A DNA stretch of 64,000 nt, taken from Nitrosomonas sp. Nm33 (GTDB lineage Bacteria; Pseudomonadota; Gammaproteobacteria; Burkholderiales; Nitrosomonadaceae). The position numbers and the translations under genes were made by a program. Where the stretch lies: NCBI RefSeq assembly GCF_900107265.1, contig NZ_FNPJ01000001.1, positions 1 to 64,000 on the forward strand, given 5' to 3'. The notes under the pieces are model-generated. The model made no database searches. It had not been told where the DNA came from and worked only from the letters and a program-made list of their open reading frames with translations. Below, in pieces: positions 1-64,000 of the stretch (within the stretch, counting starts at the first letter, position 1; every line of letters starts with the position of its first letter).

Positions 1-2
1 CG

Positions 3-323
3 ATTGGTGCCCTGATTGGAAAGTTACTGGTAACCATCGGCCTGTTTGAAGCCAACATCAATGCTGATGTGTTTCATGGATGGGCGATGCAGGACTTGTT
101 GCCTAAATTGCCACTACATTCCATCGTTGTGATGGACAATGCCACCTTCCATAAGAGACAAGACACACGGGATGCCATACATAACGCCGGGCATACCCTT
201 GAATACCTTCCCGCTTATTCTCCTGATCTCAATCCCATCGAACACAAATGGGCACAGGCCAAGGCGCTCCGTAGACAACAAAACCAAACCGTCGATACGC
301 TCTTCAAATCCTATGCATTCTGA
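3..323 (+). CDS. IS630-family transposase, C-terminal part (runs in from left edge)
   Basis: The frame is open from the window edge to a TGA at 323 and gives about 106 residues of a DDE transposase. Visible are the second catalytic Asp block (VVMDNATFHK) and the Glu block (YSPDLNPIEHKW), which are hallmarks of the IS630/Tc1-mariner (DDE_3) family. The N-terminal HTH and the first Asp lie outside the window. The element ends about 20 bases after the stop, where a TA (345-346) joins a truncated diguanylate cyclase gene; IS630 elements insert at TA. Whether the full element is intact cannot be seen here. Confidence 0.85.
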   Translation: MGALIGKLLVTIGLFEANINADVFHGWAMQDLLPKLPLHSIVVMDNATFHKRQDTRDAIHNAGHTLEYLPAYSPDLNPIEHKWAQAKALRRQQNQTVDTLFKSYAF

Positions 324-345
324 ATCATTCTTAACTGGTTAGGCT

Positions 346-617
346 ATATCATCGGACGCGTGGGCGGAGAAGAATTTGCCGTGCTGTTGCCTGAGACCGA
401 TCTGCAAAGGGCGACAGAAGTGGCGGAGCGCTTGCGGGAGGAAACTGCTCATGCCGTGGTGACGTCGGTGACGGGCATGCCGCTGAATTTCACAGTATCG
501 ATAGGCGTGACCAGTCTCGAGGGAAAAGACATCGATCTCAATACGCTGATCAATCAGGCCGACGGGGCGCTGTATCAGGCGAAGGAGAGTGGACGCAACA
601 GAGTGTGCCTCGCATAA
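346..617 (+). pseudogene. Truncated diguanylate cyclase fragment (GGEEF end only)
   Basis: This is a near-identical copy of the last about 90 codons of the cyclase gene at 1597-3468, with only a handful of base differences. It begins exactly at the TA junction with the IS630-type element (346 here equals 3197 in the intact copy). It keeps GGEEF and everything to the same C-terminus, but lacks sensor, PAS and the first half of the GGDEF fold, so it cannot be an active cyclase. The similarity continues past the stop to about 785. The 5' part was either cut off by the IS or lies to the left of the window. Confidence 0.85.
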
Positions 618-1596
618 TCATTCATCGCGTGCCCTGAATGCTGGGGGTGCATTATGTTGTTTGCTTTTTCATTTGCGTTTTCACACAGGAGTAAAAGATC
701 GCTCTAATGAAGGCAGTTTATTCCATTTTCAAATCAAACCTGATCAAACCTGATTTTGTCGGTTTCTCCTTGCCGTATTATTTATATCGTTCAAGTGCGG
801 CTATTGCGTTGCCTGGATGCGAAAAAACGTACAGAAGACTGGGCCTTGCTACGGCGTCAATTGATTAGCACAAGAGCACAGGACGCTTTCTCTGGAATTT
901 GCCTGATAAACTGGGTAAGCGTTTTGGGGAAGAGTGACGATAGAGAATTTACCTGAATTTATACCTTAGTTGATGAGGTGCAAAATATCAATTCTTCCCT
1001 ACTCGCGAACACTACCTTAATTACCTGGTCATTCAGTAAAACGATATCTTCATTATGCAATTCACTGCGGTCGCAGCATATCGAAAAATTTTTAATTTTT
1101 TATGAACTTACAGTACTACTTAGAGCTCTCAGCTTAGAGAAACTTTAACGGACCAAAGCTTCAGCTTCTCATTAAAGCATCATGCACACGAACAGCAAGA
1201 TTAGTCATTTCTTCTGCCAGTTTTTTCTCTTTTATTGCAATCCACGGTGTTTCACTTGAATCCCAGTTTCTATCTGCGTTACTGAACTATCTGTTTTATA
1301 TGGTATCTCTTAGCTTGTTATCAAAGCCATTGATTCTAATGATAATTGTTTCACCAGACAGCTTCTCAAGCTTAGAATTTCTATTAGGAAAATTTTATAA
1401 TGGAAAATCTGAGCTAAAACAGCCATCGTATCATGATGACATTGATTCGCCTGGGTGCATTCATAGTGGAGAAGGGAATGGCCTAACCGACAGAAATAGA
1501 AACTGCACTGCCTTGAGTTCTCAAAACCTGTGGCCTGTACAGAACGAACAAGCGCCCTCAAAGTCAATTGGGTGGAGGGCCAATTAAAAAAACGCC
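618..1596. other. Decayed intergenic stretch without a convincing gene
   Basis: The first 170 bases repeat the downstream flank of the intact cyclase gene. Beyond that no frame looks like a conserved protein. Two stop-terminated reverse-strand frames look like the tails of lost genes: about 959-1100, with a tail containing NDQVIKVVFASREELIF, and about 1161-1276, with a tail containing SSETPWIAIKEKKLAEEM. Neither has a start or an RBS. Forward frames at 756-956 and 1300-1587 match nothing I recognise. I read it as gene debris next to an IS. Confidence 0.45.
720..786 (+). repeat. Dispersed repeat, copy 1 (left part; empty site for the inserted element of copy 2)
   Basis: Starts with the terminal motif ATTCCATTTTCAAA and matches 3569-3619, then stops matching a few bases after ATTAT (777-781). 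It carries a small internal duplication (CAAACCTGAT twice). It has no right end, so it is partial. It is useful because it shows the unoccupied sequence at the point where copy 2 has a 236-bp insertion. Confidence 0.8.
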
Positions 1597-3468
1597 ATGC
1601 TGCTACTGATCAATCCGCTAAGAAGACCTTTTAATGTGCTATGGTTGGGACTCGGCCTGATCCTGGGCGCTTTGGGTATGGCGATTGCACTCAATCTGTA
1701 TTTTGAGCATGCTCGCGTTGCGGCCCGTGAGCAGGACAGATTGTCGACTCAGGCGCGGGTGATTGCTGAGAACACGGAGTACCAGCTGACGAGTGCGAAC
1801 CTCGCGCTGGAAAACGTTCGCAGCAACCTGGCTTACTGGAAAGACGAGACGGGGCTGCAAGCGGGGATACGCCACCTCAAGGCAGCGAGCATCATACCGG
1901 GCATACACTCCATGAGCGTCGTGGATAAAGAAGGCACCATCACTGCCTCGACACGTCCTGAATTGATCGGAATGAATCTCGGTTCCCGCGATTATTTCCA
2001 GGAAGTCAAACGGCATCCCAATGGGGACATCCTCTACGTCTCACCGCCATCCGAAATCGTACATGGCACATTCGTGATTAACATTATCCGCATGATACCG
2101 GGGGAGCAGGGTGAATTTGACGGTATCGTCTCTGCGACGCTTGATCCGGAATATTTCAGGACCCTCATGATGTCCGTGCAATATGCGCCGGACATATGGG
2201 TCTCCCTTGCGCACGGCGATGGTATGATGTTCCTTATGATGCCTGAAAGAAAGAACATCGATGGGATGAATCTGAAACAGCCCGGTTCATTCTTTATGCA
2301 ACATCAGAGCAGCGGCAAGAAGGAGGAAGTATTCACGGGTACCGTGTATGCTACCAAGGAGCCAGGGATGATCGCTCTGCGCACCATTTATCCAGCAGCC
2401 ATCAAGATGGACAAGCCACTGGTGGTGGCTGTCAACCGCGATCTCGATCCAATCTTCCTGTCCTGGCGACGGAATGCAGCAGTGCAGGGAATACTTTTCG
2501 GGGTGATTGTATTGGCTTCCACCATGGGACTATTTCTCCACCAACGCCGACAGCGTAAGCTTGAGAAAGAAGCAGCGCAAGCGCGTGCACTGATTAACCA
2601 GTTCAGCCTTGCATTGGATCGTATCCCCACATGTATCTACATGAAGGATCAACAGCGACGTTATGTCTACGCCAACCGGTCGACCCTGGAGTTGTTCCAA
2701 TGTTCGGCAGAGGAGCTTTCTGGCAGCTTGGATTCACGTTTTTTTCCGCCCGAAACGGTGGCCCAGCTGCATGACATAGACACGCGTGTGCTCATATATG
2801 GCGAAGATACTGCGGAGAAAATCATCTACAAGAGTGAGGACGGCAGCACTCGCATCTACTGGCAGATCAAGACTCCAATTTACGAAGATGACAAGAAGAC
2901 CAGGATCAGCGGATTGTGCGGTATTTCTACGGATATCACAGAGTTCGAGCTGTTGAAAGAAAAGCTTGAGCAGCAGGCACGTCAAGACTATCTGACTGGA
3001 CTCTTCAACCGCCGCTTTTTCATGGAGCAGGGCCATGCCGAACTTGTTCGCGCACAACGATATGGCCACGCTCTTTCCGTGCTTATGCTCGACCTTGATT
3101 ACTTTAAAAAGATCAACGACAAACATGGACACCAGATGGGTGACGCTGTTCTCAAACGGCTCGCCGATGTCATGCGCAAAATACTGCGCACGGTCGATAT
3201 CATCGGACGTGTGGGCGGAGAAGAGTTTGCCGTGCTGTTGCCTGAGACCGATCTGCAAAGGGCGACAGAAGTGGCGGAGCGCTTGCGCGAGGAAACTGCT
3301 CACGCCGTGGTGACATCGGTGACGGGCATGCCGCTGAATTTCACAGTATCGATAGGCGTGGCCAGTCTCGAGGGGAAAGACATCGATCTCAATACGCTGA
3401 TCAATCAGGCCGACGGGGCGCTGTATCAGGCGAAGGAGAGTGGACGCAACAGAGTGTGCCTCGCATAA
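1597..3468 (+). CDS. Membrane diguanylate cyclase with dCACHE sensor, PAS and GGDEF domains
   Basis: Predicted to make cyclic di-GMP in response to an extracytoplasmic ligand. Of 623 residues, an N-terminal membrane segment (about 12-35) is followed by a periplasmic dCACHE-like region (about 40-290), a second membrane segment (about 297-315), a PAS domain with a PAC-like end (about 330-460) and a GGDEF domain (about 470-623). The active-site loop is GGEEF at 540-544. RTVD lies five residues upstream, the position of the inhibitory RxxD I-site, so product feedback is likely. The start has only a distant GGAGG. The last third is duplicated at 346-617. No neighbour indicates the output pathway. 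Confidence 0.9.
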   Translation: MLLLINPLRRPFNVLWLGLGLILGALGMAIALNLYFEHARVAAREQDRLSTQARVIAENTEYQLTSANLALENVRSNLAYWKDETGLQAGIRHLKAASIIPGIHSMSVVDKEGTITASTRPELIGMNLGSRDYFQEVKRHPNGDILYVSPPSEIVHGTFVINIIRMIPGEQGEFDGIVSATLDPEYFRTLMMSVQYAPDIWVSLAHGDGMMFLMMPERKNIDGMNLKQPGSFFMQHQSSGKKEEVFTGTVYATKEPGMIALRTIYPAAIKMDKPLVVAVNRDLDPIFLSWRRNAAVQGILFGVIVLASTMGLFLHQRRQRKLEKEAAQARALINQFSLALDRIPTCIYMKDQQRRYVYANRSTLELFQCSAEELSGSLDSRFFPPETVAQLHDIDTRVLIYGEDTAEKIIYKSEDGSTRIYWQIKTPIYEDDKKTRISGLCGISTDITEFELLKEKLEQQARQDYLTGLFNRRFFMEQGHAELVRAQRYGHALSVLMLDLDYFKKINDKHGHQMGDAVLKRLADVMRKILRTVDIIGRVGGEEFAVLLPETDLQRATEVAERLREETAHAVVTSVTGMPLNFTVSIGVASLEGKDIDLNTLINQADGALYQAKESGRNRVCLA

Positions 3469-3568
3469 CCTTCATTGAATGCCCAGAATGTTGGGGTGCG
3501 TCATGTTGTTTGCTTTTTCATTTGCGTTTTCACACAGGAGTAAAAGATCGCTCTAATGAAGGCAGCTT

Positions 3569-3912
3569 ATTCCATTTTCAAATAAACCTGATTTTGTCGG
3601 CTTCTCCTTGCCGTATTATCCTAAAAACCGTAGTTGACCGCTTAATTGGAGAGCTAAGCGCATGACATATAGAAGTATTTTCGGAATTTTTTCATTTGCC
3701 AGAATGGTGAAGCCACTACGAGGTGTATCGTATGCCGCTCCTGGCGCGAATGTGGCGTTGCTCTTCGTTGCAGGGGGCGGTCCTGCGGCCTCATCGCGCC
3801 TTGCCTCGCACCTGAATCACCACACGCTCCACCCCGTCCAACTACGGTTTTTAGGATTATTTATACTGTTTGCGGCACACCTTCGCGACATGTTTGATTT
3901 TGGAAATGGAAT
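3569..3912 (+). repeat. Dispersed short repeat, copy 2, interrupted by a 236-bp element
   Basis: Without the insertion this repeat is about 105 bp. Its ends are imperfect inverted repeats: ATTCCATTTTCAAA on the left and TTTGGAAATGGAAT on the right. A full copy in opposite orientation lies at 26565-26667, and a left-half copy at 720-786. It has no coding capacity. Its size, inverted ends and dispersal suggest a non-autonomous mobile or palindromic repeat. Confidence 0.75.
3620..3855 (+). mobile_element. MITE-like element with 17-bp perfect terminal inverted repeats and 5-bp target duplication
   Basis: The left end CCTAAAAACCGTAGTTG (3620-3636) is the exact reverse complement of 3839-3855. ATTAT flanks both sides (3615-3619 and 3856-3860), while the paralogous site at 777-781 has a single ATTAT and no element. 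The 236 bases hold no transposase; an 85-codon frame across it has no recognisable product. It is probably mobilised in trans. The inner right part (about 3740-3843) resembles a sequence at 51212-51308. Confidence 0.85.
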
Positions 3913-3934
3913 GACATGACTTTGCGTGCTGCAT

Positions 3935-6900
3935 TCAATCATACTGAAAGGTATAGTACAGATCGATTGCATTATCATCACCTGCACGGGTCACTATAGT
4001 AATGTTCCGTGTCAGGCTGTAGGTGAGTTTGGTAATGCCCGCGGCTGCGGTGGTGAGTCCTCGTTCATAACTCAGATAAGCGTGTGAGGAAAGGCGTTTA
4101 CCAATGACGCCAATCTGGCTGCTTAAGGCGCTGCCGGATGTGCTGCCGGTTGTCTGCTGTCTAATCGAAAATTCATCCACGCCCAGTGCTTGACCGATCT
4201 GATCAATCACACCACCGCCGGATTGTCCGCCCAGAATAGACCCGGCAGCAGCGAGCAACAGTGAAGTATCCATACCGCTGGCATCAGGCGGACGTCCTAG
4301 TACGATCCAGGATAGCTTTTCAGAATCGGGGACATTGGGAGTGGATACCAGCTTAATAATCGGATGGCGTACCGTACCTGTGACCTGAACACCTGCTTCC
4401 ACAGCTAAATCCCTGGAGGTTGCTAGTGCATTGAGTCTAGGATCATTAAAGCTAGCGGCACTCTGTTGTCCGCCGCCCAAGCGCCGGTCATAATAGGTAC
4501 TAGCGCCTGCGTTTACGGGTAAATCCTTGCGGACTGCCAGTATGTTCAGTGCTGGATCATCGAGAGGGCCATCGAAGCTGACGATTCCACGTTGCACCGT
4601 CAAGTGCTGACCATAAGCATTAAAGAGCGTATCCCGAGCGGTAATTGTGCCGATTGCATGCAGTGCTTGTCCAGGTTTGCTACTTAAATGCAATTGTCCA
4701 GCTAAGCGGCCTTCTAGCCCAGATGCGCGCAAGTAGAAATGCTCCCCTAAATCCAAGGTGGCGTCCAGATTTACCAGAAGCTTCTGGGAGTTGGCAGGGA
4801 GAGGTGGTTGCCCAATGATGACCACATCATCGGATAATTGTGGTCGTCCAGTCTCAGGTTGTAGCAAGAAACCGGCATCTGTTGCTAATTTGCCATCGAT
4901 TGTGAGTTGTTGCTTGTTTAAACTCACTTTCCCGCTACCGGAAGCAATGATCCACCGATCAGGCTGCTGCGCCAAAGGCAAGTGATCGATTTGAATCGTT
5001 AAATGACTGCGCTGGTCCTGATAATCGATGGCGCCTGCTACCGTAAGCTGTCCTGACTCTTTAGGCAATTTTATTTTGGATAAGATGCGATCGCTAGGTG
5101 GAGGTTGATGGGGTGAAACAAACGTAAGGGTGCTGATTTGCAATGCGGTTTGATCAAATTGGGCTTTGAGGCTTCCTTGTTGCAGATGTATGCCCTCATC
5201 CAGTAGGGCGATTGCCAGTTCTTTTCCCAGGATAGTGCCGTTTAAGCGGGGTTGATTAAATGTGCCGGCTACATTGGCCTCGAGAGAAAGCTGGCCGCTG
5301 TTTTTCAGGTTACTGTCGACTACTGGTCCAATCCAGGATAAATCTGCAATGTTGACGTTCATTTTGCCACTCAGCGGCAGGTCATGAGCTATTTGCCAGA
5401 CCCCGTTTTTGTAGGTTAGCGGAAGAGTTCCATTCGCTATTGTCTCCCCAATGCGCTCACCGCGAATCACCAAGCCTGCTGCCAAGCCACCATCCTGCGC
5501 GCGCGCATCGAATTGCAGTTGCTGCAGACCCAGCTGAAAAGGGGAGTCCTCGAGCAAGAATGCCCAGTCACCCCTTTCTCGGGCGATACGTAGGTGACCC
5601 CGCAGCTGCTTGCTGGCAGTGATGTCCCATTCACCCCCCAGTTGCAGAGCTTCACCACTTTGAAGCAGCGCATTTTCTGGTTTCAGGGTAATAGCCGCCA
5701 ATGTTCCCCGGGTTGACCATTGCTGCGGGGTCCAATGGGTGTCGAGCATATTGATTTCACCTTCAGCGACAGAAATTCTGGTCGGCCCTAAGGTAATCCG
5801 TTTTTGACTGATGCTGAGCGTGGGTTGGTTTAAGAAATGAACAGGCAGCAAGCCTGTAGCCGATAATTTTTCCAGCTCACCATTCCATTGAAAATTCTGT
5901 GGGTTTTCTGTGGGAAGAGCAAGTTTGCCTGTGGTCTGGAATACCAGATGTGAATCCTTCGGCAAGCCCGTTTCTATGCTTAGCGTATGCCGGGCTTTAT
6001 TGCCGGCCAATGTGATCGCTAAGTTTTTCAGATAATCTTCAGTATCCAAGCGATAGTTTGCGGCTTTGATGTCGAGTGCCACGGCTGTTTCGTGCAGATT
6101 TCCGGTGATGGTAAACTCCGATAGTTGGTGGCGGTTGTCAATCATCAAGCGTTTTGCACTGCTTTCAACGAGTAGCCGAGGCGAATCCAAGGTATCGGCC
6201 AGTGTGATCTGTGCATTGAGATTGCCTTCCAGACCTATCCCTAACTGCGCCAGTGCGGGTGCGGCAATATTCAGTAATAACCGATCGCCTTTGTTACCAA
6301 AAGCACCTTTAGTACTGAGTTGATTACTGCCAACCTGTAAGTTGACTTCACTTTTGATTCGCTTGGTATCATCAAACGTTAGCTGACCTTTACCGATGAC
6401 TGGCTGCTTGGCAAACTGGCTTTTCATCACGGTGAAATTCACCACGCCGCTGATTTGCGGAGCAAGTTTTCCCGACAATTCGAACGTTGCGTTCAAATTT
6501 GAAGGAGGCGCCTGCATGAACGAAGCCAGATTAAACTGACCGAGCATGCCTTCAAAATGAAATGATTGAGATTCTTTCAGATCCAGTTGACCTTGTCCCG
6601 TCAGTATAGAGTTATGATGGCGCAGGGTGAATTTTTCTAAACTTACGGCAGTTTCTGTGCGAGTTAGATTCGTTTCAAGCGATAAGGCCTTAGCCTTGTC
6701 TTGAAGAGAAATCGTTCCTTGTTGCATTGCGGTATCGCCTGTGAGTTTAAGATAGCCATTGATTTTTGCTACTTGTAAACGTGTATCCAGTGCAGCCGGA
6801 TTTAGCTGATTTACTTTGAGATCCGCAGTTCCCATCGCTCGCGCTATCTGCCAGTCGAAGTGACCGGTAATACTTGCGTTACTGGTCATTTTCAGCAGTA

Positions 6901-7933
6901 TGTCGTCAAACTGGATTTCATCCATTGAAATTGAGGATCGTGCTCGTACTTCAATCATGGGCAATCCATTCTGATCGAGTGGTAGCGGGAGACTGTTTTT
7001 AATAACCATGTTTCCTTGCAGCTTGCCGGCAGAATCCTCAATTAAATCTGTATGAATGGAGAGATTAGCTTTGGGCATATCAGCTAAAAAGGCAGAGGGA
7101 TCCATTTTATCTATCGTTAGATGGAGTGTGGCAAGCGGCATCGTCGCAAAGGGATGCAAAACAAAATCTCCCTTACCTTGAGCATTCACGCTCTTTCCGG
7201 TTACAGTTCCCTTGATTTCTTTCAGATTACCAGTCAGTTCGATTGAAATGGCAGTTTCAGCAGCATCTATTTGTGTAGAAGGTAACCAGCTAAGTAAGGT
7301 TGCGTGAGCACTCAGGTCAAAAGGTTTGTCGGGATTCATCTGAATCGATCCACTCAATTTTCCGAACTCTGAATCAAGCGAGATTTCTCGTAAGCTGTGA
7401 CGCTGAGCGTCACTTTCGACGCTGGCTGTTATATTGGTGATCGTAAAATCAGGTGCTTCCTTGCCGATTGTCAGCATTTGCAGAACGCCAATTTCCAGCT
7501 TTTGGAGGGTTATCGAGAGGGGCAGTCGCAAGTTTTCCGGTAGAACGAATGGTTTCTTATCTGGTTTTGGAGAGGGTGAAGACTGTGTCTCGATTGTTTT
7601 GACTGTCAGCATATCGATCGATAATTGCCTGGAAAATAATAATTGGGGTTGCCAGCGCAGTTCGATGTCGTCAATGGTGGAGCGCAGATCATCACTGGTA
7701 TAGCTAATCTTTTTTATGCTCAAGGCACGTAATGTGCCATTAACATCCTCAAATATAATACGCTCGCCACTGACGCGGGATACCATAGACAGCAGAAATC
7801 TTAGGCCAGTGGAAGTGGTGGTTATCCAAATACTGCTTGCTGTCATGGCAAGCATCAGCAACAGAAAAAAAATGAATAACCAGGGTTTTTTGCTATTTTC
7901 CTTTGGTTCTGGATTAGACTCATTATTCTGCAT
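3935..7933 (-). CDS. tamB: Translocation and assembly module protein TamB
   Basis: A 1332-residue inner-membrane-anchored periplasmic protein of the AsmA-like/TamB family. It works with TamA in outer-membrane protein assembly or envelope lipid transport. One N-terminal membrane segment (about 18-40) is followed by a very long beta-rich repetitive region. The conserved C-terminal TamB (DUF490) domain occupies roughly the last 330 residues, including WIVLGRPPDASG and a Gly-rich AAGSILGGQSGGG stretch, and ends in an aromatic residue pair. It lies directly downstream of tamA on the same strand, the usual pairing. There is no clear Shine-Dalgarno; the bases before its ATG are a duplicated tamA tail. 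Confidence 0.93.
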   Translation of the reverse strand: MQNNESNPEPKENSKKPWLFIFFLLLMLAMTASSIWITTTSTGLRFLLSMVSRVSGERIIFEDVNGTLRALSIKKISYTSDDLRSTIDDIELRWQPQLLFSRQLSIDMLTVKTIETQSSPSPKPDKKPFVLPENLRLPLSITLQKLEIGVLQMLTIGKEAPDFTITNITASVESDAQRHSLREISLDSEFGKLSGSIQMNPDKPFDLSAHATLLSWLPSTQIDAAETAISIELTGNLKEIKGTVTGKSVNAQGKGDFVLHPFATMPLATLHLTIDKMDPSAFLADMPKANLSIHTDLIEDSAGKLQGNMVIKNSLPLPLDQNGLPMIEVRARSSISMDEIQFDDILLKMTSNASITGHFDWQIARAMGTADLKVNQLNPAALDTRLQVAKINGYLKLTGDTAMQQGTISLQDKAKALSLETNLTRTETAVSLEKFTLRHHNSILTGQGQLDLKESQSFHFEGMLGQFNLASFMQAPPSNLNATFELSGKLAPQISGVVNFTVMKSQFAKQPVIGKGQLTFDDTKRIKSEVNLQVGSNQLSTKGAFGNKGDRLLLNIAAPALAQLGIGLEGNLNAQITLADTLDSPRLLVESSAKRLMIDNRHQLSEFTITGNLHETAVALDIKAANYRLDTEDYLKNLAITLAGNKARHTLSIETGLPKDSHLVFQTTGKLALPTENPQNFQWNGELEKLSATGLLPVHFLNQPTLSISQKRITLGPTRISVAEGEINMLDTHWTPQQWSTRGTLAAITLKPENALLQSGEALQLGGEWDITASKQLRGHLRIARERGDWAFLLEDSPFQLGLQQLQFDARAQDGGLAAGLVIRGERIGETIANGTLPLTYKNGVWQIAHDLPLSGKMNVNIADLSWIGPVVDSNLKNSGQLSLEANVAGTFNQPRLNGTILGKELAIALLDEGIHLQQGSLKAQFDQTALQISTLTFVSPHQPPPSDRILSKIKLPKESGQLTVAGAIDYQDQRSHLTIQIDHLPLAQQPDRWIIASGSGKVSLNKQQLTIDGKLATDAGFLLQPETGRPQLSDDVVIIGQPPLPANSQKLLVNLDATLDLGEHFYLRASGLEGRLAGQLHLSSKPGQALHAIGTITARDTLFNAYGQHLTVQRGIVSFDGPLDDPALNILAVRKDLPVNAGASTYYDRRLGGGQQSAASFNDPRLNALATSRDLAVEAGVQVTGTVRHPIIKLVSTPNVPDSEKLSWIVLGRPPDASGMDTSLLLAAAGSILGGQSGGGVIDQIGQALGVDEFSIRQQTTGSTSGSALSSQIGVIGKRLSSHAYLSYERGLTTAAAGITKLTYSLTRNITIVTRAGDDNAIDLYYTFQYD

Positions 7934-7940
7934 TTTTTAA

Positions 7941-8004
7941 TTAACTAGAAAGCTACCGCGATCGAGAAATGTTTAACTAGAAAGCTACCGCGATCGAGAA
8001 ATGT
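7941..8004. repeat. Perfect 32-bp tandem duplication at the tamA stop / tamB start junction
   Basis: A 32-base unit occurs twice back to back (7941-7972 and 7973-8004). The right unit contains the last codons and TAG stop of tamA on the reverse strand. The left unit is an extra copy lying between that stop and the tamB start. It therefore extends the tamA-tamB gap without changing either protein. Confidence 0.9.
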
Positions 8005-9800
8005 AGCCGTAGCGTGCCGGTATCATGTCGTCTGGCTAAATCGAGCGCCAGCGGGCCAGCAGGACTGCGCCAGCGGATACCGCTACCATAGCCAAGTGAT
8101 GGTTTGAAAGACCGCCAGGAGTCTGCCGCATCACCCACATCTGCGAACAAGGCAGCCCCCCAATTCTCAGTAAACCAGCGCACATATTCGAGCGTTCCCG
8201 TGCCGAGTGTGCGTCCACCCACAATGGCATCGCCTTCTTGTACCCCCAGGCTTAGAAAATTATGTCCCCGAACTGAATTAATGCCGCCTGCACGGAATAA
8301 GTATTCCTGAGGAATGCCCTCACGTGATGACGCCAGGGTATAGCCTACTTCAGCACGGAGAAACAGTACATCACGCGCTCCAATTGGCCACCAGTGTTGA
8401 TGGCGAGCGTAAGCGCGCACAAAATCCCGTTTCGAAAGTACATATTGACTACCGCCGCCAATACGTATTTCTGAAATATGGCCACGTCTGGCATGTAAAG
8501 GGTTATCTACATTATGATAACGCCACCAGGTGTCCGGTGCTAATGCATAGGTTATGGTATCGGCTGCGCCCACTGGCTGTCTTTCTTCCCTTTGCCAGGC
8601 GATGCCGAGCTGTATTCGCATTTTTTCCGTAGTGCGGTCTCGGGTAAGACTGATTCTTTGATTGAATGTTCTTAAATCCTCGATGTCGGTCCGCTCGATT
8701 CTTGCTCCCAAGCTATAGAGATAATTGTTTTCGTCCGGGACCGTATCAATTTTTGCCGAGAAGATCTGGCGCTTTTGTTCATACCGCAGCAGGCTGCTCA
8801 TATTCAATGCCCGGTTCAGAAAATTGTAATTACGATAATTGATTTCTCCGCGGGCGCCAGTGTTAGTACTATAGCCAGCGCCTACAGCAATTCGCTGAGA
8901 ATGCGCTTCGGTCAGTATCACTTCCACCGGAACGGCCTGGTGAGACGCAATATCGGGACGGATACTGACTGAGGCCGAGCTAAGTTGAGGGGTATTCTGT
9001 AACGTGGTTTGGAAAGCAAGCAGTTGATCCCGGCGATAAGGATCGCTCTTGTGGAAAGGAGTGTAGTTGCTTATCAGGCTTTGATCGTATCGTTCCAGTC
9101 CGGTGATTTGTAAGTCACCGAAATAGAATACCGGTCCGGAATCGATCACCATGCGCAATTTTGCACTCGCTGTCGCAGGATCAACCTCGGCCTGGCTGCT
9201 AATAATTTGGGCAGCAGCATATTCACTCTCGGCTATGCTGGATAACAAGGCTGCTTTAGCTTCTTCCCAGGCAGAACTACGAAAAAATTTGCGCGGTGTT
9301 AATGGCCAGCTAGCGCGTAACTGCGCAATTCGCTGGCGATGCTCAGGCGTCTCTACTGCCAGATCGCCCTGAAATTCAATCGTGACTTCAGTCACTTGGG
9401 TGCGCGGTCCAGGGACCACTTTGAGAATAGGCTTTTCTCCGGTTAAATGATCTTCTAGGGTAACAGTAGGCGTGAAATAACCTTCAGTTGCTAGTAGCTC
9501 TTTGATTTCCTGCTTTGTCTTACGAACAAAAGCTGCCCGGGCAGTGTCATTGGCAAAGGGTTTATCAGGAAGGAGGATGTATTTTTTTACGAGCTTCTTA
9601 ACAGATTTGGGTGCAGAGAGTTCGATGACAGCAGCCGATTCTGATTCACTGTCTGAGTTTTGATTGGATTGGGCTGCACCAACTACAGCTACAGGACTAA
9701 GCGCGCATAAGATAACAAACAGTGTGAGGAATAGCCATCGCACACCATCAAGGTGGATCGGGAGGTTAACAGGAGATTGGGTCGGATAATCGATCGCCAT
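7977..9800 (-). CDS. tamA: Outer-membrane assembly factor TamA (BamA/Omp85 family)
   Basis: A 607-residue Omp85-family protein and partner of TamB. The N-terminus has a hydrophobic export segment (about 22-43, ending near VVGAA), then POTRA-like periplasmic domains (about 70-280), then a 16-strand barrel domain (about 290-607). The barrel contains the lid-lock type motif VRGHNFLSLG and closes on a C-terminal Phe, as expected for BAM substrates. The next gene on the same strand is tamB, so this is a tamAB operon. Confidence 0.93.
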   Translation of the reverse strand: MAIDYPTQSPVNLPIHLDGVRWLFLTLFVILCALSPVAVVGAAQSNQNSDSESESAAVIELSAPKSVKKLVKKYILLPDKPFANDTARAAFVRKTKQEIKELLATEGYFTPTVTLEDHLTGEKPILKVVPGPRTQVTEVTIEFQGDLAVETPEHRQRIAQLRASWPLTPRKFFRSSAWEEAKAALLSSIAESEYAAAQIISSQAEVDPATASAKLRMVIDSGPVFYFGDLQITGLERYDQSLISNYTPFHKSDPYRRDQLLAFQTTLQNTPQLSSASVSIRPDIASHQAVPVEVILTEAHSQRIAVGAGYSTNTGARGEINYRNYNFLNRALNMSSLLRYEQKRQIFSAKIDTVPDENNYLYSLGARIERTDIEDLRTFNQRISLTRDRTTEKMRIQLGIAWQREERQPVGAADTITYALAPDTWWRYHNVDNPLHARRGHISEIRIGGGSQYVLSKRDFVRAYARHQHWWPIGARDVLFLRAEVGYTLASSREGIPQEYLFRAGGINSVRGHNFLSLGVQEGDAIVGGRTLGTGTLEYVRWFTENWGAALFADVGDAADSWRSFKPSLGYGSGIRWRSPAGPLALDLARRHDTGTLRLHFSIAVAF

Positions 9801-9893
9801 TTATACGGGGTGGCAATTCAATATCGATCAAATTTAATCTCCAGGTGCTCATCTTAGTCAAGATAACTTAATGTTTCAGTTTGTTAAATCGTT

Positions 9894-10460
9894 TCAGATG
9901 CGCTCGATATATTCGCCATTATCAGTGCTGACTTTGATCTTCTCACCTTGTAAAACAAAAGAGGGCACCATAACGACCAATCCAGTTTCCGTGGTGGCAG
10001 GTTTATAAGAACTCGTAGCAGTCGCACCTTTGAGAATCGGTTCGGTATCCACGACGGTGAGGATCACACTCGAAGGAAGTTGTACCCCAATGGGGCGATC
10101 ATGATGAAAATTAACCAGTATATCCGTGTTGGGAAGCAAATATTCGCTTTGTCCCTCAAGGAAATCTTGCGATAAGCTCAATTGTTCGTAAGTTTCCTTG
10201 TCCATAAAGATGTAGTCATTCCCTTCTTGATAGAGGAAAGTCATTTCTCGTGGCTCGACAACCGCACGTTCGACCTTTTCTTCAGTGCGAATACGCTGAT
10301 TGGTTTTAGTGCCTGATTCGATATCCTTCATCTCCACTTGCATGAATGCGCCGCCACGACCACCAACATGAACATGGTAACATTTCAGTACACGCCAGAT
10401 CCGCTTGTCCCATTCGATCAAATTGCCAACGCGAATCTCAGTTGCGAGAACTTTTGCCAT
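9894..10460 (-). CDS. efp: Translation elongation factor P
   Basis: A 188-residue EF-P that relieves ribosome stalling at polyproline stretches. The three-domain length and signatures are normal: an N-terminal KOW-like domain, YIFMDKETYEQ in the middle, and KGATATSSYKPATTETG at the domain III boundary. The loop that normally carries the modified Lys (PGKGGA) reads GGRGGA, with Arg at residue 35 at the tip. Arg occurs in rhamnosylated EF-Ps, but the surrounding sequence looks like the Lys-type subfamily, so the modification state is open. Its ATG region abuts the divergent glycosylase gene. Confidence 0.95.
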   Translation of the reverse strand: MAKVLATEIRVGNLIEWDKRIWRVLKCYHVHVGGRGGAFMQVEMKDIESGTKTNQRIRTEEKVERAVVEPREMTFLYQEGNDYIFMDKETYEQLSLSQDFLEGQSEYLLPNTDILVNFHHDRPIGVQLPSSVILTVVDTEPILKGATATSSYKPATTETGLVVMVPSFVLQGEKIKVSTDNGEYIERI

Positions 10461-10481
10461 TGCTTATTTATCTTAAAAATA

Positions 10482-11162
10482 ATGACCATTCTACACCAAA
10501 AAGCCCATAATCCTGCTTCAAACTCCTTTCTTGAAAAGTGCCGAAAGTGTGCTCGTTTGGCTGAATTTCTGGATATCGTCAGAATCCAATATCCGGATTA
10601 CCATGCCAAACCGGTACCTTCATTCGGAGATTTATCCGCTAAGCTGCTGATTATCGGTCTTGCGCCTGGTATGCATGGTGCAAACCGGACTGGCAGACCT
10701 TTTACCGGTGATTTTGCCGGTATTTTACTGTATCAAACGCTCTACAAGTTTGGCCTGGCCAGTCGCAGCGAATCCATTGCGGTCGAAGATGATTTGCATC
10801 TTTATAGTTGCCGTATTACCAATGCTGTTAAATGCCTGCCACCCGCCAACAAACCGCAACCAAGCGAAGTAAGGCAATGTAATGCCTATTTAGCAGCCGA
10901 AATAACAGATTTTACTGCTCATGGCGGCCAGGGCATACTGGCTCTGGGTAATGTGGCTCATCAGGCAGGATTGATGGCTTTAGGGCTTAAAATGAAAAGC
11001 TATCCTTTTAGCCATGGAGCCGCCCATATCTTACCCAGTGGACTGAGATTCTATGACAGTTATCACTGTAGTCGTTACAATACACAAACCAAACGCTTGA
11101 CACAGAAAATGTTCGAGCAAGTGATTGCCAGAATTTGTGCAGATCTGGCATTAATAACATGA
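10482..11162 (+). CDS. Uracil-DNA glycosylase, family 5 (UDGb type)
   Basis: A 226-residue base-excision repair enzyme that removes uracil and other deaminated bases. Motif A is GLAPGMHGANRTGRPFTGDF (59-78), in which the family's usual catalytic Asp is absent, as in UDGb. YHCSRYNTQT near 194-203 is the C-terminal motif. Cysteines near 20, 23, 118 and 133 are placed to hold the 4Fe-4S cluster. The ATG at 10482 was chosen over an upstream in-frame one at 10338, which would run deep into efp on the other strand and add non-conserved residues. It is followed closely by the tautomerase and uvrC, a DNA-repair-leaning cluster. Confidence 0.9.
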   Translation: MTILHQKAHNPASNSFLEKCRKCARLAEFLDIVRIQYPDYHAKPVPSFGDLSAKLLIIGLAPGMHGANRTGRPFTGDFAGILLYQTLYKFGLASRSESIAVEDDLHLYSCRITNAVKCLPPANKPQPSEVRQCNAYLAAEITDFTAHGGQGILALGNVAHQAGLMALGLKMKSYPFSHGAAHILPSGLRFYDSYHCSRYNTQTKRLTQKMFEQVIARICADLALIT

Positions 11163-11184
11163 TCAATTTTTGGGAGAGAACAAG

Positions 11185-11373
11185 ATGCCTTATGTGAATA
11201 TTCGTATTGCTGGCACGTTGAGCCGTGAACAGAAGAAACAGATTGCCGAGGAAATTACCGATACCTTAGAACGGGTAGGAAACAAACCCAAGTCGTATAC
11301 CTATATTTCTTTTGATGAAATTCCGCAAGAAAACTGGGCAATTGCCGGAACATTGCTCGGCAACGATAAATAA
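11185..11373 (+). CDS. 4-oxalocrotonate tautomerase family protein
   Basis: A 62-residue tautomerase subunit. The ATG at 11185 exposes Pro as the first residue after Met (MPYVNIRIAG), the catalytic general base of this superfamily; a GGGAGAGA ribosome site lies just before it. An in-frame ATG 15 bases upstream would bury the Pro and is rejected. Length matches the 4-OT/DmpI type, which assembles as hexamers. The substrate cannot be told from sequence, and no aromatic catabolism genes are nearby. Confidence 0.85.
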   Translation: MPYVNIRIAGTLSREQKKQIAEEITDTLERVGNKPKSYTYISFDEIPQENWAIAGTLLGNDK

Positions 11374-11398
11374 AAGGATATAAAAGGGAATAAGCATT

Positions 11399-13216
11399 TT
11401 GTCAGCAGCAGCGTTTGACGGCAAAGTTTTTTCATCGACCTTGCCCACTCTGCCGGGTGTGTATCGCATGCTGAATGCAGCAGGAGAAGTTATTTATGTT
11501 GGTAAAGCGATCGATCTCAAGAAGCGGGTATCATCTTATTTTCAGAAATCAAACCTGAGTCCGCGTATACAACTCATGGTATCGCAGATTGCAGGAATTG
11601 AAACGACGATCACGCGTTCCGAAGCTGAAGCGCTGCTGCTCGAGAATAACCTCATCAAGAGCCTTGCACCTCGTTATAACATATTATTCAGGGATGACAA
11701 GTCCTATCCGTATTTAATGTTAAGTCAGCATACTTATCCACGCTTGACCTTTTATCGGGGTGCTCTGGATAATCAACATCAGTATTTTGGTCCTTTTCCC
11801 AATGCAGGCGTTGTCAGAGAGAGTATTCATCTTTTGCAAAAGGTGTTTCGTTTGCGTACCTGCGAAGATAGCGTTTTCAATCATCGTACTCGACCTTGTC
11901 TGCTTTATCAGATCAAGCGTTGTAGCGGGCCTTGCGTCAATCTCATCTCGCAAGATGAGTATCATGAAGATGTCAAAAGTGCCTCACTTTTTTTACAAGG
12001 CAAACAAAGCGAAGTATTGAAAGATATCGCTGAAAAAATGCAGACAGCTTCCGATCGAATGGAATATGAGCAAGCTGTAGTTTTCCGAGATCAAATGCAG
12101 GCGCTGCGGAAAATCCAGGAAAAACAGTTTGTTGATAGTGGTAAAGCGCTCGATGCGGATGTCATTGCTTGCGCTTTCCTGCATGATGATATTGAAAGAG
12201 TCTGCGTCAATTTAGTGATGATCAGAGGCGGGCGGCACCTGGGAGATAAGAGTTTTTTCCCACAAAATGTGCAAGGATATGAAATTGCTGATGTGTTAGA
12301 GGCATTTATAGCGCAGCATTATCTAAATCGACATGTACCACCTTTGATTATTATCGGTGAAAAAATCCGCCTGAATATTCTGCAACCTTTATTGAGCGAG
12401 CAGGCTGGCCGTAAGATAGCAATCGTTCTTAATCCAGTCGGGGAACGACGTGTATGGCTGAATATGGCGACCGAGAATGCACGGTTGGCATTAAAGCAGA
12501 GGCTGCTAAGACAAGCTAGCCAGGAAGAGCGGTTACAGGCTTTACAGCAGGCTCTGAATCTACCTGGCCTTGGGCGTATCGAATGTTTCGATATCAGTCA
12601 TACTATGGGTGAAGCAACGGTGGCTTCTTGTGTGGTTTATGACAATTTTTCTATGCGTAACAATGAATATCGCCGCTACAATATTACTGGCATCATGCCT
12701 GGTGATGATTATGGGGCGATGCGCCAAGTACTTTTAAGGCGCTATGGCAAAATAGCTCAAGAGGATGGTAAATTGCCTGATCTGATTCTGATTGATGGCG
12801 GAAAAGGGCAGGTCAGTGCAGCTCAGGAAATATTGATTGAGCTGGGTCTCAATGATATTCCCTTTCTTGGAGTAGCCAAAGGGGAAGGGCGTAAACCTGG
12901 CCTGGAGCAATTGATTTTCCCATCAACTGAAAAGCCGTTAAAATTGCCGGCGGATCATGCTGGTTTACATCTCATCCAACAGATTCGTGATGAAGCACAT
13001 CGTTTTGCCATTCAGGGACATCGCGCCAGACGTAATAAATCACGCACCCATTCTAGTCTTGAACAGATTGCTGGTGTGGGCGCAAAACGACGCCAAAGTT
13101 TGTTAGGACGATTTGGCGGGTTGAAGGGCGTACTGAGCGCAAGCATTGAGGAATTGCAACAGACAGAGGGTATCAGTCGGGCGCTGGCGGAGAGGATTTA
13201 CCGGGAACTGCATTGA
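11399..13216 (+). CDS. uvrC: Excinuclease ABC subunit C
   Basis: A 605-residue UvrC that makes the dual incisions of nucleotide excision repair. It has an N-terminal GIY-YIG nuclease (GVYRML...EVIYVGKA, about 18-40), a UVR motif around residues 200-240, an RNase H-like C-terminal nuclease ([11 protein letters not shown] and [10 protein letters not shown]) and terminal tandem HhH motifs ([10 protein letters not shown] and [10 protein letters not shown]). The start appears to be TTG at 11399, since no suitable ATG precedes the conserved [19 protein letters not shown] lies about 10 bases upstream. It is followed by pgsA, as in many Proteobacteria. Confidence 0.95.
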
Positions 13217-13292
13217 ATCTGCTCAAAAAATAAATGACAACGACGGGATTGTCGTGCTGCATTAATAACAGAATCGACACTTGAATACTATC

Positions 13293-13865
13293 ATGCCAAT
13301 GAATCTTCCTAATCTGCTGACATGGCTACGGATACTCGCAATTCCGTTATTTGTCGGGATTTTTTATTTACCTCCGAGCTGGTTATCACCATTCGGACAG
13401 AATCTGATTGCTACCATCATTTTTAGCGGGGCGGCGATTACTGATTGGCTGGATGGTTATCTGGCTCGCACCCTTAATCAAACCTCAGCTTTTGGCGCTT
13501 TTCTTGATCCTGTCGCAGATAAATTGATGGTTGCGGCGGCCTTGATTGTGTTGGTGTATTTAGAAAGGCTGGATGCACCGATAGCAGTGGTTATCATTGG
13601 CCGTGAAATTACCGTTTCAGCATTACGCGAATGGATGGCGCAAATTGGTAAAGCCAAGAGTGTAGCTGTCTCTTTTTTGGGAAAAATAAAAACTGTTTCA
13701 CAAATGATAGCTATTCCATTATTGCTTTATCACGAAAAAATCGAAGATTATTTTGATCCTCAAATAGTAGGAACCTGGCTTATTTATCTGGCTGCAATCT
13801 TAACGTTATGGTCAATGATTTATTATTTAAAAGCAGCTATTCCACAAGCACTTAAGCAATCATAA
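13293..13865 (+). CDS. pgsA: CDP-diacylglycerol--glycerol-3-phosphate 3-phosphatidyltransferase
   Basis: An integral membrane enzyme of the CDP-alcohol phosphatidyltransferase family that makes phosphatidylglycerol phosphate. The signature D-x2-DG-x2-AR-x8-G-x3-D-x3-D is present as DWLDGYLAR followed by GAFLDPVADK (about 55-80). Several membrane segments cover the rest. The start is uncertain: TTG 13281, ATG 13293 and ATG 13299 are all in frame, and MNLPNLLTWLRI begins the conserved part. Its stop overlaps by a few bases the stop of the convergent gene on the other strand. Confidence 0.93.
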   Translation: MPMNLPNLLTWLRILAIPLFVGIFYLPPSWLSPFGQNLIATIIFSGAAITDWLDGYLARTLNQTSAFGAFLDPVADKLMVAAALIVLVYLERLDAPIAVVIIGREITVSALREWMAQIGKAKSVAVSFLGKIKTVSQMIAIPLLLYHEKIEDYFDPQIVGTWLIYLAAILTLWSMIYYLKAAIPQALKQS

Positions 13866-14462
13866 CTCTGTCGCATGATTCAGCTTGATATGCTTCATGC
13901 GATCAGTTCGACTTTGATTTGACGGGGCTGGTTGTGTAGTGTCGAACGCTGTCGGTACCGTTACGCCACTGCGCTTGGCAAAGGTGAAGACTGCCACGAG
14001 ATTGATCGCATGCCACGTATTGTTCGGATTACGTTCGTAGGGTTTTCTGTAGGCGTCAAGCGCATGCGCCAGCGCCTCTCTGCTCTCGATGCAGTGGGGA
14101 TCCCGAGTATCGATGGCGATTTGCTTGTAGGCACGACCAATCAGACCAGCCAGCTCACTCCATTCTTCATCGCTCTCGGGAAGGCCCTCTAACGCCTTTT
14201 GTGCCACCGCGATGGCTGCGGTGGCTTGCCCTGTCTCGATTAGTGCCTGGGCGTGTAATCTCCGCACTGTGGTGGCGTTCGGCTGCACGCGTATAACGCG
14301 CTTGCTTAGTTTTGTGAGCAGGTTAAACTCACGTAGGTTTTTGAGATCGTTGGCGAGCCTCTGTGCTGCCTGAGAGTCTGTGCTTCCGGCTGGCCAGTGA
14401 GGGCGTTGTAGTAGCTCTCGAGCGCGTCGGACCATTGTGTCGGCATCCTGTCCCTTGCTCAT
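13860..14462 (-). CDS. TRAFs-binding/TPR-like helical protein, possibly truncated
   Basis: About 200 residues, largely helical, with TPR-like repeats (about 50-110) and a segment (LIGRAYKQIAIDT, then ALDAYRKPYERNPNNTWHAINLVAVFTFAK) resembling the TRAFs-binding/TPR-S region found in bacterial multidomain signalling and conflict proteins. A GAGGAG ribosome site supports the ATG at 14462. Homologues of this type are usually longer; here the frame runs into the 3' end of pgsA and stops after a low-complexity tail, so the C-terminus may be lost. It sits 10 bp after the hydrolase gene and is almost certainly co-transcribed. Codon use is visibly more GC-rich than in neighbours. Family assignment is tentative. 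Confidence 0.6.
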   Translation of the reverse strand: MSKGQDADTMVRRARELLQRPHWPAGSTDSQAAQRLANDLKNLREFNLLTKLSKRVIRVQPNATTVRRLHAQALIETGQATAAIAVAQKALEGLPESDEEWSELAGLIGRAYKQIAIDTRDPHCIESREALAHALDAYRKPYERNPNNTWHAINLVAVFTFAKRSGVTVPTAFDTTQPAPSNQSRTDRMKHIKLNHATEL

Positions 14463-14472
14463 AAGTGACTCC

Positions 14473-15411
14473 TCAGAGACCAAGCATCTTGAGCAAGGCG
14501 CACCGTACCTCATCATGCGCGAGATATTTTACGACTGAATGGCGCCAGGTTCCTTCATTAGTGACGCTGAGATCCTGGATGCGTTCGATGCCTCCGTCGC
14601 AAAAATCGTTTGCAATCTTTGGGTCGGCTCCACACACGACGTCCAGGTGGTCGTAGACGTTGACCCATTGGGTCTTAATTTGTGATCGGGGGTAACCGTT
14701 GTCCCGAGTCCATTCCGGCTTGAAACAATCTTGTACTTCGTCAATGCCGAGTGGGCTGCCCATCGTCATCAAGCTATCAATGGCTGGGCAGCCAGGAACG
14801 CGTTTAAGGCAATCGTAGGCGACCATGGTTCCCATGCTGTGACTTACGACGATATGCGGACCGTTGGTCTTTACCTTTTTCAAATCATTGATAAAACGAC
14901 TGCGGACTTCCTCTTGTACGCGATATGTTGTTCCCGGACGGGGGGAGAACTCCTTATTAAAAAGGTAGAGATAGGCATCGCGAATCTTGGCATCCATGAT
15001 CTTCTTCTTGATGGACCAAGGGAGAGGAATACGCTCGAGCTTAGTGGCTTTGTCGTCAGTCGACCCATTCTCGCTTGCATTTGCGATTTCTGCATCGCTC
15101 ATGCGTGTTTCATAAGCGCGCATGGCTTGTAGGAAGTGTTTCTCTTTGTCGGTGGTCCCCACGGGAATTTGGGCATTCCCGCTTGCATCGAGTTCCTGGA
15201 GAATCCTCTCGAGGGTACTCTCGTAATCGACTACATTCGGATCTGGTTCTGGATACAGCACATCCGCCCAGTAAACCATTGTTGTTGTGACTCCCTGGTC
15301 ACCTAAATCAATACCGCTAATTCCTTTGGCTAAGGCATGTCTCCATATTTGGTGGAGTTTGTCTGGCTCGGGTTTATTTGAAAGGCCGTGAATGAAGGTG
15401 ATGTGCGGCAT
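14473..15411 (-). CDS. Alpha/beta hydrolase (esterase/lipase-like) of an accessory two-gene module
   Basis: About 312 residues with an alpha/beta-hydrolase fold. An N-terminal strand leads into an oxyanion-type motif (ITFIHGLSNKP), the nucleophile elbow is SHSMGT with the central Ser, and later NVYDHLDVVCG and EGTWRHS could supply the acid and His. No signal peptide is seen, so a cytoplasmic enzyme is likely. The ATG at 15411 is preferred because MPHITFIHG is where conservation should begin; an ATG 27 bases upstream is in frame. The following gene encodes a TRAFs-binding-like protein. The pair lies between pgsA and an IS200 remnant. Substrate unknown. Confidence 0.75.
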   Translation of the reverse strand: MPHITFIHGLSNKPEPDKLHQIWRHALAKGISGIDLGDQGVTTTMVYWADVLYPEPDPNVVDYESTLERILQELDASGNAQIPVGTTDKEKHFLQAMRAYETRMSDAEIANASENGSTDDKATKLERIPLPWSIKKKIMDAKIRDAYLYLFNKEFSPRPGTTYRVQEEVRSRFINDLKKVKTNGPHIVVSHSMGTMVAYDCLKRVPGCPAIDSLMTMGSPLGIDEVQDCFKPEWTRDNGYPRSQIKTQWVNVYDHLDVVCGADPKIANDFCDGGIERIQDLSVTNEGTWRHSVVKYLAHDEVRCALLKMLGL

Positions 15412-15584
15412 GGTGGGATATATAATATAAAAATACAATTTTTCGTTGAAATGAAATGTATATAAAGCCAGTTATTTAGTCAAACTGGCTATTGATCGAT
15501 CAACAAAATAACCAGTTTTTGCTTAAAGCAGTATTAACTTAAAAACCTCAACTAAGATTTTAAGAGGGCAATAACTGTAACTCC

Positions 15585-15671
15585 CTATTCCATATTGATG
15601 GTCGTTTTGACGTGGTCAACATGATACTTACAGTCCCATGTCGTATGCACCAAATTCTGATAATCTCTCAT
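15585..15671 (-). pseudogene. IS200-type (Y1) transposase N-terminal remnant
   Basis: A 28-codon reading frame preceded by AGGAG begins MRDYQNLVHTTWDCKYHV, the typical N-terminus of IS200/IS605 TnpA, and then goes out of register and stops. The HUH motif, catalytic Tyr and right end are absent. Upstream in its own direction, 15740-15766 forms a 10-bp stem (TAATCCC/GGGATTA plus CGG/CCG), and ACCGT/ACGGT forms another small hairpin, as at IS200 left ends. The rest of the 15412-15791 gap shows no other gene. Confidence 0.75.
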
Positions 15672-15791
15672 TTGATTCTCCTAGCTCTTGATCAAGCTAA
15701 AAGAATTAGGGGAACCGTATCACACGGTCAAACCTTTAATAATCCCCCGGCATAACCGAGGGATTACCTTATTTATTGATTAATAAATTAA

Positions 15792-17057
15792 ATGAACAGT
15801 ACTGAAGATATTCTCCAGGCAGGCAGTAGCTCCGATCTAATTGAATGTGGTGTTGTCCCGCATCAGGTACCTTTACAAGAACGTCCTATTCTCACTGTGT
15901 TGGCCAGTGTGCATTTCATTCATATCATGGATTTCATGATGATGCTGCCTTTGGGCCCGCAGTTCATGAAGTTGTTCGATTTTACGCCGCAACAATTCGG
16001 TATGCTCATTTCAGCCTATGCATTCAGTGCAGGTGTCTGCAGTTTCTTTGCTTCGTTTGTTATTGATCGGTTTGATCGTAAGTACGTATTGATTTTTCTT
16101 TGTGCAGGTATGGGGATCGCCACACTGATCTGTGCGCTGGCAACTGATTACACAACGCTCCTACTAGGACGTATTGTGGCAGGTGGTTTTAGCGGGATGC
16201 TGAGTGCCATTATCTTTGCGGTTGTTGCAGATATCATTCCGGAGCATCGGCGGGGGGTAGCGACAGGTACTGTCATGTCTGCTTTCTCAATGGTGGCAGT
16301 GGTAGGCATGCCAGTAGGGATGCTGCTTGTTAATCTGATCGATTGGCGCGCACCGTTTTTTCTTCTGACAGCTGTAAGCAGCTTGATAATTTTCGTTGCA
16401 TTACGAATACTTCCGTCTCTTTGTGGTCATCTGATTCATTATCAGGAGCGTCACCCGTTCCGGCAGTTGCGCACGATCTTTTGGGTGCGGAATCATCTCT
16501 ATGCTTTTGCTTTAATTGCAATGCTGATGTTCGCTGGATTTTCTGTGAGTCCTTTCATTAGCACCTATATGGTGATCAATGTGGGTATGGCAGAAATCGA
16601 TTTGCCTTATCTTTATTTTTTCGGTGGGTTGGCGACATTTTTTGCTGCACGCCTTCTCGGGAAGCTTGCTGACCTTCACGGCAAAAGAAAAATATTTGGT
16701 GTGACTGCCGCGCTTTCTGTTTTCCCCATTCTGCTACTGACGCATTTATCACCGGTACCGACAGTCTTTGCGGTCGGGATTACAACATTATTCATGATGC
16801 TGGTTTCTGGTCGGTTTGTTCCTGCCATGGCGTTGGTGACTGCAAGCGTGACGCCTCGTTTGCGGGGCAGTTTTTTAAGTTTCAATATATCGGTTCAACA
16901 GTTGTCAGCAGGTTTGGCTTCGTTACTTGCCGGTTCTATCATGGGAATCTCAGCGAATGGTGCGTTGACGCATTATGATTCGGTGGGAGTCATCGCTGCC
17001 ATTGCAACCATACTCAGTATTTTACTGGCAGTTAAAGTCAATAGTTATCAGGAATGA
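15792..17057 (+). CDS. MFS transporter (12-TM permease)
   Basis: A 421-residue major facilitator superfamily protein with about 12 membrane segments. The loop 2-3 motif appears as DRFDRKYVL, and the antiporter-like motif C region as SAFSMVAVVGMPVGMLL. It resembles the drug/sugar efflux H+ antiporter (AraJ/DHA1-like) branch, but the substrate is not evident. The hydrophilic N-terminus of about 30 residues lacks similarity. It overlaps by a few bases the start of the next gene, so the two are translationally coupled. Confidence 0.85.
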   Translation: MNSTEDILQAGSSSDLIECGVVPHQVPLQERPILTVLASVHFIHIMDFMMMLPLGPQFMKLFDFTPQQFGMLISAYAFSAGVCSFFASFVIDRFDRKYVLIFLCAGMGIATLICALATDYTTLLLGRIVAGGFSGMLSAIIFAVVADIIPEHRRGVATGTVMSAFSMVAVVGMPVGMLLVNLIDWRAPFFLLTAVSSLIIFVALRILPSLCGHLIHYQERHPFRQLRTIFWVRNHLYAFALIAMLMFAGFSVSPFISTYMVINVGMAEIDLPYLYFFGGLATFFAARLLGKLADLHGKRKIFGVTAALSVFPILLLTHLSPVPTVFAVGITTLFMMLVSGRFVPAMALVTASVTPRLRGSFLSFNISVQQLSAGLASLLAGSIMGISANGALTHYDSVGVIAAIATILSILLAVKVNSYQE

Positions 17058-17914
17058 TGGTTCGTTCTCATTCAAATGAGTGGGTCTCAGGTTTTCTGCA
17101 AACTTCACCTATGTTCGAGCCGCTGCGTGAAGCGGGGAAATTATTGGAGAAACTTGATCATTGGCCTGAGATTGAAAGCCTGAATCAATTGAATACAGAT
17201 CAACTCAGTGTAATTGCGACAAAATCTGGCAAACGGATACGCTTTGTTCCCCAAGCTAAAGCTAAGTGCGAATTCGTGCAACAATATGAGCCTAGGATCT
17301 ATCTAACAGGAGAAATACATACCCGCGCACATAGTTGGCATGATCTATTCAATGCGCTGGTTTGGCTAACTTACCCCCGTGCTAAAGCAGCATTAAATCA
17401 GTTGCATTACCACGCTTTGTTAGAGGAAAGGGAGCATAATCAGGAAGTGCGTAGTCCATTGCGTGATGCTGCCACACTCATTGATGAATCTGGGGTAATC
17501 GTCGTCAGTAGTAACGACTATTTGATTGAACTATTGAAAAATTTTGCATGGAAAACTTTGTTCTGGCAGCAACGTACTGCTGTGTTGGTGCAAATGAAAT
17601 TTTTTCTGTTTGGTCATGGGTTGTATGAAAAAGCACTGCATCCTTATCTCGGTATGACAGGAAAAGGTATCCTCTTTCATGTGAGTGAAGCTTTCTTTAA
17701 TCAGCGTCTGATTGATCAGATTGCCATGATTGATATTTGGCTGGAAGATTATTTAGCACAGAGATACTTGACATCGGCTGATCTAGTGCCCGTACCTGTG
17801 TTGGGGTACCCAGGCTGGTCACCAGATAATACCGATTCATCTTACTATGATAACCAGAGTTATTTTCGTCAGCGAAAGATGAAAAAAGCATTAAGATCAA
17901 GCGGTTTTTCTTGA
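17054..17914 (+). CDS. DUF3025 family protein
   Basis: A 286-residue cytoplasmic protein of the DUF3025 family, common in Beta- and Gammaproteobacteria and without a known function. The characteristic block RIYLTGEIHTRAHSWHDLFN followed by ALVWLTYPRAK (about 83-120) is present, as is LYEKALHPYLGMTGKG (about 197-212). Its start overlaps the end of the MFS gene (ATGATG/TGA). Confidence 0.85.
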   Translation: MMVRSHSNEWVSGFLQTSPMFEPLREAGKLLEKLDHWPEIESLNQLNTDQLSVIATKSGKRIRFVPQAKAKCEFVQQYEPRIYLTGEIHTRAHSWHDLFNALVWLTYPRAKAALNQLHYHALLEEREHNQEVRSPLRDAATLIDESGVIVVSSNDYLIELLKNFAWKTLFWQQRTAVLVQMKFFLFGHGLYEKALHPYLGMTGKGILFHVSEAFFNQRLIDQIAMIDIWLEDYLAQRYLTSADLVPVPVLGYPGWSPDNTDSSYYDNQSYFRQRKMKKALRSSGFS

Positions 17915-17961
17915 ATATGCCTTGTAATGATTCTTCTTGAGAACTTATAAAGGAGGTTGAA

Positions 17962-19011
17962 ATGACAGATATTGCCGGATTATTAGGAGATGAAGCAGAT
18001 AAACTTCTCAATTATGTATGTCAGGGTATTCCTAAGGCAGGATTACATGTTCCTGGACCTGATTTTGTCGATCGAATAGTGGCAGGTAGTGATCGCAAAC
18101 CTGGTGTGTTACGGAATCTTCAGGCTTTATTCAATCATGGCTGCTTGGCAGGAACAGGTTATTTATCGCTTTTACCAGTCGATCAGGGTGTGGAGCATTC
18201 GGGAGGCGCTTCCTTTGCGCCCAATCCTATATTCTTCGATCCGGAAAATATCGTCAGGCTGGCGATTGAAGGTGGCTGTAATGGCGTTGCTTCCACGCTG
18301 GGTGTATTGGGAATGGTGGCACGTCGTTATGCGCATAAAATTCCGTTCATTCTTAAAATCAATCACAACGAATTACTGACTTACCCTAATAAGTACGATC
18401 AAACTTTGTTTGCCAGTGTAGATCAGGCATTTGACATGGGGGCATGTGCAGTTGGGGCGACAGTATTCTTTGGTTCCGAGGAATCGCGTCGACAGATACA
18501 GGAAATTTCCGAGGCATTCGCTCATGCGCATGATCTTGGGATGATAACGATCCTCTGGGCTTATACGCGCAATGCTGCTTTCAAGACTGCAGAAAAGGAT
18601 TATCACGTTAGTGCTGATCTGACAGGTCAAGCTAATCATCTTGCCGTTACGATCGAAGCAGATATTGTTAAGCAGAAAATGGCAGAAAATAATGGTGGCT
18701 TCACAGCGCTTAAGTTCGGTAAAACGAATGCCAAAGTGTACAGTGAACTCACCAGCGATCATCCCATCGATCTGGTGCGTTATCAAGTAGCAAACTGCTA
18801 TATGGGACGTGTCGGGATGATTAATTCAGGTGGAGAATCTGGCAGGGATGATTTGCATCAGGCAGTGCGTACCGCGGTAATAAATAAACGAGCGGGCGGA
18901 ATGGGGCTTATTTCTGGGCGCAAGGCTTTCCAGAAGCCTTTTGATGAAGGTGTCAAATTATTGAATGCCATCCAGGATGTGTATCTTTCCAAAGAAGTGA
19001 CTATTGCCTAA
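17962..19011 (+). CDS. fbaB: Class I fructose-bisphosphate aldolase (FbaB/DhnA type)
   Basis: A 349-residue TIM-barrel aldolase that cleaves or forms fructose 1,6-bisphosphate by a Schiff-base mechanism. [16 protein letters not shown] (about 66-81), [12 protein letters not shown] (about 128-139) and TALKFGKTN (about 250-258) are FbaB landmarks; the Lys in the last is a candidate Schiff-base residue. A strong AAAGGAGGTTG ribosome site precedes the ATG. In an autotroph this would serve both the Calvin cycle and gluconeogenesis. The ADP-ribosylglycohydrolase-like gene follows after 20 bases. Confidence 0.92.
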
Positions 19012-19031
19012 GAGGTTTTAAGGGATAAGAC

Positions 19032-20114
19032 ATGCCTACTAACAATATTCAGGATCGTGCCATGGGGGCCATCATGGGTGCATTCATTGGTGATGCGCTA
19101 GGTCTGGGTCCCCATTGGTACTACGATCTCAACGAACTTCGTCGCGATTATGGTGACTGGATTGACGGCTATACTGACCCCAAACCTGATCGTTATCATG
19201 CTGTATGCAAAGCTGGTCAGTTATCCCAAGCGGGATTCATTCTGGCGCTTACTCTTCGTTCGCTCGTTGAGTGTGGTGGATATAATGAAGACGACTTCTG
19301 CCGGCGGATGGATGAAGAACTTTTTCCGCTGCTCGATGGCACACCCGTGAGCGGACCTGGGGGCTACACCAGTCAATCGATTCGTGAAGCATGGAGACGT
19401 CGCGTGCAGCAGAAACTACCGTGGGGACAAACCGGTAGTCATGCAGATACTACCGAGGCGATTGAGCGCACACTGGTGATAGCAGTTCGTTACGCGTTCC
19501 AGCCAGATCAGCTTGCTGCAGCCATCACCAATAATACCATGCTGACCCAGAGTGACCATACTGTTGTTTCAATGACGGTGGCCTATGGTGCAGTGTTGGC
19601 TCTTTTAGTTCAAGGACATACTCTTGACGCCGGGTTGTCAGGGAAGCTCATGGAATTGGTAAAAGATGGCAAATTACCTTTTCATGCGGTAACACGCGGT
19701 GATTTGCGGCCCCCACGCCTTGGTGACCCCGATCCCTCGCGTGCCGGTCGCTTTGCTTCCCCAGATGCATTGCTTACACCTTCTTATATGGCGGCAGCTG
19801 TAACAGATTCAGAAATTCAGATAGAGCCGGCATGGAAAGTATCCATTGTCTATGGTATGCCGTGCGCTATCTATCATCAGTTACCGGCTGCTTACTACTT
19901 GGCAGCCCGGTTTCACAATGATTTTGAATCAGCCGTGCTCCATGCGATTAATGGTGGAGGACAAAATCAAGCGCGCGCGATTCTCACTGGCGCACTCGCC
20001 GGTGCACAAACCGGTTTATCCGGAATTCCCCAGCGCTTTTTTGATGGACTTGAAGGGGGCGTTAGTCTTATAAAGTTGGCTGAAGAGCTGGCTTCAAAAG
20101 TAGGTGATCTCTGA
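19032..20114 (+). CDS. ADP-ribosylglycohydrolase (DraG/ARH)-like protein lacking canonical metal ligands
   Basis: A 360-residue all-helical protein of the ADP-ribosyl-GH fold. AFIGDALGLGPHWYYD (17-32) is the recognisable N-terminal motif. Where active ARH enzymes have a T/S-D-D-T metal motif, this protein reads AGQLSQAG (61-68). Where they have GGDxD, it reads GGGQNQA, with QNQ at 311-313. It keeps GALAGAQTGLSGIP afterwards. The binuclear Mg site is therefore probably absent, so classical ADP-ribosyl-arginine hydrolysis is doubtful. It follows fbaB closely and is likely in the same transcript. Confidence 0.8.
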   Translation: MPTNNIQDRAMGAIMGAFIGDALGLGPHWYYDLNELRRDYGDWIDGYTDPKPDRYHAVCKAGQLSQAGFILALTLRSLVECGGYNEDDFCRRMDEELFPLLDGTPVSGPGGYTSQSIREAWRRRVQQKLPWGQTGSHADTTEAIERTLVIAVRYAFQPDQLAAAITNNTMLTQSDHTVVSMTVAYGAVLALLVQGHTLDAGLSGKLMELVKDGKLPFHAVTRGDLRPPRLGDPDPSRAGRFASPDALLTPSYMAAAVTDSEIQIEPAWKVSIVYGMPCAIYHQLPAAYYLAARFHNDFESAVLHAINGGGQNQARAILTGALAGAQTGLSGIPQRFFDGLEGGVSLIKLAEELASKVGDL

Positions 20115-20190
20115 AAATAGGTGACGATGATTACTGCTTGGCCATTTAGTACAGAAACATAAGTCGGCCAATCAATTATTGCAGTTATGA

Positions 20191-21714
<1,524 letters not shown>

Positions 21715-21728
21715 AAGCAGATCTCTTT

Positions 21729-23288
21729 ATGCACCAGAAAATTCTTATTCTGGATTTTGGCTCCCAATATACTCAGTTAATTGCTCGTCGTATTCGAGAA
21801 ACTAATGTTTATTGTGAGCTACATCCCTATGATGTCACACCTCAGTTTATTAAAGATTTTTCTCCCATAGGCATTATTCTGTCAGGTGGACCTGCTTCTG
21901 CCTTTATTGAAGACACGCCGCGTGCGCCACAAATCGTTTTCGAGCTGGGCGTTCCGGTGTTGGGTATCTGTTATGGAATGCAGGTAATGGCTGCCCAGTT
22001 GGGCGGAAATGTAGAAAGCGCTAAGAAGCGTGAATTTGGTTATGCCGAATTATATCTGCAGAGTTGTAAACTCTTTGATGAAATTCATGATCGTACAAGT
22101 CCAGAAGGGCAAGCGGTTCTCGATGTATGGATGAGTCATGGCGATAACGTGGTTGGATTGCCTCCCGGCTTTAGCATCATTGCGAGTAATGCTGCAACAC
22201 CAATCGCAGCGATGGCCGATGAGGTGCGGCAATTTTACGGCCTACAATTTCATCCGGAAGTAACGCATACCTTGCAAGGTAAAGTTATTATTGAGCAATT
22301 CGTTCATAACATTTGCGCAGCTGACTATGATTGGAATATGCCAGATTATGTCGAAGAATCGATTAGCAGAATTCAAGCTAAGGTTGGCAAAGACAAAGTA
22401 ATCCTGGGTTTGTCGGGCGGTGTGGATTCTTCTGTTGCGGCTGTACTTATCCATCGGGCAATTGGTGATCAACTTACCTGTGTATTTGTGGATAACGGTT
22501 TATTACGTCAGCATGAAGCTGAGCAGGTTATGGAAATATTCACTAAGAATCTCAATGTGAAGGTAATTCACATTGATGCAAGCGGGCAATTCTTGGAGCA
22601 ATTACAGGGTGTTACTGATCCTGAGCAAAAGCGCCGTATTATAGGCCGGGAATTTGTCGAGGTATTCCAGCGTGAATCAGAAAAAATTACCAATGCCAAA
22701 TGGTTAGCGCAAGGCACTATTTATCCGGATGTGATTGAATCTGCAGGCAGCCAAACCAAGAAAGCCCATACGATCAAATCTCATCATAATGTAGGCGGTC
22801 TCCCTGACACGCTGCACCTTAAATTACTCGAGCCCCTGCGTGAACTATTTAAGGATGAAGTTCGTGAACTAGGTTTGGTCTTGGGTCTACCTCATGATAT
22901 GGTCTTTCGTCACCCTTTTCCTGGACCTGGATTGGGAGTCAGAATTTTAGGTGAAGTAAAACATGAATATGCCGATCTTTTACGCCAGGCAGATGCAATT
23001 TTTATAGAGGAACTCAAAGCTTCCGGCTGGTATGAACGAACCTCTCAGGCCTTTGCTGTATTTTTACCGATAAAATCAGTAGGAGTAATGGGCGATGGTC
23101 GGAGCTATGAGTATGTAATCGCATTGCGTGCCATCCAAACCCAGGATTTCATGACTGCTCACTGGGCAGAATTGCCTTATACATTGCTAGGCAAGGTTTC
23201 TAACCGAATTATTAATGAAGTGCGTGGTATCAACCGGGTTGTATACGATATTTCTGGCAAACCACCCGCGACGATTGAGTGGGAATGA
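21729..23288 (+). CDS. guaA: GMP synthase (glutamine-hydrolysing)
   Basis: A 519-residue enzyme that aminates XMP to GMP. A class I glutamine amidotransferase domain (about 1-200, nucleophile in GICYGMQ, His-Glu in FHPEV) is followed by an ATP pyrophosphatase domain (P-loop [11 protein letters not shown]) and the C-terminal dimerisation domain ending in PPATIEWE. The last 13 bases before the stop region form the left attachment repeat of the downstream island, so the stop codon TGA is supplied by the island. The coding sequence itself is intact. Confidence 0.97.
23274..23286 (+). repeat. Left attachment repeat (attL-like) within guaA
   Basis: ATTGAGTGGGAAT, encoding the conserved C-terminal I-E-W-E of GMP synthase. 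It is identical to 26551-26563. Confidence 0.8.
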
Positions 23289-23596
23289 TCCCGTGTCCGG
23301 CATTGACCGGCACCAAGGAGCATTAAATCACCTCTAAGCCCGCGTAAATGCGGGCTTTTTTCATTTTTGGCTTGGCACCGTCTGGCAAATTTTCGCATCG
23401 CTAAGCACTCCGTTTTTATGGCATGGTAGATGGTACGATCTGAACCTGATGCCATGTTCGGCACTCGATACCATGCAGCCCATAACCGGTTTTTCATGGT
23501 ATTGAATCATAGCAACTAATTGATTTATAGGGGGTTTATAGGGGGAATGCGGAGCATTTTGAGCATGGTATTTTTAAGTGGAGACCCAACCCGATC
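23289..23596. other. Island left-end non-coding region
   Basis: Apart from the terminator there is no gene. The motif CATGGTA or its complement TACCATG recurs around 23422, 23474, 23495 and 23565, and similar GGTATTTTTCATGG occurs near the right end at about 26476. Such scattered short repeats are what integrase arm-type sites look like, but this is only suggestive. Confidence 0.4.
23336..23361 (+). terminator. Rho-independent terminator after guaA
   Basis: An 8-bp perfect stem AAGCCCGC/GCGGGCTT (23336-23343 and 23350-23357) with a 6-base loop is followed by a T run. It lies inside the island, separating guaBA from the cargo. Confidence 0.85.
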
Positions 23597-23845
23597 ATGC
23601 TGACTGATACCAAGCTGCGCAACCTCAAGCCAAAGGACAAGCTCTACAAGGTGAATGACCGTGACGGCCTCTACGTGGCCGTCACGCCTGCTGAGATTAT
23701 GGCGGAGAAGTTTAGCGCTGACCCAACATATGTTTCTGAGCTTTTTGTTGAAATTCTGCGTGATGGTGATCAAGGAGAAATTGAAATTCTATTTCGCCAA
23801 ATTGCAATGAGTCTGGAAAAGAATAAACTACCAAAAGATAACTAA
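23597..23845 (+). pseudogene. Integrase N-terminal remnant fused in frame to an unrelated short segment
   Basis: The first about 32 residues (LTDTKLRNLKPKDKLYKV, then DRDGLYVAVTPA) are the start of the DUF4102 arm-binding domain of P4-type tyrosine integrases. Instead of continuing, the frame passes into about 50 residues starting EIMAEKFSADPTYVSELF that do not belong to an integrase. The second half has a helical look and vaguely resembles the front half of HTH addiction-module antidotes. The catalytic core is absent, so it cannot recombine DNA. Whether the 82-residue hybrid is expressed is unknown. Confidence 0.7.
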
Positions 23846-23877
23846 TGGACTTGTCTTAAAGGATATAAGGGGGGGAA

Positions 23878-25224
23878 ATGCCAATTTCTGCTAATCATAG
23901 GTTCCGCAACACATACCACTTTACGTCTTTAGAGAACCTTGAATCAATAATCGATAACGGAATTTTTTCAACTAATCAGAAACTCGCTCGCGGAATTACG
24001 CACGTAAACGTTGCTGAGCAGGGGATACAAGGGCGCAGGGCGCTGATGCAAGTGCCTGGCACAAATGGTCGTTGTGTGCATGATTATGTACCATTCTACT
24101 TTGCTAAGAAGACGCCTATGCAACTGGCTGTTCTTCACAAGAAGAATGTTGATCAGCAGTTTATCATCTATTTATCAGTGCCAATATTATTGCTGGAGTC
24201 TAGGCCTGGAGCGTATTTTACGAATGCTTCGGCGAATACCGAAGTTCCGCCGAATTTCTTTTCCGGAAACCAATCGCACCAGCTTGATCAGCTAGATTGG
24301 CGAACGATTGATAGTGATCGTTGGAGATATGACAACGATGATGAGAGGCATCGAAAGATGGTAGAGCTATTGCTGCCTGATCATGTCCCCTTAGGTGAGA
24401 TTAATCAGATAATTACTTGGAATAGATCTATATCGGATATTGTGAGGCAGATTTTTCAGAATAAAGGAGTTGCCGCACCTGCTGTGGTTGAGGGGAATTT
24501 TCAGCACTACTACGGCGAGCCTGGGAACTGGGGGACCTCTTTGGTGACGGGACCCTTCTTTTTAAAGTACTCTTTTGATGAAGTGGTTTCTGGTGTGGTG
24601 TCCTTTCAAAGGCAAGTGAGGCCTAAATTTCAGAGTTTGGGTGAGGCTTTGCAAGCTGTCCGGGCGAGTTTCACTGCTATTAAAGAACTTGAAGATATTG
24701 ATGGATTAGGTGCAAATTACGGTCCGCATAATGAAGATGTTGGCGCGCATAGTCGACGTGTTGCTGGTCTTGTGATGAATTCACCTGAATATAATCAGCT
24801 AGATCCTGTTCATCGTGAAGTATTGGAGATGGCGGCATACCTTCACGATATAGGTAAAGGGCCGAAAACTCGCTGGGCTAACAATTTTATGGATAAGGCT
24901 GATGGCGAGCATCCAAAAAAATCCCTGCCTATGTTGAAGCGAATTTTGACAGAGGATTTGCCCGTCCTCCCGCCTGATCTAGTGCGAAAGATTGTGATGC
25001 TGGTGACGTATGATGATTTGCTTGGTGAAATCGTAGCCAAGGGAAGGAACAAGAGTCAGTTGTTTGATATAGTTACCTCTCCTGAGGATATCAATATGTT
25101 GGTGGCCTTAAGTAAGGCTGATATTGGTTCTTTAAATCAAATTTGGTTGGCGCAGGTTTCAGGTGGAATAGATGTTCTCAGGAATGAGGTGCTCCAAAGG
25201 TTACAAGGTAACGTACTATGGTAG
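23878..25224 (+). CDS. DarT-like DNA ADP-ribosyltransferase fused to an HD-domain
   Basis: A 448-residue two-domain protein. The N-terminal part (about 8-240) matches DarT (DUF4433), which uses NAD+ to ADP-ribosylate thymidine in single-stranded DNA: YHFTSLENL (13-21), the QGRRA block (51-55), DYVPFYFAKKTPM (69-81) and a candidate catalytic Glu at 163 (RKMVELLLPDHVP). The C-terminal part (about 265-440) is an HD phosphohydrolase-like domain with H291, H323-D324 (YLHDIGKG), H345 and D415 as likely metal ligands. Standard DarT is about 210 residues and has no HD domain. A GGGGGGG ribosome site precedes the ATG. The stop overlaps the next gene's start by 7 bases, giving tight coupling to its presumed antitoxin. 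Confidence 0.85.
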   Translation: MPISANHRFRNTYHFTSLENLESIIDNGIFSTNQKLARGITHVNVAEQGIQGRRALMQVPGTNGRCVHDYVPFYFAKKTPMQLAVLHKKNVDQQFIIYLSVPILLLESRPGAYFTNASANTEVPPNFFSGNQSHQLDQLDWRTIDSDRWRYDNDDERHRKMVELLLPDHVPLGEINQIITWNRSISDIVRQIFQNKGVAAPAVVEGNFQHYYGEPGNWGTSLVTGPFFLKYSFDEVVSGVVSFQRQVRPKFQSLGEALQAVRASFTAIKELEDIDGLGANYGPHNEDVGAHSRRVAGLVMNSPEYNQLDPVHREVLEMAAYLHDIGKGPKTRWANNFMDKADGEHPKKSLPMLKRILTEDLPVLPPDLVRKIVMLVTYDDLLGEIVAKGRNKSQLFDIVTSPEDINMLVALSKADIGSLNQIWLAQVSGGIDVLRNEVLQRLQGNVLW

Positions 25225-26366
25225 AGTTTGTTTCGGGAGATTTTTTCGAATTTGATGCAGACATCATGATTAACACGGTTAACTGTGTTGGTGTGATGGG
25301 GGCTGGTGTTGCGCTCGCGTTCAAGAAACGATTTCCTGAAATGTTCGATGATTATGTGGAGAAATGCCGTTCGGGAGTTGTTCGACCTGGAGCTCCTTCT
25401 GTCTGGATTCAAAAAGATATAATTTCTAAAGAAATTGAGATAGTAAATTTCCCCACTAAAGATCACTGGAAGAACCCATCTGAGTATTATTACATTGATG
25501 ATGGGTTGAAATGGCTTTCTACTTACCTTGATGATAAAGATGGGAAGGTTGTGACACTTCCTGCGTTAGGCTGCGGTCATGGTGGGTTAGATTGGGATAG
25601 AGTGCGGACTATGATTATTAATAGGCTGCAAGATTCACCCGCACATATATATGTGTTTGAGCCTAATGACTCAGTGAAGGCCGGTCATATGAAGGCGGAA
25701 TCCGCTGATTATGAGCGGCTTCTTAGCTCGGTAGGGGCTGGGGTTGTAAAATCTATTTCTGATGAATATCCGCAAAACTTGCGTAAATATACAAAAAAAG
25801 ATTTGTATTTCTATCCAAAAGATAAAAAAAATTTCCGCTACGACTACTCATTAATTTGCAGTAGTAAACCCACAAGGCAGGAAGTTGAGGCTGTACGGAG
25901 GTTTATTGACTTTTGTTTTCTAGAAAAGCGCAGTGTTTTGTTGGGGGGGACGGTTTTTGAGAAAAAACTTGCTTTTGAATTTTCCGCTAAAGGCCTCGTC
26001 TGCGGCTGTGTTCTACCATCTGGAATCTATGAGTCTGTAAAGAAAGTATCATTTGTCAGGCGGGAGGGAAAACCTAATTTGCTGTCAATAGGTAATCCGG
26101 TAGTTGCTTTTGATAAAAAAGAATTCATGCCTTCTGTTTTTGCGAGAATTCATCTTTCTAGGAAGGCTGTTTTTTTTGCTAGCAAGCTTGCTTGGTTGGC
26201 AAAGTTCAAGAGTCAATTTGCGCGACTATCGCTTGATGCATATTATTATGCATCACAAGATAGCTCACCTGAGGATGTTGCTGCTGTCTCAGATATCGGA
26301 GCGGAAAAATTTGATTTTGAATTTCAGCTACAAAAGCTATTCTTGGATCTTGAACACAAAGATTGA
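25218..26366 (+). CDS. DarG-like macrodomain protein with C-terminal DprA/SLOG-like domain
   Basis: A 382-residue presumed antitoxin. Residues 1-155 are a DarG-type macrodomain, which removes ADP-ribose from DNA: NTVNCVGVMGAGVALAFK (19-36), NFPTKDHW with Lys81 at the position of the DarG catalytic Lys, and ALGCGHGGLDW (116-126). The C-terminal part is unlike usual DarG. About 205-320 reads as a Rossmann unit of DprA/SLOG type: LLGGTVFEKKLAFE (241-254), CVLPSGIYE (264-272) and LLSIGNP...RIHLS, which echo the G-rich, VLxxGI and SE-P...RNR-I-GLS steps of DprA. SLOG domains bind nucleotides or nucleic acid. The SLOG call is inference from motif order. Confidence 0.8.
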   Translation: MVEFVSGDFFEFDADIMINTVNCVGVMGAGVALAFKKRFPEMFDDYVEKCRSGVVRPGAPSVWIQKDIISKEIEIVNFPTKDHWKNPSEYYYIDDGLKWLSTYLDDKDGKVVTLPALGCGHGGLDWDRVRTMIINRLQDSPAHIYVFEPNDSVKAGHMKAESADYERLLSSVGAGVVKSISDEYPQNLRKYTKKDLYFYPKDKKNFRYDYSLICSSKPTRQEVEAVRRFIDFCFLEKRSVLLGGTVFEKKLAFEFSAKGLVCGCVLPSGIYESVKKVSFVRREGKPNLLSIGNPVVAFDKKEFMPSVFARIHLSRKAVFFASKLAWLAKFKSQFARLSLDAYYYASQDSSPEDVAAVSDIGAEKFDFEFQLQKLFLDLEHKD

Positions 26367-26550
26367 GGCTAACTGAGTGTGCTTTGCTGTTTTGCAGCCT
26401 AGCTCTGTATTGAGGTAAGTTGAAATTGCTGTTGGTTCAGATGGTATGCAGATCCGGGTGCAAAATATCAGTTGTGGTATTTTTCATGGTTCTGTAAGTC
26501 GATACCTTTGTAAGAAATTGTTTTTAATGTATTTTTTGTTTTTGTTTATA

Positions 26551-26563
26551 ATTGAGTGGGAAT
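26551..26563 (+). repeat. Right attachment repeat (attR-like)
   Basis: ATTGAGTGGGAAT, identical to the guaA-terminal repeat at 23274-23286, followed by AA so that the ghost of the original stop codon TAA is preserved. Confidence 0.8.
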
Positions 26564-26564
26564 A

Positions 26565-26667
26565 ATTTTATTTCCAAATTAAATGTGACGCGCAGGTGAG
26601 CCGCAGGCAGTATGAATAATACGGCAAAGAAAAACCGACAAAGTCAGGTTTGATTTAGAAATGGAAT
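26565..26667 (-). repeat. Dispersed short repeat, copy 3 (uninterrupted)
   Basis: Read on the reverse strand it aligns along its length with 3569-3912 minus the inserted element: an ATTCCATTTCTAAA start, CCTGA-TTTGTCGG and GCCGTATTATTCATACTG centre, then a GCGGCTCACC-type right half and TTTGGAAATAAAAT end. It lies immediately beyond the right attachment repeat. Confidence 0.75.
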
Positions 26668-26725
26668 CAGAAAAAATTACAATTTTATTTTGATAACTGA
26701 TACCACTTGCCTGATTTTATTGAGA

Positions 26726-27034
26726 CTAATAATTTGATTTTTTGAGCTTCTCTTTTAAGCGCTTTCTTCTATTTTCTTTCGGATCAAGTAGAAGAGGGCG
26801 ATAGATTTCTACTCGATCGCCATTTTGTAGAATAGTCCCTGGTTGGGTGAGTTTACTGAAAATACCCATTTTTTGCTTTTCCAAATCAATTTCTGTAAAT
26901 ATCTCTCTTATTCCAGATAAGGTAATGGCCTGTTCGATCGTTGTGCCGCTGGGAACATAAAAACGTTTAAGAAACTGACATTGTGGAAGTGCATATGCCA
27001 CTTCTACCTCGATTTGTTCAGTCGCGTGATCCAT
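26726..27034 (-). CDS. ratB: RnfH/RatB family ubiquitin-like protein
   Basis: A 102-residue beta-grasp protein of the RnfH (formerly RatB) family. PSGTTIEQAITLSGI (about 28-42), LEKQKMGIFSKL and LQNGDRVEIYRPLLLDPKENRRKR are the family signatures. It overlaps the 3' end of ratA by 17 bases, the usual ratAB arrangement upstream of and divergent from smpB. Its biochemical role is unsettled; the toxin-antitoxin naming is not well supported. Confidence 0.9.
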   Translation of the reverse strand: MDHATEQIEVEVAYALPQCQFLKRFYVPSGTTIEQAITLSGIREIFTEIDLEKQKMGIFSKLTQPGTILQNGDRVEIYRPLLLDPKENRRKRLKEKLKKSNY

Positions 27035-27479
27035 AAATTACTTCAGCGCGTTCTACGAAAGCTTCTACTAAACTATTAGCAATAACATAAAACACGGGTC
27101 CTACCAGTTTCTCTAACAGCTTGTGAGAGAATGTATAATGCAGGTGAAATTCTATTTTGCAAGCATTCTCCGATAAAGGAATAAAGCGCCATAGGCCATC
27201 CAGATGCTCAAACGGTCCATCTAATAAATTCATTTTGATCTGCCCAGGAGTCATGTCGGTCGGTCCTGGTGGTTGACGTTTATTTTCTGTGGTAAAGCTA
27301 TGCTTGATGTGATGATAATTAATATGGACGGTTGCATGCGCAATTTCGTCACTTTGAAGCTTAACCGATGCGCCATCACACCAAGGCAGAAATTTTGGAT
27401 AATTTTCAACGGTGTCAACCAAGTTAAACATTTGGCCCGCTGAGTAGCCAACTAGTACTGATTTTTCTATTTCTGCCAT
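27018..27479 (-). CDS. ratA: RatA / COQ10-like START-domain protein
   Basis: A 153-residue single-domain SRPBCC (START-like) protein. The family motif VENYPKFLPWCDGASV (about 25-40), LDGPFEHLDGLWRF (about 85-98) and the C-terminal LVEAFVERAEVIYG are present. Homologues bind ubiquinone and support respiration (COQ10); in E. coli RatA was also reported to bind the 50S subunit. The gene is divergent from smpB, a conserved arrangement. Confidence 0.92.
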   Translation of the reverse strand: MAEIEKSVLVGYSAGQMFNLVDTVENYPKFLPWCDGASVKLQSDEIAHATVHINYHHIKHSFTTENKRQPPGPTDMTPGQIKMNLLDGPFEHLDGLWRFIPLSENACKIEFHLHYTFSHKLLEKLVGPVFYVIANSLVEAFVERAEVIYGSRD

Positions 27480-27582
27480 AAGATTATTAACCTTTTGTTT
27501 TCATCTGAGCCGAAGCTGGAAAAACTGATAAAATAATATAAAAATTTTAGAGTTATTGCCTTTATTCCTGTCATATTTCCAG

Positions 27583-28026
27583 ATGAGTATTGCTCAAAAT
27601 AAAAAAGCGTTCCATGATTATTTTATCGAGGAAAAATACGAAGTAGGTATTGTACTGGAAGGTTGGGAAGTCAAAGCGATTCGTGCGGGACGAATTCAAT
27701 TAAAAGAAGCCTATGTTATCATTCGCAATGGTGAATTATATCTTATTGGTAGTCACGTGAGTCCTTTGCCTACAGCTTCAACCCACATTAATCCTGATCC
27801 AGTACGTACGCGCAAACTACTACTCCATGCAGAGGAGATAGGACGACTAATTGGTAAAGTTGAGCGTGCTGGATACACGCTGGTACCTCTCGATATGCAT
27901 TATAAAGCAGGTAGAATTAAAGTTGAAATAGGTCTTGCCAAAGGTAAAAAACAATACGATAAACGGGAAACTGAGAAACGTAAAGAATGGGAGCGTTCAA
28001 AACAACGTTTGCTACGCGCCCGCTAA
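27583..28026 (+). CDS. smpB: SsrA-binding protein SmpB
   Basis: A 147-residue partner of tmRNA in trans-translation. It shows [24 protein letters not shown] at the start of the OB fold, [14 protein letters not shown], and the basic C-terminal tail [20 protein letters not shown]. The ATG at 27583 gives the standard [10 protein letters not shown] start; an in-frame ATG at 27556 adds nine non-conserved residues. No tmRNA gene is visible nearby. Confidence 0.96.
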
Positions 28027-28085
28027 TATTTTTCTTTGTTCTATCTAGCACACACTGAATTTAAACAATTTTTGATTTAGTCATT

Positions 28086-29099
28086 ATGCAAAAACCCATC
28101 GCGATTTGGTTATTTATTTGTTGCGCTCTTGTATTTGCCATAGTAGTTGTTGGAGGTGTGACTCGTCTCACCGGTTCGGGATTGTCCATTGTCGAGTGGC
28201 AACCTCTCATTGGCGCGATTCCACCACTTAACCAGGACGACTGGGCAGTACTTTTTGAAAAATATCGCCAAATCCCACAATATGAAGAAGTTAATAAGGG
28301 GATGACATTGGAAGAATTCAAGGGAATCTTCTGGTGGGAATATTTTCATCGCTTATTAGGGCGTGCTATAGGGCTAGTGTATTTTGTTCCTTTTATTTAT
28401 TTTGTTATCCGTAAGCAAGTTGATCGTATACTCGGTCTCAAATTACTGGGTATTTTTGTATTAGGTGGTCTACAAGGCCTAATGGGCTGGTATATGGTGA
28501 TGAGCGGTTTAGTGAATAATATTTATGTCAGCCAATATCGCCTGACCGCTCACTTGGGGCTTGCCTTCATTATTTATGTAGCCATGTTCTGGGTAGCAAC
28601 AGGGTTATTGTCATCTGGGGAAAATCGCCAGAATAATGGGGTAGGATTGCATGGTTTGCGTCGATTTTCTTTTTTGATTACGACGCTTATATTTATTATG
28701 GTATTGTCAGGTGGTCTCGTTGCTGGGATTCATGCTGGCTTAGCTTACAATACCTTCCCTCTAATGAACGGTTTCTTAATTCCACCAGACTTATTTGTAT
28801 TGGAACCATGGTATCGTAATTTCTTTGAGAACATGGCAACTGTTCAGTTTGATCATCGCATGATCGGATGGTTATTAGCATTTCTTGTGCCTCTTTTCTG
28901 GTTCAAAGCAAGAAAATACTCACTTTCCTGTTCCCAACAATTGGCATGTCATCTTCTTTTGATGATGTTGGTAATACAAGTCAGCTTAGGAATTACTACG
29001 TTATTATTAGTCGTGCCATTACCTTTGGCTGCAGCCCATCAGGCAGGTGCTATGCTATTGTTTACTGCGGCACTCTGGGTTAATCGTAAATTGTCTTAG
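28086..29099 (+). CDS. ctaA: Heme A synthase (COX15/CtaA)
   Basis: A 337-residue membrane enzyme with about eight membrane segments that oxidises heme O to heme A for aa3-type cytochrome oxidase. [18 protein letters not shown] (about 21-38) is the family signature. Conserved His residues appear in [24 protein letters not shown] and AAAHQAGAM. It is the alphaproteobacterial/mitochondrial type length. No other cox gene lies in the window. smpB is 59 bp upstream on the same strand. Confidence 0.95.
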
Positions 29100-29197
29100 A
29101 TTATCTGATTCAGGTGATTGGGCTTCGATATATCAAGGAATAATGAACATACTAAAAGATCTGATAATAGAAAAATAAGCCCGGGAGAACTGTAAAG

Positions 29198-29428
29198 CTA
29201 TTGTGATGATTTTAAATATAATTGCTGGTGATCGATGCTGCAAAAATATTTTTTATTTGCAGTAATACTTTCAGTTCTTGGAATATGTAAGCCACAATGT
29301 GCGCAACAAACCATATCTTCGATTTCATTCTTTGATTTTGTAGATTGCTTTTTTGCTCGTTGAAGATTTCTAAGGCTCCAATAAATTAAAAACACAACAA
29401 TAATCAAGATTACCCATTTAGCTATCAC
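29198..29428 (-). CDS. PP0621-family small zinc-ribbon-like membrane protein
   Basis: A 76-residue protein with an N-terminal membrane helix (about 3-20) and a cytoplasmic tail. The tail has CCAHCGLHIPRTES, then YFCSIDHQQLYL, giving Cys/His pairs that could bind a metal. This combination is typical of the PP0621 family found widely in Betaproteobacteria, function unknown. It converges on ctaA. Confidence 0.75.
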   Translation of the reverse strand: MIAKWVILIIVVFLIYWSLRNLQRAKKQSTKSKNEIEDMVCCAHCGLHIPRTESITANKKYFCSIDHQQLYLKSSQ

Positions 29429-29663
29429 AATCTATCCTTGCATATAAAGATATGTTGATTTCAACTATCACAAATTTTAATTATATTAAATTAAATTAGA
29501 AGCTTTATGCCGAGCAGATTGCAGGATGTAAAATTAGTTTACTAACTCAGGCAAAATTATGTAAAAAAGATTGGTTCATAATCAATTAGACGATTTGACG
29601 ACTATTTATGATTCATCGATTTTTAAGGGAGGAAGAAGTAAGAATTGTGAGGAGGTGTTAAAA
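29429..29663. other. AT-rich spacer before a possible tiny gene
   Basis: No protein-sized frame. The only structured parts are purine-rich stretches at 29629-29640 (AGGGAGGAAGAAG type) and a strong Shine-Dalgarno-like GAGGAGGTG at 29649-29657, which precedes the short frame listed next. Confidence 0.5.
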
Positions 29664-29726
29664 ATGAATGGGGCAACTGCGGTACCTGCAAATGGAACTG
29701 CTTGTATAAAATGTACTCAACGCTAA
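29664..29726 (+). CDS. Possible 20-residue peptide gene with a strong ribosome site
   Basis: ATG at 29664 follows GAGGAGGTG with 8-base spacing, a better initiation region than most genes here. The product is 20 residues, Ala/Thr-rich, with a C-terminal CIKC. A TAA stop is followed by ACGC-TAA-GCGT and then GGGGCTTTTTT, a weak terminator-like end. It could be a leader peptide, a small protein, or the start of a lost gene. Nothing identifies a function. Confidence 0.35.
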   Translation: MNGATAVPANGTACIKCTQR

Positions 29727-29744
29727 GCGTAAATTGGGGCTTTT

Positions 29745-31049
29745 TTATTTGTCGTGATTTCCTATTCCTTTATAGCCGATATCATGCCTCATCTGGCATC
29801 CTTTAAAATGAATTTTGCTTGCGATATCGTAAGCACGTTGATGAGCCAGTTTGATATTTTCACCTAACGCAGTTACGCACAGTACGCGTCCTCCAGCTGT
29901 TAAGATTTCATTCTTACCTTGATTACCAAACACAGTACCTGAATGAAATATATGAAAATCATCTGTAGATGATTGATTGATCATTATTTCAGCTAAACCA
30001 GTGATGGCATCATTTTTTTGTGGTTCACCTGGATACCCTTCGGCAGCCATAACAACGCCCAATGCTGCACGCCGGTCCCATTCAATTTCAACCTTGTCCA
30101 GTGTTCTATTCATTGCGTGCTCCAGTAATATAGTGAGATCACTTTTCAATCGCAGCATAATAGGTTGTGTTTCTGGATCACCCAAACGACAGTTAAATTC
30201 CAGCACCTTAACTTCTCCCTTTGGAGTAATCATTAATCCAGCATAAAGAAATCCGGTGTAGAGCTCGCCATCACGTGCCATCCCTTGTATGGTTGGTGTG
30301 ATAATTTCACGCATAATCTTGGCATGTAGCGTGGGGGATACTATTTGAGCAGGTGAATAAGCGCCCATGCCGCCTGTATTCGGCCCTTTATCGTTATCTA
30401 GCAAGCGTTTGTGATCCTGACTGGTAGCAAGAGGTAACACATTTCGACCATCCGACATAACAATAAAGCTGGCTTCTTCCCCCTCAAGATAATCTTCAAT
30501 TAGGATTCGAGCGCCTGCTTCACCCAATTTATTTTCTATCAACATAGTATCAATTGCTTCATGGGCGTCTGCGAGTGTCATTGCAATTACAACACCTTTT
30601 CCTGCTGCCAGACCATCCGCTTTGATTACAATTGGGCCTTCTTTCTGTTCAATATAATGATGCGCTTCAGATGGGTTGTCAAAGCTTGCAGATGCAGCGG
30701 TTGGAATACCATGGCGTTGCATGAACGCTTTAGCAAAGGTCTTTGATGCTTCTAGTTGCGCAGCCTTTTTAGTTGGCCCAAAGATTTTAAGACCTGCAGC
30801 ATCGAAAACATCGACAATACCATCAGCTAAAGGAGATTCGGGGCCAACGACAGTTAATGCAATTTTTTCTTTCTGAGCAAATGCCACAAGATCGGATATT
30901 GCAGTGAAAGGAATATTCTCTAATCCTGGTTCGAGTGCAGTACCTGCATTGCCTGGTGCGACATAAACTTTGCGGATACGTGAAGATTGACTCAATTTCC
31001 AGGCCAATGCATGCTCTCTACCGCCGCTTCCGATTACGAGTAAATTCAT
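29745..31049 (-). CDS. purD: Phosphoribosylamine--glycine ligase (GARS)
   Basis: A 434-residue ATP-grasp enzyme, second step of purine synthesis. GSGGREHALAWKL at the N-terminus, AGNAGTA, KADGLAAGKGVVIA (ATP-binding) and LEFNCRLGDPETQ (metal ligands) are all present. It lies 85 bp downstream of purH on the same strand, separated by a short G-rich stretch, and belongs to a dusB-fis-purH-purD run. Confidence 0.97.
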   Translation of the reverse strand: MNLLVIGSGGREHALAWKLSQSSRIRKVYVAPGNAGTALEPGLENIPFTAISDLVAFAQKEKIALTVVGPESPLADGIVDVFDAAGLKIFGPTKKAAQLEASKTFAKAFMQRHGIPTAASASFDNPSEAHHYIEQKEGPIVIKADGLAAGKGVVIAMTLADAHEAIDTMLIENKLGEAGARILIEDYLEGEEASFIVMSDGRNVLPLATSQDHKRLLDNDKGPNTGGMGAYSPAQIVSPTLHAKIMREIITPTIQGMARDGELYTGFLYAGLMITPKGEVKVLEFNCRLGDPETQPIMLRLKSDLTILLEHAMNRTLDKVEIEWDRRAALGVVMAAEGYPGEPQKNDAITGLAEIMINQSSTDDFHIFHSGTVFGNQGKNEILTAGGRVLCVTALGENIKLAHQRAYDIASKIHFKGCQMRHDIGYKGIGNHDK

Positions 31050-31134
31050 ATTCTAAGAAATAGCAACTTAATGAATATTAAAAAATTGGCAAAAAGTAAG
31101 GGGGGGTTGAGGTGTAATTTTAGGATATTCCCAT

Positions 31135-32694
31135 TTAGTGCCTGAAATGCCGCACCCCTGTACAGATCATCACGATACCGTGTTCATCAGCTGCTTGAAT
31201 TACTTCTTCATCTCGAATACTGCCCCCTGGTTGAATAACGGCTCTAGCACCTGCCTGGACGACAACATCCAATCCATCTCGGAAAGGAAAAAAGGCATCT
31301 GAGGCAACAACAGAATCAACTAAACTCAGCCCAGCTTGACTAGCTTTAATTGAAGCGATGCGGGCGCTATCTATTCGACTCATTTGGCCTGCTCCAATAC
31401 CTAGTGTTTGCCCTTGGGCACAAAATACGATGGCATTAGATTTGACAAATTTTGCGACACGCCAGGCAAATAGGCAATCTTCAATTTGTTGTCGTGTCGG
31501 CTGGGCTTTGGAAACTACTTTTAACTGATTTTCTGTGATATTAAGGCTATCCGGTGTCTGCACCAATAATCCCCCGCCTACCCGTTTTAATTCATAGCGG
31601 TTGGGCTGTATCTGTAATGGTACCGTTAGTACACGTACATTAGGCTTTTGATTTAGGATACTGCTAGCTTCAAGTGAAATTTCAGGTGCAATAATGACTT
31701 CTACGAACTGCTGCGAAATTGCCTTGGCTAATTCAACATCGACGGAGCGGTTAAAGGCAATAATACCTCCAAATGCGGAGGTTGGATCAGTTGCAAAGGC
31801 TAGTTTATAAGCGGCGAGGGGAGTATCAGCAATGGCAACTCCGCATGGATTGGCATGTTTGACAATGACACAAGCAGGATGATCAAAGGTTTTTACACAT
31901 TCCCAAGCTGCATCTGTATCCGCAATATTGTTATAAGATAATTCTTTACCTTGTAACTGTGTATAGTTTGCCAGACTTCCAGGTAGATTTATAGCATCAC
32001 GATAAAAAGCAGCTTCCTGGTGCGGGTTTTCACCATAGCGCAAAGATTGAATGATACTGAAATTAAGATTGAGACAATCTGGAAATAACCGTCGTTGTTT
32101 ATTGGAGTCAATTGATGTTAGGTAGTTACTGATAGCGCTATCATAATGAGCAGTATGTGAAAAGGCCTTTTGTGCAAACTGAAAACGGCGCGTTAATGCT
32201 ACTGCACCATTACCTGATTCCATTTCAGCCAATAAAACCGGGTAATCCTCCGGATCAGTAATGACTGTAACATGCTGATAATTTTTTGCAGCTGCTCGAA
32301 TTAAGGTGGGTCCACCGATATCAATATTTTCAATTGCTTCATCAAGCGTACAGTCAGCGCGAGCGATAGTCTCAACAAATGGGTATAAATTGACAATAAC
32401 TAATTCAATAGGAGGTATTCCAGCTCTTTGTATGGCTTGCTGATGCTCGGGCAGATCCATTCTAGCCAAAATACCAGCGTGAATTTTAGGATGTAGTGTT
32501 TTTACTCGCCCATCAAGCATTTCAGGAAAATTTGTGTACTCACTAACTTCTGTCACAGCTATGCCTGCTTCTTGCAGTAACCTGGCAGTGCCTCCAGAAG
32601 AAATAATATTGATTCCAAATTGATGTAGTTTCTTAGCCAGCTCAACAATGCCTGTTTTATTTGAAACGCTGATTAACGCTTGTTTTATTATCAT
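31135..32694 (-). CDS. purH: Bifunctional AICAR transformylase / IMP cyclohydrolase
   Basis: A 519-residue enzyme catalysing the last two steps to IMP. The N-terminal IMPCH/MGS-like domain (SVSNKTGI, then [10 protein letters not shown]) is followed by the AICARFT domain, with [13 protein letters not shown] containing the catalytic Lys-His and [12 protein letters not shown] near the end. It begins 10 bp after fis, with which it is likely co-transcribed. Confidence 0.97.
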
Positions 32695-32704
32695 TTCACA
32701 AAAT

Positions 32705-32947
32705 TTATTTGATTCGGTGTTTAGCTAATTTATTACGGAGTGTATTTCGATTGATACCAAGGAGCTCCGCTGCTTTTGTTTGATTTCCTTCAGCATAATT
32801 CATAGCCAATTCAAATAATGGCTTTTCCACGCTCCGGATGACCATTTCATAGATTGAACAAGGTCTCTCCCCATCCAAATCCTTGAGATAGATTTCAATT
32901 GATTTACGTATACAGCAGGCAATTTCATTTTCATTGAAGGTACTCAT
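32705..32947 (-). CDS. fis: Fis-family nucleoid-associated regulator
   Basis: An 80-residue DNA-bending protein. The C-terminal helix-turn-helix is the Fis/NtrC type: [24 protein letters not shown]. It is shorter at the N-terminus than the 98-residue E. coli protein, as is common in Betaproteobacteria. Its start overlaps the dusB stop by four bases (ATGA), reproducing the conserved dusB-fis operon, here extended into purH. Confidence 0.95.
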
Positions 32948-33963
32948 ACACCCGTTATTACCTCATCCTCGATATAAGTGAGTCTTTGTCCATAATTAGC
33001 AAGTTGATAGAAAAAAGTATTAGTTGCTGCTAGTTGTTCATCCGTTGTTTGTAACTGATTCATGGTATGTCGAAAGGCAGCAGAGCCGATAAGTCCTTTG
33101 GTATACCAGGATATATGTTTACGGGCGATACGTACGCCCGAATATTCTCCATAAAAATTGTAAAGATCATGGAGATGACTAATTAGCACCTGGTGAATTT
33201 CGGTAACTTCTGGCGGTGGCAGGTATTTACCCGTCCTGAAATAATAATCGATTTCTCGAAAAATCCATGGCCTTCCTTGCGCAGCACGACCGATCATGAC
33301 AGCATCTGCACCGGTATAATCAATCACCTGTTTAGCTTTCTCTGGTGTCGTGATATCACCATTGGCAATAATCGGTATCTTCTTAGTAGAAGCTTTTACT
33401 TCTGCTATGGTGTCATATTCAGCTTCACCCCGATAAGCACAAGCACGTGTACGGCCATGAATAGCCAATGCTTGTATTCCAGCATTTTCGGCAATACGCG
33501 CTACGGTCACAGCATTTTTATGTTGTGTGTCCCAGCCAGTACGTATTTTTAAGGTTACTGGAATATCAACAGCATGGGTAACGGCATCAAGAATTTTCCC
33601 AACCAATATTTCATTCTGCAATAATGCAGAACCTGCCATGACATTACAGATTTTCTTAGCAGGACAACCCATGTTGATATCGATGATCTGCGCGCCTTGA
33701 TCAACATTGTAGCGGGCTGCATCAGCCATCATTTTAGGGTCAGCTCCAGCAATCTGTACAGAAACAGGGGCCACTTCACCCTCATGGCTCGCGCGTCGGC
33801 GAGTTTTTTCTGATCCCCATAATAGAGAATTGCTTGATACCATTTCCGATACTGCCATGCCAGCACCCATGTGCTTACAAAGCTGCCGAAAAGGACGATC
33901 TGTCACGCCAGCCATTGGTGCAACAATCAGCTTGTTCTTGAGAGCATAAGGACCAATTTGCAT
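32944..33963 (-). CDS. dusB: tRNA-dihydrouridine synthase B
   Basis: An FMN-dependent enzyme reducing uridine to dihydrouridine in tRNA. APMAGVTDRPFR at the N-terminus, INMGCPAKKICN with the active-site Cys, KIRTGWD and ANGDI followed by IGRAAQGRPWIF are diagnostic. ATG 33963 (MQIGPYALKN) is preferred; a TTG four codons upstream is also in frame. Translationally coupled to fis. Confidence 0.95.
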   Translation of the reverse strand: MQIGPYALKNKLIVAPMAGVTDRPFRQLCKHMGAGMAVSEMVSSNSLLWGSEKTRRRASHEGEVAPVSVQIAGADPKMMADAARYNVDQGAQIIDINMGCPAKKICNVMAGSALLQNEILVGKILDAVTHAVDIPVTLKIRTGWDTQHKNAVTVARIAENAGIQALAIHGRTRACAYRGEAEYDTIAEVKASTKKIPIIANGDITTPEKAKQVIDYTGADAVMIGRAAQGRPWIFREIDYYFRTGKYLPPPEVTEIHQVLISHLHDLYNFYGEYSGVRIARKHISWYTKGLIGSAAFRHTMNQLQTTDEQLAATNTFFYQLANYGQRLTYIEDEVITGV

Positions 33964-34072
33964 GGTGTGACTCAAATTCGATACAGGAATAATTAGAAAT
34001 TAATACTAATTCTGCTAGCTTTTTTAAAAGCAAAAGATTGAAAAACAGCAGGTCATAATATTATCCGACAAA

Positions 34073-35245
34073 TTAGCCTCTTGCGCCAAATATCATGCGC
34101 CGTGCGACAAAACGTTTTAGGGGTGGTAAACAATCCAATACATTCAGCCCCATACCACAGAAAGTCTGTAAGAGAGGGAGATCGCTTACAAATATTTTTG
34201 CTAGAGAATGGGTAAATAATTTTCCTGCATCTCTATCTATCTGACGCTTATTAGCATACGTTCTGAGCATTCGGGATGATCCTATTTCAGAAGTTAGCGC
34301 TGAAGACTGAACAATTTCATTAGCCAACTCCCAAGCATCACGTAACCCCAGATTAAAGCCTTGCCCAGCAACTGGATGCAGAGTTTGAGCAGCATTACCC
34401 ACAAGAGCTATTCTTAAAGCTATGGTAGGTGAAGCATACGTGAGTGCGAGAGGAAATCCTGAGCGTTTTCCAGTGCTAATAAATTCTCCTAATCGATCGC
34501 CAAAATGGTGATGGAGCTGAGTAAGGAAAGTGTTGTCATCTAAACTCAGTATTGCCTCAGCTGTTGCAAATGGAACAGTCCATACCAGTGCAAAACCGTC
34601 GCCTGATGGAAGTAAAGCTATTGGTCCCTCCGAGGTGAAGCGTTCATACGCTATTCCGTTTTGAGGAACAGATGTCTGGATATTAGCAACGATCGCCCAT
34701 TGGTGATATTTATGTGTGTGGTAATTAATACCTTCAATTTGTGTCGCTAGACGTCCCCCATCCGCTAACACGAGCAGCTTTGCAATGGCTTGCTTATTTT
34801 CTCCAGCTTGTTGGTATTCGACCTGCGCTTGCTTGGGAGTCGTTTTTATTATTGTTACCGTTGCACCAACTCGATAATTTGCGCTATGGATTTGCAGCAG
34901 TTGATGCATAGATCGATACAAATCATAGTAATTCACCACATATCCTAATGTTGGTACACCCGCATCTTTTGAAGTCAATACCGTGCGGCCAAAGTGATCG
35001 CGATTGGAAATATGTATAGTCGTGATGGGAGTTATTTGTGATAATGTTGACCAGACACCTAATCTTTGCAAAATCAGATGACTTCCATAAGAAAGTGCTA
35101 ATGGGCGAGGATCCTTAACTTGTTCAGGTAGTCCTTGAGCCTCCAGCAGCAAACTTGATATCCCCCTTTCATGCAAGCTAATGGCTAGCGCCATGCCAAC
35201 CGGTCCGCCACCTACGATGATAACGTCAAAGTGATCAGTAACCAT
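34073..35245 (-). CDS. ubiH: FAD-dependent ubiquinone-biosynthesis hydroxylase (UbiH/COQ6 family)
   Basis: A 390-residue class A flavin monooxygenase. It has the Rossmann GxGxxG motif as VIIVGGGPVGMALA (9-22), the second FAD motif DPRPLALS at about 45-52, and GNAAQTLHPVAGQGFNLGLRDA near 280-301 (GD-type motif, here with Asn-Ala). Members hydroxylate ubiquinone precursors; UbiH versus UbiF or UbiL cannot be settled by eye. It stands alone, with no ubi partner adjacent. Confidence 0.85.
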   Translation of the reverse strand: MVTDHFDVIIVGGGPVGMALAISLHERGISSLLLEAQGLPEQVKDPRPLALSYGSHLILQRLGVWSTLSQITPITTIHISNRDHFGRTVLTSKDAGVPTLGYVVNYYDLYRSMHQLLQIHSANYRVGATVTIIKTTPKQAQVEYQQAGENKQAIAKLLVLADGGRLATQIEGINYHTHKYHQWAIVANIQTSVPQNGIAYERFTSEGPIALLPSGDGFALVWTVPFATAEAILSLDDNTFLTQLHHHFGDRLGEFISTGKRSGFPLALTYASPTIALRIALVGNAAQTLHPVAGQGFNLGLRDAWELANEIVQSSALTSEIGSSRMLRTYANKRQIDRDAGKLFTHSLAKIFVSDLPLLQTFCGMGLNVLDCLPPLKRFVARRMIFGARG

Positions 35246-35553
35246 GGATATAGCAAATTAGGAGAGATTTCATAAGTAATTATTTTGGAGTAGCGCTTGC
35301 AGAACAATTTAGTGCTTTATTTATAATCTAATTTTAAGCTAAACCTGCAAGGATAACACAGGTAATAAATAGAGAGAAATAACTTGTATTGAGTGGTTGA
35401 AATAAACCAATTGACAGTTGTAGTTTTTTTATATGGCTTGTCACTAATTTTGGTGACAAGTGTAAAACATGGGGCACTCATCATGATGGATTATTGAAGC
35501 TAGCCATCATGTAAGTTTTTTAAAAACAAATAATTTTCCAGCAAACAGCAAGA
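35246..35553. other. Non-coding gap with hairpin
   Basis: No gene. It contains a perfect 8-bp hairpin CTTGTCAC/GTGACAAG (35437-35444 and 35453-35460) with a 8-base loop, not followed by a T run on either strand. A TTGACA at 35411 with TATGGC at 35432 (15-bp spacing) is a weak promoter candidate. CATCATGATGG and GCCATCATG form a further loose inverted repeat just after. Confidence 0.45.
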
Positions 35554-36048
35554 TTATTTACTTTCTTGAATACTTTTTAGACCTGCCTCTGCACAGACTT
35601 CGTCACGATGTGCACCCGGTGCACCGCCCACACCAATTCCCCCAACTACTTCACCGTTGATTTTAATTGGTAAACCACCACCTAATAGAAGAATATTATT
35701 GGCCATATGATGCAAGCCTTGTAATTCTGGATCCTTGGCAGCAATCTGTGCTATTTTCAGCGTTGATAATTTCAGGCTAGCAGAAGTGTAAGCCTTGCGA
35801 AAACTGCTTTCAATAGTATGTGCACCAGCACCATCCATTCTTACTTGTGCTCGTATTACACCACTTTGATCAACAACTGCTACGGAAACTTGAAAACCAT
35901 TTTGCTCACATTGTTGTACCGCTGCTGCTATTATTTTATTTGCTAATGATAAGGGTAAGAAAGATTTTTGTATTTGGGTTGCATGTGTAATAACAGAAAA
36001 TACGCTAAACAGCAATAAAAATAACAATGATAAATTTATTTTATACAT
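35554..36048 (-). CDS. Exported GlcG/HbpS-family heme-binding-like protein
   Basis: A 164-residue protein with a signal peptide (about 1-23, ending near THA) and a GlcG/HbpS domain. Signatures are VSVAVVDQSGVIRAQVRMDGAG (about 54-75), SFRKAYTSASL (about 82-92), LLLGGGLPIKINGEVVGGIGVGGAPG (about 121-146) and a C-terminal EVCAEAGL. Members bind heme or small organic acids. In an organism rich in c-type cytochromes heme binding is plausible but unproven. Confidence 0.85.
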   Translation of the reverse strand: MYKINLSLLFLLLFSVFSVITHATQIQKSFLPLSLANKIIAAAVQQCEQNGFQVSVAVVDQSGVIRAQVRMDGAGAHTIESSFRKAYTSASLKLSTLKIAQIAAKDPELQGLHHMANNILLLGGGLPIKINGEVVGGIGVGGAPGAHRDEVCAEAGLKSIQESK

Positions 36049-36326
36049 AGTATTTTCAAGAAGATTTTTATTTAATTATAAATATCGTAAAGTTTAAAAC
36101 TTGAAAGCATTAAAAATTTGTTTATATATTAATAAGTCATTATCAGAACGATAATATCGATATTGATGGCATTGTACCATTGGATATTAAGAAAATTTAT
36201 CTGATGGATCAAGTAAGATAGTCTCTTATCCCAAATGTATTTTTGTGGAGTTATATCAATCTCGGGTCAGTATAATTTTTAAATTATTTTTATCCGCTTT
36301 GTATCCTTTTTGCTTAGGAGATGATT

Positions 36327-36932
36327 ATGCAGAAGCTTCTATTTTACCTGATAATGCTCTATATGCTGGCTCTAAGTGGCTGCGGATACAATACGTTGCA
36401 ATCAATGGATGAACAGGTTAAAGCAAGTTGGTCTGAGGTAATCAATCAATATCAGCGTCGGGCGGATCTGATCCCAAATTTGGTCAATACGGTAAAAGGT
36501 TATGCTGCCCAGGAAAAAGAGGTGTTGCTGGGTGTGACCAATGCTCGCTCGAAAGTGAGTGGTATCCAAGCTACACCGGAATTGATCGAGAATCCTGAAG
36601 CCTTTGCAAAATTTCAGAGTGCTCAGGCAGAATTATCGAGTGCGCTCGCACGTTTACTGGTTGTGGTAGAGAACTATCCGCAACTCAAATCTAATGTTAA
36701 TTTCCGTGACTTGCAGGCACAATTGGAAGGCACGGAGAATCGCATAACTGTAGCTCGTAATCGTTATATTAAGGCAGTTCAGGAATACAACGTGACCGTG
36801 CGTTCGTTTCCGAGCAACCTAACAGCAATGCTATTTGATTTTCAGGTAAAACCCAATTTTACAGTTGAAAATGAAAAAGAAATCTCCATTGCACCAAAGG
36901 TTGATTTTAATGTACCTGCGCAAGCCAAGTAG
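36327..36932 (+). CDS. lemA: LemA family lipoprotein
   Basis: About 201 residues. The N-terminus ends in a lipobox (LALSGC), so it is probably lipid-anchored, followed by the coiled-coil LemA domain: SWSEVINQYQRRADLIPNLV, NARSKV, SALARLLVVVENYPQLKSN and a C-terminal FPSNLTAMLF. AGGAG at 36316-36320 fits the ATG at 36327 (6-base spacing), not the ATG at 36321. It starts a three-gene set with two TPM-domain proteins, the usual LemA context in Proteobacteria. Confidence 0.9.
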   Translation: MQKLLFYLIMLYMLALSGCGYNTLQSMDEQVKASWSEVINQYQRRADLIPNLVNTVKGYAAQEKEVLLGVTNARSKVSGIQATPELIENPEAFAKFQSAQAELSSALARLLVVVENYPQLKSNVNFRDLQAQLEGTENRITVARNRYIKAVQEYNVTVRSFPSNLTAMLFDFQVKPNFTVENEKEISIAPKVDFNVPAQAK

Positions 36933-36977
36933 TAAGAGCATTATTAAGTTTCTTAAATCACAGCAAGATAAGATAAC

Positions 36978-37853
36978 ATGATATTTCACGGAATGACTGG
37001 AGTCAGTGCTAAATTACTGATGATGGTCATATTGTGTATTTTCACTACGCTTTCTTTGGCCGAAGTAGTGATCCCCCCACTTAAAACCCGCGTAACCGAT
37101 TTAACCCACACGCTATCAAAGAGTGAAATTGCTCAACTGGAGCAAAAGTTGGCAGATTATGAAATTAAAAAAGGGGTTCAAGTGGCCATATTGATCATAC
37201 CAACGACACAACCCGAAACTATCGAACAATACTCGATGCGTGTGGCTGAAGCCTGGAAGCTTGGGCGCAAAGGAGTGGATGATGCTGTCCTTCTTCTTGT
37301 TGCCAAAAATGATAGAGCGCTGCGAATCGAAGTGGGCTATGGGTTGGAAGGTGTGTTACCAGATGCTGTAGTAAAGCGGATTATCGATGAGATCATCGTA
37401 CCAGCGTTTAGGGAAGAAGATTTTGCCGGCGGGCTCCGGGCAGGTATTGAACATATTTTAAAAATCATCGAGGGTGAACCGCTGCCTTCACCTTCTATCA
37501 GGCGTGACACAGATGTATCAAGTGGTCCAAGTATTATTCTGGATAACATTATTCCTATTTTGCTGCTATTTCTCGTGCTTGGCAGAATATTGCAGGTTAT
37601 GTTTGGGCGCCTGATTGGTGCTACCGTAGCAGGAACTATTGCTGGCTCAATCGTATGGTTGATTTTTTCCTCGTTGGCAATCGCTATTTTTATTGCAATT
37701 GTTATTTTTATTATCAGCTTATTTGAGAGCACAAATCGAGGTATTTACCGCGGCGGACGCAGTAGCTGGCCCGGCGGTGGCAGTTTTGGAGGAGGTGGAT
37801 TCCGCGGGGGAGGTGGCGGTTTTGGAGGTGGTGGTGCTTCGGGGAGATGGTAA
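36978..37853 (+). CDS. TPM-domain protein with C-terminal Gly-rich tail (YgcG family)
   Basis: A 291-residue exported or membrane protein. It has a signal segment (about 10-28), then a TPM domain (about 34-155) with VTDLTHTLSKSEIAQLEQKL, GVQVAILIIPTT, KNDRALRIEVGYGLEGVLPD and FAGGLRAGIEHI, then about two membrane helices (about 180-250) and a Gly-rich tail ending in FGGGGASGRW. It is adjacent to lemA and a second TPM gene. The TPM domain is implicated in photosystem repair in plants; its bacterial role is unclear. Confidence 0.9.
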   Translation: MIFHGMTGVSAKLLMMVILCIFTTLSLAEVVIPPLKTRVTDLTHTLSKSEIAQLEQKLADYEIKKGVQVAILIIPTTQPETIEQYSMRVAEAWKLGRKGVDDAVLLLVAKNDRALRIEVGYGLEGVLPDAVVKRIIDEIIVPAFREEDFAGGLRAGIEHILKIIEGEPLPSPSIRRDTDVSSGPSIILDNIIPILLLFLVLGRILQVMFGRLIGATVAGTIAGSIVWLIFSSLAIAIFIAIVIFIISLFESTNRGIYRGGRSSWPGGGSFGGGGFRGGGGGFGGGGASGRW

Positions 37854-38354
37854 ATGAATTTTCTGCGGATAATCAGACATCTTTTTATTGGTCAAATGAC
37901 AATAAAGTGCGCACTTCCTGCTGCTTCATTAGCGAGGATTGAACAAGCTATCAAACAGTCTGAGATGAATCATGATGGTGAAATTCTGTTTGCGGTAGAA
38001 GCTTCACTAAATTTGGTATCTCTGCTGAAAAAACAATCTGCACGAGAGAGAGCGATAGATATTTTTTCATTGTTGCGGGTATGGGACACACCACATAACA
38101 ATGGTGTGCTGATTTATTTATTACATGCTGATCAAGATGTAGAGATTGTAGCTGATCGCGGGATAGACGCTAAAGTGGATCACAAAGAGTGGGAAAAGAT
38201 TTGTCAGGAGATGGAAGTAGCTTTCCGAAAAGGACAATTTGAAAAAGGTGTGCTGGCTGCAATAAACACAATTGATTATCAATTGAAAAAACATTTCCCC
38301 CTAGCATCAAAAGGAGGAGGAAATGTACTCCCGGATAGACCGGTTGTTTTATAG
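37854..38354 (+). CDS. Second TPM-domain protein, without signal peptide
   Basis: A 166-residue protein starting directly after the stop of the preceding gene. The TPM core is recognisable in HDGEILFAVEASL, ARERAIDIFSLLRVWDTPHNNGVLIYLL, DVEIVADRGI and FRKGQFEKGVLAAI. The last 20 residues are unstructured. The three-gene lemA-TPM-TPM unit probably ends at the hairpin at 38459. Confidence 0.85.
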   Translation: MNFLRIIRHLFIGQMTIKCALPAASLARIEQAIKQSEMNHDGEILFAVEASLNLVSLLKKQSARERAIDIFSLLRVWDTPHNNGVLIYLLHADQDVEIVADRGIDAKVDHKEWEKICQEMEVAFRKGQFEKGVLAAINTIDYQLKKHFPLASKGGGNVLPDRPVVL

Positions 38355-38458
38355 TAATAGTGCAGTTCTCACTAAGAAATCAAGCAGATAACATCTTCTT
38401 AACCATAAATAAGATACGCAAAAGTGATGCTGTGTGATTTCAAATATTTCTCCATCAG

Positions 38459-38528
38459 AAAAGCTTAGCAAAATCTGGAATAGAAATAGATAATGAGAGC
38501 TCCTATTTCCAGATTTTGCTAAGCTTTT
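38459..38528. repeat. 22-bp perfect inverted repeat, likely bidirectional terminator or palindromic element
   Basis: Bases 38459-38480 are the exact reverse complement of 38507-38528, with a 26-base spacer containing smaller self-complementary pieces. Both outer edges are A/T runs (AAAAGCTT and AAGCTTTT), so each strand ends in a short U tract. It lies between the TPM gene and a small membrane-protein fragment. Confidence 0.75.
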
Positions 38529-38566
38529 CTATATGTTTGAATGAGAGCAATTTTGGCTAAAGACAG

Positions 38567-38818
38567 ATGCTATTTGTTCTGATAGCAGTTGCGATATTGG
38601 CTGTCATAGTTAATTTTATCGAATTATTATGTACAGCAGATTTTCCCGCCATCTATACAGCAATATTGACTCAGCAAGATTTAAATCTAATAACCTCACA
38701 TACATATCTAGGTTTTTATATTCTTGGATACTTAACAGATGATTCGCTCATAGTGGGAACTGGCGTGCTTGTATTAAGTGCTTACGGTGCAAGCAGGATG
38801 CTTACTCAAGCTAATTAA
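38567..38818 (+). CDS. Short polytopic membrane protein, probably the C-terminal remnant of a larger one
   Basis: 83 residues with two or three hydrophobic segments. VNFIELLCTADFPAIYTAIL (15-34) and TYLGFYILGYLTDDSLIV (46-63) look like the distal membrane part of larger redox-associated permeases rather than a complete protein. The start has no good ribosome site, and the upstream region is the inverted repeat. I consider it a degraded gene, with moderate doubt. Confidence 0.45.
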   Translation: MLFVLIAVAILAVIVNFIELLCTADFPAIYTAILTQQDLNLITSHTYLGFYILGYLTDDSLIVGTGVLVLSAYGASRMLTQAN

Positions 38819-38924
38819 TGGCTTATTGATGCTGGAGCTGGAGGAGAGGATGCTGATTCTGCGCCCAGAATGATTGAGTGATTTTCTGAAACATTAAAAT
38901 TAATCAGTTTTTAAATATTAATTA

Positions 38925-39416
38925 TTAGATTCTAACTGATTTCCAATATTTGGATTTCCAATAATTATTATCTAATCTGGATATCGTTACCCCTCTAGTT
39001 CGAGAAGCATGGATAAATTTCCTGTTTTCAAGATAGATTCCAACATGATTTGATCTTTTTGTTTTAAAAAATACTAAATCACCTGATTTTAGATCATTTT
39101 TACTTATTACTTTTCCTAATCTTGATTGTTGGGATGCTGTTCTTGGTAATTCTTTACCTAATCCTTTTTTATAAACAACATGAACAAGCCCTGAGCAATC
39201 AATTCCGTCTTGACTTAAACCTCCAAACCGGTAGCGGACACCCTGCCACTTTCTATAGTTTTCATATAAAATATTTTTTATAGAATGTGAACTTGTTTTA
39301 TCATCATTTTGGATATTAGGTTGTTCACTAAAATTTGTTTCCTTTTTCCCTATTGATCCACAGCCGGTTATTAGACATGCGTAAATAAATAAAATGACAA
39401 TGTTCTTAGTAGACAT
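38925..39416 (-). CDS. NlpC/P60 family lipoprotein (peptidoglycan hydrolase)
   Basis: A 163-residue exported cysteine peptidase. The signal ends in a lipobox (LITGC). The NlpC/P60 domain (about 50-163) shows YRFGGLSQDGIDCSGLV with the catalytic Cys, the DLVFFKTKRSNHVGIYL His block and a third polar site near FIHASRTRGV. This resembles Spr/MepS-type D,L-endopeptidases that cut cross-links between stem peptides. It stands alone between non-coding regions and is strongly AT-rich. Confidence 0.88.
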   Translation of the reverse strand: MSTKNIVILFIYACLITGCGSIGKKETNFSEQPNIQNDDKTSSHSIKNILYENYRKWQGVRYRFGGLSQDGIDCSGLVHVVYKKGLGKELPRTASQQSRLGKVISKNDLKSGDLVFFKTKRSNHVGIYLENRKFIHASRTRGVTISRLDNNYWKSKYWKSVRI

Positions 39417-39897
39417 GCTTTTAATTTATGCTTACATGATAAATCGATATAAAGTATATCAAGGAATAATATAAATGTAAAACATTGTTTATATTAAAAT
39501 TTCATAAAACTTTTTTTATCTAAAAATTTGCACGAATAGATTAGTTCTAGAGTTTAAATACTTTTTGCATAATGATATATAATAAAAAAAAGCTATATTT
39601 CTATTTTAATCTTTTGATTTGATTAAGAACTAAGTGAATTAAATAAGGGAATATTAGAATTTGATGCAGATGACATAAAATAATAATACTATGTAGTATT
39701 TATCTGCAATGGAGGAGGAGAAATATAATTTTTTGGGAAATTGCTTGGCTACTTTGTAAGATGTTGCATGGATGGGTTGGCAACCACAAAAAGCAATCAT
39801 GTGATTGCGTAAAATAAAAAGATAGTAACCTTGAGCTCTTTGAGGAGCTAGTAGAAAGAAATCTTCGCTTTGACGGAGTAATCTTTATTTCTTCTCA
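39417..39897. other. AT-rich non-coding gap
   Basis: No conserved gene. 39664-39706 holds nested complementary pieces (AATACTA/TAGTATT within GCAGAT/ATCTGC). A Shine-Dalgarno-like GGAGGAGGAG at 39711-39720 precedes only a 29-codon frame with no standard start. AGAAAT/ATTTCT around 39859 and 39889 could form the end of the pyrF transcript. Confidence 0.4.
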
Positions 39898-40596
39898 TTA
39901 TTGTTGGATTGTTTCAATCTCATGGTTTAATTGCTGAAGCATTAAGAGAGGGTTGGGGGATTGAGTAATTGGTCTGCCAATTACCAAATAATCAGCGCCA
40001 CTTTGTATAGCCTCTTGGGGTGTTGCTACGCGCGTCTGATCATTTTTATTACAATTGAGAGGACGAATCCCTGGCGTTACTAAACAAAAATCTTTTGGAA
40101 TGATTTTACGAAGTTGTGGTGCTTCCATGGCTGAGCAAACTACACCATCAAGACCACAATCGCTAGCAAGTAAAGCAAGGCGCTGCACGATATTGATTGG
40201 CTCTTCATTCAAGCCTATTTCATGGAGATCACTCTCATTTAAACTAGTAAGTAGAGTTACCGCGATGAGTTTTGTTTTTTTTGTGGAGAGTGCTTCTTGA
40301 GCAGCAATAAGCATTTTTCTCCCTCCCAACGCGTGAACATTAACCATCCATACGCCCAGATCTGACGCAGCTCTACAAGCGCTAGCTACAGTATTCGGGA
40401 TATCATGGTATTTTAAATCAAGAAAAATATCAAAACCGTAGCCCATCAATTGTTCTATTAATTGTGGGCCACCAATAGTGAAAAGTTCTTTACCAACTTT
40501 TATTTTGCATAAATTCTTATCCAATTTACATGCAAATTCAAGTGCCTGTTTTTTATTAGAGAAATCAAGGGCAACAATAATGCGCGGATTATTCAT
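39898..40596 (-). CDS. pyrF: Orotidine 5'-phosphate decarboxylase
   Basis: A 232-residue TIM-barrel enzyme making UMP. The catalytic DLKYHDIPNTV motif (K-x-D type, about 60-70), IIVALDFSNK at the N-terminus, GVVCSA, TPGIRP and YLVIGRPI are present. It lies 9 bp after lapA on the same strand. The lapB (yciM) gene often found between them in related genomes is missing. Confidence 0.96.
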   Translation of the reverse strand: MNNPRIIVALDFSNKKQALEFACKLDKNLCKIKVGKELFTIGGPQLIEQLMGYGFDIFLDLKYHDIPNTVASACRAASDLGVWMVNVHALGGRKMLIAAQEALSTKKTKLIAVTLLTSLNESDLHEIGLNEEPINIVQRLALLASDCGLDGVVCSAMEAPQLRKIIPKDFCLVTPGIRPLNCNKNDQTRVATPQEAIQSGADYLVIGRPITQSPNPLLMLQQLNHEIETIQQ

Positions 40597-40605
40597 GCAA
40601 TAATA

Positions 40606-40815
40606 TTATAATTTTTTTCTTAATCTTTTGATAAAACAAATAAAATATCCAAAAGCAATACCTGATGCAAAAAAAGTCAATAAAACTACTATTATCGGAA
40701 CTTGCCATTCAAAATCAAAATAATAATTAATAGTTATTATTTCAGTATTTTTTGCAGCAAAGCTAAATAGGAATAAAAAAAGTATTATGTTTAGGAACCA
40801 AATAAAAAAATACAT
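40606..40815 (-). CDS. lapA: LapA-domain small membrane protein
   Basis: A 69-residue protein with two membrane helices (about 2-20 and 40-60), NTEIITINYYF between them, and a basic tail, matching LapA (DUF1049/YciS). In E. coli LapA acts with LapB in controlling LpxC and lipopolysaccharide synthesis. Its place between ihfB and pyrF is conserved. Confidence 0.75.
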   Translation of the reverse strand: MYFFIWFLNIILFLFLFSFAAKNTEIITINYYFDFEWQVPIIVVLLTFFASGIAFGYFICFIKRLRKKL

Positions 40816-40841
40816 AAACTTTACATTATATAAAATATAAA

Positions 40842-40887
40842 GATGCTCTTCCCGACCAATAATTGTTATCAGATCAAAAAGAGCATC
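40842..40887 (-). terminator. Hairpin between ihfB and lapA
   Basis: GATGCTCTT (40842-40850) pairs with AAGAGCATC (40879-40887), a 9-bp perfect stem with a 28-base loop. Reading out of ihfB it is followed by TTTATATTTT, so partial termination is possible. Confidence 0.5.
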
Positions 40888-40909
40888 CGTTCCATTTTGA
40901 ATGGATTAA

Positions 40910-41206
40910 TTACGCTTCATCTTTTGTTTGAAAATCAACGCGTTCACGCATTTTTTTTCCTGCTTTAAAATGCGGAACGTATTTTTCAGGTACATGAACC
41001 TTTTCTCCAGACTTTGGATTACGGCCAATACGGGCTGGTCTGTAATTTAAATCAAAACTGCCAAATCCACGAATTTCGATACGCTCTCCTTTAGAGAGAC
41101 TACTAGCCATCGCATCAAGTATCATTTTGACGGCTAATTCAGTATCTTTTGCCAAGAGCTGGGGGTATCGAGCAGCAAGCTTGGAAATCAATTCAGATTT
41201 CGTCAT
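40910..41206 (-). CDS. ihfB: Integration host factor beta subunit
   Basis: A 98-residue HU/IHF-fold protein. [15 protein letters not shown], the [26 protein letters not shown] arm region with the intercalating Pro, and [14 protein letters not shown] are typical of IHF-beta rather than HU. It follows rpsA by 9 bp, the standard rpsA-ihfB operon. Confidence 0.96.
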
Positions 41207-41215
41207 CGATGTCCT

Positions 41216-42934
41216 TTATTGTTCTTCAGAGTTTTTGCTATCCATTTTAGCTTTGAGCAATGCTCCTAGATTAGTGGTACCTGTACTGGCAGGAGTTTTA
41301 GTAGTCACCATCTGTAATGCACTATTTTCCTCGTATTGATCTTTTGCTTTGATGGAAAGATTGATGTTGCGATTCTTACGATCAATATTGATGATCATTG
41401 CTTCAATTTGATCCCCTTCTTTGAGCAGGGTCCGTACATCTTCAATTTTGTCACGAGATACTTCGGAAGCACGCAAATAACCTTCTACTTCGTCAGTCAA
41501 AGTAATGACTGCACCTTTGGCATCGATTGATTTTACAGTACCTTTGACGATACTATTTTTATCATGTGCTGCCACATATATAGTAAAAGGATCCCCTTCT
41601 AACTGTTTTATTCCGAGTGAAATACGTTCTTTCTCAACATCAATCGATAATACAACAGCTTCTACCTCGTCGCCTTTTTTATAATTTAATATTGCTTCTT
41701 CACCGGGTTGGGTCCAAGAGAGATCGGATAAATGAACTAAGCCGTCAATATTACCGGGTAAGCCGATGAATACACCGAAATCGGTGATAGATTTTATTTG
41801 GCCCTTGACTTTATCGCCTTTCTCATGAGTTATTGCGAATTCTTCCCATGGATTAGGTTTGCATTGTTTCATTCCGAGGGAGATGCGGCGACGCTCCTCG
41901 TCTATCTCAATAATCATGACCTCTACTTCATCACCTAATTGTACTATTTTCGATGGATAGACATTTTTGTTGGTCCAGTCCATTTCAGAAACATGCACTA
42001 ATCCTTCAATTCCCTGTTCAATTTCTACAAAGGCACCGTAGTCTGTGAGATTAGTTACTTTACCAAACAGTCGTGTGCCTGGAGGATAACGCCTTGAGAG
42101 GCCTACCCAAGGATCCTCGGTTAATTGCTTCATCCCTAAAGAAACTCGATTTTTTTCTTGATCAAATTTAAGTACTTTGGCTGTTACTTCGTCGCCAACA
42201 TTAATGATCTCTGAAGGATGTTTTACACGACGCCAAGCTAAATCGGTGATATGAAGGAGTCCATCTATCCCGCCTAAATCAACAAACGCACCATAATCGG
42301 TAATATTTTTAACAATACCGCGCACGATGGCGCCTTCTTGCAAGTTTGCCAATAAAGATTCTCGATCTGCTCCTTGAGTTTCTTCTAACACTGCGCGTCG
42401 AGAAATGACAACATTATTACGTTTGCGATCCAGTTTGATGACTTTGAATTCCATTTCCTTATTTTCATAAGGAGTAGTGTCCTTGACGGGGCGTATATCC
42501 ACTAGTGAGCCTGGTAAAAAAGCACGAATACCGTTGACCATGGCGGTTAATCCACCCTTTACCTTACCATTGACCATGCCACTCACTATAGAACCTTTTT
42601 CCATAGCTTCTTCTAGATCATGCCAGGCATTTAACCGTCTAGCTTTATCTCTGGACAAACGCGTTTCACCATAACCGTCCTCAAGTGCATCAATGGCGAC
42701 ACTGACAAAATCTCCCGCCTTAGCCTCAATCTCGCCTCTGTCATTTTTAAATTCCTCAATAGGAATATAACTCTCGGATTTGAGGCCTGCATTGACCACT
42801 ACAAAGTTATAGTCAATACGCACAACTTCTGCGGTGATTACCTCTCCCACACGCATTTCTTTGCGTGAAAGGCTTTCTTCGAAGAGTTTGGCAAAATTTT
42901 CTGAGGAAGGAGTTACGTTGGAAGCAATAGTCAT
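41216..42934 (-). CDS. rpsA: 30S ribosomal protein S1
   Basis: A 572-residue mRNA-binding ribosomal protein made of six S1 OB-fold repeats. Recurrent units such as [29 protein letters not shown] and [30 protein letters not shown] mark repeats 3 and 4. The 115-base leader upstream, between it and cmk, may hold the autoregulatory region known for rpsA, but I see no specific motif. Confidence 0.97.
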
Positions 42935-43049
42935 TATAAAAAATTACCCGATTTTAATTTCATCCCATAAATGAGATGGTTGGTTAGTTAATCAAAAGTT
43001 ACTTGAATTATATGGTCTTATTTAAAAATAAAATCACTTTTCATTAAAC

Positions 43050-43721
43050 CTAGTTCTTGCAGGTTTTATTGTACAACTGCAGTACCGCATTAACAGCTTC
43101 CTCAATACTAAGAGAAGTTGTATCTAGCAATTTCGCATCTACTTCTTGTTTTAGAGGAGCAGCGTCGCGATTGCTATCTCGTGTATCACGTTCATAAATA
43201 TCCTGCAATAAGGATTGAATATTAGCATTTATTCCTTTCTCTATCAACTGCTTATAGCGTCGTAGTGCTCGCTCTTCAGCACTGGCAGTGAGAAAAATTT
43301 TGAGAGAAGCATCTGGAAACACAACTGATCCCATATCTCTGCCATCTGTTACTAGTCCAGGAAGTTGGCGAAAGGCACGTTGACGCTGTAGTAATGCTGT
43401 TCTTACTTTAGGTTGACCGGCAATTACAGAGGCCAGTTTACTGCATTCTTCGCTACGTATTGCATCTGAAACATCCTCGCCATTTAATTGAACAGATGAG
43501 CCATCAAAATTTACATCTAAATGTAAAGCAATATTTGTTATGGCCGACTCATTAGCAGAATCAGTATTTGATCGTATTGCTATTAATGCCACCAGGCGAT
43601 AAAGTGCCCCGCTATCGAGATAATGAAATGCAAGTTTTTGGGCAACGATTTGTGCAACTGTGCCTTTCCCCGAAGCTGAAGGACCATCGATAGTAATGAC
43701 TGGAATAGCGCCAGTTTCCAT
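43050..43721 (-). CDS. cmk: Cytidylate kinase
   Basis: A 223-residue CMP/dCMP kinase. It has the P-loop GPSASGKGT (about 13-21), [27 protein letters not shown] and the lid [13 protein letters not shown]. It lies between aroA (39 bp upstream) and rpsA on the same strand, the conserved aroA-cmk-rpsA order. Confidence 0.96.
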
Positions 43722-43760
43722 AAAAAAACCTCTTGAGTAGAAATATGAAGATTCGTAGCG

Positions 43761-45062
43761 TCAGGAACGCACAATCATCGCAAATTTTTCAAAATAATCC
43801 GGGAAAGTCTTGGCTACACAATCCGGATTATTGATGCGTAGGGGTGCACCTAGAGATACAAGCGAGAAACACATCGCCATCCGGTGATCATCGTAGGTAT
43901 CGATGATTGCATGAGGGGTAAGTGGGGTAGCAGGGGGTGTAATCCGTATAAAATCTTTTCCTTCCTCAACCAGAGCTCCAACTTTGCGCAATTCCTTTGC
44001 CATTGCTGAAATACGATCAGTCTCCTTAACTCGCCAACTCGCAATATTTCTAAGTGTAGTCGTTCCTTTTGCAAACAAAGCCGTCGTGGCTAATGTCATG
44101 GCTGCATCGGGGATATGATTGCAATCGAGATCAATGGCTTTCAGTTGCTGACGAGAATCGTTGCTAATTGGCGAAGAAGATTCGATCCAATTTTTTCCTT
44201 TTTTGATATGGGCGCCCATTTTTTCTAACGCATCAGCAAAATGAATATCACCTTGTAAACTCTCTGTGCCAACACCTTCAACGCGTACCGGCCCTCCACC
44301 AATAGCTCCAGCAGCCAAAAAGTAGGATGCTGAGGAAGCATCTCCTTCCACAATTATTTCACCTGGACTCTTGTAAGTTTGTGGGGCTGACAATGTAAAG
44401 TGTTGCCAATTTTCTTGTATGACTTGGACGCCAAATCGTGCCATTTGAGCCAGAGTAAGTTCAACGTATGGCCTTGAAATAAGTATGCCATTAACGATAA
44501 TTGTGGCGGTTTTGCCTGTTAACGGTAACGCCATTAAGAGTCCACTGAGAAATTGACTGGAAACATCCCCCTTGATTGAAATGGTTTTGCTTTGTATCTC
44601 AGCAGACTTGATCTCTAGGGGAGGAAAACCTTCATTTCCAAGATAAGTAATACTGGCATTCAATTGACGTAAAGCATTTACTAAATCTGCAATAGGGCGT
44701 TCATGCATGCGGGCTACGCCAGATAGTCGATAATGACCGCTCATTATGGCAAGCACAGCAACGAGAGGGCGAAAAGCAGTACCAGCATTACCCAGAAACA
44801 AATCAGCTTGTTTGACTGGAAATTTTCCGCTAGCACCTTCTACGCTGTAATCATTCTCGCTAATTTGATTGATTTTAATTCCGAGCGCTCCAAGTGCATT
44901 TAGCATTTGTGCCGTATCCTCGGAAATCAGCAGATTCCGAACGAGGGTTTTACCGTTTGCTAACGCTGCGAGTAAAAGGATCCGATTGGAGATGCTTTTT
45001 GAGCCTGGGAGTTCAATGATGCCACGTGCAGCACTAGCAACAGGAAGATCAAGCCAGTCCAT
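43761..45062 (-). CDS. aroA: 3-phosphoshikimate 1-carboxyvinyltransferase (EPSP synthase)
   Basis: A 433-residue shikimate-pathway enzyme. [17 protein letters not shown] (about 19-35) and [15 protein letters not shown] (about 87-101) are the two substrate-binding signatures; [10 protein letters not shown], and [14 protein letters not shown] near 385-398, complete the set. Ala follows the NAGTA site, as in class I glyphosate-sensitive enzymes. First gene of the aroA-cmk-rpsA-ihfB run. Confidence 0.96.
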
Positions 45063-45305
45063 AAATTTCTAGAAAGGTAAATATGCTATATGTCTTCATT
45101 TCTTTTTATAATGGCAGATTAGATTGACAGGTATAACTTAGGTATAAATTAAAAGATATAGAGTATAGAGGCAGAACGGAAATTTGTAGTGCCTGCTATA
45201 ATAACTAATTTTCTAGCGACACTATATACTAGACTATATTAGATAAAACTCGATAGTTAGGATTCATTTAATTAAATTATAACTGATAGATAATGGGACT
45301 GTTCA

Positions 45306-45554
45306 ATGGAAGATGATTCTTTAAATTCACTACTTATTTCTGTACTGGCTATTCCATTTGTCGTTGCAATACAAATTTGGATTAAAGAGCGCAAAGATCG
45401 TCGACGTAACAAAGATGGTGAAGAAGAATTTAAGACTACTCGTGAAGCAGTTATTTCTTTTTTAATAGAAGGATTAGCTGTAGTTGGAGGATTGGCCATT
45501 CTTATTGCTGCAATATCTGGAATTGCCAAGTATATTATTAATGTTTATGGTTAA
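45306..45554 (+). CDS. Small two-helix membrane protein, function unknown
   Basis: 82 residues. There is one hydrophobic segment near the N-terminus (about 9-24), a highly charged central part (KERKDRRRNKDGEEEFK) and a second hydrophobic segment (about 50-76). No family is recognised. It is the only gene in its orientation between aroA and topB and is closed by a strong terminator 38 bases after its stop, which argues that it is expressed. The 243 bases upstream are AT-rich and show nothing else. Confidence 0.6.
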   Translation: MEDDSLNSLLISVLAIPFVVAIQIWIKERKDRRRNKDGEEEFKTTREAVISFLIEGLAVVGGLAILIAAISGIAKYIINVYG

Positions 45555-45591
45555 TTGAGTTTCTAAAAAAACTTATCCAGGCCACACAGAG

Positions 45592-45637
45592 TGAATACTG
45601 TAATTGAAAGAAAGCTTCATTACAGTATTCATTTTTT
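45592..45637 (+). terminator. Strong intrinsic terminator after the small membrane gene
   Basis: A 13-bp perfect stem (45592-45604 with 45619-45631) closes a 14-base loop and is followed by a run of six T. It is the best terminator in the window and serves the + strand. Confidence 0.9.
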
Positions 45638-45711
45638 GTTTTGAGAAATAAGAAATATTAAGGCGATAAAATGTAAGGGGTAACCAGCCTTATGGCAATG
45701 TGGTTGGATTC

Positions 45712-48228
45712 CTATGCGCGTTTCTTCTTACTTGCAGATGGTGATGTTTTAGGTTCATTTGTATTTTCTGTTTTTTCTTTTGAAGCCTTTTTCTCAAATT
45801 CAAACTCTATTTTACCTTCTTTTCCGATTACCAAATAAGCTGAGAATGGTCGTCCTTTTTTAGAGATAAATTTAGTCAACAGATCAGTTTTTCCTGTTTG
45901 CAGTAATTTGACGATTTGCTCCTGTTCGATAGCTCGGTTGAGAATAATTTTTCCAGTTTTAAAGTCGCATGTGTGAGTGGCGCCGACTGCTTTTTCACAG
46001 ACATAATATAATCCGTGCTCATAGACGGAATTGCTGCATTTGGGACATTTGCCGAGAGGTTGCTGGTTGGAGAAATCAATTGCATCAGCTTCTTCTGTAT
46101 CATTGCCACCAAACTCAAATTTCATCTCGAACGTATCAGTAAGTTTGATGATAGCATTAAACAAACGTCCCATTTTGCTGCGAAACCCTTGCAATGGACC
46201 AATTTCACCTTTCGAAATGAGTGTTTCCATTTCTTCTATTTCAAATTGTCGTCCAGCCAGAATTTTCCATAGAGCAAAATCACATTGCTGGCATTGAAAT
46301 TTCTTGTATGTTTCTTGTATAACTCCTCCGCATTTAGGGCAGGGAACTTTGAGTATCGCAAAATCGCCACTTATCGTTTTTCCTCGATGATTTTTCGCTT
46401 GTTCGACAATATGCTGCGTCATGTCAGCAATTTTAGCCATGAATGCTTCACGCTTTAATTTACCTTGCTCGATCTGGCGTAATTTGAATTCCCAATCACC
46501 CGTTAATTCTGGAGAGATCAACTCGGGTATTTTTAGTCCACGCAATAAGGTAATGAGCGAAAATGCTTTGGCAGTTGGATGTAATTCCCGCCCGACACGC
46601 TGTAAATAATTTTCAAAGACGAGACCTTCAATGATGGCCGCACGCGTTGCAGGTGTGCCAAGACCTTTTGCACTCATTGCTGCCCGTAATTCTTCATCTT
46701 CCACCAGTTTTCCCGCTCCTTCCATGGCAGATAAGAGAGTTGATTCATTGAATCTCGCTGGTGGCCGAGTTTGATTGGAAATGACCTTGATTTCTTCAGC
46801 GATAACTGATTTATCAGCGCTAATTGCAGGTAAAACTGTACCATCGCCATTATCATCATGTATTAGCGATTTGCCGTAAACGGCTTGCCATCCAGCATTG
46901 ATCATGACTCTACCCTCTGTTTTAAAGGGCTCATCTTCAACACGCGTAATACGTGTTGTTACAAGAAATTCTGCAGCTGGATAGAAAATTGCAAGAAAAC
47001 GTTTGGTTACCAGATCGTAAAGCTTTGTTTCTGCCTCATTTAATTTTTTTGGCTCGAGTGAAGTTGGAATAATGGCAAAGTGATCGGAAATTTTCGTGTT
47101 ATTAAAAATACGCTTATTTGGTTTTACCCAATCAGAATCCAGAATTTGCTTTGCGAACTGGCCATATTGAGTGGTCGCAAGTGCATGCAGAGTATCTTTA
47201 ACAGGCGCAATGTAATCTTCCGGAAGCGCGCGTGAATCAGTACGTGGATAGGTTAATACTTTATGTTTTTCGTAGAGCGCTTGCGCCAGTCCTAATGTTG
47301 TTTTAGCAGAAAAACCAAAGCGACTATTGGCATCTCGTTGTAAACTTGTGAGATCATACAGTAACGGGCAGGTTTCTTTAGCTGGCTTACTTTCTTCACT
47401 AACTATTCCTGGTTTGCATTGACATTTGATCTTGATCGCTTTTGCTTTATCTTGCTCCCATATGCGTTCTGCTCTAGCTTCGCTATTCTCCTTATCTTTT
47501 GAAAATTTCTCGTCAAACCATTTTCCTTTGTAGTGATCATTGTCACTAGAAAAAATAGCGTGTATCTCCCAGTAGTCTTTGGATACAAATTTTTTGATGA
47601 CTTCTTCTCGTTCAACCAGTATGGCTAACGTTGGGGTCTGAACACGTCCAACAGTAGTTTTATGGAAACCACCTTCTTGAGAATTAAATGCCGTCATTGC
47701 ACGTGTACCATTAATCCCCACTAGCCAATCTGATTCAGAACGACTAACAGCGGCTTCTGCTAATGGTTGTACTTCACTATTATCGAGTAGTTTGGAGAAA
47801 GCTTCTCGAATGGCAGCAGGTGTCATGGATTGTAACCACAGCCGTTTAATAGGTTTTTTTGCTTCCGCGTAGCGTGTGATGTAGCGAAAAATTAATTCTC
47901 CTTCTCGTCCGGCATCACAAGCATTGATCAGCGTATCCACATCTTTCCGCTTGATGAGTTTTGTTAATAATTTCAAGCGAGTAGATGTTTTTTCAATAGG
48001 AATAAGATCAAAATAAGGAGGGATGACAGGTAAATGATCAAAGCTCCATTTGCCGCGCTTAACCTCATAATATTCCGGTGCAGTCAGCTCAAGCAAATGG
48101 CCAACTGCAGATGATAAAACGTATTCGTCACTTTCAAAATAATCATTTTCTTTAGTGAAATTACCTAATGCGCGGGCAATATCTGCTGCCACGGAAGGCT
48201 TCTCAGCGATGATCAATTTTTTGCTCAT
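45712..48228 (-). CDS. topB: DNA topoisomerase III (type IA)
   Basis: An 838-residue enzyme relaxing and decatenating DNA through single-strand passage. The TOPRIM domain begins KLIIAEKPSVAADIARAL and has DTLINACDAGREGELIFRY. The active-site Tyr lies in VLTYPRTDSRALP. It is longer than the 653-residue E. coli TopB because of a C-terminal region with CPKCGG...CQQCDFALW and CPKCSNSVYEHG zinc-ribbon or repeat units and a Lys-rich end. It is next to smg and dprA, a place usually held by topA in related bacteria. Confidence 0.93.
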   Translation of the reverse strand: MSKKLIIAEKPSVAADIARALGNFTKENDYFESDEYVLSSAVGHLLELTAPEYYEVKRGKWSFDHLPVIPPYFDLIPIEKTSTRLKLLTKLIKRKDVDTLINACDAGREGELIFRYITRYAEAKKPIKRLWLQSMTPAAIREAFSKLLDNSEVQPLAEAAVSRSESDWLVGINGTRAMTAFNSQEGGFHKTTVGRVQTPTLAILVEREEVIKKFVSKDYWEIHAIFSSDNDHYKGKWFDEKFSKDKENSEARAERIWEQDKAKAIKIKCQCKPGIVSEESKPAKETCPLLYDLTSLQRDANSRFGFSAKTTLGLAQALYEKHKVLTYPRTDSRALPEDYIAPVKDTLHALATTQYGQFAKQILDSDWVKPNKRIFNNTKISDHFAIIPTSLEPKKLNEAETKLYDLVTKRFLAIFYPAAEFLVTTRITRVEDEPFKTEGRVMINAGWQAVYGKSLIHDDNGDGTVLPAISADKSVIAEEIKVISNQTRPPARFNESTLLSAMEGAGKLVEDEELRAAMSAKGLGTPATRAAIIEGLVFENYLQRVGRELHPTAKAFSLITLLRGLKIPELISPELTGDWEFKLRQIEQGKLKREAFMAKIADMTQHIVEQAKNHRGKTISGDFAILKVPCPKCGGVIQETYKKFQCQQCDFALWKILAGRQFEIEEMETLISKGEIGPLQGFRSKMGRLFNAIIKLTDTFEMKFEFGGNDTEEADAIDFSNQQPLGKCPKCSNSVYEHGLYYVCEKAVGATHTCDFKTGKIILNRAIEQEQIVKLLQTGKTDLLTKFISKKGRPFSAYLVIGKEGKIEFEFEKKASKEKTENTNEPKTSPSASKKKRA

Positions 48229-48401
48229 GAAATTTTTGGCTAGATGATTATATTTTTTGTCAATTACAAGATTGGAATGTTCAGATTATTGAGGAAAGGC
48301 ACATTTTGTGTGCCTAACACACTTTATTTTAAGAGCATGTATTGCTCATTAAATGATGTGTTTATTTAAAGTCGAATTCAGGGTTGATTGTTTCTCAACA
48401 A

Positions 48402-48860
48402 TTAATGCCGATGTCGTGGATTACTCGCTATGAACAATTTTTCCAGAATATTGGGATCAATTAATTGATTTTGTATCCATAGATCAAGCAAAATAACGAG
48501 CTTAATTTTTTCTAGACTGGAATTATTTCCATTCATTTTGAGAACACGATCAATTAATAATTCTCGCTGTAGTGAATTAAGAATACCCGCCTGCTCAAGA
48601 AAAAGAATAAATCCACGTCCTTCCTTATCAATTGCTTCCATTTCAGAAGGCGTATACCATCGTAATGAGTTACTTTGAGCAAATGTTGCCGGATAGTGAT
48701 TATTATCACCTTTTGTAAGATCTGATAACCAATTAAGTGCTTGATTAATTTCATCCTCTCCAAAACCAGCTATAGTTAATTTATGCGTTAATGTTGCAGA
48801 ATCTGGACAACCTCCTCTGTCGAAATAGTTTTCGAATAAGTAAATTAGGATTTCGTACAT
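48402..48860 (-). CDS. smg: Smg family protein (DUF494)
   Basis: About 152 residues, all-helical. MYEILIYLFENYF, FGEDEINQALNWL, RWYTPSEMEAIDKEGRGFILFLEQAGIL and ELLIDRVL are the Smg signatures. Function is unknown, but it is conserved beside dprA and topoisomerase genes. The ATG at 48860 is chosen because conservation starts at MYEIL; an ATG nine codons upstream is in frame. Confidence 0.92.
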   Translation of the reverse strand: MYEILIYLFENYFDRGGCPDSATLTHKLTIAGFGEDEINQALNWLSDLTKGDNNHYPATFAQSNSLRWYTPSEMEAIDKEGRGFILFLEQAGILNSLQRELLIDRVLKMNGNNSSLEKIKLVILLDLWIQNQLIDPNILEKLFIASNPRHRH

Positions 48861-48926
48861 ATAGATACTCTCTTTCACTGTATGCACATTAGTAGATTTT
48901 TATAGTATAAATTTTTATCAATGGCA

Positions 48927-50021
48927 TTAACGAACTCTTTGATAACGGCCGCCAGGTAAACTGGCAACCATTCCGTTTAACTCTAGTGCCAATAGCATGG
49001 CGGATACTGCTTCGACCGTCAAGCCGCTTCGCGTGCATAGGGTATCGATGTCGGTCACGTCATAGCCCAAGTGGGGCAGCAATATTGAATTCCCTTGGGA
49101 ATTACTAAAATCAAGCGTTACGTCAGTATTTCCATGGGGTAACGCAGTCTGACAATTAAACTCATCTAAGATATCCTGGATATTTTCTATCAATTTGGCC
49201 CCTTGCTTAATCAATGCATGACAGCCCTTTGACAAAGGTGAATGTATGGAGCCTGGTATAGCCATCACTTCCCGTCCCTGTTCTAATGCTTGTTTTGCAG
49301 TAATGAGTGAGCCGCTGTGCAAAGTTGCTTCAACGACTAAACAGCCAAGACTCATACCGCTGATAATTCTGTTGCGACGAGGGAAATTTCTGCCCAATGC
49401 AGGCATTCCTAGCGGAAATTCCGAAATCAGTGCTCCTTCTTTTGCCAGCAGGTGGGCTAGTTCCCGATTTCTTGCAGGGTAGACAATATCGAGCCCCGTT
49501 CCTACCACAGCAATGCTTGCTGAAATACCGCGCAAGCCACCTTGATGGGCGGCGGTATCAATTCCTTGTGCCATCCCGCTAACAATGCAAAATCCTGCAT
49601 TACTTGCAGCTTCAGCGAAAGCACCAGCATTGGCTATGCCTTGCGGCGTCGCATTACGACTACCAACGATAGCAAGGGTAGGTGAATTGAGAAGTTTGCG
49701 TTGCCCCTTTAAGTAAAACAAAGGAGGAGGATCGACAATATTGAGTAGTAGTTTGGGATAATCATGATCTGCAAGTGTAATGACGCAGTTAGAAGGGTCT
49801 TCCAACCATTTAAGTGCTGCATCGACTTTGCTCTTGTCTGCACCTCGAGTGATGTTATAAGCAGCCTGCTTTTTTACGATGCGTTCCAGTTGATATGTAT
49901 CCGTTGAAAGAATTTCTCTTGGGTTACCAAAAGCAATCAGTAGCTTGCGAATGGATTCGTCACCTAAGCTATCTATTAGAGTGAGATTAAGCCAGGATTC
50001 AACATCTGGCGGAGCTTTCAT
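48927..50021 (-). CDS. dprA: DNA-processing protein DprA
   Basis: A 364-residue RecA-loader protecting incoming single-stranded DNA during natural transformation. The Rossmann/SLOG core reads LAIVGSRNATPQG, IVSGMAQGIDTAAHQGGL, AVVGTGLDIVYPARNREL, SEFPLGMPALGRNFPRRNRIISG and ATLHSGSLITAKQALEQGREVMAIPG. A C-terminal winged-helix (DNA-binding) segment follows. It provides a useful internal reference for the DprA-like segment in the island macrodomain protein. Confidence 0.95.
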   Translation of the reverse strand: MKAPPDVESWLNLTLIDSLGDESIRKLLIAFGNPREILSTDTYQLERIVKKQAAYNITRGADKSKVDAALKWLEDPSNCVITLADHDYPKLLLNIVDPPPLFYLKGQRKLLNSPTLAIVGSRNATPQGIANAGAFAEAASNAGFCIVSGMAQGIDTAAHQGGLRGISASIAVVGTGLDIVYPARNRELAHLLAKEGALISEFPLGMPALGRNFPRRNRIISGMSLGCLVVEATLHSGSLITAKQALEQGREVMAIPGSIHSPLSKGCHALIKQGAKLIENIQDILDEFNCQTALPHGNTDVTLDFSNSQGNSILLPHLGYDVTDIDTLCTRSGLTVEAVSAMLLALELNGMVASLPGGRYQRVR

Positions 50022-50168
50022 GGTAAAGAATAATACTTATCGTGATTATAAAAAGGAATGTAAATACTATTTATTGCGGAAACAGGAAAGACTATTTTGC
50101 ATAAAAAGTCTGTAAATAATTTCAATTCGATTTAGATATGAACAATTTTAGCCCTAGATATGGTCTAG

Positions 50169-51191
50169 TTAGGGTGTTTTTACCGCATCCAATACTTTGA
50201 TTGCTTGAGAACTTTGCGTGACTAATGCATAAGATACTTTATCAAATACACGAAAAACAAGTACTAGGCCGATGCGTTCATCGGGGAGCATTACAGTTTC
50301 ACCAGTAGGTGATTTTACTTCACTTTTCCGATAAACGGCGAGGACATGGCCTTCCTTCAATCCGTCATGAATGCCTTTATTAAGCGTGATAATAGCATTT
50401 TCACCGATTTCAGCTACACCACCATAGACAGAGATAATACGCCCTTTAATAGCAAAATTTGGTGCATGAGGTCCATAATCTACGTCTCTATCAGGAGGGG
50501 AGGGAATTAAGCGATCGCCATTTAATATTTCTTGGACAGAATGTGTTACCGTTACGGAGCTAATCGTAGCAAAATTTTTAACTTCAACATCCCCCAAATA
50601 AATTGCTTCATATCCAAGGATGTGATTATTATCATCTGGGTCCATCAATGCCTTGCTAGTACGAAAAACTTGCCATAAGGAGCCTTTGTCATGAGGTAAA
50701 TCACGTACATAGATTGTTTCTCCTGTGCTTAATATTACTCGATTGTCACTGGAGCCTAATACAAGGGGTGCTTTGTCAAGAGCATGCTTTTCAATGACCA
50801 ATGGTTGGCTCAGAAATGGTTTGATTTTGTTGGCAGGAATAGTTGGGATACCACCCGCTCCTAATTTTTCTATTCGCATTTTAGGAGATAATTTTATGAT
50901 TGCCTTTTCATCGGAAAGTTTTAATTGATTTCCTTTGGCTGTTTTTTCAAGGACGATGATATCACCCGGATAAACTGTATGTGGATTCTTCATGGACTCC
51001 CGGTTTTGATTCCATATTTCTGGCCATCGCCAAGGATCTTTCAAAAAGCGAGAGGCAATGCTCCATAGTGTGTCACCCTGAACAACAATATAGTGATCTG
51101 GCGCATTATGATGTAGCTCAATTTCTGCTGCCTTAATAGCCTCATTAGAAAAAACGAATATAAGTAAAATCGCGGATATAATTACACGCAT
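50169..51191 (-). CDS. Exported LysM-domain protein
   Basis: A 340-residue protein with a signal peptide (about 1-22) and one LysM peptidoglycan-binding domain (HYIVVQGDTLWSIASRFLKDPWRWPEIWNQN, then HTVYPGDIIVL, about 33-81). The remaining 250 residues are beta-rich without a recognisable catalytic domain. Orthologues lie next to dprA and divergent from def-fmt-rsmB in many Betaproteobacteria. It may be an envelope structural or regulatory factor. Confidence 0.9.
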   Translation of the reverse strand: MRVIISAILLIFVFSNEAIKAAEIELHHNAPDHYIVVQGDTLWSIASRFLKDPWRWPEIWNQNRESMKNPHTVYPGDIIVLEKTAKGNQLKLSDEKAIIKLSPKMRIEKLGAGGIPTIPANKIKPFLSQPLVIEKHALDKAPLVLGSSDNRVILSTGETIYVRDLPHDKGSLWQVFRTSKALMDPDDNNHILGYEAIYLGDVEVKNFATISSVTVTHSVQEILNGDRLIPSPPDRDVDYGPHAPNFAIKGRIISVYGGVAEIGENAIITLNKGIHDGLKEGHVLAVYRKSEVKSPTGETVMLPDERIGLVLVFRVFDKVSYALVTQSSQAIKVLDAVKTP

Positions 51192-51211
51192 AGATTTAAC
51201 CTGGATTTCTC

Positions 51212-51308
51212 AGTTGGACGGAATGGAGTGTGTCATTTTGCGAGTGTAAAGCAAGGCGTAACGACACGGAATAGTTGTTCCATTCCAAGGAGTTGCAACG
51301 CAGCCATG
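51212..51308 (-). repeat. Diverged relative of the inner part of the element at 3620-3855
   Basis: On the reverse strand, the segment ending CACACTCCATTCCGTCCAACT, preceded by CGCCTTGCTTTACACTCG, aligns with CACACGCTCCACCCCGTCCAACT and CGCCTTGCCTCGCACCTG in the element. Similarity fades upstream. It suggests a dispersed non-coding repeat family. A 65-codon reverse frame across it (51196-51393) is not a credible gene. Confidence 0.5.
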
Positions 51309-51554
51309 TGTTTGCAAAATCGCGCAATCCGTACCGGAGCGAAAATACCCAGAAGGTAAGAATGAAATTTATAGAAAAGGTCTTTATACTCATAATGTTA
51401 ACACCAGAACGAGCGATTAACTGAGGGTTCTAGGTTTAATTTTTAATAGTGAGAGGCCTTCATTTAGATGCTATTCTTTAAGCTTGAATTGAACAGCATC
51501 CAAAGCTTACGATCTAACAGCAGAATTTATTAAACCGAATTACGCTAGTTTGCT

Positions 51555-52061
51555 ATGGCAATTCTGAAAATATTACAATATCCAAATGAAAGACTGCATA
51601 AGGTTGCAGCTCCCGTACCAGCAATTACCGATGAAATTCGTGTGCTGGTTCAAGATATGACGGAAACTATGTATTCCGCAACTGGAATTGGTTTGGCAGC
51701 AACTCAGGTTGATGTGCACCAACGCGTGATCGTTATTGATGTTTCCGAAACTCGTGATCAGCTCCATGTATTCATTAATCCAGAAATTATTGCAAGCAGT
51801 GGAGAATCTGATTATGAGGAGGGATGCTTATCAGTGCCCGGAATTTTCGAGAAAGTAAAACGAGCTGAAAATATCTCAATCAGGGCAATGAATCTGGAAG
51901 GCGATCTGTTTGAACTGAATGTTAGTGGTTTATTTGCAATATGTATCCAGCATGAGATGGATCATTTGATGGGTAAGGTATTTATTGAATACCTGTCACA
52001 ACTAAAGCAGTCACGAATTCGATCAAAATTAAAAAAGTTACAACGTGATGCCAAATCCTAA
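51555..52061 (+). CDS. def: Peptide deformylase
   Basis: A 168-residue metalloenzyme removing the formyl group from nascent proteins. All three motifs are present: [10 protein letters not shown] (G-x-G-x-A-A-x-Q), EEGCLSVPG with the metal Cys, and QHEMDHL with the metal His pair. First gene of def-fmt-rsmB-DUF4390-ntrY-ntrX, divergent from the LysM gene, so its promoter lies in the 163-base gap to the repeat remnant. Confidence 0.97.
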
Positions 52062-52125
52062 TTTACCTTGCCTTGCCTAAATCTGTTTCTTTACAAGAAA
52101 TGAATATGTTGATCTGAAGTTTTCT

Positions 52126-53079
52126 ATGAGAATTATTTTTGCTGGTACACCAGCTTTTGCAGCCAGGGCATTGATTTCTTTGCTAAGTGCTGAATATCAG
52201 ATCGTATTAGTGTTGACTCAACCAGATCGTCCAGCGGGGCGTGGGATGAAAACCCAGATAAGTGATGTAAAAAAAGTTGCGCAGGCTTATGATATTCCTT
52301 TGTTGCAACCGCTTACATTAAAATCGAAAGCTATTCATACGCAACTAAAGGCATTTGATGCGGATGTAATGATTGTTGCAGCATACGGATTAATCCTACC
52401 AGAAGAAGTTTTAAAAATTCCACGTTATGGTTGTTTGAACATTCATGCCTCCCTCTTGCCTCGTTGGCGAGGTGCAGCGCCTATTCAACGAGCCATATTG
52501 GCAGGTGACCAGGAAACGGGTATTACCATCATGCAAATGGATGAGGGGCTTGATACTGGTGATATGCTACTGCAACGTCACATTCCTATTGACTCTGAGG
52601 ATACGGCACAAACTCTTCACGATAAGCTTGCTGATTTAGGCGCACAGAGTATTGTCGAGGCATTAGGATTAATGCAGCTTGATAAATTGACAGTGATTCC
52701 CCAGGATGAAATACAGGCATGCTACGCTTCAAAAATCCAAAAAAAAGAAGCGGAAATTGACTGGAGAGTGGATGCGGACCAAATTGATCGAAGTATTCGT
52801 GCTTTTAATCCTTATCCGGGAGCTTATACGTACCTGCAAGGTAATTTATTGAAAATATGGCAAGCTAAGGCTGTAAAAAATAATTCTGGCAAAGCGGGAG
52901 AAATTATTACGACCGGCAGTGAGGGGGTCGTAGTGGCTTGTGGAAAAGGAGCGCTGATTTTAGAAGTTGTGCAAAAACCTGGGGGGAAAAAAATGCCTAT
53001 CGCAGAATTTCTGGCGGGACATTGTTTACAATCAGGTCAGTTTTTTTCTACAGCGATGAACTGCCAGCTCGGAAAATGA
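52126..53079 (+). CDS. fmt: Methionyl-tRNA formyltransferase
   Basis: A 317-residue enzyme formylating initiator Met-tRNA. MRIIFAGTPAFAARAL at the start, NIHASLLPRWRGAAPIQRAI with the catalytic Asn-His, MDEGLDTGDML and the C-terminal OB domain are present. Its TGA overlaps the rsmB ATG (ATGA), so translation is coupled. Confidence 0.97.
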   Translation: MRIIFAGTPAFAARALISLLSAEYQIVLVLTQPDRPAGRGMKTQISDVKKVAQAYDIPLLQPLTLKSKAIHTQLKAFDADVMIVAAYGLILPEEVLKIPRYGCLNIHASLLPRWRGAAPIQRAILAGDQETGITIMQMDEGLDTGDMLLQRHIPIDSEDTAQTLHDKLADLGAQSIVEALGLMQLDKLTVIPQDEIQACYASKIQKKEAEIDWRVDADQIDRSIRAFNPYPGAYTYLQGNLLKIWQAKAVKNNSGKAGEIITTGSEGVVVACGKGALILEVVQKPGGKKMPIAEFLAGHCLQSGQFFSTAMNCQLGK

Positions 53080-54350
53080 TTAAAGCTCAGCACCTCGCTG
53101 TAATCGCTATAGGGCGTGTTCTTGCAGGCAAAAATCTAACGGAAGTTTTACAGGAGATATGGCAATCGAATCTGCCTCTTTCTCATCAACAGCAGGGTGC
53201 CATTCAGGATCTGACCTATGGAGTGCTGCGTTATTACGGGCAACTTAACGCATTGCTCAATTTATTGTTAGATAAAACGCTACAAGATCTTAAGCTGCGT
53301 TATTTACTATTGGTAAGTTTATATCAGCTGCAATACAGCAAAGCGCCTTCCTATGCAATTGTTGATCATGCCGTTTCTACTGCCCGCCTCGTAAGTGATA
53401 AACGCGGTGCACCAGGATTGGTTAACGCCGTCTTGCGGAATTTTATACGGAATAGCTCTGCATTATGGGAGCAAATTAATAATGATGTTGGGAGATACTC
53501 CCATCCTCAGTGGTGGGTCAATAAGCTTCGTAAACAATACCCCCACCATTATAAAGCTATTCTGAGTGCAAGCAATCAGCATCCTTCAATGACATTACGA
53601 GTTAACGTCCGGAAAATCGGGGTTAAAGCCTATCAAAAAATGCTTGAGGAGCACGGTATTAAAGCCGATTTAATATGGTATGCTGCATTGAAGCTGGCGC
53701 AGCCATTGCCAGTAGAGAAACTACCAGGATTTAAGGAAGGTTTTGTATCAATACAAGATGCAGGAGCCCAGTTGGCAGCGACCTTACTGGATGTGTATGA
53801 TGGTATGCACGTGTTAGATGCTTGTGCTGCGCCCGGAGGGAAAAGCACGCATTTAATGGAATTAGCGCAAATAAAATTAACTGTGCTTGATAGTAATGCG
53901 CAGAGACTTATGCGTGTAGCAGAAAATTTTGAGCGACTCGGGAATGAACCTCATCGTGTGGTATGTGGTGATGCACTTTATCCTTCGGAATGGTGGGATG
54001 GTCAAGCATTTGACCGAATTCTGGCTGACGTCCCCTGTAGTGCATCGGGCGTAGTCAGCCGTCATCCTGATATCAAATGGTTGCGGCGACAAACTGATCT
54101 ATCCATTTTTGCAAGCAACCAAGAGAATATTCTCAACGCTTTGTGGAAAATTCTGAAACGAGAAGGAAAGTTGCTGTATATAACTTGCTCTGTTTTTCAT
54201 GAAGAAAATTCGATTTTAATTAAGAAATTTCTACAATCGCATCAAGATGCTCGTTTATTACCTCTTTCGCATTCTGATATGGTTAATGGGCAATTGCTGC
54301 CAAGCTCCTTGCATGACGGCTTTTTCTATGCCTTGTTTTGTAAGACTTGA
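53076..54350 (+). CDS. rsmB: 16S rRNA (cytosine-967-C5)-methyltransferase RsmB
   Basis: A 424-residue enzyme with an N-terminal NusB-like domain (about 1-140) and a C-terminal Rossmann methyltransferase. LDACAAPGGKSTHLME is the SAM motif I, DRILADVPCSASGV carries a catalytic Cys and TCSVFHEEN the second. ATG 53076, overlapping the fmt stop, was chosen over longer in-frame starts inside fmt. Confidence 0.95.
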   Translation: MIKAQHLAVIAIGRVLAGKNLTEVLQEIWQSNLPLSHQQQGAIQDLTYGVLRYYGQLNALLNLLLDKTLQDLKLRYLLLVSLYQLQYSKAPSYAIVDHAVSTARLVSDKRGAPGLVNAVLRNFIRNSSALWEQINNDVGRYSHPQWWVNKLRKQYPHHYKAILSASNQHPSMTLRVNVRKIGVKAYQKMLEEHGIKADLIWYAALKLAQPLPVEKLPGFKEGFVSIQDAGAQLAATLLDVYDGMHVLDACAAPGGKSTHLMELAQIKLTVLDSNAQRLMRVAENFERLGNEPHRVVCGDALYPSEWWDGQAFDRILADVPCSASGVVSRHPDIKWLRRQTDLSIFASNQENILNALWKILKREGKLLYITCSVFHEENSILIKKFLQSHQDARLLPLSHSDMVNGQLLPSSLHDGFFYALFCKT

Positions 54351-54951
54351 TAGAGCGCTACGATTTAAAGTATTGTTGCAGATCCTAGCGACAATGCTGC
54401 TGATTTTGCTGCTATTGTTAGCAGCACCAGCTCGGGGCGAAGGTGGTATAGAAATAAAATCATTTGCTCTGGAAGCAGTAGGCAAAGGTTACCAAATAAG
54501 TCTTGATGCTGATATCACACTAAACAATACTTTAGAGCAGGCCTTAGAAAAAGGCATCATACTTTATTTTGTATCAAAATTCACTCTCATAGAGAGTCGT
54601 TGGTATTGGCTGGATGAAGAGGTGGCTCGCAGTAAGCGACGTATAGGATTGAGTTATCATGCGCTTACCCGACAATACCGCTTGAATGGTAGTCGAATGA
54701 TGCCACAAGGCTTTGATACGTTGCAGGAAGCACTCCAGACATTGGGAAGGCAGCATAATATCCCTGTTGAGATAAAGTCTACGCTGAAGCAGGATGCAGA
54801 ATATGTCGCAACTTTACAAGTATGGCTGGATATTTCTCGATTAGCCAAACCATTTCAAGTAGAGTGGTTTAGTTCAAAAGATTGGAATCTAAGTTCAGAA
54901 AAAAAAGAATGGCGTATTAAATTGCCTGCGCCCCATAAAGAGAATCTATGA
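54328..54951 (+). CDS. DUF4390 family membrane-anchored protein
   Basis: About 207 residues with an N-terminal hydrophobic segment (about 14-32, signal or anchor) and a beta-rich periplasmic domain: QISLDADITLNNTLEQALEKGIILYFVSKFTLI and RIGLSYHALTRQYRLN are DUF4390 features. It is characteristically encoded between rsmB and ntrY in Betaproteobacteria; function unknown. The start overlaps the rsmB end by 23 bases and the stop overlaps ntrY by 4. Confidence 0.85.
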   Translation: MPCFVRLDRALRFKVLLQILATMLLILLLLLAAPARGEGGIEIKSFALEAVGKGYQISLDADITLNNTLEQALEKGIILYFVSKFTLIESRWYWLDEEVARSKRRIGLSYHALTRQYRLNGSRMMPQGFDTLQEALQTLGRQHNIPVEIKSTLKQDAEYVATLQVWLDISRLAKPFQVEWFSSKDWNLSSEKKEWRIKLPAPHKENL

Positions 54952-57119
54952 AGTACGTCATTATCATAGTTACGGGGCTTAGTGTGGTCATGCTGTTTTT
55001 GCTAGCAACAGCGGGCGCTAATACTGAATTTTTTGAGCGTCTTTACCGCTGGCTGATTGGTTTCAATGTAATTTTTGTATTATTTTTGCTAGTGGTAGTG
55101 GGGTTCTTGTTATGGAGGCTAAACAGGAGACTAAAAGCAGGGGTGTTCGGCTCTAAACTAGCACTTCGCTTATTGATGATTTTTTCACTGATGGCCGTTC
55201 TTCCTGGAGTTTTGGTGTATGGCATTTCGGTCCAGTTTTTGGGAAAAAGTATCGAATCCTGGTTTGATGTCAAAGTTGATCAGGCATTAGAGGGGGGATT
55301 AAATTTAGGGCAAACTATGCTTGATAATTTACTCGAAGAGCTCGAGAAAAAAGCTAAGGCCACTGCATTAACATTATCTGAATCGCCTGTATTGCCATTA
55401 TCAGCATTGAATCAGTTATTGGTTCACTCGCAGATACAGGAAGCAACATTATTTAACCAAGATGGTCAAGCGATTGCCTTTTCAAGCATAGATGACATGG
55501 CGCTGTTTCCAGAAATACCCAATGCTGCCGCCATGCGGCATATCCGAATGCAGAAGAGCTATAGTGCAGTGGAATCTATTCCTGGTAAAGGACTGTATTT
55601 ACGAGTGCTTGTTCCCGTAAATGTGTTAAATCTTGATGATGATATCCGTGTATTGCAAGTTTTGCAGCAAGTACCCAGATTACTTGCGGAGAATGCCGAG
55701 ATTGTTCAAACAGGATATCGCAATTACCAAGAATTAACATTATCCCGTCATGGGTTGACTCGACTTTATGGCATAACATTAACATTGGCATTGTTTTTAG
55801 CACTTTTTTCTGCCCTTGCTGCCGCTTTCCTTATTAGTGAAAAATTAAGCGCACCGTTGGGCATGTTGGCTGAGGGGACAAGAGCTGTGGCGCAAGGAGA
55901 TTTTAGTAGACGCCATTCTGTGCAAAGTAACGACGAACTAGGAATACTGACAGAGTCTTTCAATCTCATGACTGAGCAGCTTGAAGTGGCACGTGCTACC
56001 GCGCAACGGAATCAGCAGGAGATCGAAAATGCCCGGGCTTATCTTGAAAGTATACTGGCTAACCTTTCTTCTGGCGTGATGGTGTTTGATGAAAAGTTAC
56101 GCATAAGTACTGTCAATCATAGTGCTGAGCAAATTTTACAGACTCCGTTGACCAATCTGGTAGGGTTAACGATTGAAGAGTGTGCAGAAAAAGAATCGAA
56201 ATTGCGTATGCTCGCAACAGAAATACGGATAGGATTCAATTCCGCGAAAATGGGAGAGTGGCAACGTCAAGTATTACATTTTAGTGAAAATAAGGATCAG
56301 GTTTTGCTTCTTCGAGGGTCACACCTGCCTCAAGTGACTGGAGGAGGCGTTGTGGTATTTGATGATATTACCAGCTTACTGCAAGTTCAGCGCACAGTTG
56401 CATGGGGTGAGGTTGCGCGTCGACTTGCTCATGAAATCAAAAATCCTTTGACACCTATCCAACTTTCTGCAGAACGTATGCAGCATAAATTGATGGAAAA
56501 ATTAACTGGGCAGGATGCAAAAATTCTACAGCGCTCTACTGAAACAATCGTCAATCAGGTCGAATCACTTAAGAAGATGGTCAATGAATTTAGCGAATAT
56601 GCACGCATACCTGAACTGGAATTATATCAACTCGATTTTAATAGGCTGATACGTGAAGTGCTTGCGTTATATGAGACTGCAAACACTCAATCAGGTCGCA
56701 ATCATGGTCCAAAAATTAATTTAGAATTGAGCGCAGATCCTTCATTGATTCGCGGAGATCCAACAAGATTACGCCAAGTTATTCATAATTTGCTGCAAAA
56801 TGCTCAGGATGCTTTGGTTGATGTAGTAGAACCCACGATTACAGTGCGAACCGAAACACTCCCTAATAGTGTTCAGTTCAGCGTAAGTGATAATGGCAAG
56901 GGGTTTGCAGAGCAGATTAAAGCGCAGGCATTTGAACCTTATGTAACGACCAAGGTAAAAGGTACGGGTCTCGGACTGCCGATTGTCAAGAAAATTATTA
57001 ATGAACATAATGGTACAATCCAAATCGAAAATATCCACCCACAAGGAGCTAAGATCATGATTGTATTACCAAGATTATTATCTGATCGCCCTATATCGAT
57101 TCCTCTTCAAGTAACATAA
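54948..57119 (+). CDS. ntrY: Sensor histidine kinase NtrY
   Basis: A 723-residue membrane kinase linked to nitrogen metabolism or envelope and redox control. Membrane helices (about 4-22, 33-55, 70-92) and a long periplasmic part are followed by another helix (about 275-300), HAMP (LSAPLGMLAEGTRAVAQGDFS), PAS (about 365-470), a HisKA H-box (RRLAHEIKNPLTPIQLSAERM) and HATPase_c boxes (HNLLQNAQDAL, VSDNGKGF and GTGLGLPIVKKI). Translationally coupled to DUF4390 and followed by its response regulator after 90 bases. Confidence 0.95.
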   Translation: MKYVIIIVTGLSVVMLFLLATAGANTEFFERLYRWLIGFNVIFVLFLLVVVGFLLWRLNRRLKAGVFGSKLALRLLMIFSLMAVLPGVLVYGISVQFLGKSIESWFDVKVDQALEGGLNLGQTMLDNLLEELEKKAKATALTLSESPVLPLSALNQLLVHSQIQEATLFNQDGQAIAFSSIDDMALFPEIPNAAAMRHIRMQKSYSAVESIPGKGLYLRVLVPVNVLNLDDDIRVLQVLQQVPRLLAENAEIVQTGYRNYQELTLSRHGLTRLYGITLTLALFLALFSALAAAFLISEKLSAPLGMLAEGTRAVAQGDFSRRHSVQSNDELGILTESFNLMTEQLEVARATAQRNQQEIENARAYLESILANLSSGVMVFDEKLRISTVNHSAEQILQTPLTNLVGLTIEECAEKESKLRMLATEIRIGFNSAKMGEWQRQVLHFSENKDQVLLLRGSHLPQVTGGGVVVFDDITSLLQVQRTVAWGEVARRLAHEIKNPLTPIQLSAERMQHKLMEKLTGQDAKILQRSTETIVNQVESLKKMVNEFSEYARIPELELYQLDFNRLIREVLALYETANTQSGRNHGPKINLELSADPSLIRGDPTRLRQVIHNLLQNAQDALVDVVEPTITVRTETLPNSVQFSVSDNGKGFAEQIKAQAFEPYVTTKVKGTGLGLPIVKKIINEHNGTIQIENIHPQGAKIMIVLPRLLSDRPISIPLQVT

Positions 57120-57209
57120 CTATAGAAAATAGTGTTTGAGTTGTTGACTCGATAATATTGCTACAAAGGGTTAGTTGCATTCCAGTTCTGGGAGGTAAAT
57201 TACAATATA

Positions 57210-58472
57210 ATGGCCAACAATACGATTCTTGTTGTTGATGATGAAGTTGGCATACGCGAGCTCTTATCCGAAATCTTAAATGATGAAGGATATCAAGTGG
57301 CTTTGGCAGAAAATGCAGAACAAGCTCGCAACTGGCGTAATCAAACTCGCCCCGACTTGGTACTTTTGGATATCTGGATGCCAGATACAGATGGTATAAC
57401 ATTACTTAAAGATTGGGCCAATAGTGGATTGCTTACCATGCCAGTTATAATGATGTCTGGACACGGCACCATTGATACTGCAGTAGAGGCAACACGTATT
57501 GGAGCTGTGGGTTACCTTGAAAAACCCATACCTTTGCAAAAATTACTAAGCACTGTTGGGCAAGCTTTGCGCGGCGGGCAAAGTAAGCCGATTCCGACTC
57601 TTACCCTGGTGAGTCTGGGTCGAGGAACTTTAATTGCAGAATTAAAAAAGAAACTCGAGCAGATATCTAATTTGAAAGTACCCGTACTGTTCATGGGTGA
57701 GCCGGGTGTGGGAATAGAGCATTGTGCTCATTTTCTACATCATATCAATACTCCATGGGTTGAACCGGAATCACTTTCATTTCTTGCGGAAAACCCAGTG
57801 AATTTACTTGAGCAAGCAAAGGACGGTTTATTATTTCTTAGAGAAATTGGCGACCTCAATAAATTGGAACAAAAAGGATTGCTTCTGCTCCTGAGTAAAT
57901 TAGAAAAATATAATGTGCGTTTAGTATGCGCTACGACTTTTCCCTTGGCAGAATTAACCGCGCAAGGTATTTATAATCCTAAGTTATACGAGATATTAAG
58001 CAGTCTTTGTATCAGTGTCCCATCTCTTAGAATGCATCGTGAAGACATTCCTGAACTAGCCAATCAAATACTCTCAAATTGTATTGAATCGGGTGAAGCG
58101 CCATTCATTCATTTTAGTACGGCTGCATTAAACACGTTACGCAACTACGATTGGCCGGGTAATCTGGCTCAACTGACGAGTGTGGTACATTCGTTAGCTT
58201 TAACTTGTACCAGTACTGAAATTTCAGTGGAGCTTGTGCAGCAGACTTTAGCACCTCCTTTAACGACAGCTATATCAATTGCGCCGGATATACCTTTGAA
58301 TGCGTCTTTGCGTGAAGCACGAGATTTATTTGAGAAAAATTATTTCGAAAAATTAATTGACCAAGAAGGCGGTAATATGACGCGTGTTGCCGAACGTGCA
58401 GGGCTGGAGCGCACACATCTTTATCGTAAAATAAAAGCACTGGGCATTAAGTTACGTAACCAGAATAGCTGA
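57210..58472 (+). CDS. ntrX: NtrX-type response regulator with degenerate AAA+ domain
   Basis: A 420-residue regulator. The receiver domain is intact (D10-D11, phosphoacceptor D54, S83, K105). The central NtrC-like AAA+ region is degenerate: the Walker A position reads GEPGVGIE (163-170) without the Lys, the Walker B-like GLLFLREIG (206-214) lacks the Asp, and the stretch that should contain the sigma-54 contact loop GAFTGA is missing. The C-terminal Fis-type HTH (GGNMTRVAERAGLERTHLYRKI) is intact. It therefore probably binds DNA in response to phosphorylation but does not activate sigma-54 RNA polymerase by ATP hydrolysis. Confidence 0.93.
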   Translation: MANNTILVVDDEVGIRELLSEILNDEGYQVALAENAEQARNWRNQTRPDLVLLDIWMPDTDGITLLKDWANSGLLTMPVIMMSGHGTIDTAVEATRIGAVGYLEKPIPLQKLLSTVGQALRGGQSKPIPTLTLVSLGRGTLIAELKKKLEQISNLKVPVLFMGEPGVGIEHCAHFLHHINTPWVEPESLSFLAENPVNLLEQAKDGLLFLREIGDLNKLEQKGLLLLLSKLEKYNVRLVCATTFPLAELTAQGIYNPKLYEILSSLCISVPSLRMHREDIPELANQILSNCIESGEAPFIHFSTAALNTLRNYDWPGNLAQLTSVVHSLALTCTSTEISVELVQQTLAPPLTTAISIAPDIPLNASLREARDLFEKNYFEKLIDQEGGNMTRVAERAGLERTHLYRKIKALGIKLRNQNS

Positions 58473-58626
58473 AATAACATCAAAAAAGTGTGTTTGAGTG
58501 TATTAATAAATCAATGTTGTAGAGCACTTCGTCTTAGGTGATAATATCGGTTTTTGCCAACTTTTGTTGTCATGCGGCGCGGAAGATGGATATTCTGTTT
58601 TTTGAATTTTTTGAGGGATAGTAAAA

Positions 58627-60642
58627 ATGGGAGCATTTGAGGACTTTAACGCGCCAGTATTCAAGAATTTGACGAGCGCGATTCGTGCCTTGGCTATGGA
58701 CGCAGTAGAAAAAGCTAAATCTGGCCACCCTGGCATGCCTATGGGTATGGCAGAAATTGCGGAGGTGCTTTGGATTCATCATTTGCGTCATAATCCAAGT
58801 AACCCCAAATGGGTTGACCGTGACCGCTTCGTTTTGTCCAATGGGCACGGTTCTATGTTGCTTTATGCGCTCTTACATTTGACTGGTTATGATGTGTCAA
58901 TTGAAGATATCAAGAATTTTCGGCAACTTCATTCCAAAACACCCGGACATCCAGAATATGGCTATACACCGGGAGTAGAAACAACGACAGGGCCTTTAGG
59001 ACAGGGTATTACCAATGCCGTAGGTATGGCATTGGCAGAAAGAATTCTCGCACAAGAATTTAATCGTCCTGGCTTTGATATTGTTAATCACTATACCTAT
59101 GCGTTTCTTGGTGATGGATGCTTGATGGAAGGTATTTCACATGAGGCATTTTCTCTGGCGGGCACATTAGGGCTGGGTAAACTCATTTGTTTTTATGACG
59201 ATAACGGTATTTCAATTGATGGACATGTAGAGGGTTGGTTTACTGACGATACGCCTAAGCGCTTTGAAGCATATGGATGGCATGTTGTGCCAAATGTAAA
59301 TGGTCATGATCCAGATGCAATTGAGGCCGCTATCGAGGCTGCCAAAAAGATTCCAAACAAACCCTCTATGATTTGCTGTAAGACGGTTATTGGGATGGGG
59401 TCACCCAATAAAGCCGATACCCATGCAGTTCATGGCGCGGCATTAGGGGAAGAAGAAATCGCGGCTGCACGCCCTCACATTGGATGGCATTATCTTCCCT
59501 TTGAGATTCCTCAAGAAGTCTACGATGCATGGGATGCACGTGCAAAAGGTAATGAGCTGGAAAGTGAATGGAATTATAAGCTTACAGAGTATGAAAAGAA
59601 ATATCCTGTAGAAGCAACCGAATTCAAGCGTCGTATGACTGGGGAATTACCAGCTAATTGGTCTGAGCATGTTGACAGTTTTATAAGTCGCGTTAACGCA
59701 AAAGAAGAGACTATTGCCACTAGAAAAGCATCGCAGAATGCAATCGAGGGATTAGCACCCATTTTGCCGGAACTGGTCGGAGGGTCGGCTGATTTAGCGG
59801 GTTCTAATCTGACGCTATGGTCTGGTTCAAAAGGAGTGAGTGCAGAATCCGGCGGGAATTATATTTATTATGGTGTACGTGAATTTGGTATGAGTGCCAT
59901 TATGAACGGCTTATCATTACATGGCGGTATCATTCCTTACGGGGGCACATTTCTGATGTTCTCAGAATATGCGCGCAATGCTTTGCGCATGGCTGCTTTA
60001 ATGAAAATCCGTAATATTTTTGTATTTACTCATGATTCGATTGGCTTAGGTGAAGATGGTCCAACACACCAACCGATAGAGCAAACAGCAACATTACGCC
60101 TGATACCCAATATGGATGTATGGCGACCTTGTGATACGGTTGAATCAGCTATAGCTTGGGCGCGTGCAATTGAGCGCAAGAATGGACCGTCGACCCTTAT
60201 TTTTAGTCGACAAAATCTGCCTTTCCAGAAAAGAGATGCGGCAACCATCAAGCTAATCGATAAAGGAGCCTATATCTTATCCGAAGCTGCTGATGGAAAC
60301 CCGCAGGCAATTATTATTGCAACCGGATCAGAAGTGGGGCTGGCCATGGCTGCGCAGAAAGCATTGTCTGCCGAAGGTATTCAGGTGCGCGTAGTATCCA
60401 TGCCATGTACTAGCCGGTTTGATCGCCAAGACCAAACATATCAGGAAAGTGTGTTGCCAAAAGGCATTAAACGTGTTGCGGTAGAAGCTGGTGTGACAGA
60501 TTACTGGTATAAGTATGTCGGACTTGAGGGGGAAATCATTGGCATCGATACTTTTGGAGAATCGGCTCCAGCCGAAGTATTATTTAAATACTTTGGTATC
60601 ACTGTCGAGAACGTCGTAGAGGCAGTGAAGAGAATTATATAA
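58627..60642 (+). CDS. tkt: Transketolase
   Basis: A 671-residue thiamine-diphosphate enzyme of the Calvin cycle and pentose phosphate pathway. [20 protein letters not shown] at the N-terminus, [19 protein letters not shown] for ThDP/Mg binding, and [14 protein letters not shown] in the second half are signatures. GAGGGA precedes the ATG. It starts a tkt-gap-pgk-pyk run, consistent with a carbon-fixing organism. Confidence 0.97.
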
Positions 60643-60701
60643 ATCGTGTCGTTTATTTAGGTAGAAGAGGCATACTTAGTTACGGTTTTTTTTTGTTTTG
60701 A

Positions 60702-61715
<1,014 letters not shown>

Positions 61716-61747
61716 GCCCTCAAAGAATCAAGATAAGCATACGATTT

Positions 61748-61824
61748 ACTCCGAGTAGAAAACTTAAAAGTTTAAACTTCTTAATCAGATGTTAATAGAA
61801 CAAGGTTATGATTTTACTCGGAGT
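61748..61824 (+). other. Paired palindromes between gap and pgk
   Basis: ACTCCGAGTA (61748-61757) is the reverse complement of TACTCGGAGT (61815-61824); each is also nearly self-palindromic. They are separated by 57 AT-rich bases, and the second is followed by TATTTATTTT. It may be a weak terminator for gap with a long loop, or two copies of an operator. The rest of the 216-base gap shows nothing else. Confidence 0.45.
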
Positions 61825-61931
61825 TATTTATTTTGTTGCTTATTTCATAATGATTAGTTTATCCCTTTGAGTTAGTAAGCAGTCAATCAATACTGCAAGC
61901 TATTCTTATTAATATTTATATTGGAGTTAAT

Positions 61932-63110
61932 GTGTCTGTTATCAAGCTCACCGATCTCGATTTGAAAGACAAGCGCGTTTTTATTCGCGCTGATCTTAAT
62001 GTACCCATCAAAGATGGCAAAGTTACATCAGATGCGCGCATTACAGCATCGATGGCCACTATAAAATATTGTTTAGATCGTGGCGCAAGAGTTATGGTAA
62101 CCTCCCACTTGGGGCGCCCGGAAGAAGGAGTATGGAGTGAGGAGAATTCGCTAAAGCCTGTTGCTGATAATATTGCAGAACGCCTGGGTAAACCGGTACG
62201 TTTGATCAAGGATTGGGTGAATGGTGGATTTGAAGTTGCGCTGGGTGAGTTGGTTGTTCTCGAAAATTGCCGTTTTAATAAAGGCGAGAAAAAAAACGAT
62301 GATGTAACTGCCCAGAGCTATGCTAAGTTATGTGACATATTTGTGATGGACGCTTTTGGTACTGCGCATCGAGCTGAAGCATCAACTCATGGGATTGCAA
62401 AATATGCTCCCGTTGCCTGTGCTGGCATACTTTTGACAGAAGAATTAGAAGCGTTGACTAAAGCTTTACACAATCCAGCACGACCTATGGTTGCGATTGT
62501 TGGAGGTTCAAAAGTATCAACCAAACTGACAGTGCTTGAATCACTTTCTGAAAAAGTAGATCAACTGGTGGTAGGTGGTGGGATTGCCAATACATTCCTT
62601 AAAGCTGCAGGAAAAAATATTGGTAAATCCTTGTGCGAAGATGATTTGATTCCAACTGCAAAAATGTTGATAGATAAAATGAAACAGCGAAATGCGACGA
62701 TTCCAATCGCTGTGGATGTTGTGGTTGGCAAGAAATTTGATGCTAATGAACCAGCTGTGATGAAAGATGCAGATGCCGTATCGGATGATGACATGATTTT
62801 CGATATAGGACCGAAAAGCGCTAAAGAATTGGCTGATATTATAATGAAGGCAGGTACTGTCGTTTGGAATGGACCTGTAGGTGTATTTGAGTTTGATCAG
62901 TTCGGTGCAGGCACACATACCATTGCAAAAGCGATTGCTGATACCAAGGCTTTTACATTGGCTGGGGGTGGCGATACTATTGCTGCAATTCAGAAATATG
63001 ATATATACGATAAAGTGTCATATATTTCGACAGCTGGGGGGGCTTTTCTTGAATTCTTGGAAGGGAAAAAACTCCCGGCGGTTGAAATTCTCGAATTGCG
63101 AGCACGTTAA
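61932..63110 (+). CDS. pgk: Phosphoglycerate kinase
   Basis: A 392-residue glycolytic/Calvin-cycle kinase. [15 protein letters not shown] (about 15-29), [13 protein letters not shown], the [14 protein letters not shown] hinge and the nucleotide-binding [14 protein letters not shown] and [12 protein letters not shown] are intact. The reading frame starts GTG (TTAATGTGTCT: the GTG at 61932), giving the conserved [10 protein letters not shown] beginning. pyk begins 26 bp after its stop. Confidence 0.97.
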
Positions 63111-63136
63111 AATTTGATCTGAAAATTCTTTTTGGA

Positions 63137-64000
63137 ATGATTAGAAGAACGAAAATCGTTGCTACGCTGGGGCCTGCTTGTAGCGACTCTACTATTCTGC
63201 GGCGCATGATTCTTGCAGGCGTTGATGTCGTGAGAATAAATTTTTCACACGGTACTCGCGAAGAACAAATTGCTTACGCTGACCTCACTCGTAACCTTGC
63301 GCGTTCCACCGGTTATAAGGTTGGAATATTAGCTGATTTGCAAGGACCTAAAATTCGGATTGGTAAATTTGATCACGGGAAAATCTGGCTCAAAGTAGGC
63401 GATGAATTCATACTTGATGCTGACTGCGAATTAGGTAATGAGGAAAGAGTAGGGCTTGACTACAAAGAGTTACCTAACGACGTGGAAGCTGGTGCGATAT
63501 TGCTATTAGATGATGGTCGTATTGTTCTTAACGTTGCTAAGGTGGTTGGAAATGAAATATATTGTCAAGTCAAGCAAGGGGGCGTGCTGTCAAACAATAA
63601 AGGCATTAATCGAAAAGGTGGTGGACTGAGCGCGCCAGCTCTGACTAATAAGGACAAGCAGGATATCCAGACTGCCGCAGCATTGAAAGCGGATTATTTG
63701 GCGGTATCTTTTCCTAGGACAGGTGAAGACATACGTCAGGCACGTACTTTAATGCAAGAGGCTGGAGGCAATAGCCTGATTATGGCAAAAATCGAGCGCT
63801 CTGAAGCTATCTTGGCGTTAGATGATATCTTGGATGCATCGGATGCGATCATGGTTGCCCGGGGCGATCTGGCTGTTGAAGTGGGAGACGCTGCCGTACC
63901 AGCATTGCAAAAGCGGATGATACGCTCAGCTCGTGCTAAAAATAAACTCGTCGTAACTGCAACGCAGATGATGGAATCCATGATCATTAATCCGATTCCC
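63137..64000 (+). CDS. pyk: Pyruvate kinase, N-terminal part (runs off right edge)
   Basis: 288 codons of an open frame beginning MIRRTKIVATLGPACSDS. VDVVRINFSHGTREEQ, ADLQGPKIRIG, FPRTGEDI, IMAKIERSEAI and MVARGDLAVEVG followed by VTATQMMESMI are the barrel and B-domain motifs of pyruvate kinase. The Lys of AKIERSEA and Glu of the GDL-VE region are catalytic or metal-binding. The C-terminal regulatory domain lies outside the window. Last visible gene of the tkt-gap-pgk-pyk run. Confidence 0.96.
   Translation, partial: MIRRTKIVATLGPACSDSTILRRMILAGVDVVRINFSHGTREEQIAYADLTRNLARSTGYKVGILADLQGPKIRIGKFDHGKIWLKVGDEFILDADCELGNEERVGLDYKELPNDVEAGAILLLDDGRIVLNVAKVVGNEIYCQVKQGGVLSNNKGINRKGGGLSAPALTNKDKQDIQTAAALKADYLAVSFPRTGEDIRQARTLMQEAGGNSLIMAKIERSEAILALDDILDASDAIMVARGDLAVEVGDAAVPALQKRMIRSARAKNKLVVTATQMMESMIINPIP

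Follow-up and report, generated by a model that had tools for sequence, protein, structure and literature searches.

A DarT toxin carrying an HD phosphohydrolase domain, next to a predicted macro-DprA-like antitoxin, in a guaA island of Nitrosomonas sp. Nm33

What is an HD hydrolase domain doing on a DarT-type toxin, and what kind of antitoxin goes with such a protein? The question is raised by one open reading frame of the window, by which we mean the whole stretch of 64,000 nucleotides from Nitrosomonas sp. Nm33 that was analysed here. The frame lies at positions 23878-25224, as in the first-pass annotation of this DNA, and encodes 448 amino acids from an ATG start without an internal stop. 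We confirm that its product is an in-frame fusion, in which residues ~4-212 form a DarT ADP-ribosyltransferase and residues ~250-448 a full HD metal-hydrolase domain.

The DarT domain (residues 1-212; 23878-24513, forward strand) is delimited by Pfam, NCBIfam, PADLOC, alignment and predicted structure. Residues 13-206 match the Pfam DarT family PF14487 with 132.3 bits (cut-off 22.5, E 2.5e-38), and PADLOC also calls DarT here (E 1.3e-40). The score against the NCBIfam DarT equivalog NF048013 is 133.4 bits, below its cut-off of 150, so the protein is clearly related to DarT but falls outside the equivalog as named. In the AF2 model of the toxin (mean pLDDT 88.2, pTM 0.84), residues 4-212 superpose on Thermus DarT with Z 25.5 and an rmsd of 2.0-2.1 over 201 aligned residues. 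R53 and E163 are invariant in 12/12 aligned sequences. R53 is aligned with R51 of the Thermus chain, and opposite E163 the crystallised DarT chains have an alanine; these chains we take to be Glu-to-Ala mutants. The DarT landmarks that had been read in the N-terminal part are borne out by the Pfam match, the two invariant residues and the Thermus superposition.

The HD phosphohydrolase domain (residues 251-448; 24628-25221, forward strand) is supported by Pfam, alignment and predicted structure. Residues 289-373 match Pfam HD PF01966 with 28.7 bits (cut-off 22, E 1.7e-6), and a profile search with the C-terminal half alone, on which the earlier annotation had staked its reading, recovers the HD fold at 30.9 bits. 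That annotation had placed the domain at residues 265-440; the domain stands, the boundary does not, as the HD module begins near residue 250. A hinge separates the two parts (residues 213-250; 24514-24627, forward strand), with pLDDT below 50 at residues 214-220 and a dN/dS of 0.21-0.26, above that of both domains in the two pairs in which all three could be measured (dS high). The HD part evolves under a dN/dS of 0.04-0.08 between the window and four relatives (dS 1.4-2.7, close to saturation), close to the 0.07-0.09 of the DarT part (two measurable pairs, dS high), and in the closest pair, L002 and L055, identity is 92% in the DarT part and 98% in the HD part. Chance joining of frames or an artefact was considered and is ruled out, because 14 relatives (11, plus three from plasmids) align with both parts and the low HD dN/dS indicates purifying selection. 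Pfam, NCBIfam and PADLOC returned no model for the combination, and a Pfam scan of the toxin at E 10 returned DarT, HD and two weak DUFs, without a nucleotidyltransferase domain.

The metal-site positions of the HD part are conserved. H291, H323, D324, H345, D380 and D415 are invariant in 20/20 aligned HD parts (some rows being near-copies), in keeping with the H...HD...H...D set that had been recognised from the letters alone and with the match to HD folds. Position 379 is H or D in all 20 rows, so the members may not all share the same metals or substrate, and the HDIGKG motif is kept across divergent members of the class. In structure, residues 245-448 come closest to 3wfp/3wfo, with a best Z of 15.9 (rmsd 3.5-3.7, 182 aligned); the tool cautions that a helical model may score as high as Z 13 through common arrangement. 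Ppx/GppA (Z 11.1) and SAMHD1 (Z 9.8) follow, and PgpH also ranks high. The entry 3wfo is named Poly A polymerase and was also retrieved with a CCA-type enzyme (L033) as query, which identifies the top structural hit as an A/CCA-adding tRNA nucleotidyltransferase. Overlaying the predicted structure on Thermus DarT and on HD enzymes, as had been proposed, thus gave a match for each half of the toxin.

Kinship of this domain with the HD domain of CCA/A-adding tRNA nucleotidyltransferases is likely, and only likely, because the fold favours the CCA enzymes but sequence scores do not. An hhalign comparison with the E. coli K-12 CCA enzyme covers 131 columns at 28% identity and extends into the part that precedes the HD motif. 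MAFFT finds a matching residue in that enzyme at every ligand position, while hhalign sets H345 one column away from its nearest histidine. The Duncaniella CCA enzyme has no equivalent of D380. HD-GYP, Ppx and HDIG proteins score 18.8-26.0 bits with the HD model as against 17.5 and 3.5 for CCA enzymes, and reach hhalign probabilities of 94-96 as against 91, the non-CCA matches mostly running over shorter stretches; this ranking used six HD proteins, five of which had been retrieved by HD patterns. A profile search of the PDB with the HD part gave E 0.13 or worse. The best non-fusion match to the HD model resembles a CCA enzyme in the L012 genome (E 6e-6) and an HD-GYP response regulator in the L017 genome (E 0.04). 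The matches in three genomes from the order of the window are confined to model residues 19-83.

The next gene (25218-26366), whose start codon overlaps the toxin gene, encodes the antitoxin. Its first part (residues 1-152; 25218-25673, forward strand) is a DarG macro domain, with 57.2 bits against Pfam macro PF01661 and, for the model of the domain, Z 22.5 against 5m3i (rmsd 1.8, 149 aligned). The NCBIfam DarG model NF048014 scores 243.7 bits, below its cut-off of 250, and is matched over positions 1-211 of 338 only. The second part (residues 159-382; 25692-26363, forward strand) is predicted to be a DprA/ShosA-like domain that replaces the usual DarG tail. The prediction draws on HMM comparison and on a model of the antitoxin (mean pLDDT 82.5, pTM 0.63) whose tail matches ShosA (8zva; Z 15.0, rmsd 4.1, 216 aligned) and S. 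pneumoniae DprA (3uqz; Z 15.0, rmsd 3.1, 194 aligned); as a fold prediction it covers the window's tail alone. Pfam DprA PF02481 matches one of the four tails scanned, that of Sinorhizobium (E 7e-5, 22.5 bits, below the cut-off of 29.6), and does not match those of the window, Klebsiella or Agrobacterium. An HMM of the canonical tail does not match the window antitoxin at E 10, and hhalign gives this pair a probability of 0.1-0.2. Among fusion partners, two groups of DprA-type tails lie far apart (hhalign probability 40, E 2.9e-4, 178 columns), and the Desulfosarcina tail (L015) matches the HMMs of both. The canonical tail (motif YGPYA; L005 to L053) presumably resembles Panacea/SocA-type antitoxin domains.

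Across loci, the two added modules are shown by sequence comparison to go together, with one exception seen. All 19 HD-DarT partners tested with the two DprA-type HMMs have such a tail (8 of the 19 lying outside the training sets), and the same 19 score below 0 or are not listed with the canonical-tail HMM. The partners at three viral loci (L059, L060, L063) also have it, which brings the count to 22/22 directly behind an HD-DarT; this count includes the identical proteins of L030 and L055 and leaves out the contig-edge loci L029 and L064 and the DarG of L057. Conversely, the canonical tail is present in 13/13 DarGs beside stand-alone DarTs, from 21 loci examined (10 of the 13 trained the HMM, and L009 matches weakly), and with the DprA-type HMMs none of these 13 exceeds 2.9 bits. 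A tblastn search of 72,556 plasmid records found a DprA-type tail in three, precisely those that carry a DarT-HD fusion. The exception comes from Duncaniella muris (L012, 5230-8279), where an HD-DarT is followed by a stand-alone DarT and then by a canonical DarG; in this member of the Bacteroidota, one antitoxin may serve two toxins.

At the E. coli locus L056, the toxin has 75% identity to the window's and 42% to Klebsiella's, while its DarG has 84% identity to Klebsiella's and 44% to the window's; toxin and antitoxin have therefore been exchanged between lineages of the class. The annotated toxin and antitoxin genes of this locus (11803-14972) are separated by 581 bases, and the match statistics are the same in five further genomes.

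How widespread is the fusion? We read 26 loci: the window, three plasmids (Klebsiella, Sinorhizobium, Agrobacterium), ten genome loci that include Xanthomonas pisi, Vibrio salilacus, Novosphingobium, Thiomargarita, Desulfosarcina, rhizobia, Paracoccus and Duncaniella, eight viral contigs and four E. coli loci. The DarT-HD pair is a rare but widespread mobile class, found in Proteobacteria, Desulfosarcina and Bacteroidota. Scanning genomes with the HD part gave at least 10 fusions among 19 confirmed loci, the other nine being HD-GYP, Ppx-like or HDIG proteins on reading; in viral sequences it gave eight distinct fusions, and three further loci read as CCA enzymes. A free-standing family of this HD part, which we also considered, was not what these searches returned: the matches listed are fusions, or HD-GYP, Ppx-like, HDIG and CCA proteins.

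Rarity is as marked as recurrence. The fusion was found in the window genome only among 199 relatives, 369 genomes from its class and 398 from its phylum, and in the centre genome only among 297 genomes of the order of G932; these four samples overlap, each contains its own centre, and some of their genomes did not have all first-look candidates scored. Related DNA was present in 11 of 5426 E. coli genomes (three at 80% coverage or more, four read), in a blastn search that may miss divergent copies, and 3 of 22 matching plasmid records have at least 80% coverage. Recurrence in plasmids, genomes, viral contigs and E. coli rules out a one-off fusion, and rarity across the four genome samples and E. 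coli rules out a common DarT subclass. The genome count suggested at the outset accordingly gave a recurrent but rare architecture and no characterised common subclass.

A tree built from 18 HD-DarTs and 15 stand-alone DarTs places the HD-DarTs on one side of a branch, with one change and a support of 92/91; this support falls short of what the program counts as firm, and several long branches were flagged. A single group spanning several phyla is thus favoured by the tree, not proven. Some copies are incomplete: the L016 fusion lacks the DarT start and lies beside an upstream reading frame, DarT is only partly in frame at L019, and L029 is truncated at the edge of its contig. At L057 (4825-7714) the DarT-HD gene is split by IS50R and the antitoxin gene is annotated as whole. 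A separate DarT-like frame of 398 amino acids at L041 (1462-2658) has an extension that matches no HD, DprA-type or canonical-tail HMM (E 1e-3) and possibly represents another DarT architecture.

The cassette of the window sits on a 3.3-kb island at the 3' end of guaA, between two direct repeats. The left one, attL (23274-23289, forward strand), consists of the final 15 bases of guaA and one further base, ATTGAGTGGGAATGAT, and holds the core GAGTGGGA; the right one, attR (26551-26566, forward strand), is ATTGAGTGGGAATAAT, identical to attL at 15/16 positions. At even base composition, a stretch of 3.3 kb should contain about 4e-5 matches of this quality by chance. The core corresponds to the guaA integration site of GIsul2-type islands (PMC9376610). 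Between attL and the toxin gene, an 82-residue frame (23597-23845, forward strand) combines the N-terminal arm domain of a tyrosine integrase with an unrelated tail (residues 2-31 against PF13356 Arm-DNA-bind_3, 20.4 bits, below the 27-bit cut-off) and is probably a scar of island decay. Insertion at the guaA 3' end at GAGTGGGA is shared with GIsul2-like islands; the island of the window differs from GIsul2 in being only 3.3 kb long, in having this remnant instead of an intact integrase and in showing no resistance cargo. No RNA families were found in 23000-27600 and no tRNA in the window, and promoter- and terminator-like sites at the locus are no more frequent than in shuffles. A few kilobases upstream of the island, the product of 19032-20114 resembles an ADP-ribosylglycohydrolase-family protein.

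In Xanthomonas (L010), Vibrio (L011) and E. coli (L058), the core recurs with similar flanks at a distance of 0.1-2.1 kb behind the cassette. Because the 8-base core by itself is present in L014, L015, L032 and L055 too, weight is given to the longer matches only. tblastn found no guaA in the fetched stretches of 21 fusion loci, and we infer insertion at guaA in L010, L011 and L058 from the att-like sequence alone. Elsewhere the cassette lies among P2-like prophage genes at one locus and beside a prophage integrase at icd at another, and in Sinorhizobium it adjoins a SIR2-family gene. In Desulfosarcina (L015, 1783-12610), DarT-HD and its antitoxin are set between HmaA and HmaB/HmaC of an Hma defence operon, with gaps of 3 and 22 bases to the flanking Hma genes on the two sides.

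We propose, with moderate confidence, that the cassette is a mobile, HD-bearing defence system of the DarTG class in which the HD domain has phosphohydrolase activity and the antitoxin, through its two halves, reverses the action of the toxin and restrains it. An anti-phage role is probable, judging from the defence and prophage settings and by analogy with the family. According to PMC11481870, DarTG defends against phage by modifying single-stranded DNA, the macro domain of DarG reverses the mark and its tail mimics ssDNA and blocks DarT, and how phage infection frees DarT from DarG is described there as unknown. PMC9122126 reports that DprA-like proteins bind ssDNA, serve as antitoxins in ShosTA, SyrTA and RqlHI, and that DprA-type systems are carried on prophages. 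By family resemblance, the macro domain at rest would remove ADP-ribose from DNA, and the DprA-like half, given its fold and its co-occurrence with HD-DarTs, would restrain the toxin in place of the ssDNA-mimicking DarG tail. Phage replication or ssDNA, to which the DprA-like half may answer, would upset this restraint, and the released DarT would ADP-ribosylate ssDNA as its family does, bringing replication to a stop. Ligand conservation and fold suggest that the HD domain is an active metal-dependent phosphohydrolase of the CCA type (2',3'-cyclic phosphodiesterase, 2'-nucleotidase, phosphatase); the M. tuberculosis CCA enzyme uses its HD domain to hydrolyse pNPP, an activity that H298A abolishes (PMC10673834). 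Acting on nucleotides or nucleic-acid phosphates, the domain could supply a second damaging activity or tune the substrate of the transferase; the substrate, and the choice between adding to the toxin and checking it, are the least certain parts of this explanation.

A more specific two-enzyme version is tentative: the HD domain would turn NADP+ into NAD+ for DarT, or cut the ADP-ribose mark on DNA beyond removal by macro domain or repair, with the DprA-like half as the ssDNA sensor that releases the toxin. Just as doubtful is a role as a docking or control module, gripped by the DprA-like antitoxin half and perhaps sensing a nucleotide, with catalysis incidental. HD domains act as sensors in other systems, the metal set varies at position 379, and the two modules occur together in 22 of 23 loci with a tested partner (L012 being the odd one), as a matched pair would. 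Yet all the other ligands and HDIGKG are kept across divergent members, beyond the needs of a docking surface, and the DprA-like half diverges faster than the HD domain (60-68% against 83-84% identity to L010, L011 and L058). L056, moreover, pairs a window-like toxin with a Klebsiella-like antitoxin, and because it mixes lineages a tight lineage-specific fit is not required.

We think it improbable that the domain is a Cas3''-like nuclease cutting the DNA that DarT has marked, which would make a two-step DNA-damaging toxin. Both domains would meet on ssDNA, and Cas3 HD models do match weakly (best E 0.0011, with the HD part alone), but these matches span about 20-65 residues around the HD motif, and in the structural comparison the first ranks go to the HD domains of CCA-type, Ppx/GppA, SAMHD1 and PgpH proteins, with no Cas3 among the 50 matches listed. 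That the locus is an ordinary DarTG whose C-terminal domain is a functionless passenger on a mobile element would be very surprising: the cassette is mobile and patchy in distribution, but the low HD dN/dS and the invariant ligands speak against it, as does the single group in the DarT tree across several phyla (92/91, not decisive). Catalysis by the HD domain within a DarTG-class defence system remains our preferred reading.

The kind of system is known, namely DarTG; the HD domain on the toxin and the DprA-like tail on the antitoxin are apparently new, as no description of a DarT-HD protein or of a macro-DprA antitoxin was found in the literature searched, which left preprints and most subscription papers outside. 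In the part of PMC9503650 at hand, the sole mention of an HD domain is in the reference list. Within that literature, the first-pass annotation was right to call the architecture functionally undescribed; the analysis adds the DprA-like antitoxin tail, the recurrent mobile class and a structural neighbourhood of the HD domain closest to tRNA nucleotidyltransferases. Since the tail has been replaced and the HD domain gained together, two natural DarTG designs are available in which release and control can be compared. Should NAD(P) or the DNA mark prove to be the substrate of the HD domain, a second chemical step would be added to DNA ADP-ribosylation, one for which we found no prior description. 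The two-enzyme reading, if true, would set the class apart among DarTG systems by an extra hydrolase step and a trigger of its own. Copies of the cassette in E. coli prophages make tests simple with laboratory strains.

Among known systems, DarTG2-type modules share with the cassette the DarT fold, the conserved Arg and Glu, a macro antitoxin directly behind the toxin and a mobile or phage-linked setting; they differ in that the toxin here has an HD domain of ~200 residues, the antitoxin tail is DprA-like and both proteins fall below the NCBIfam equivalog cut-offs. In its predicted fold and its H-HD-H-[HD]D-D metal pattern the toxin HD domain resembles that of CCA/A-adding tRNA nucleotidyltransferases, but it is attached to DarT and has no nucleotidyltransferase domain beside it. 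With ShosTA-like systems the cassette shares prophage carriage and an antitoxin half of ShosA/DprA fold (Z 15.0, predicted model). ShosT is a phosphoribosyltransferase, whereas the toxin here is an ADP-ribosyltransferase joined to HD, and the DprA-like half shares a chain with a macro domain. Known DarTs had been taken to be stand-alone, which holds as a rule and fails for Thermosipho africanus DarTG (7omu, a 406-residue chain): there, too, DarT and a further domain form one chain, but the fused domain is the macro antitoxin, in contrast to the HD domain carried by the toxin of the window.
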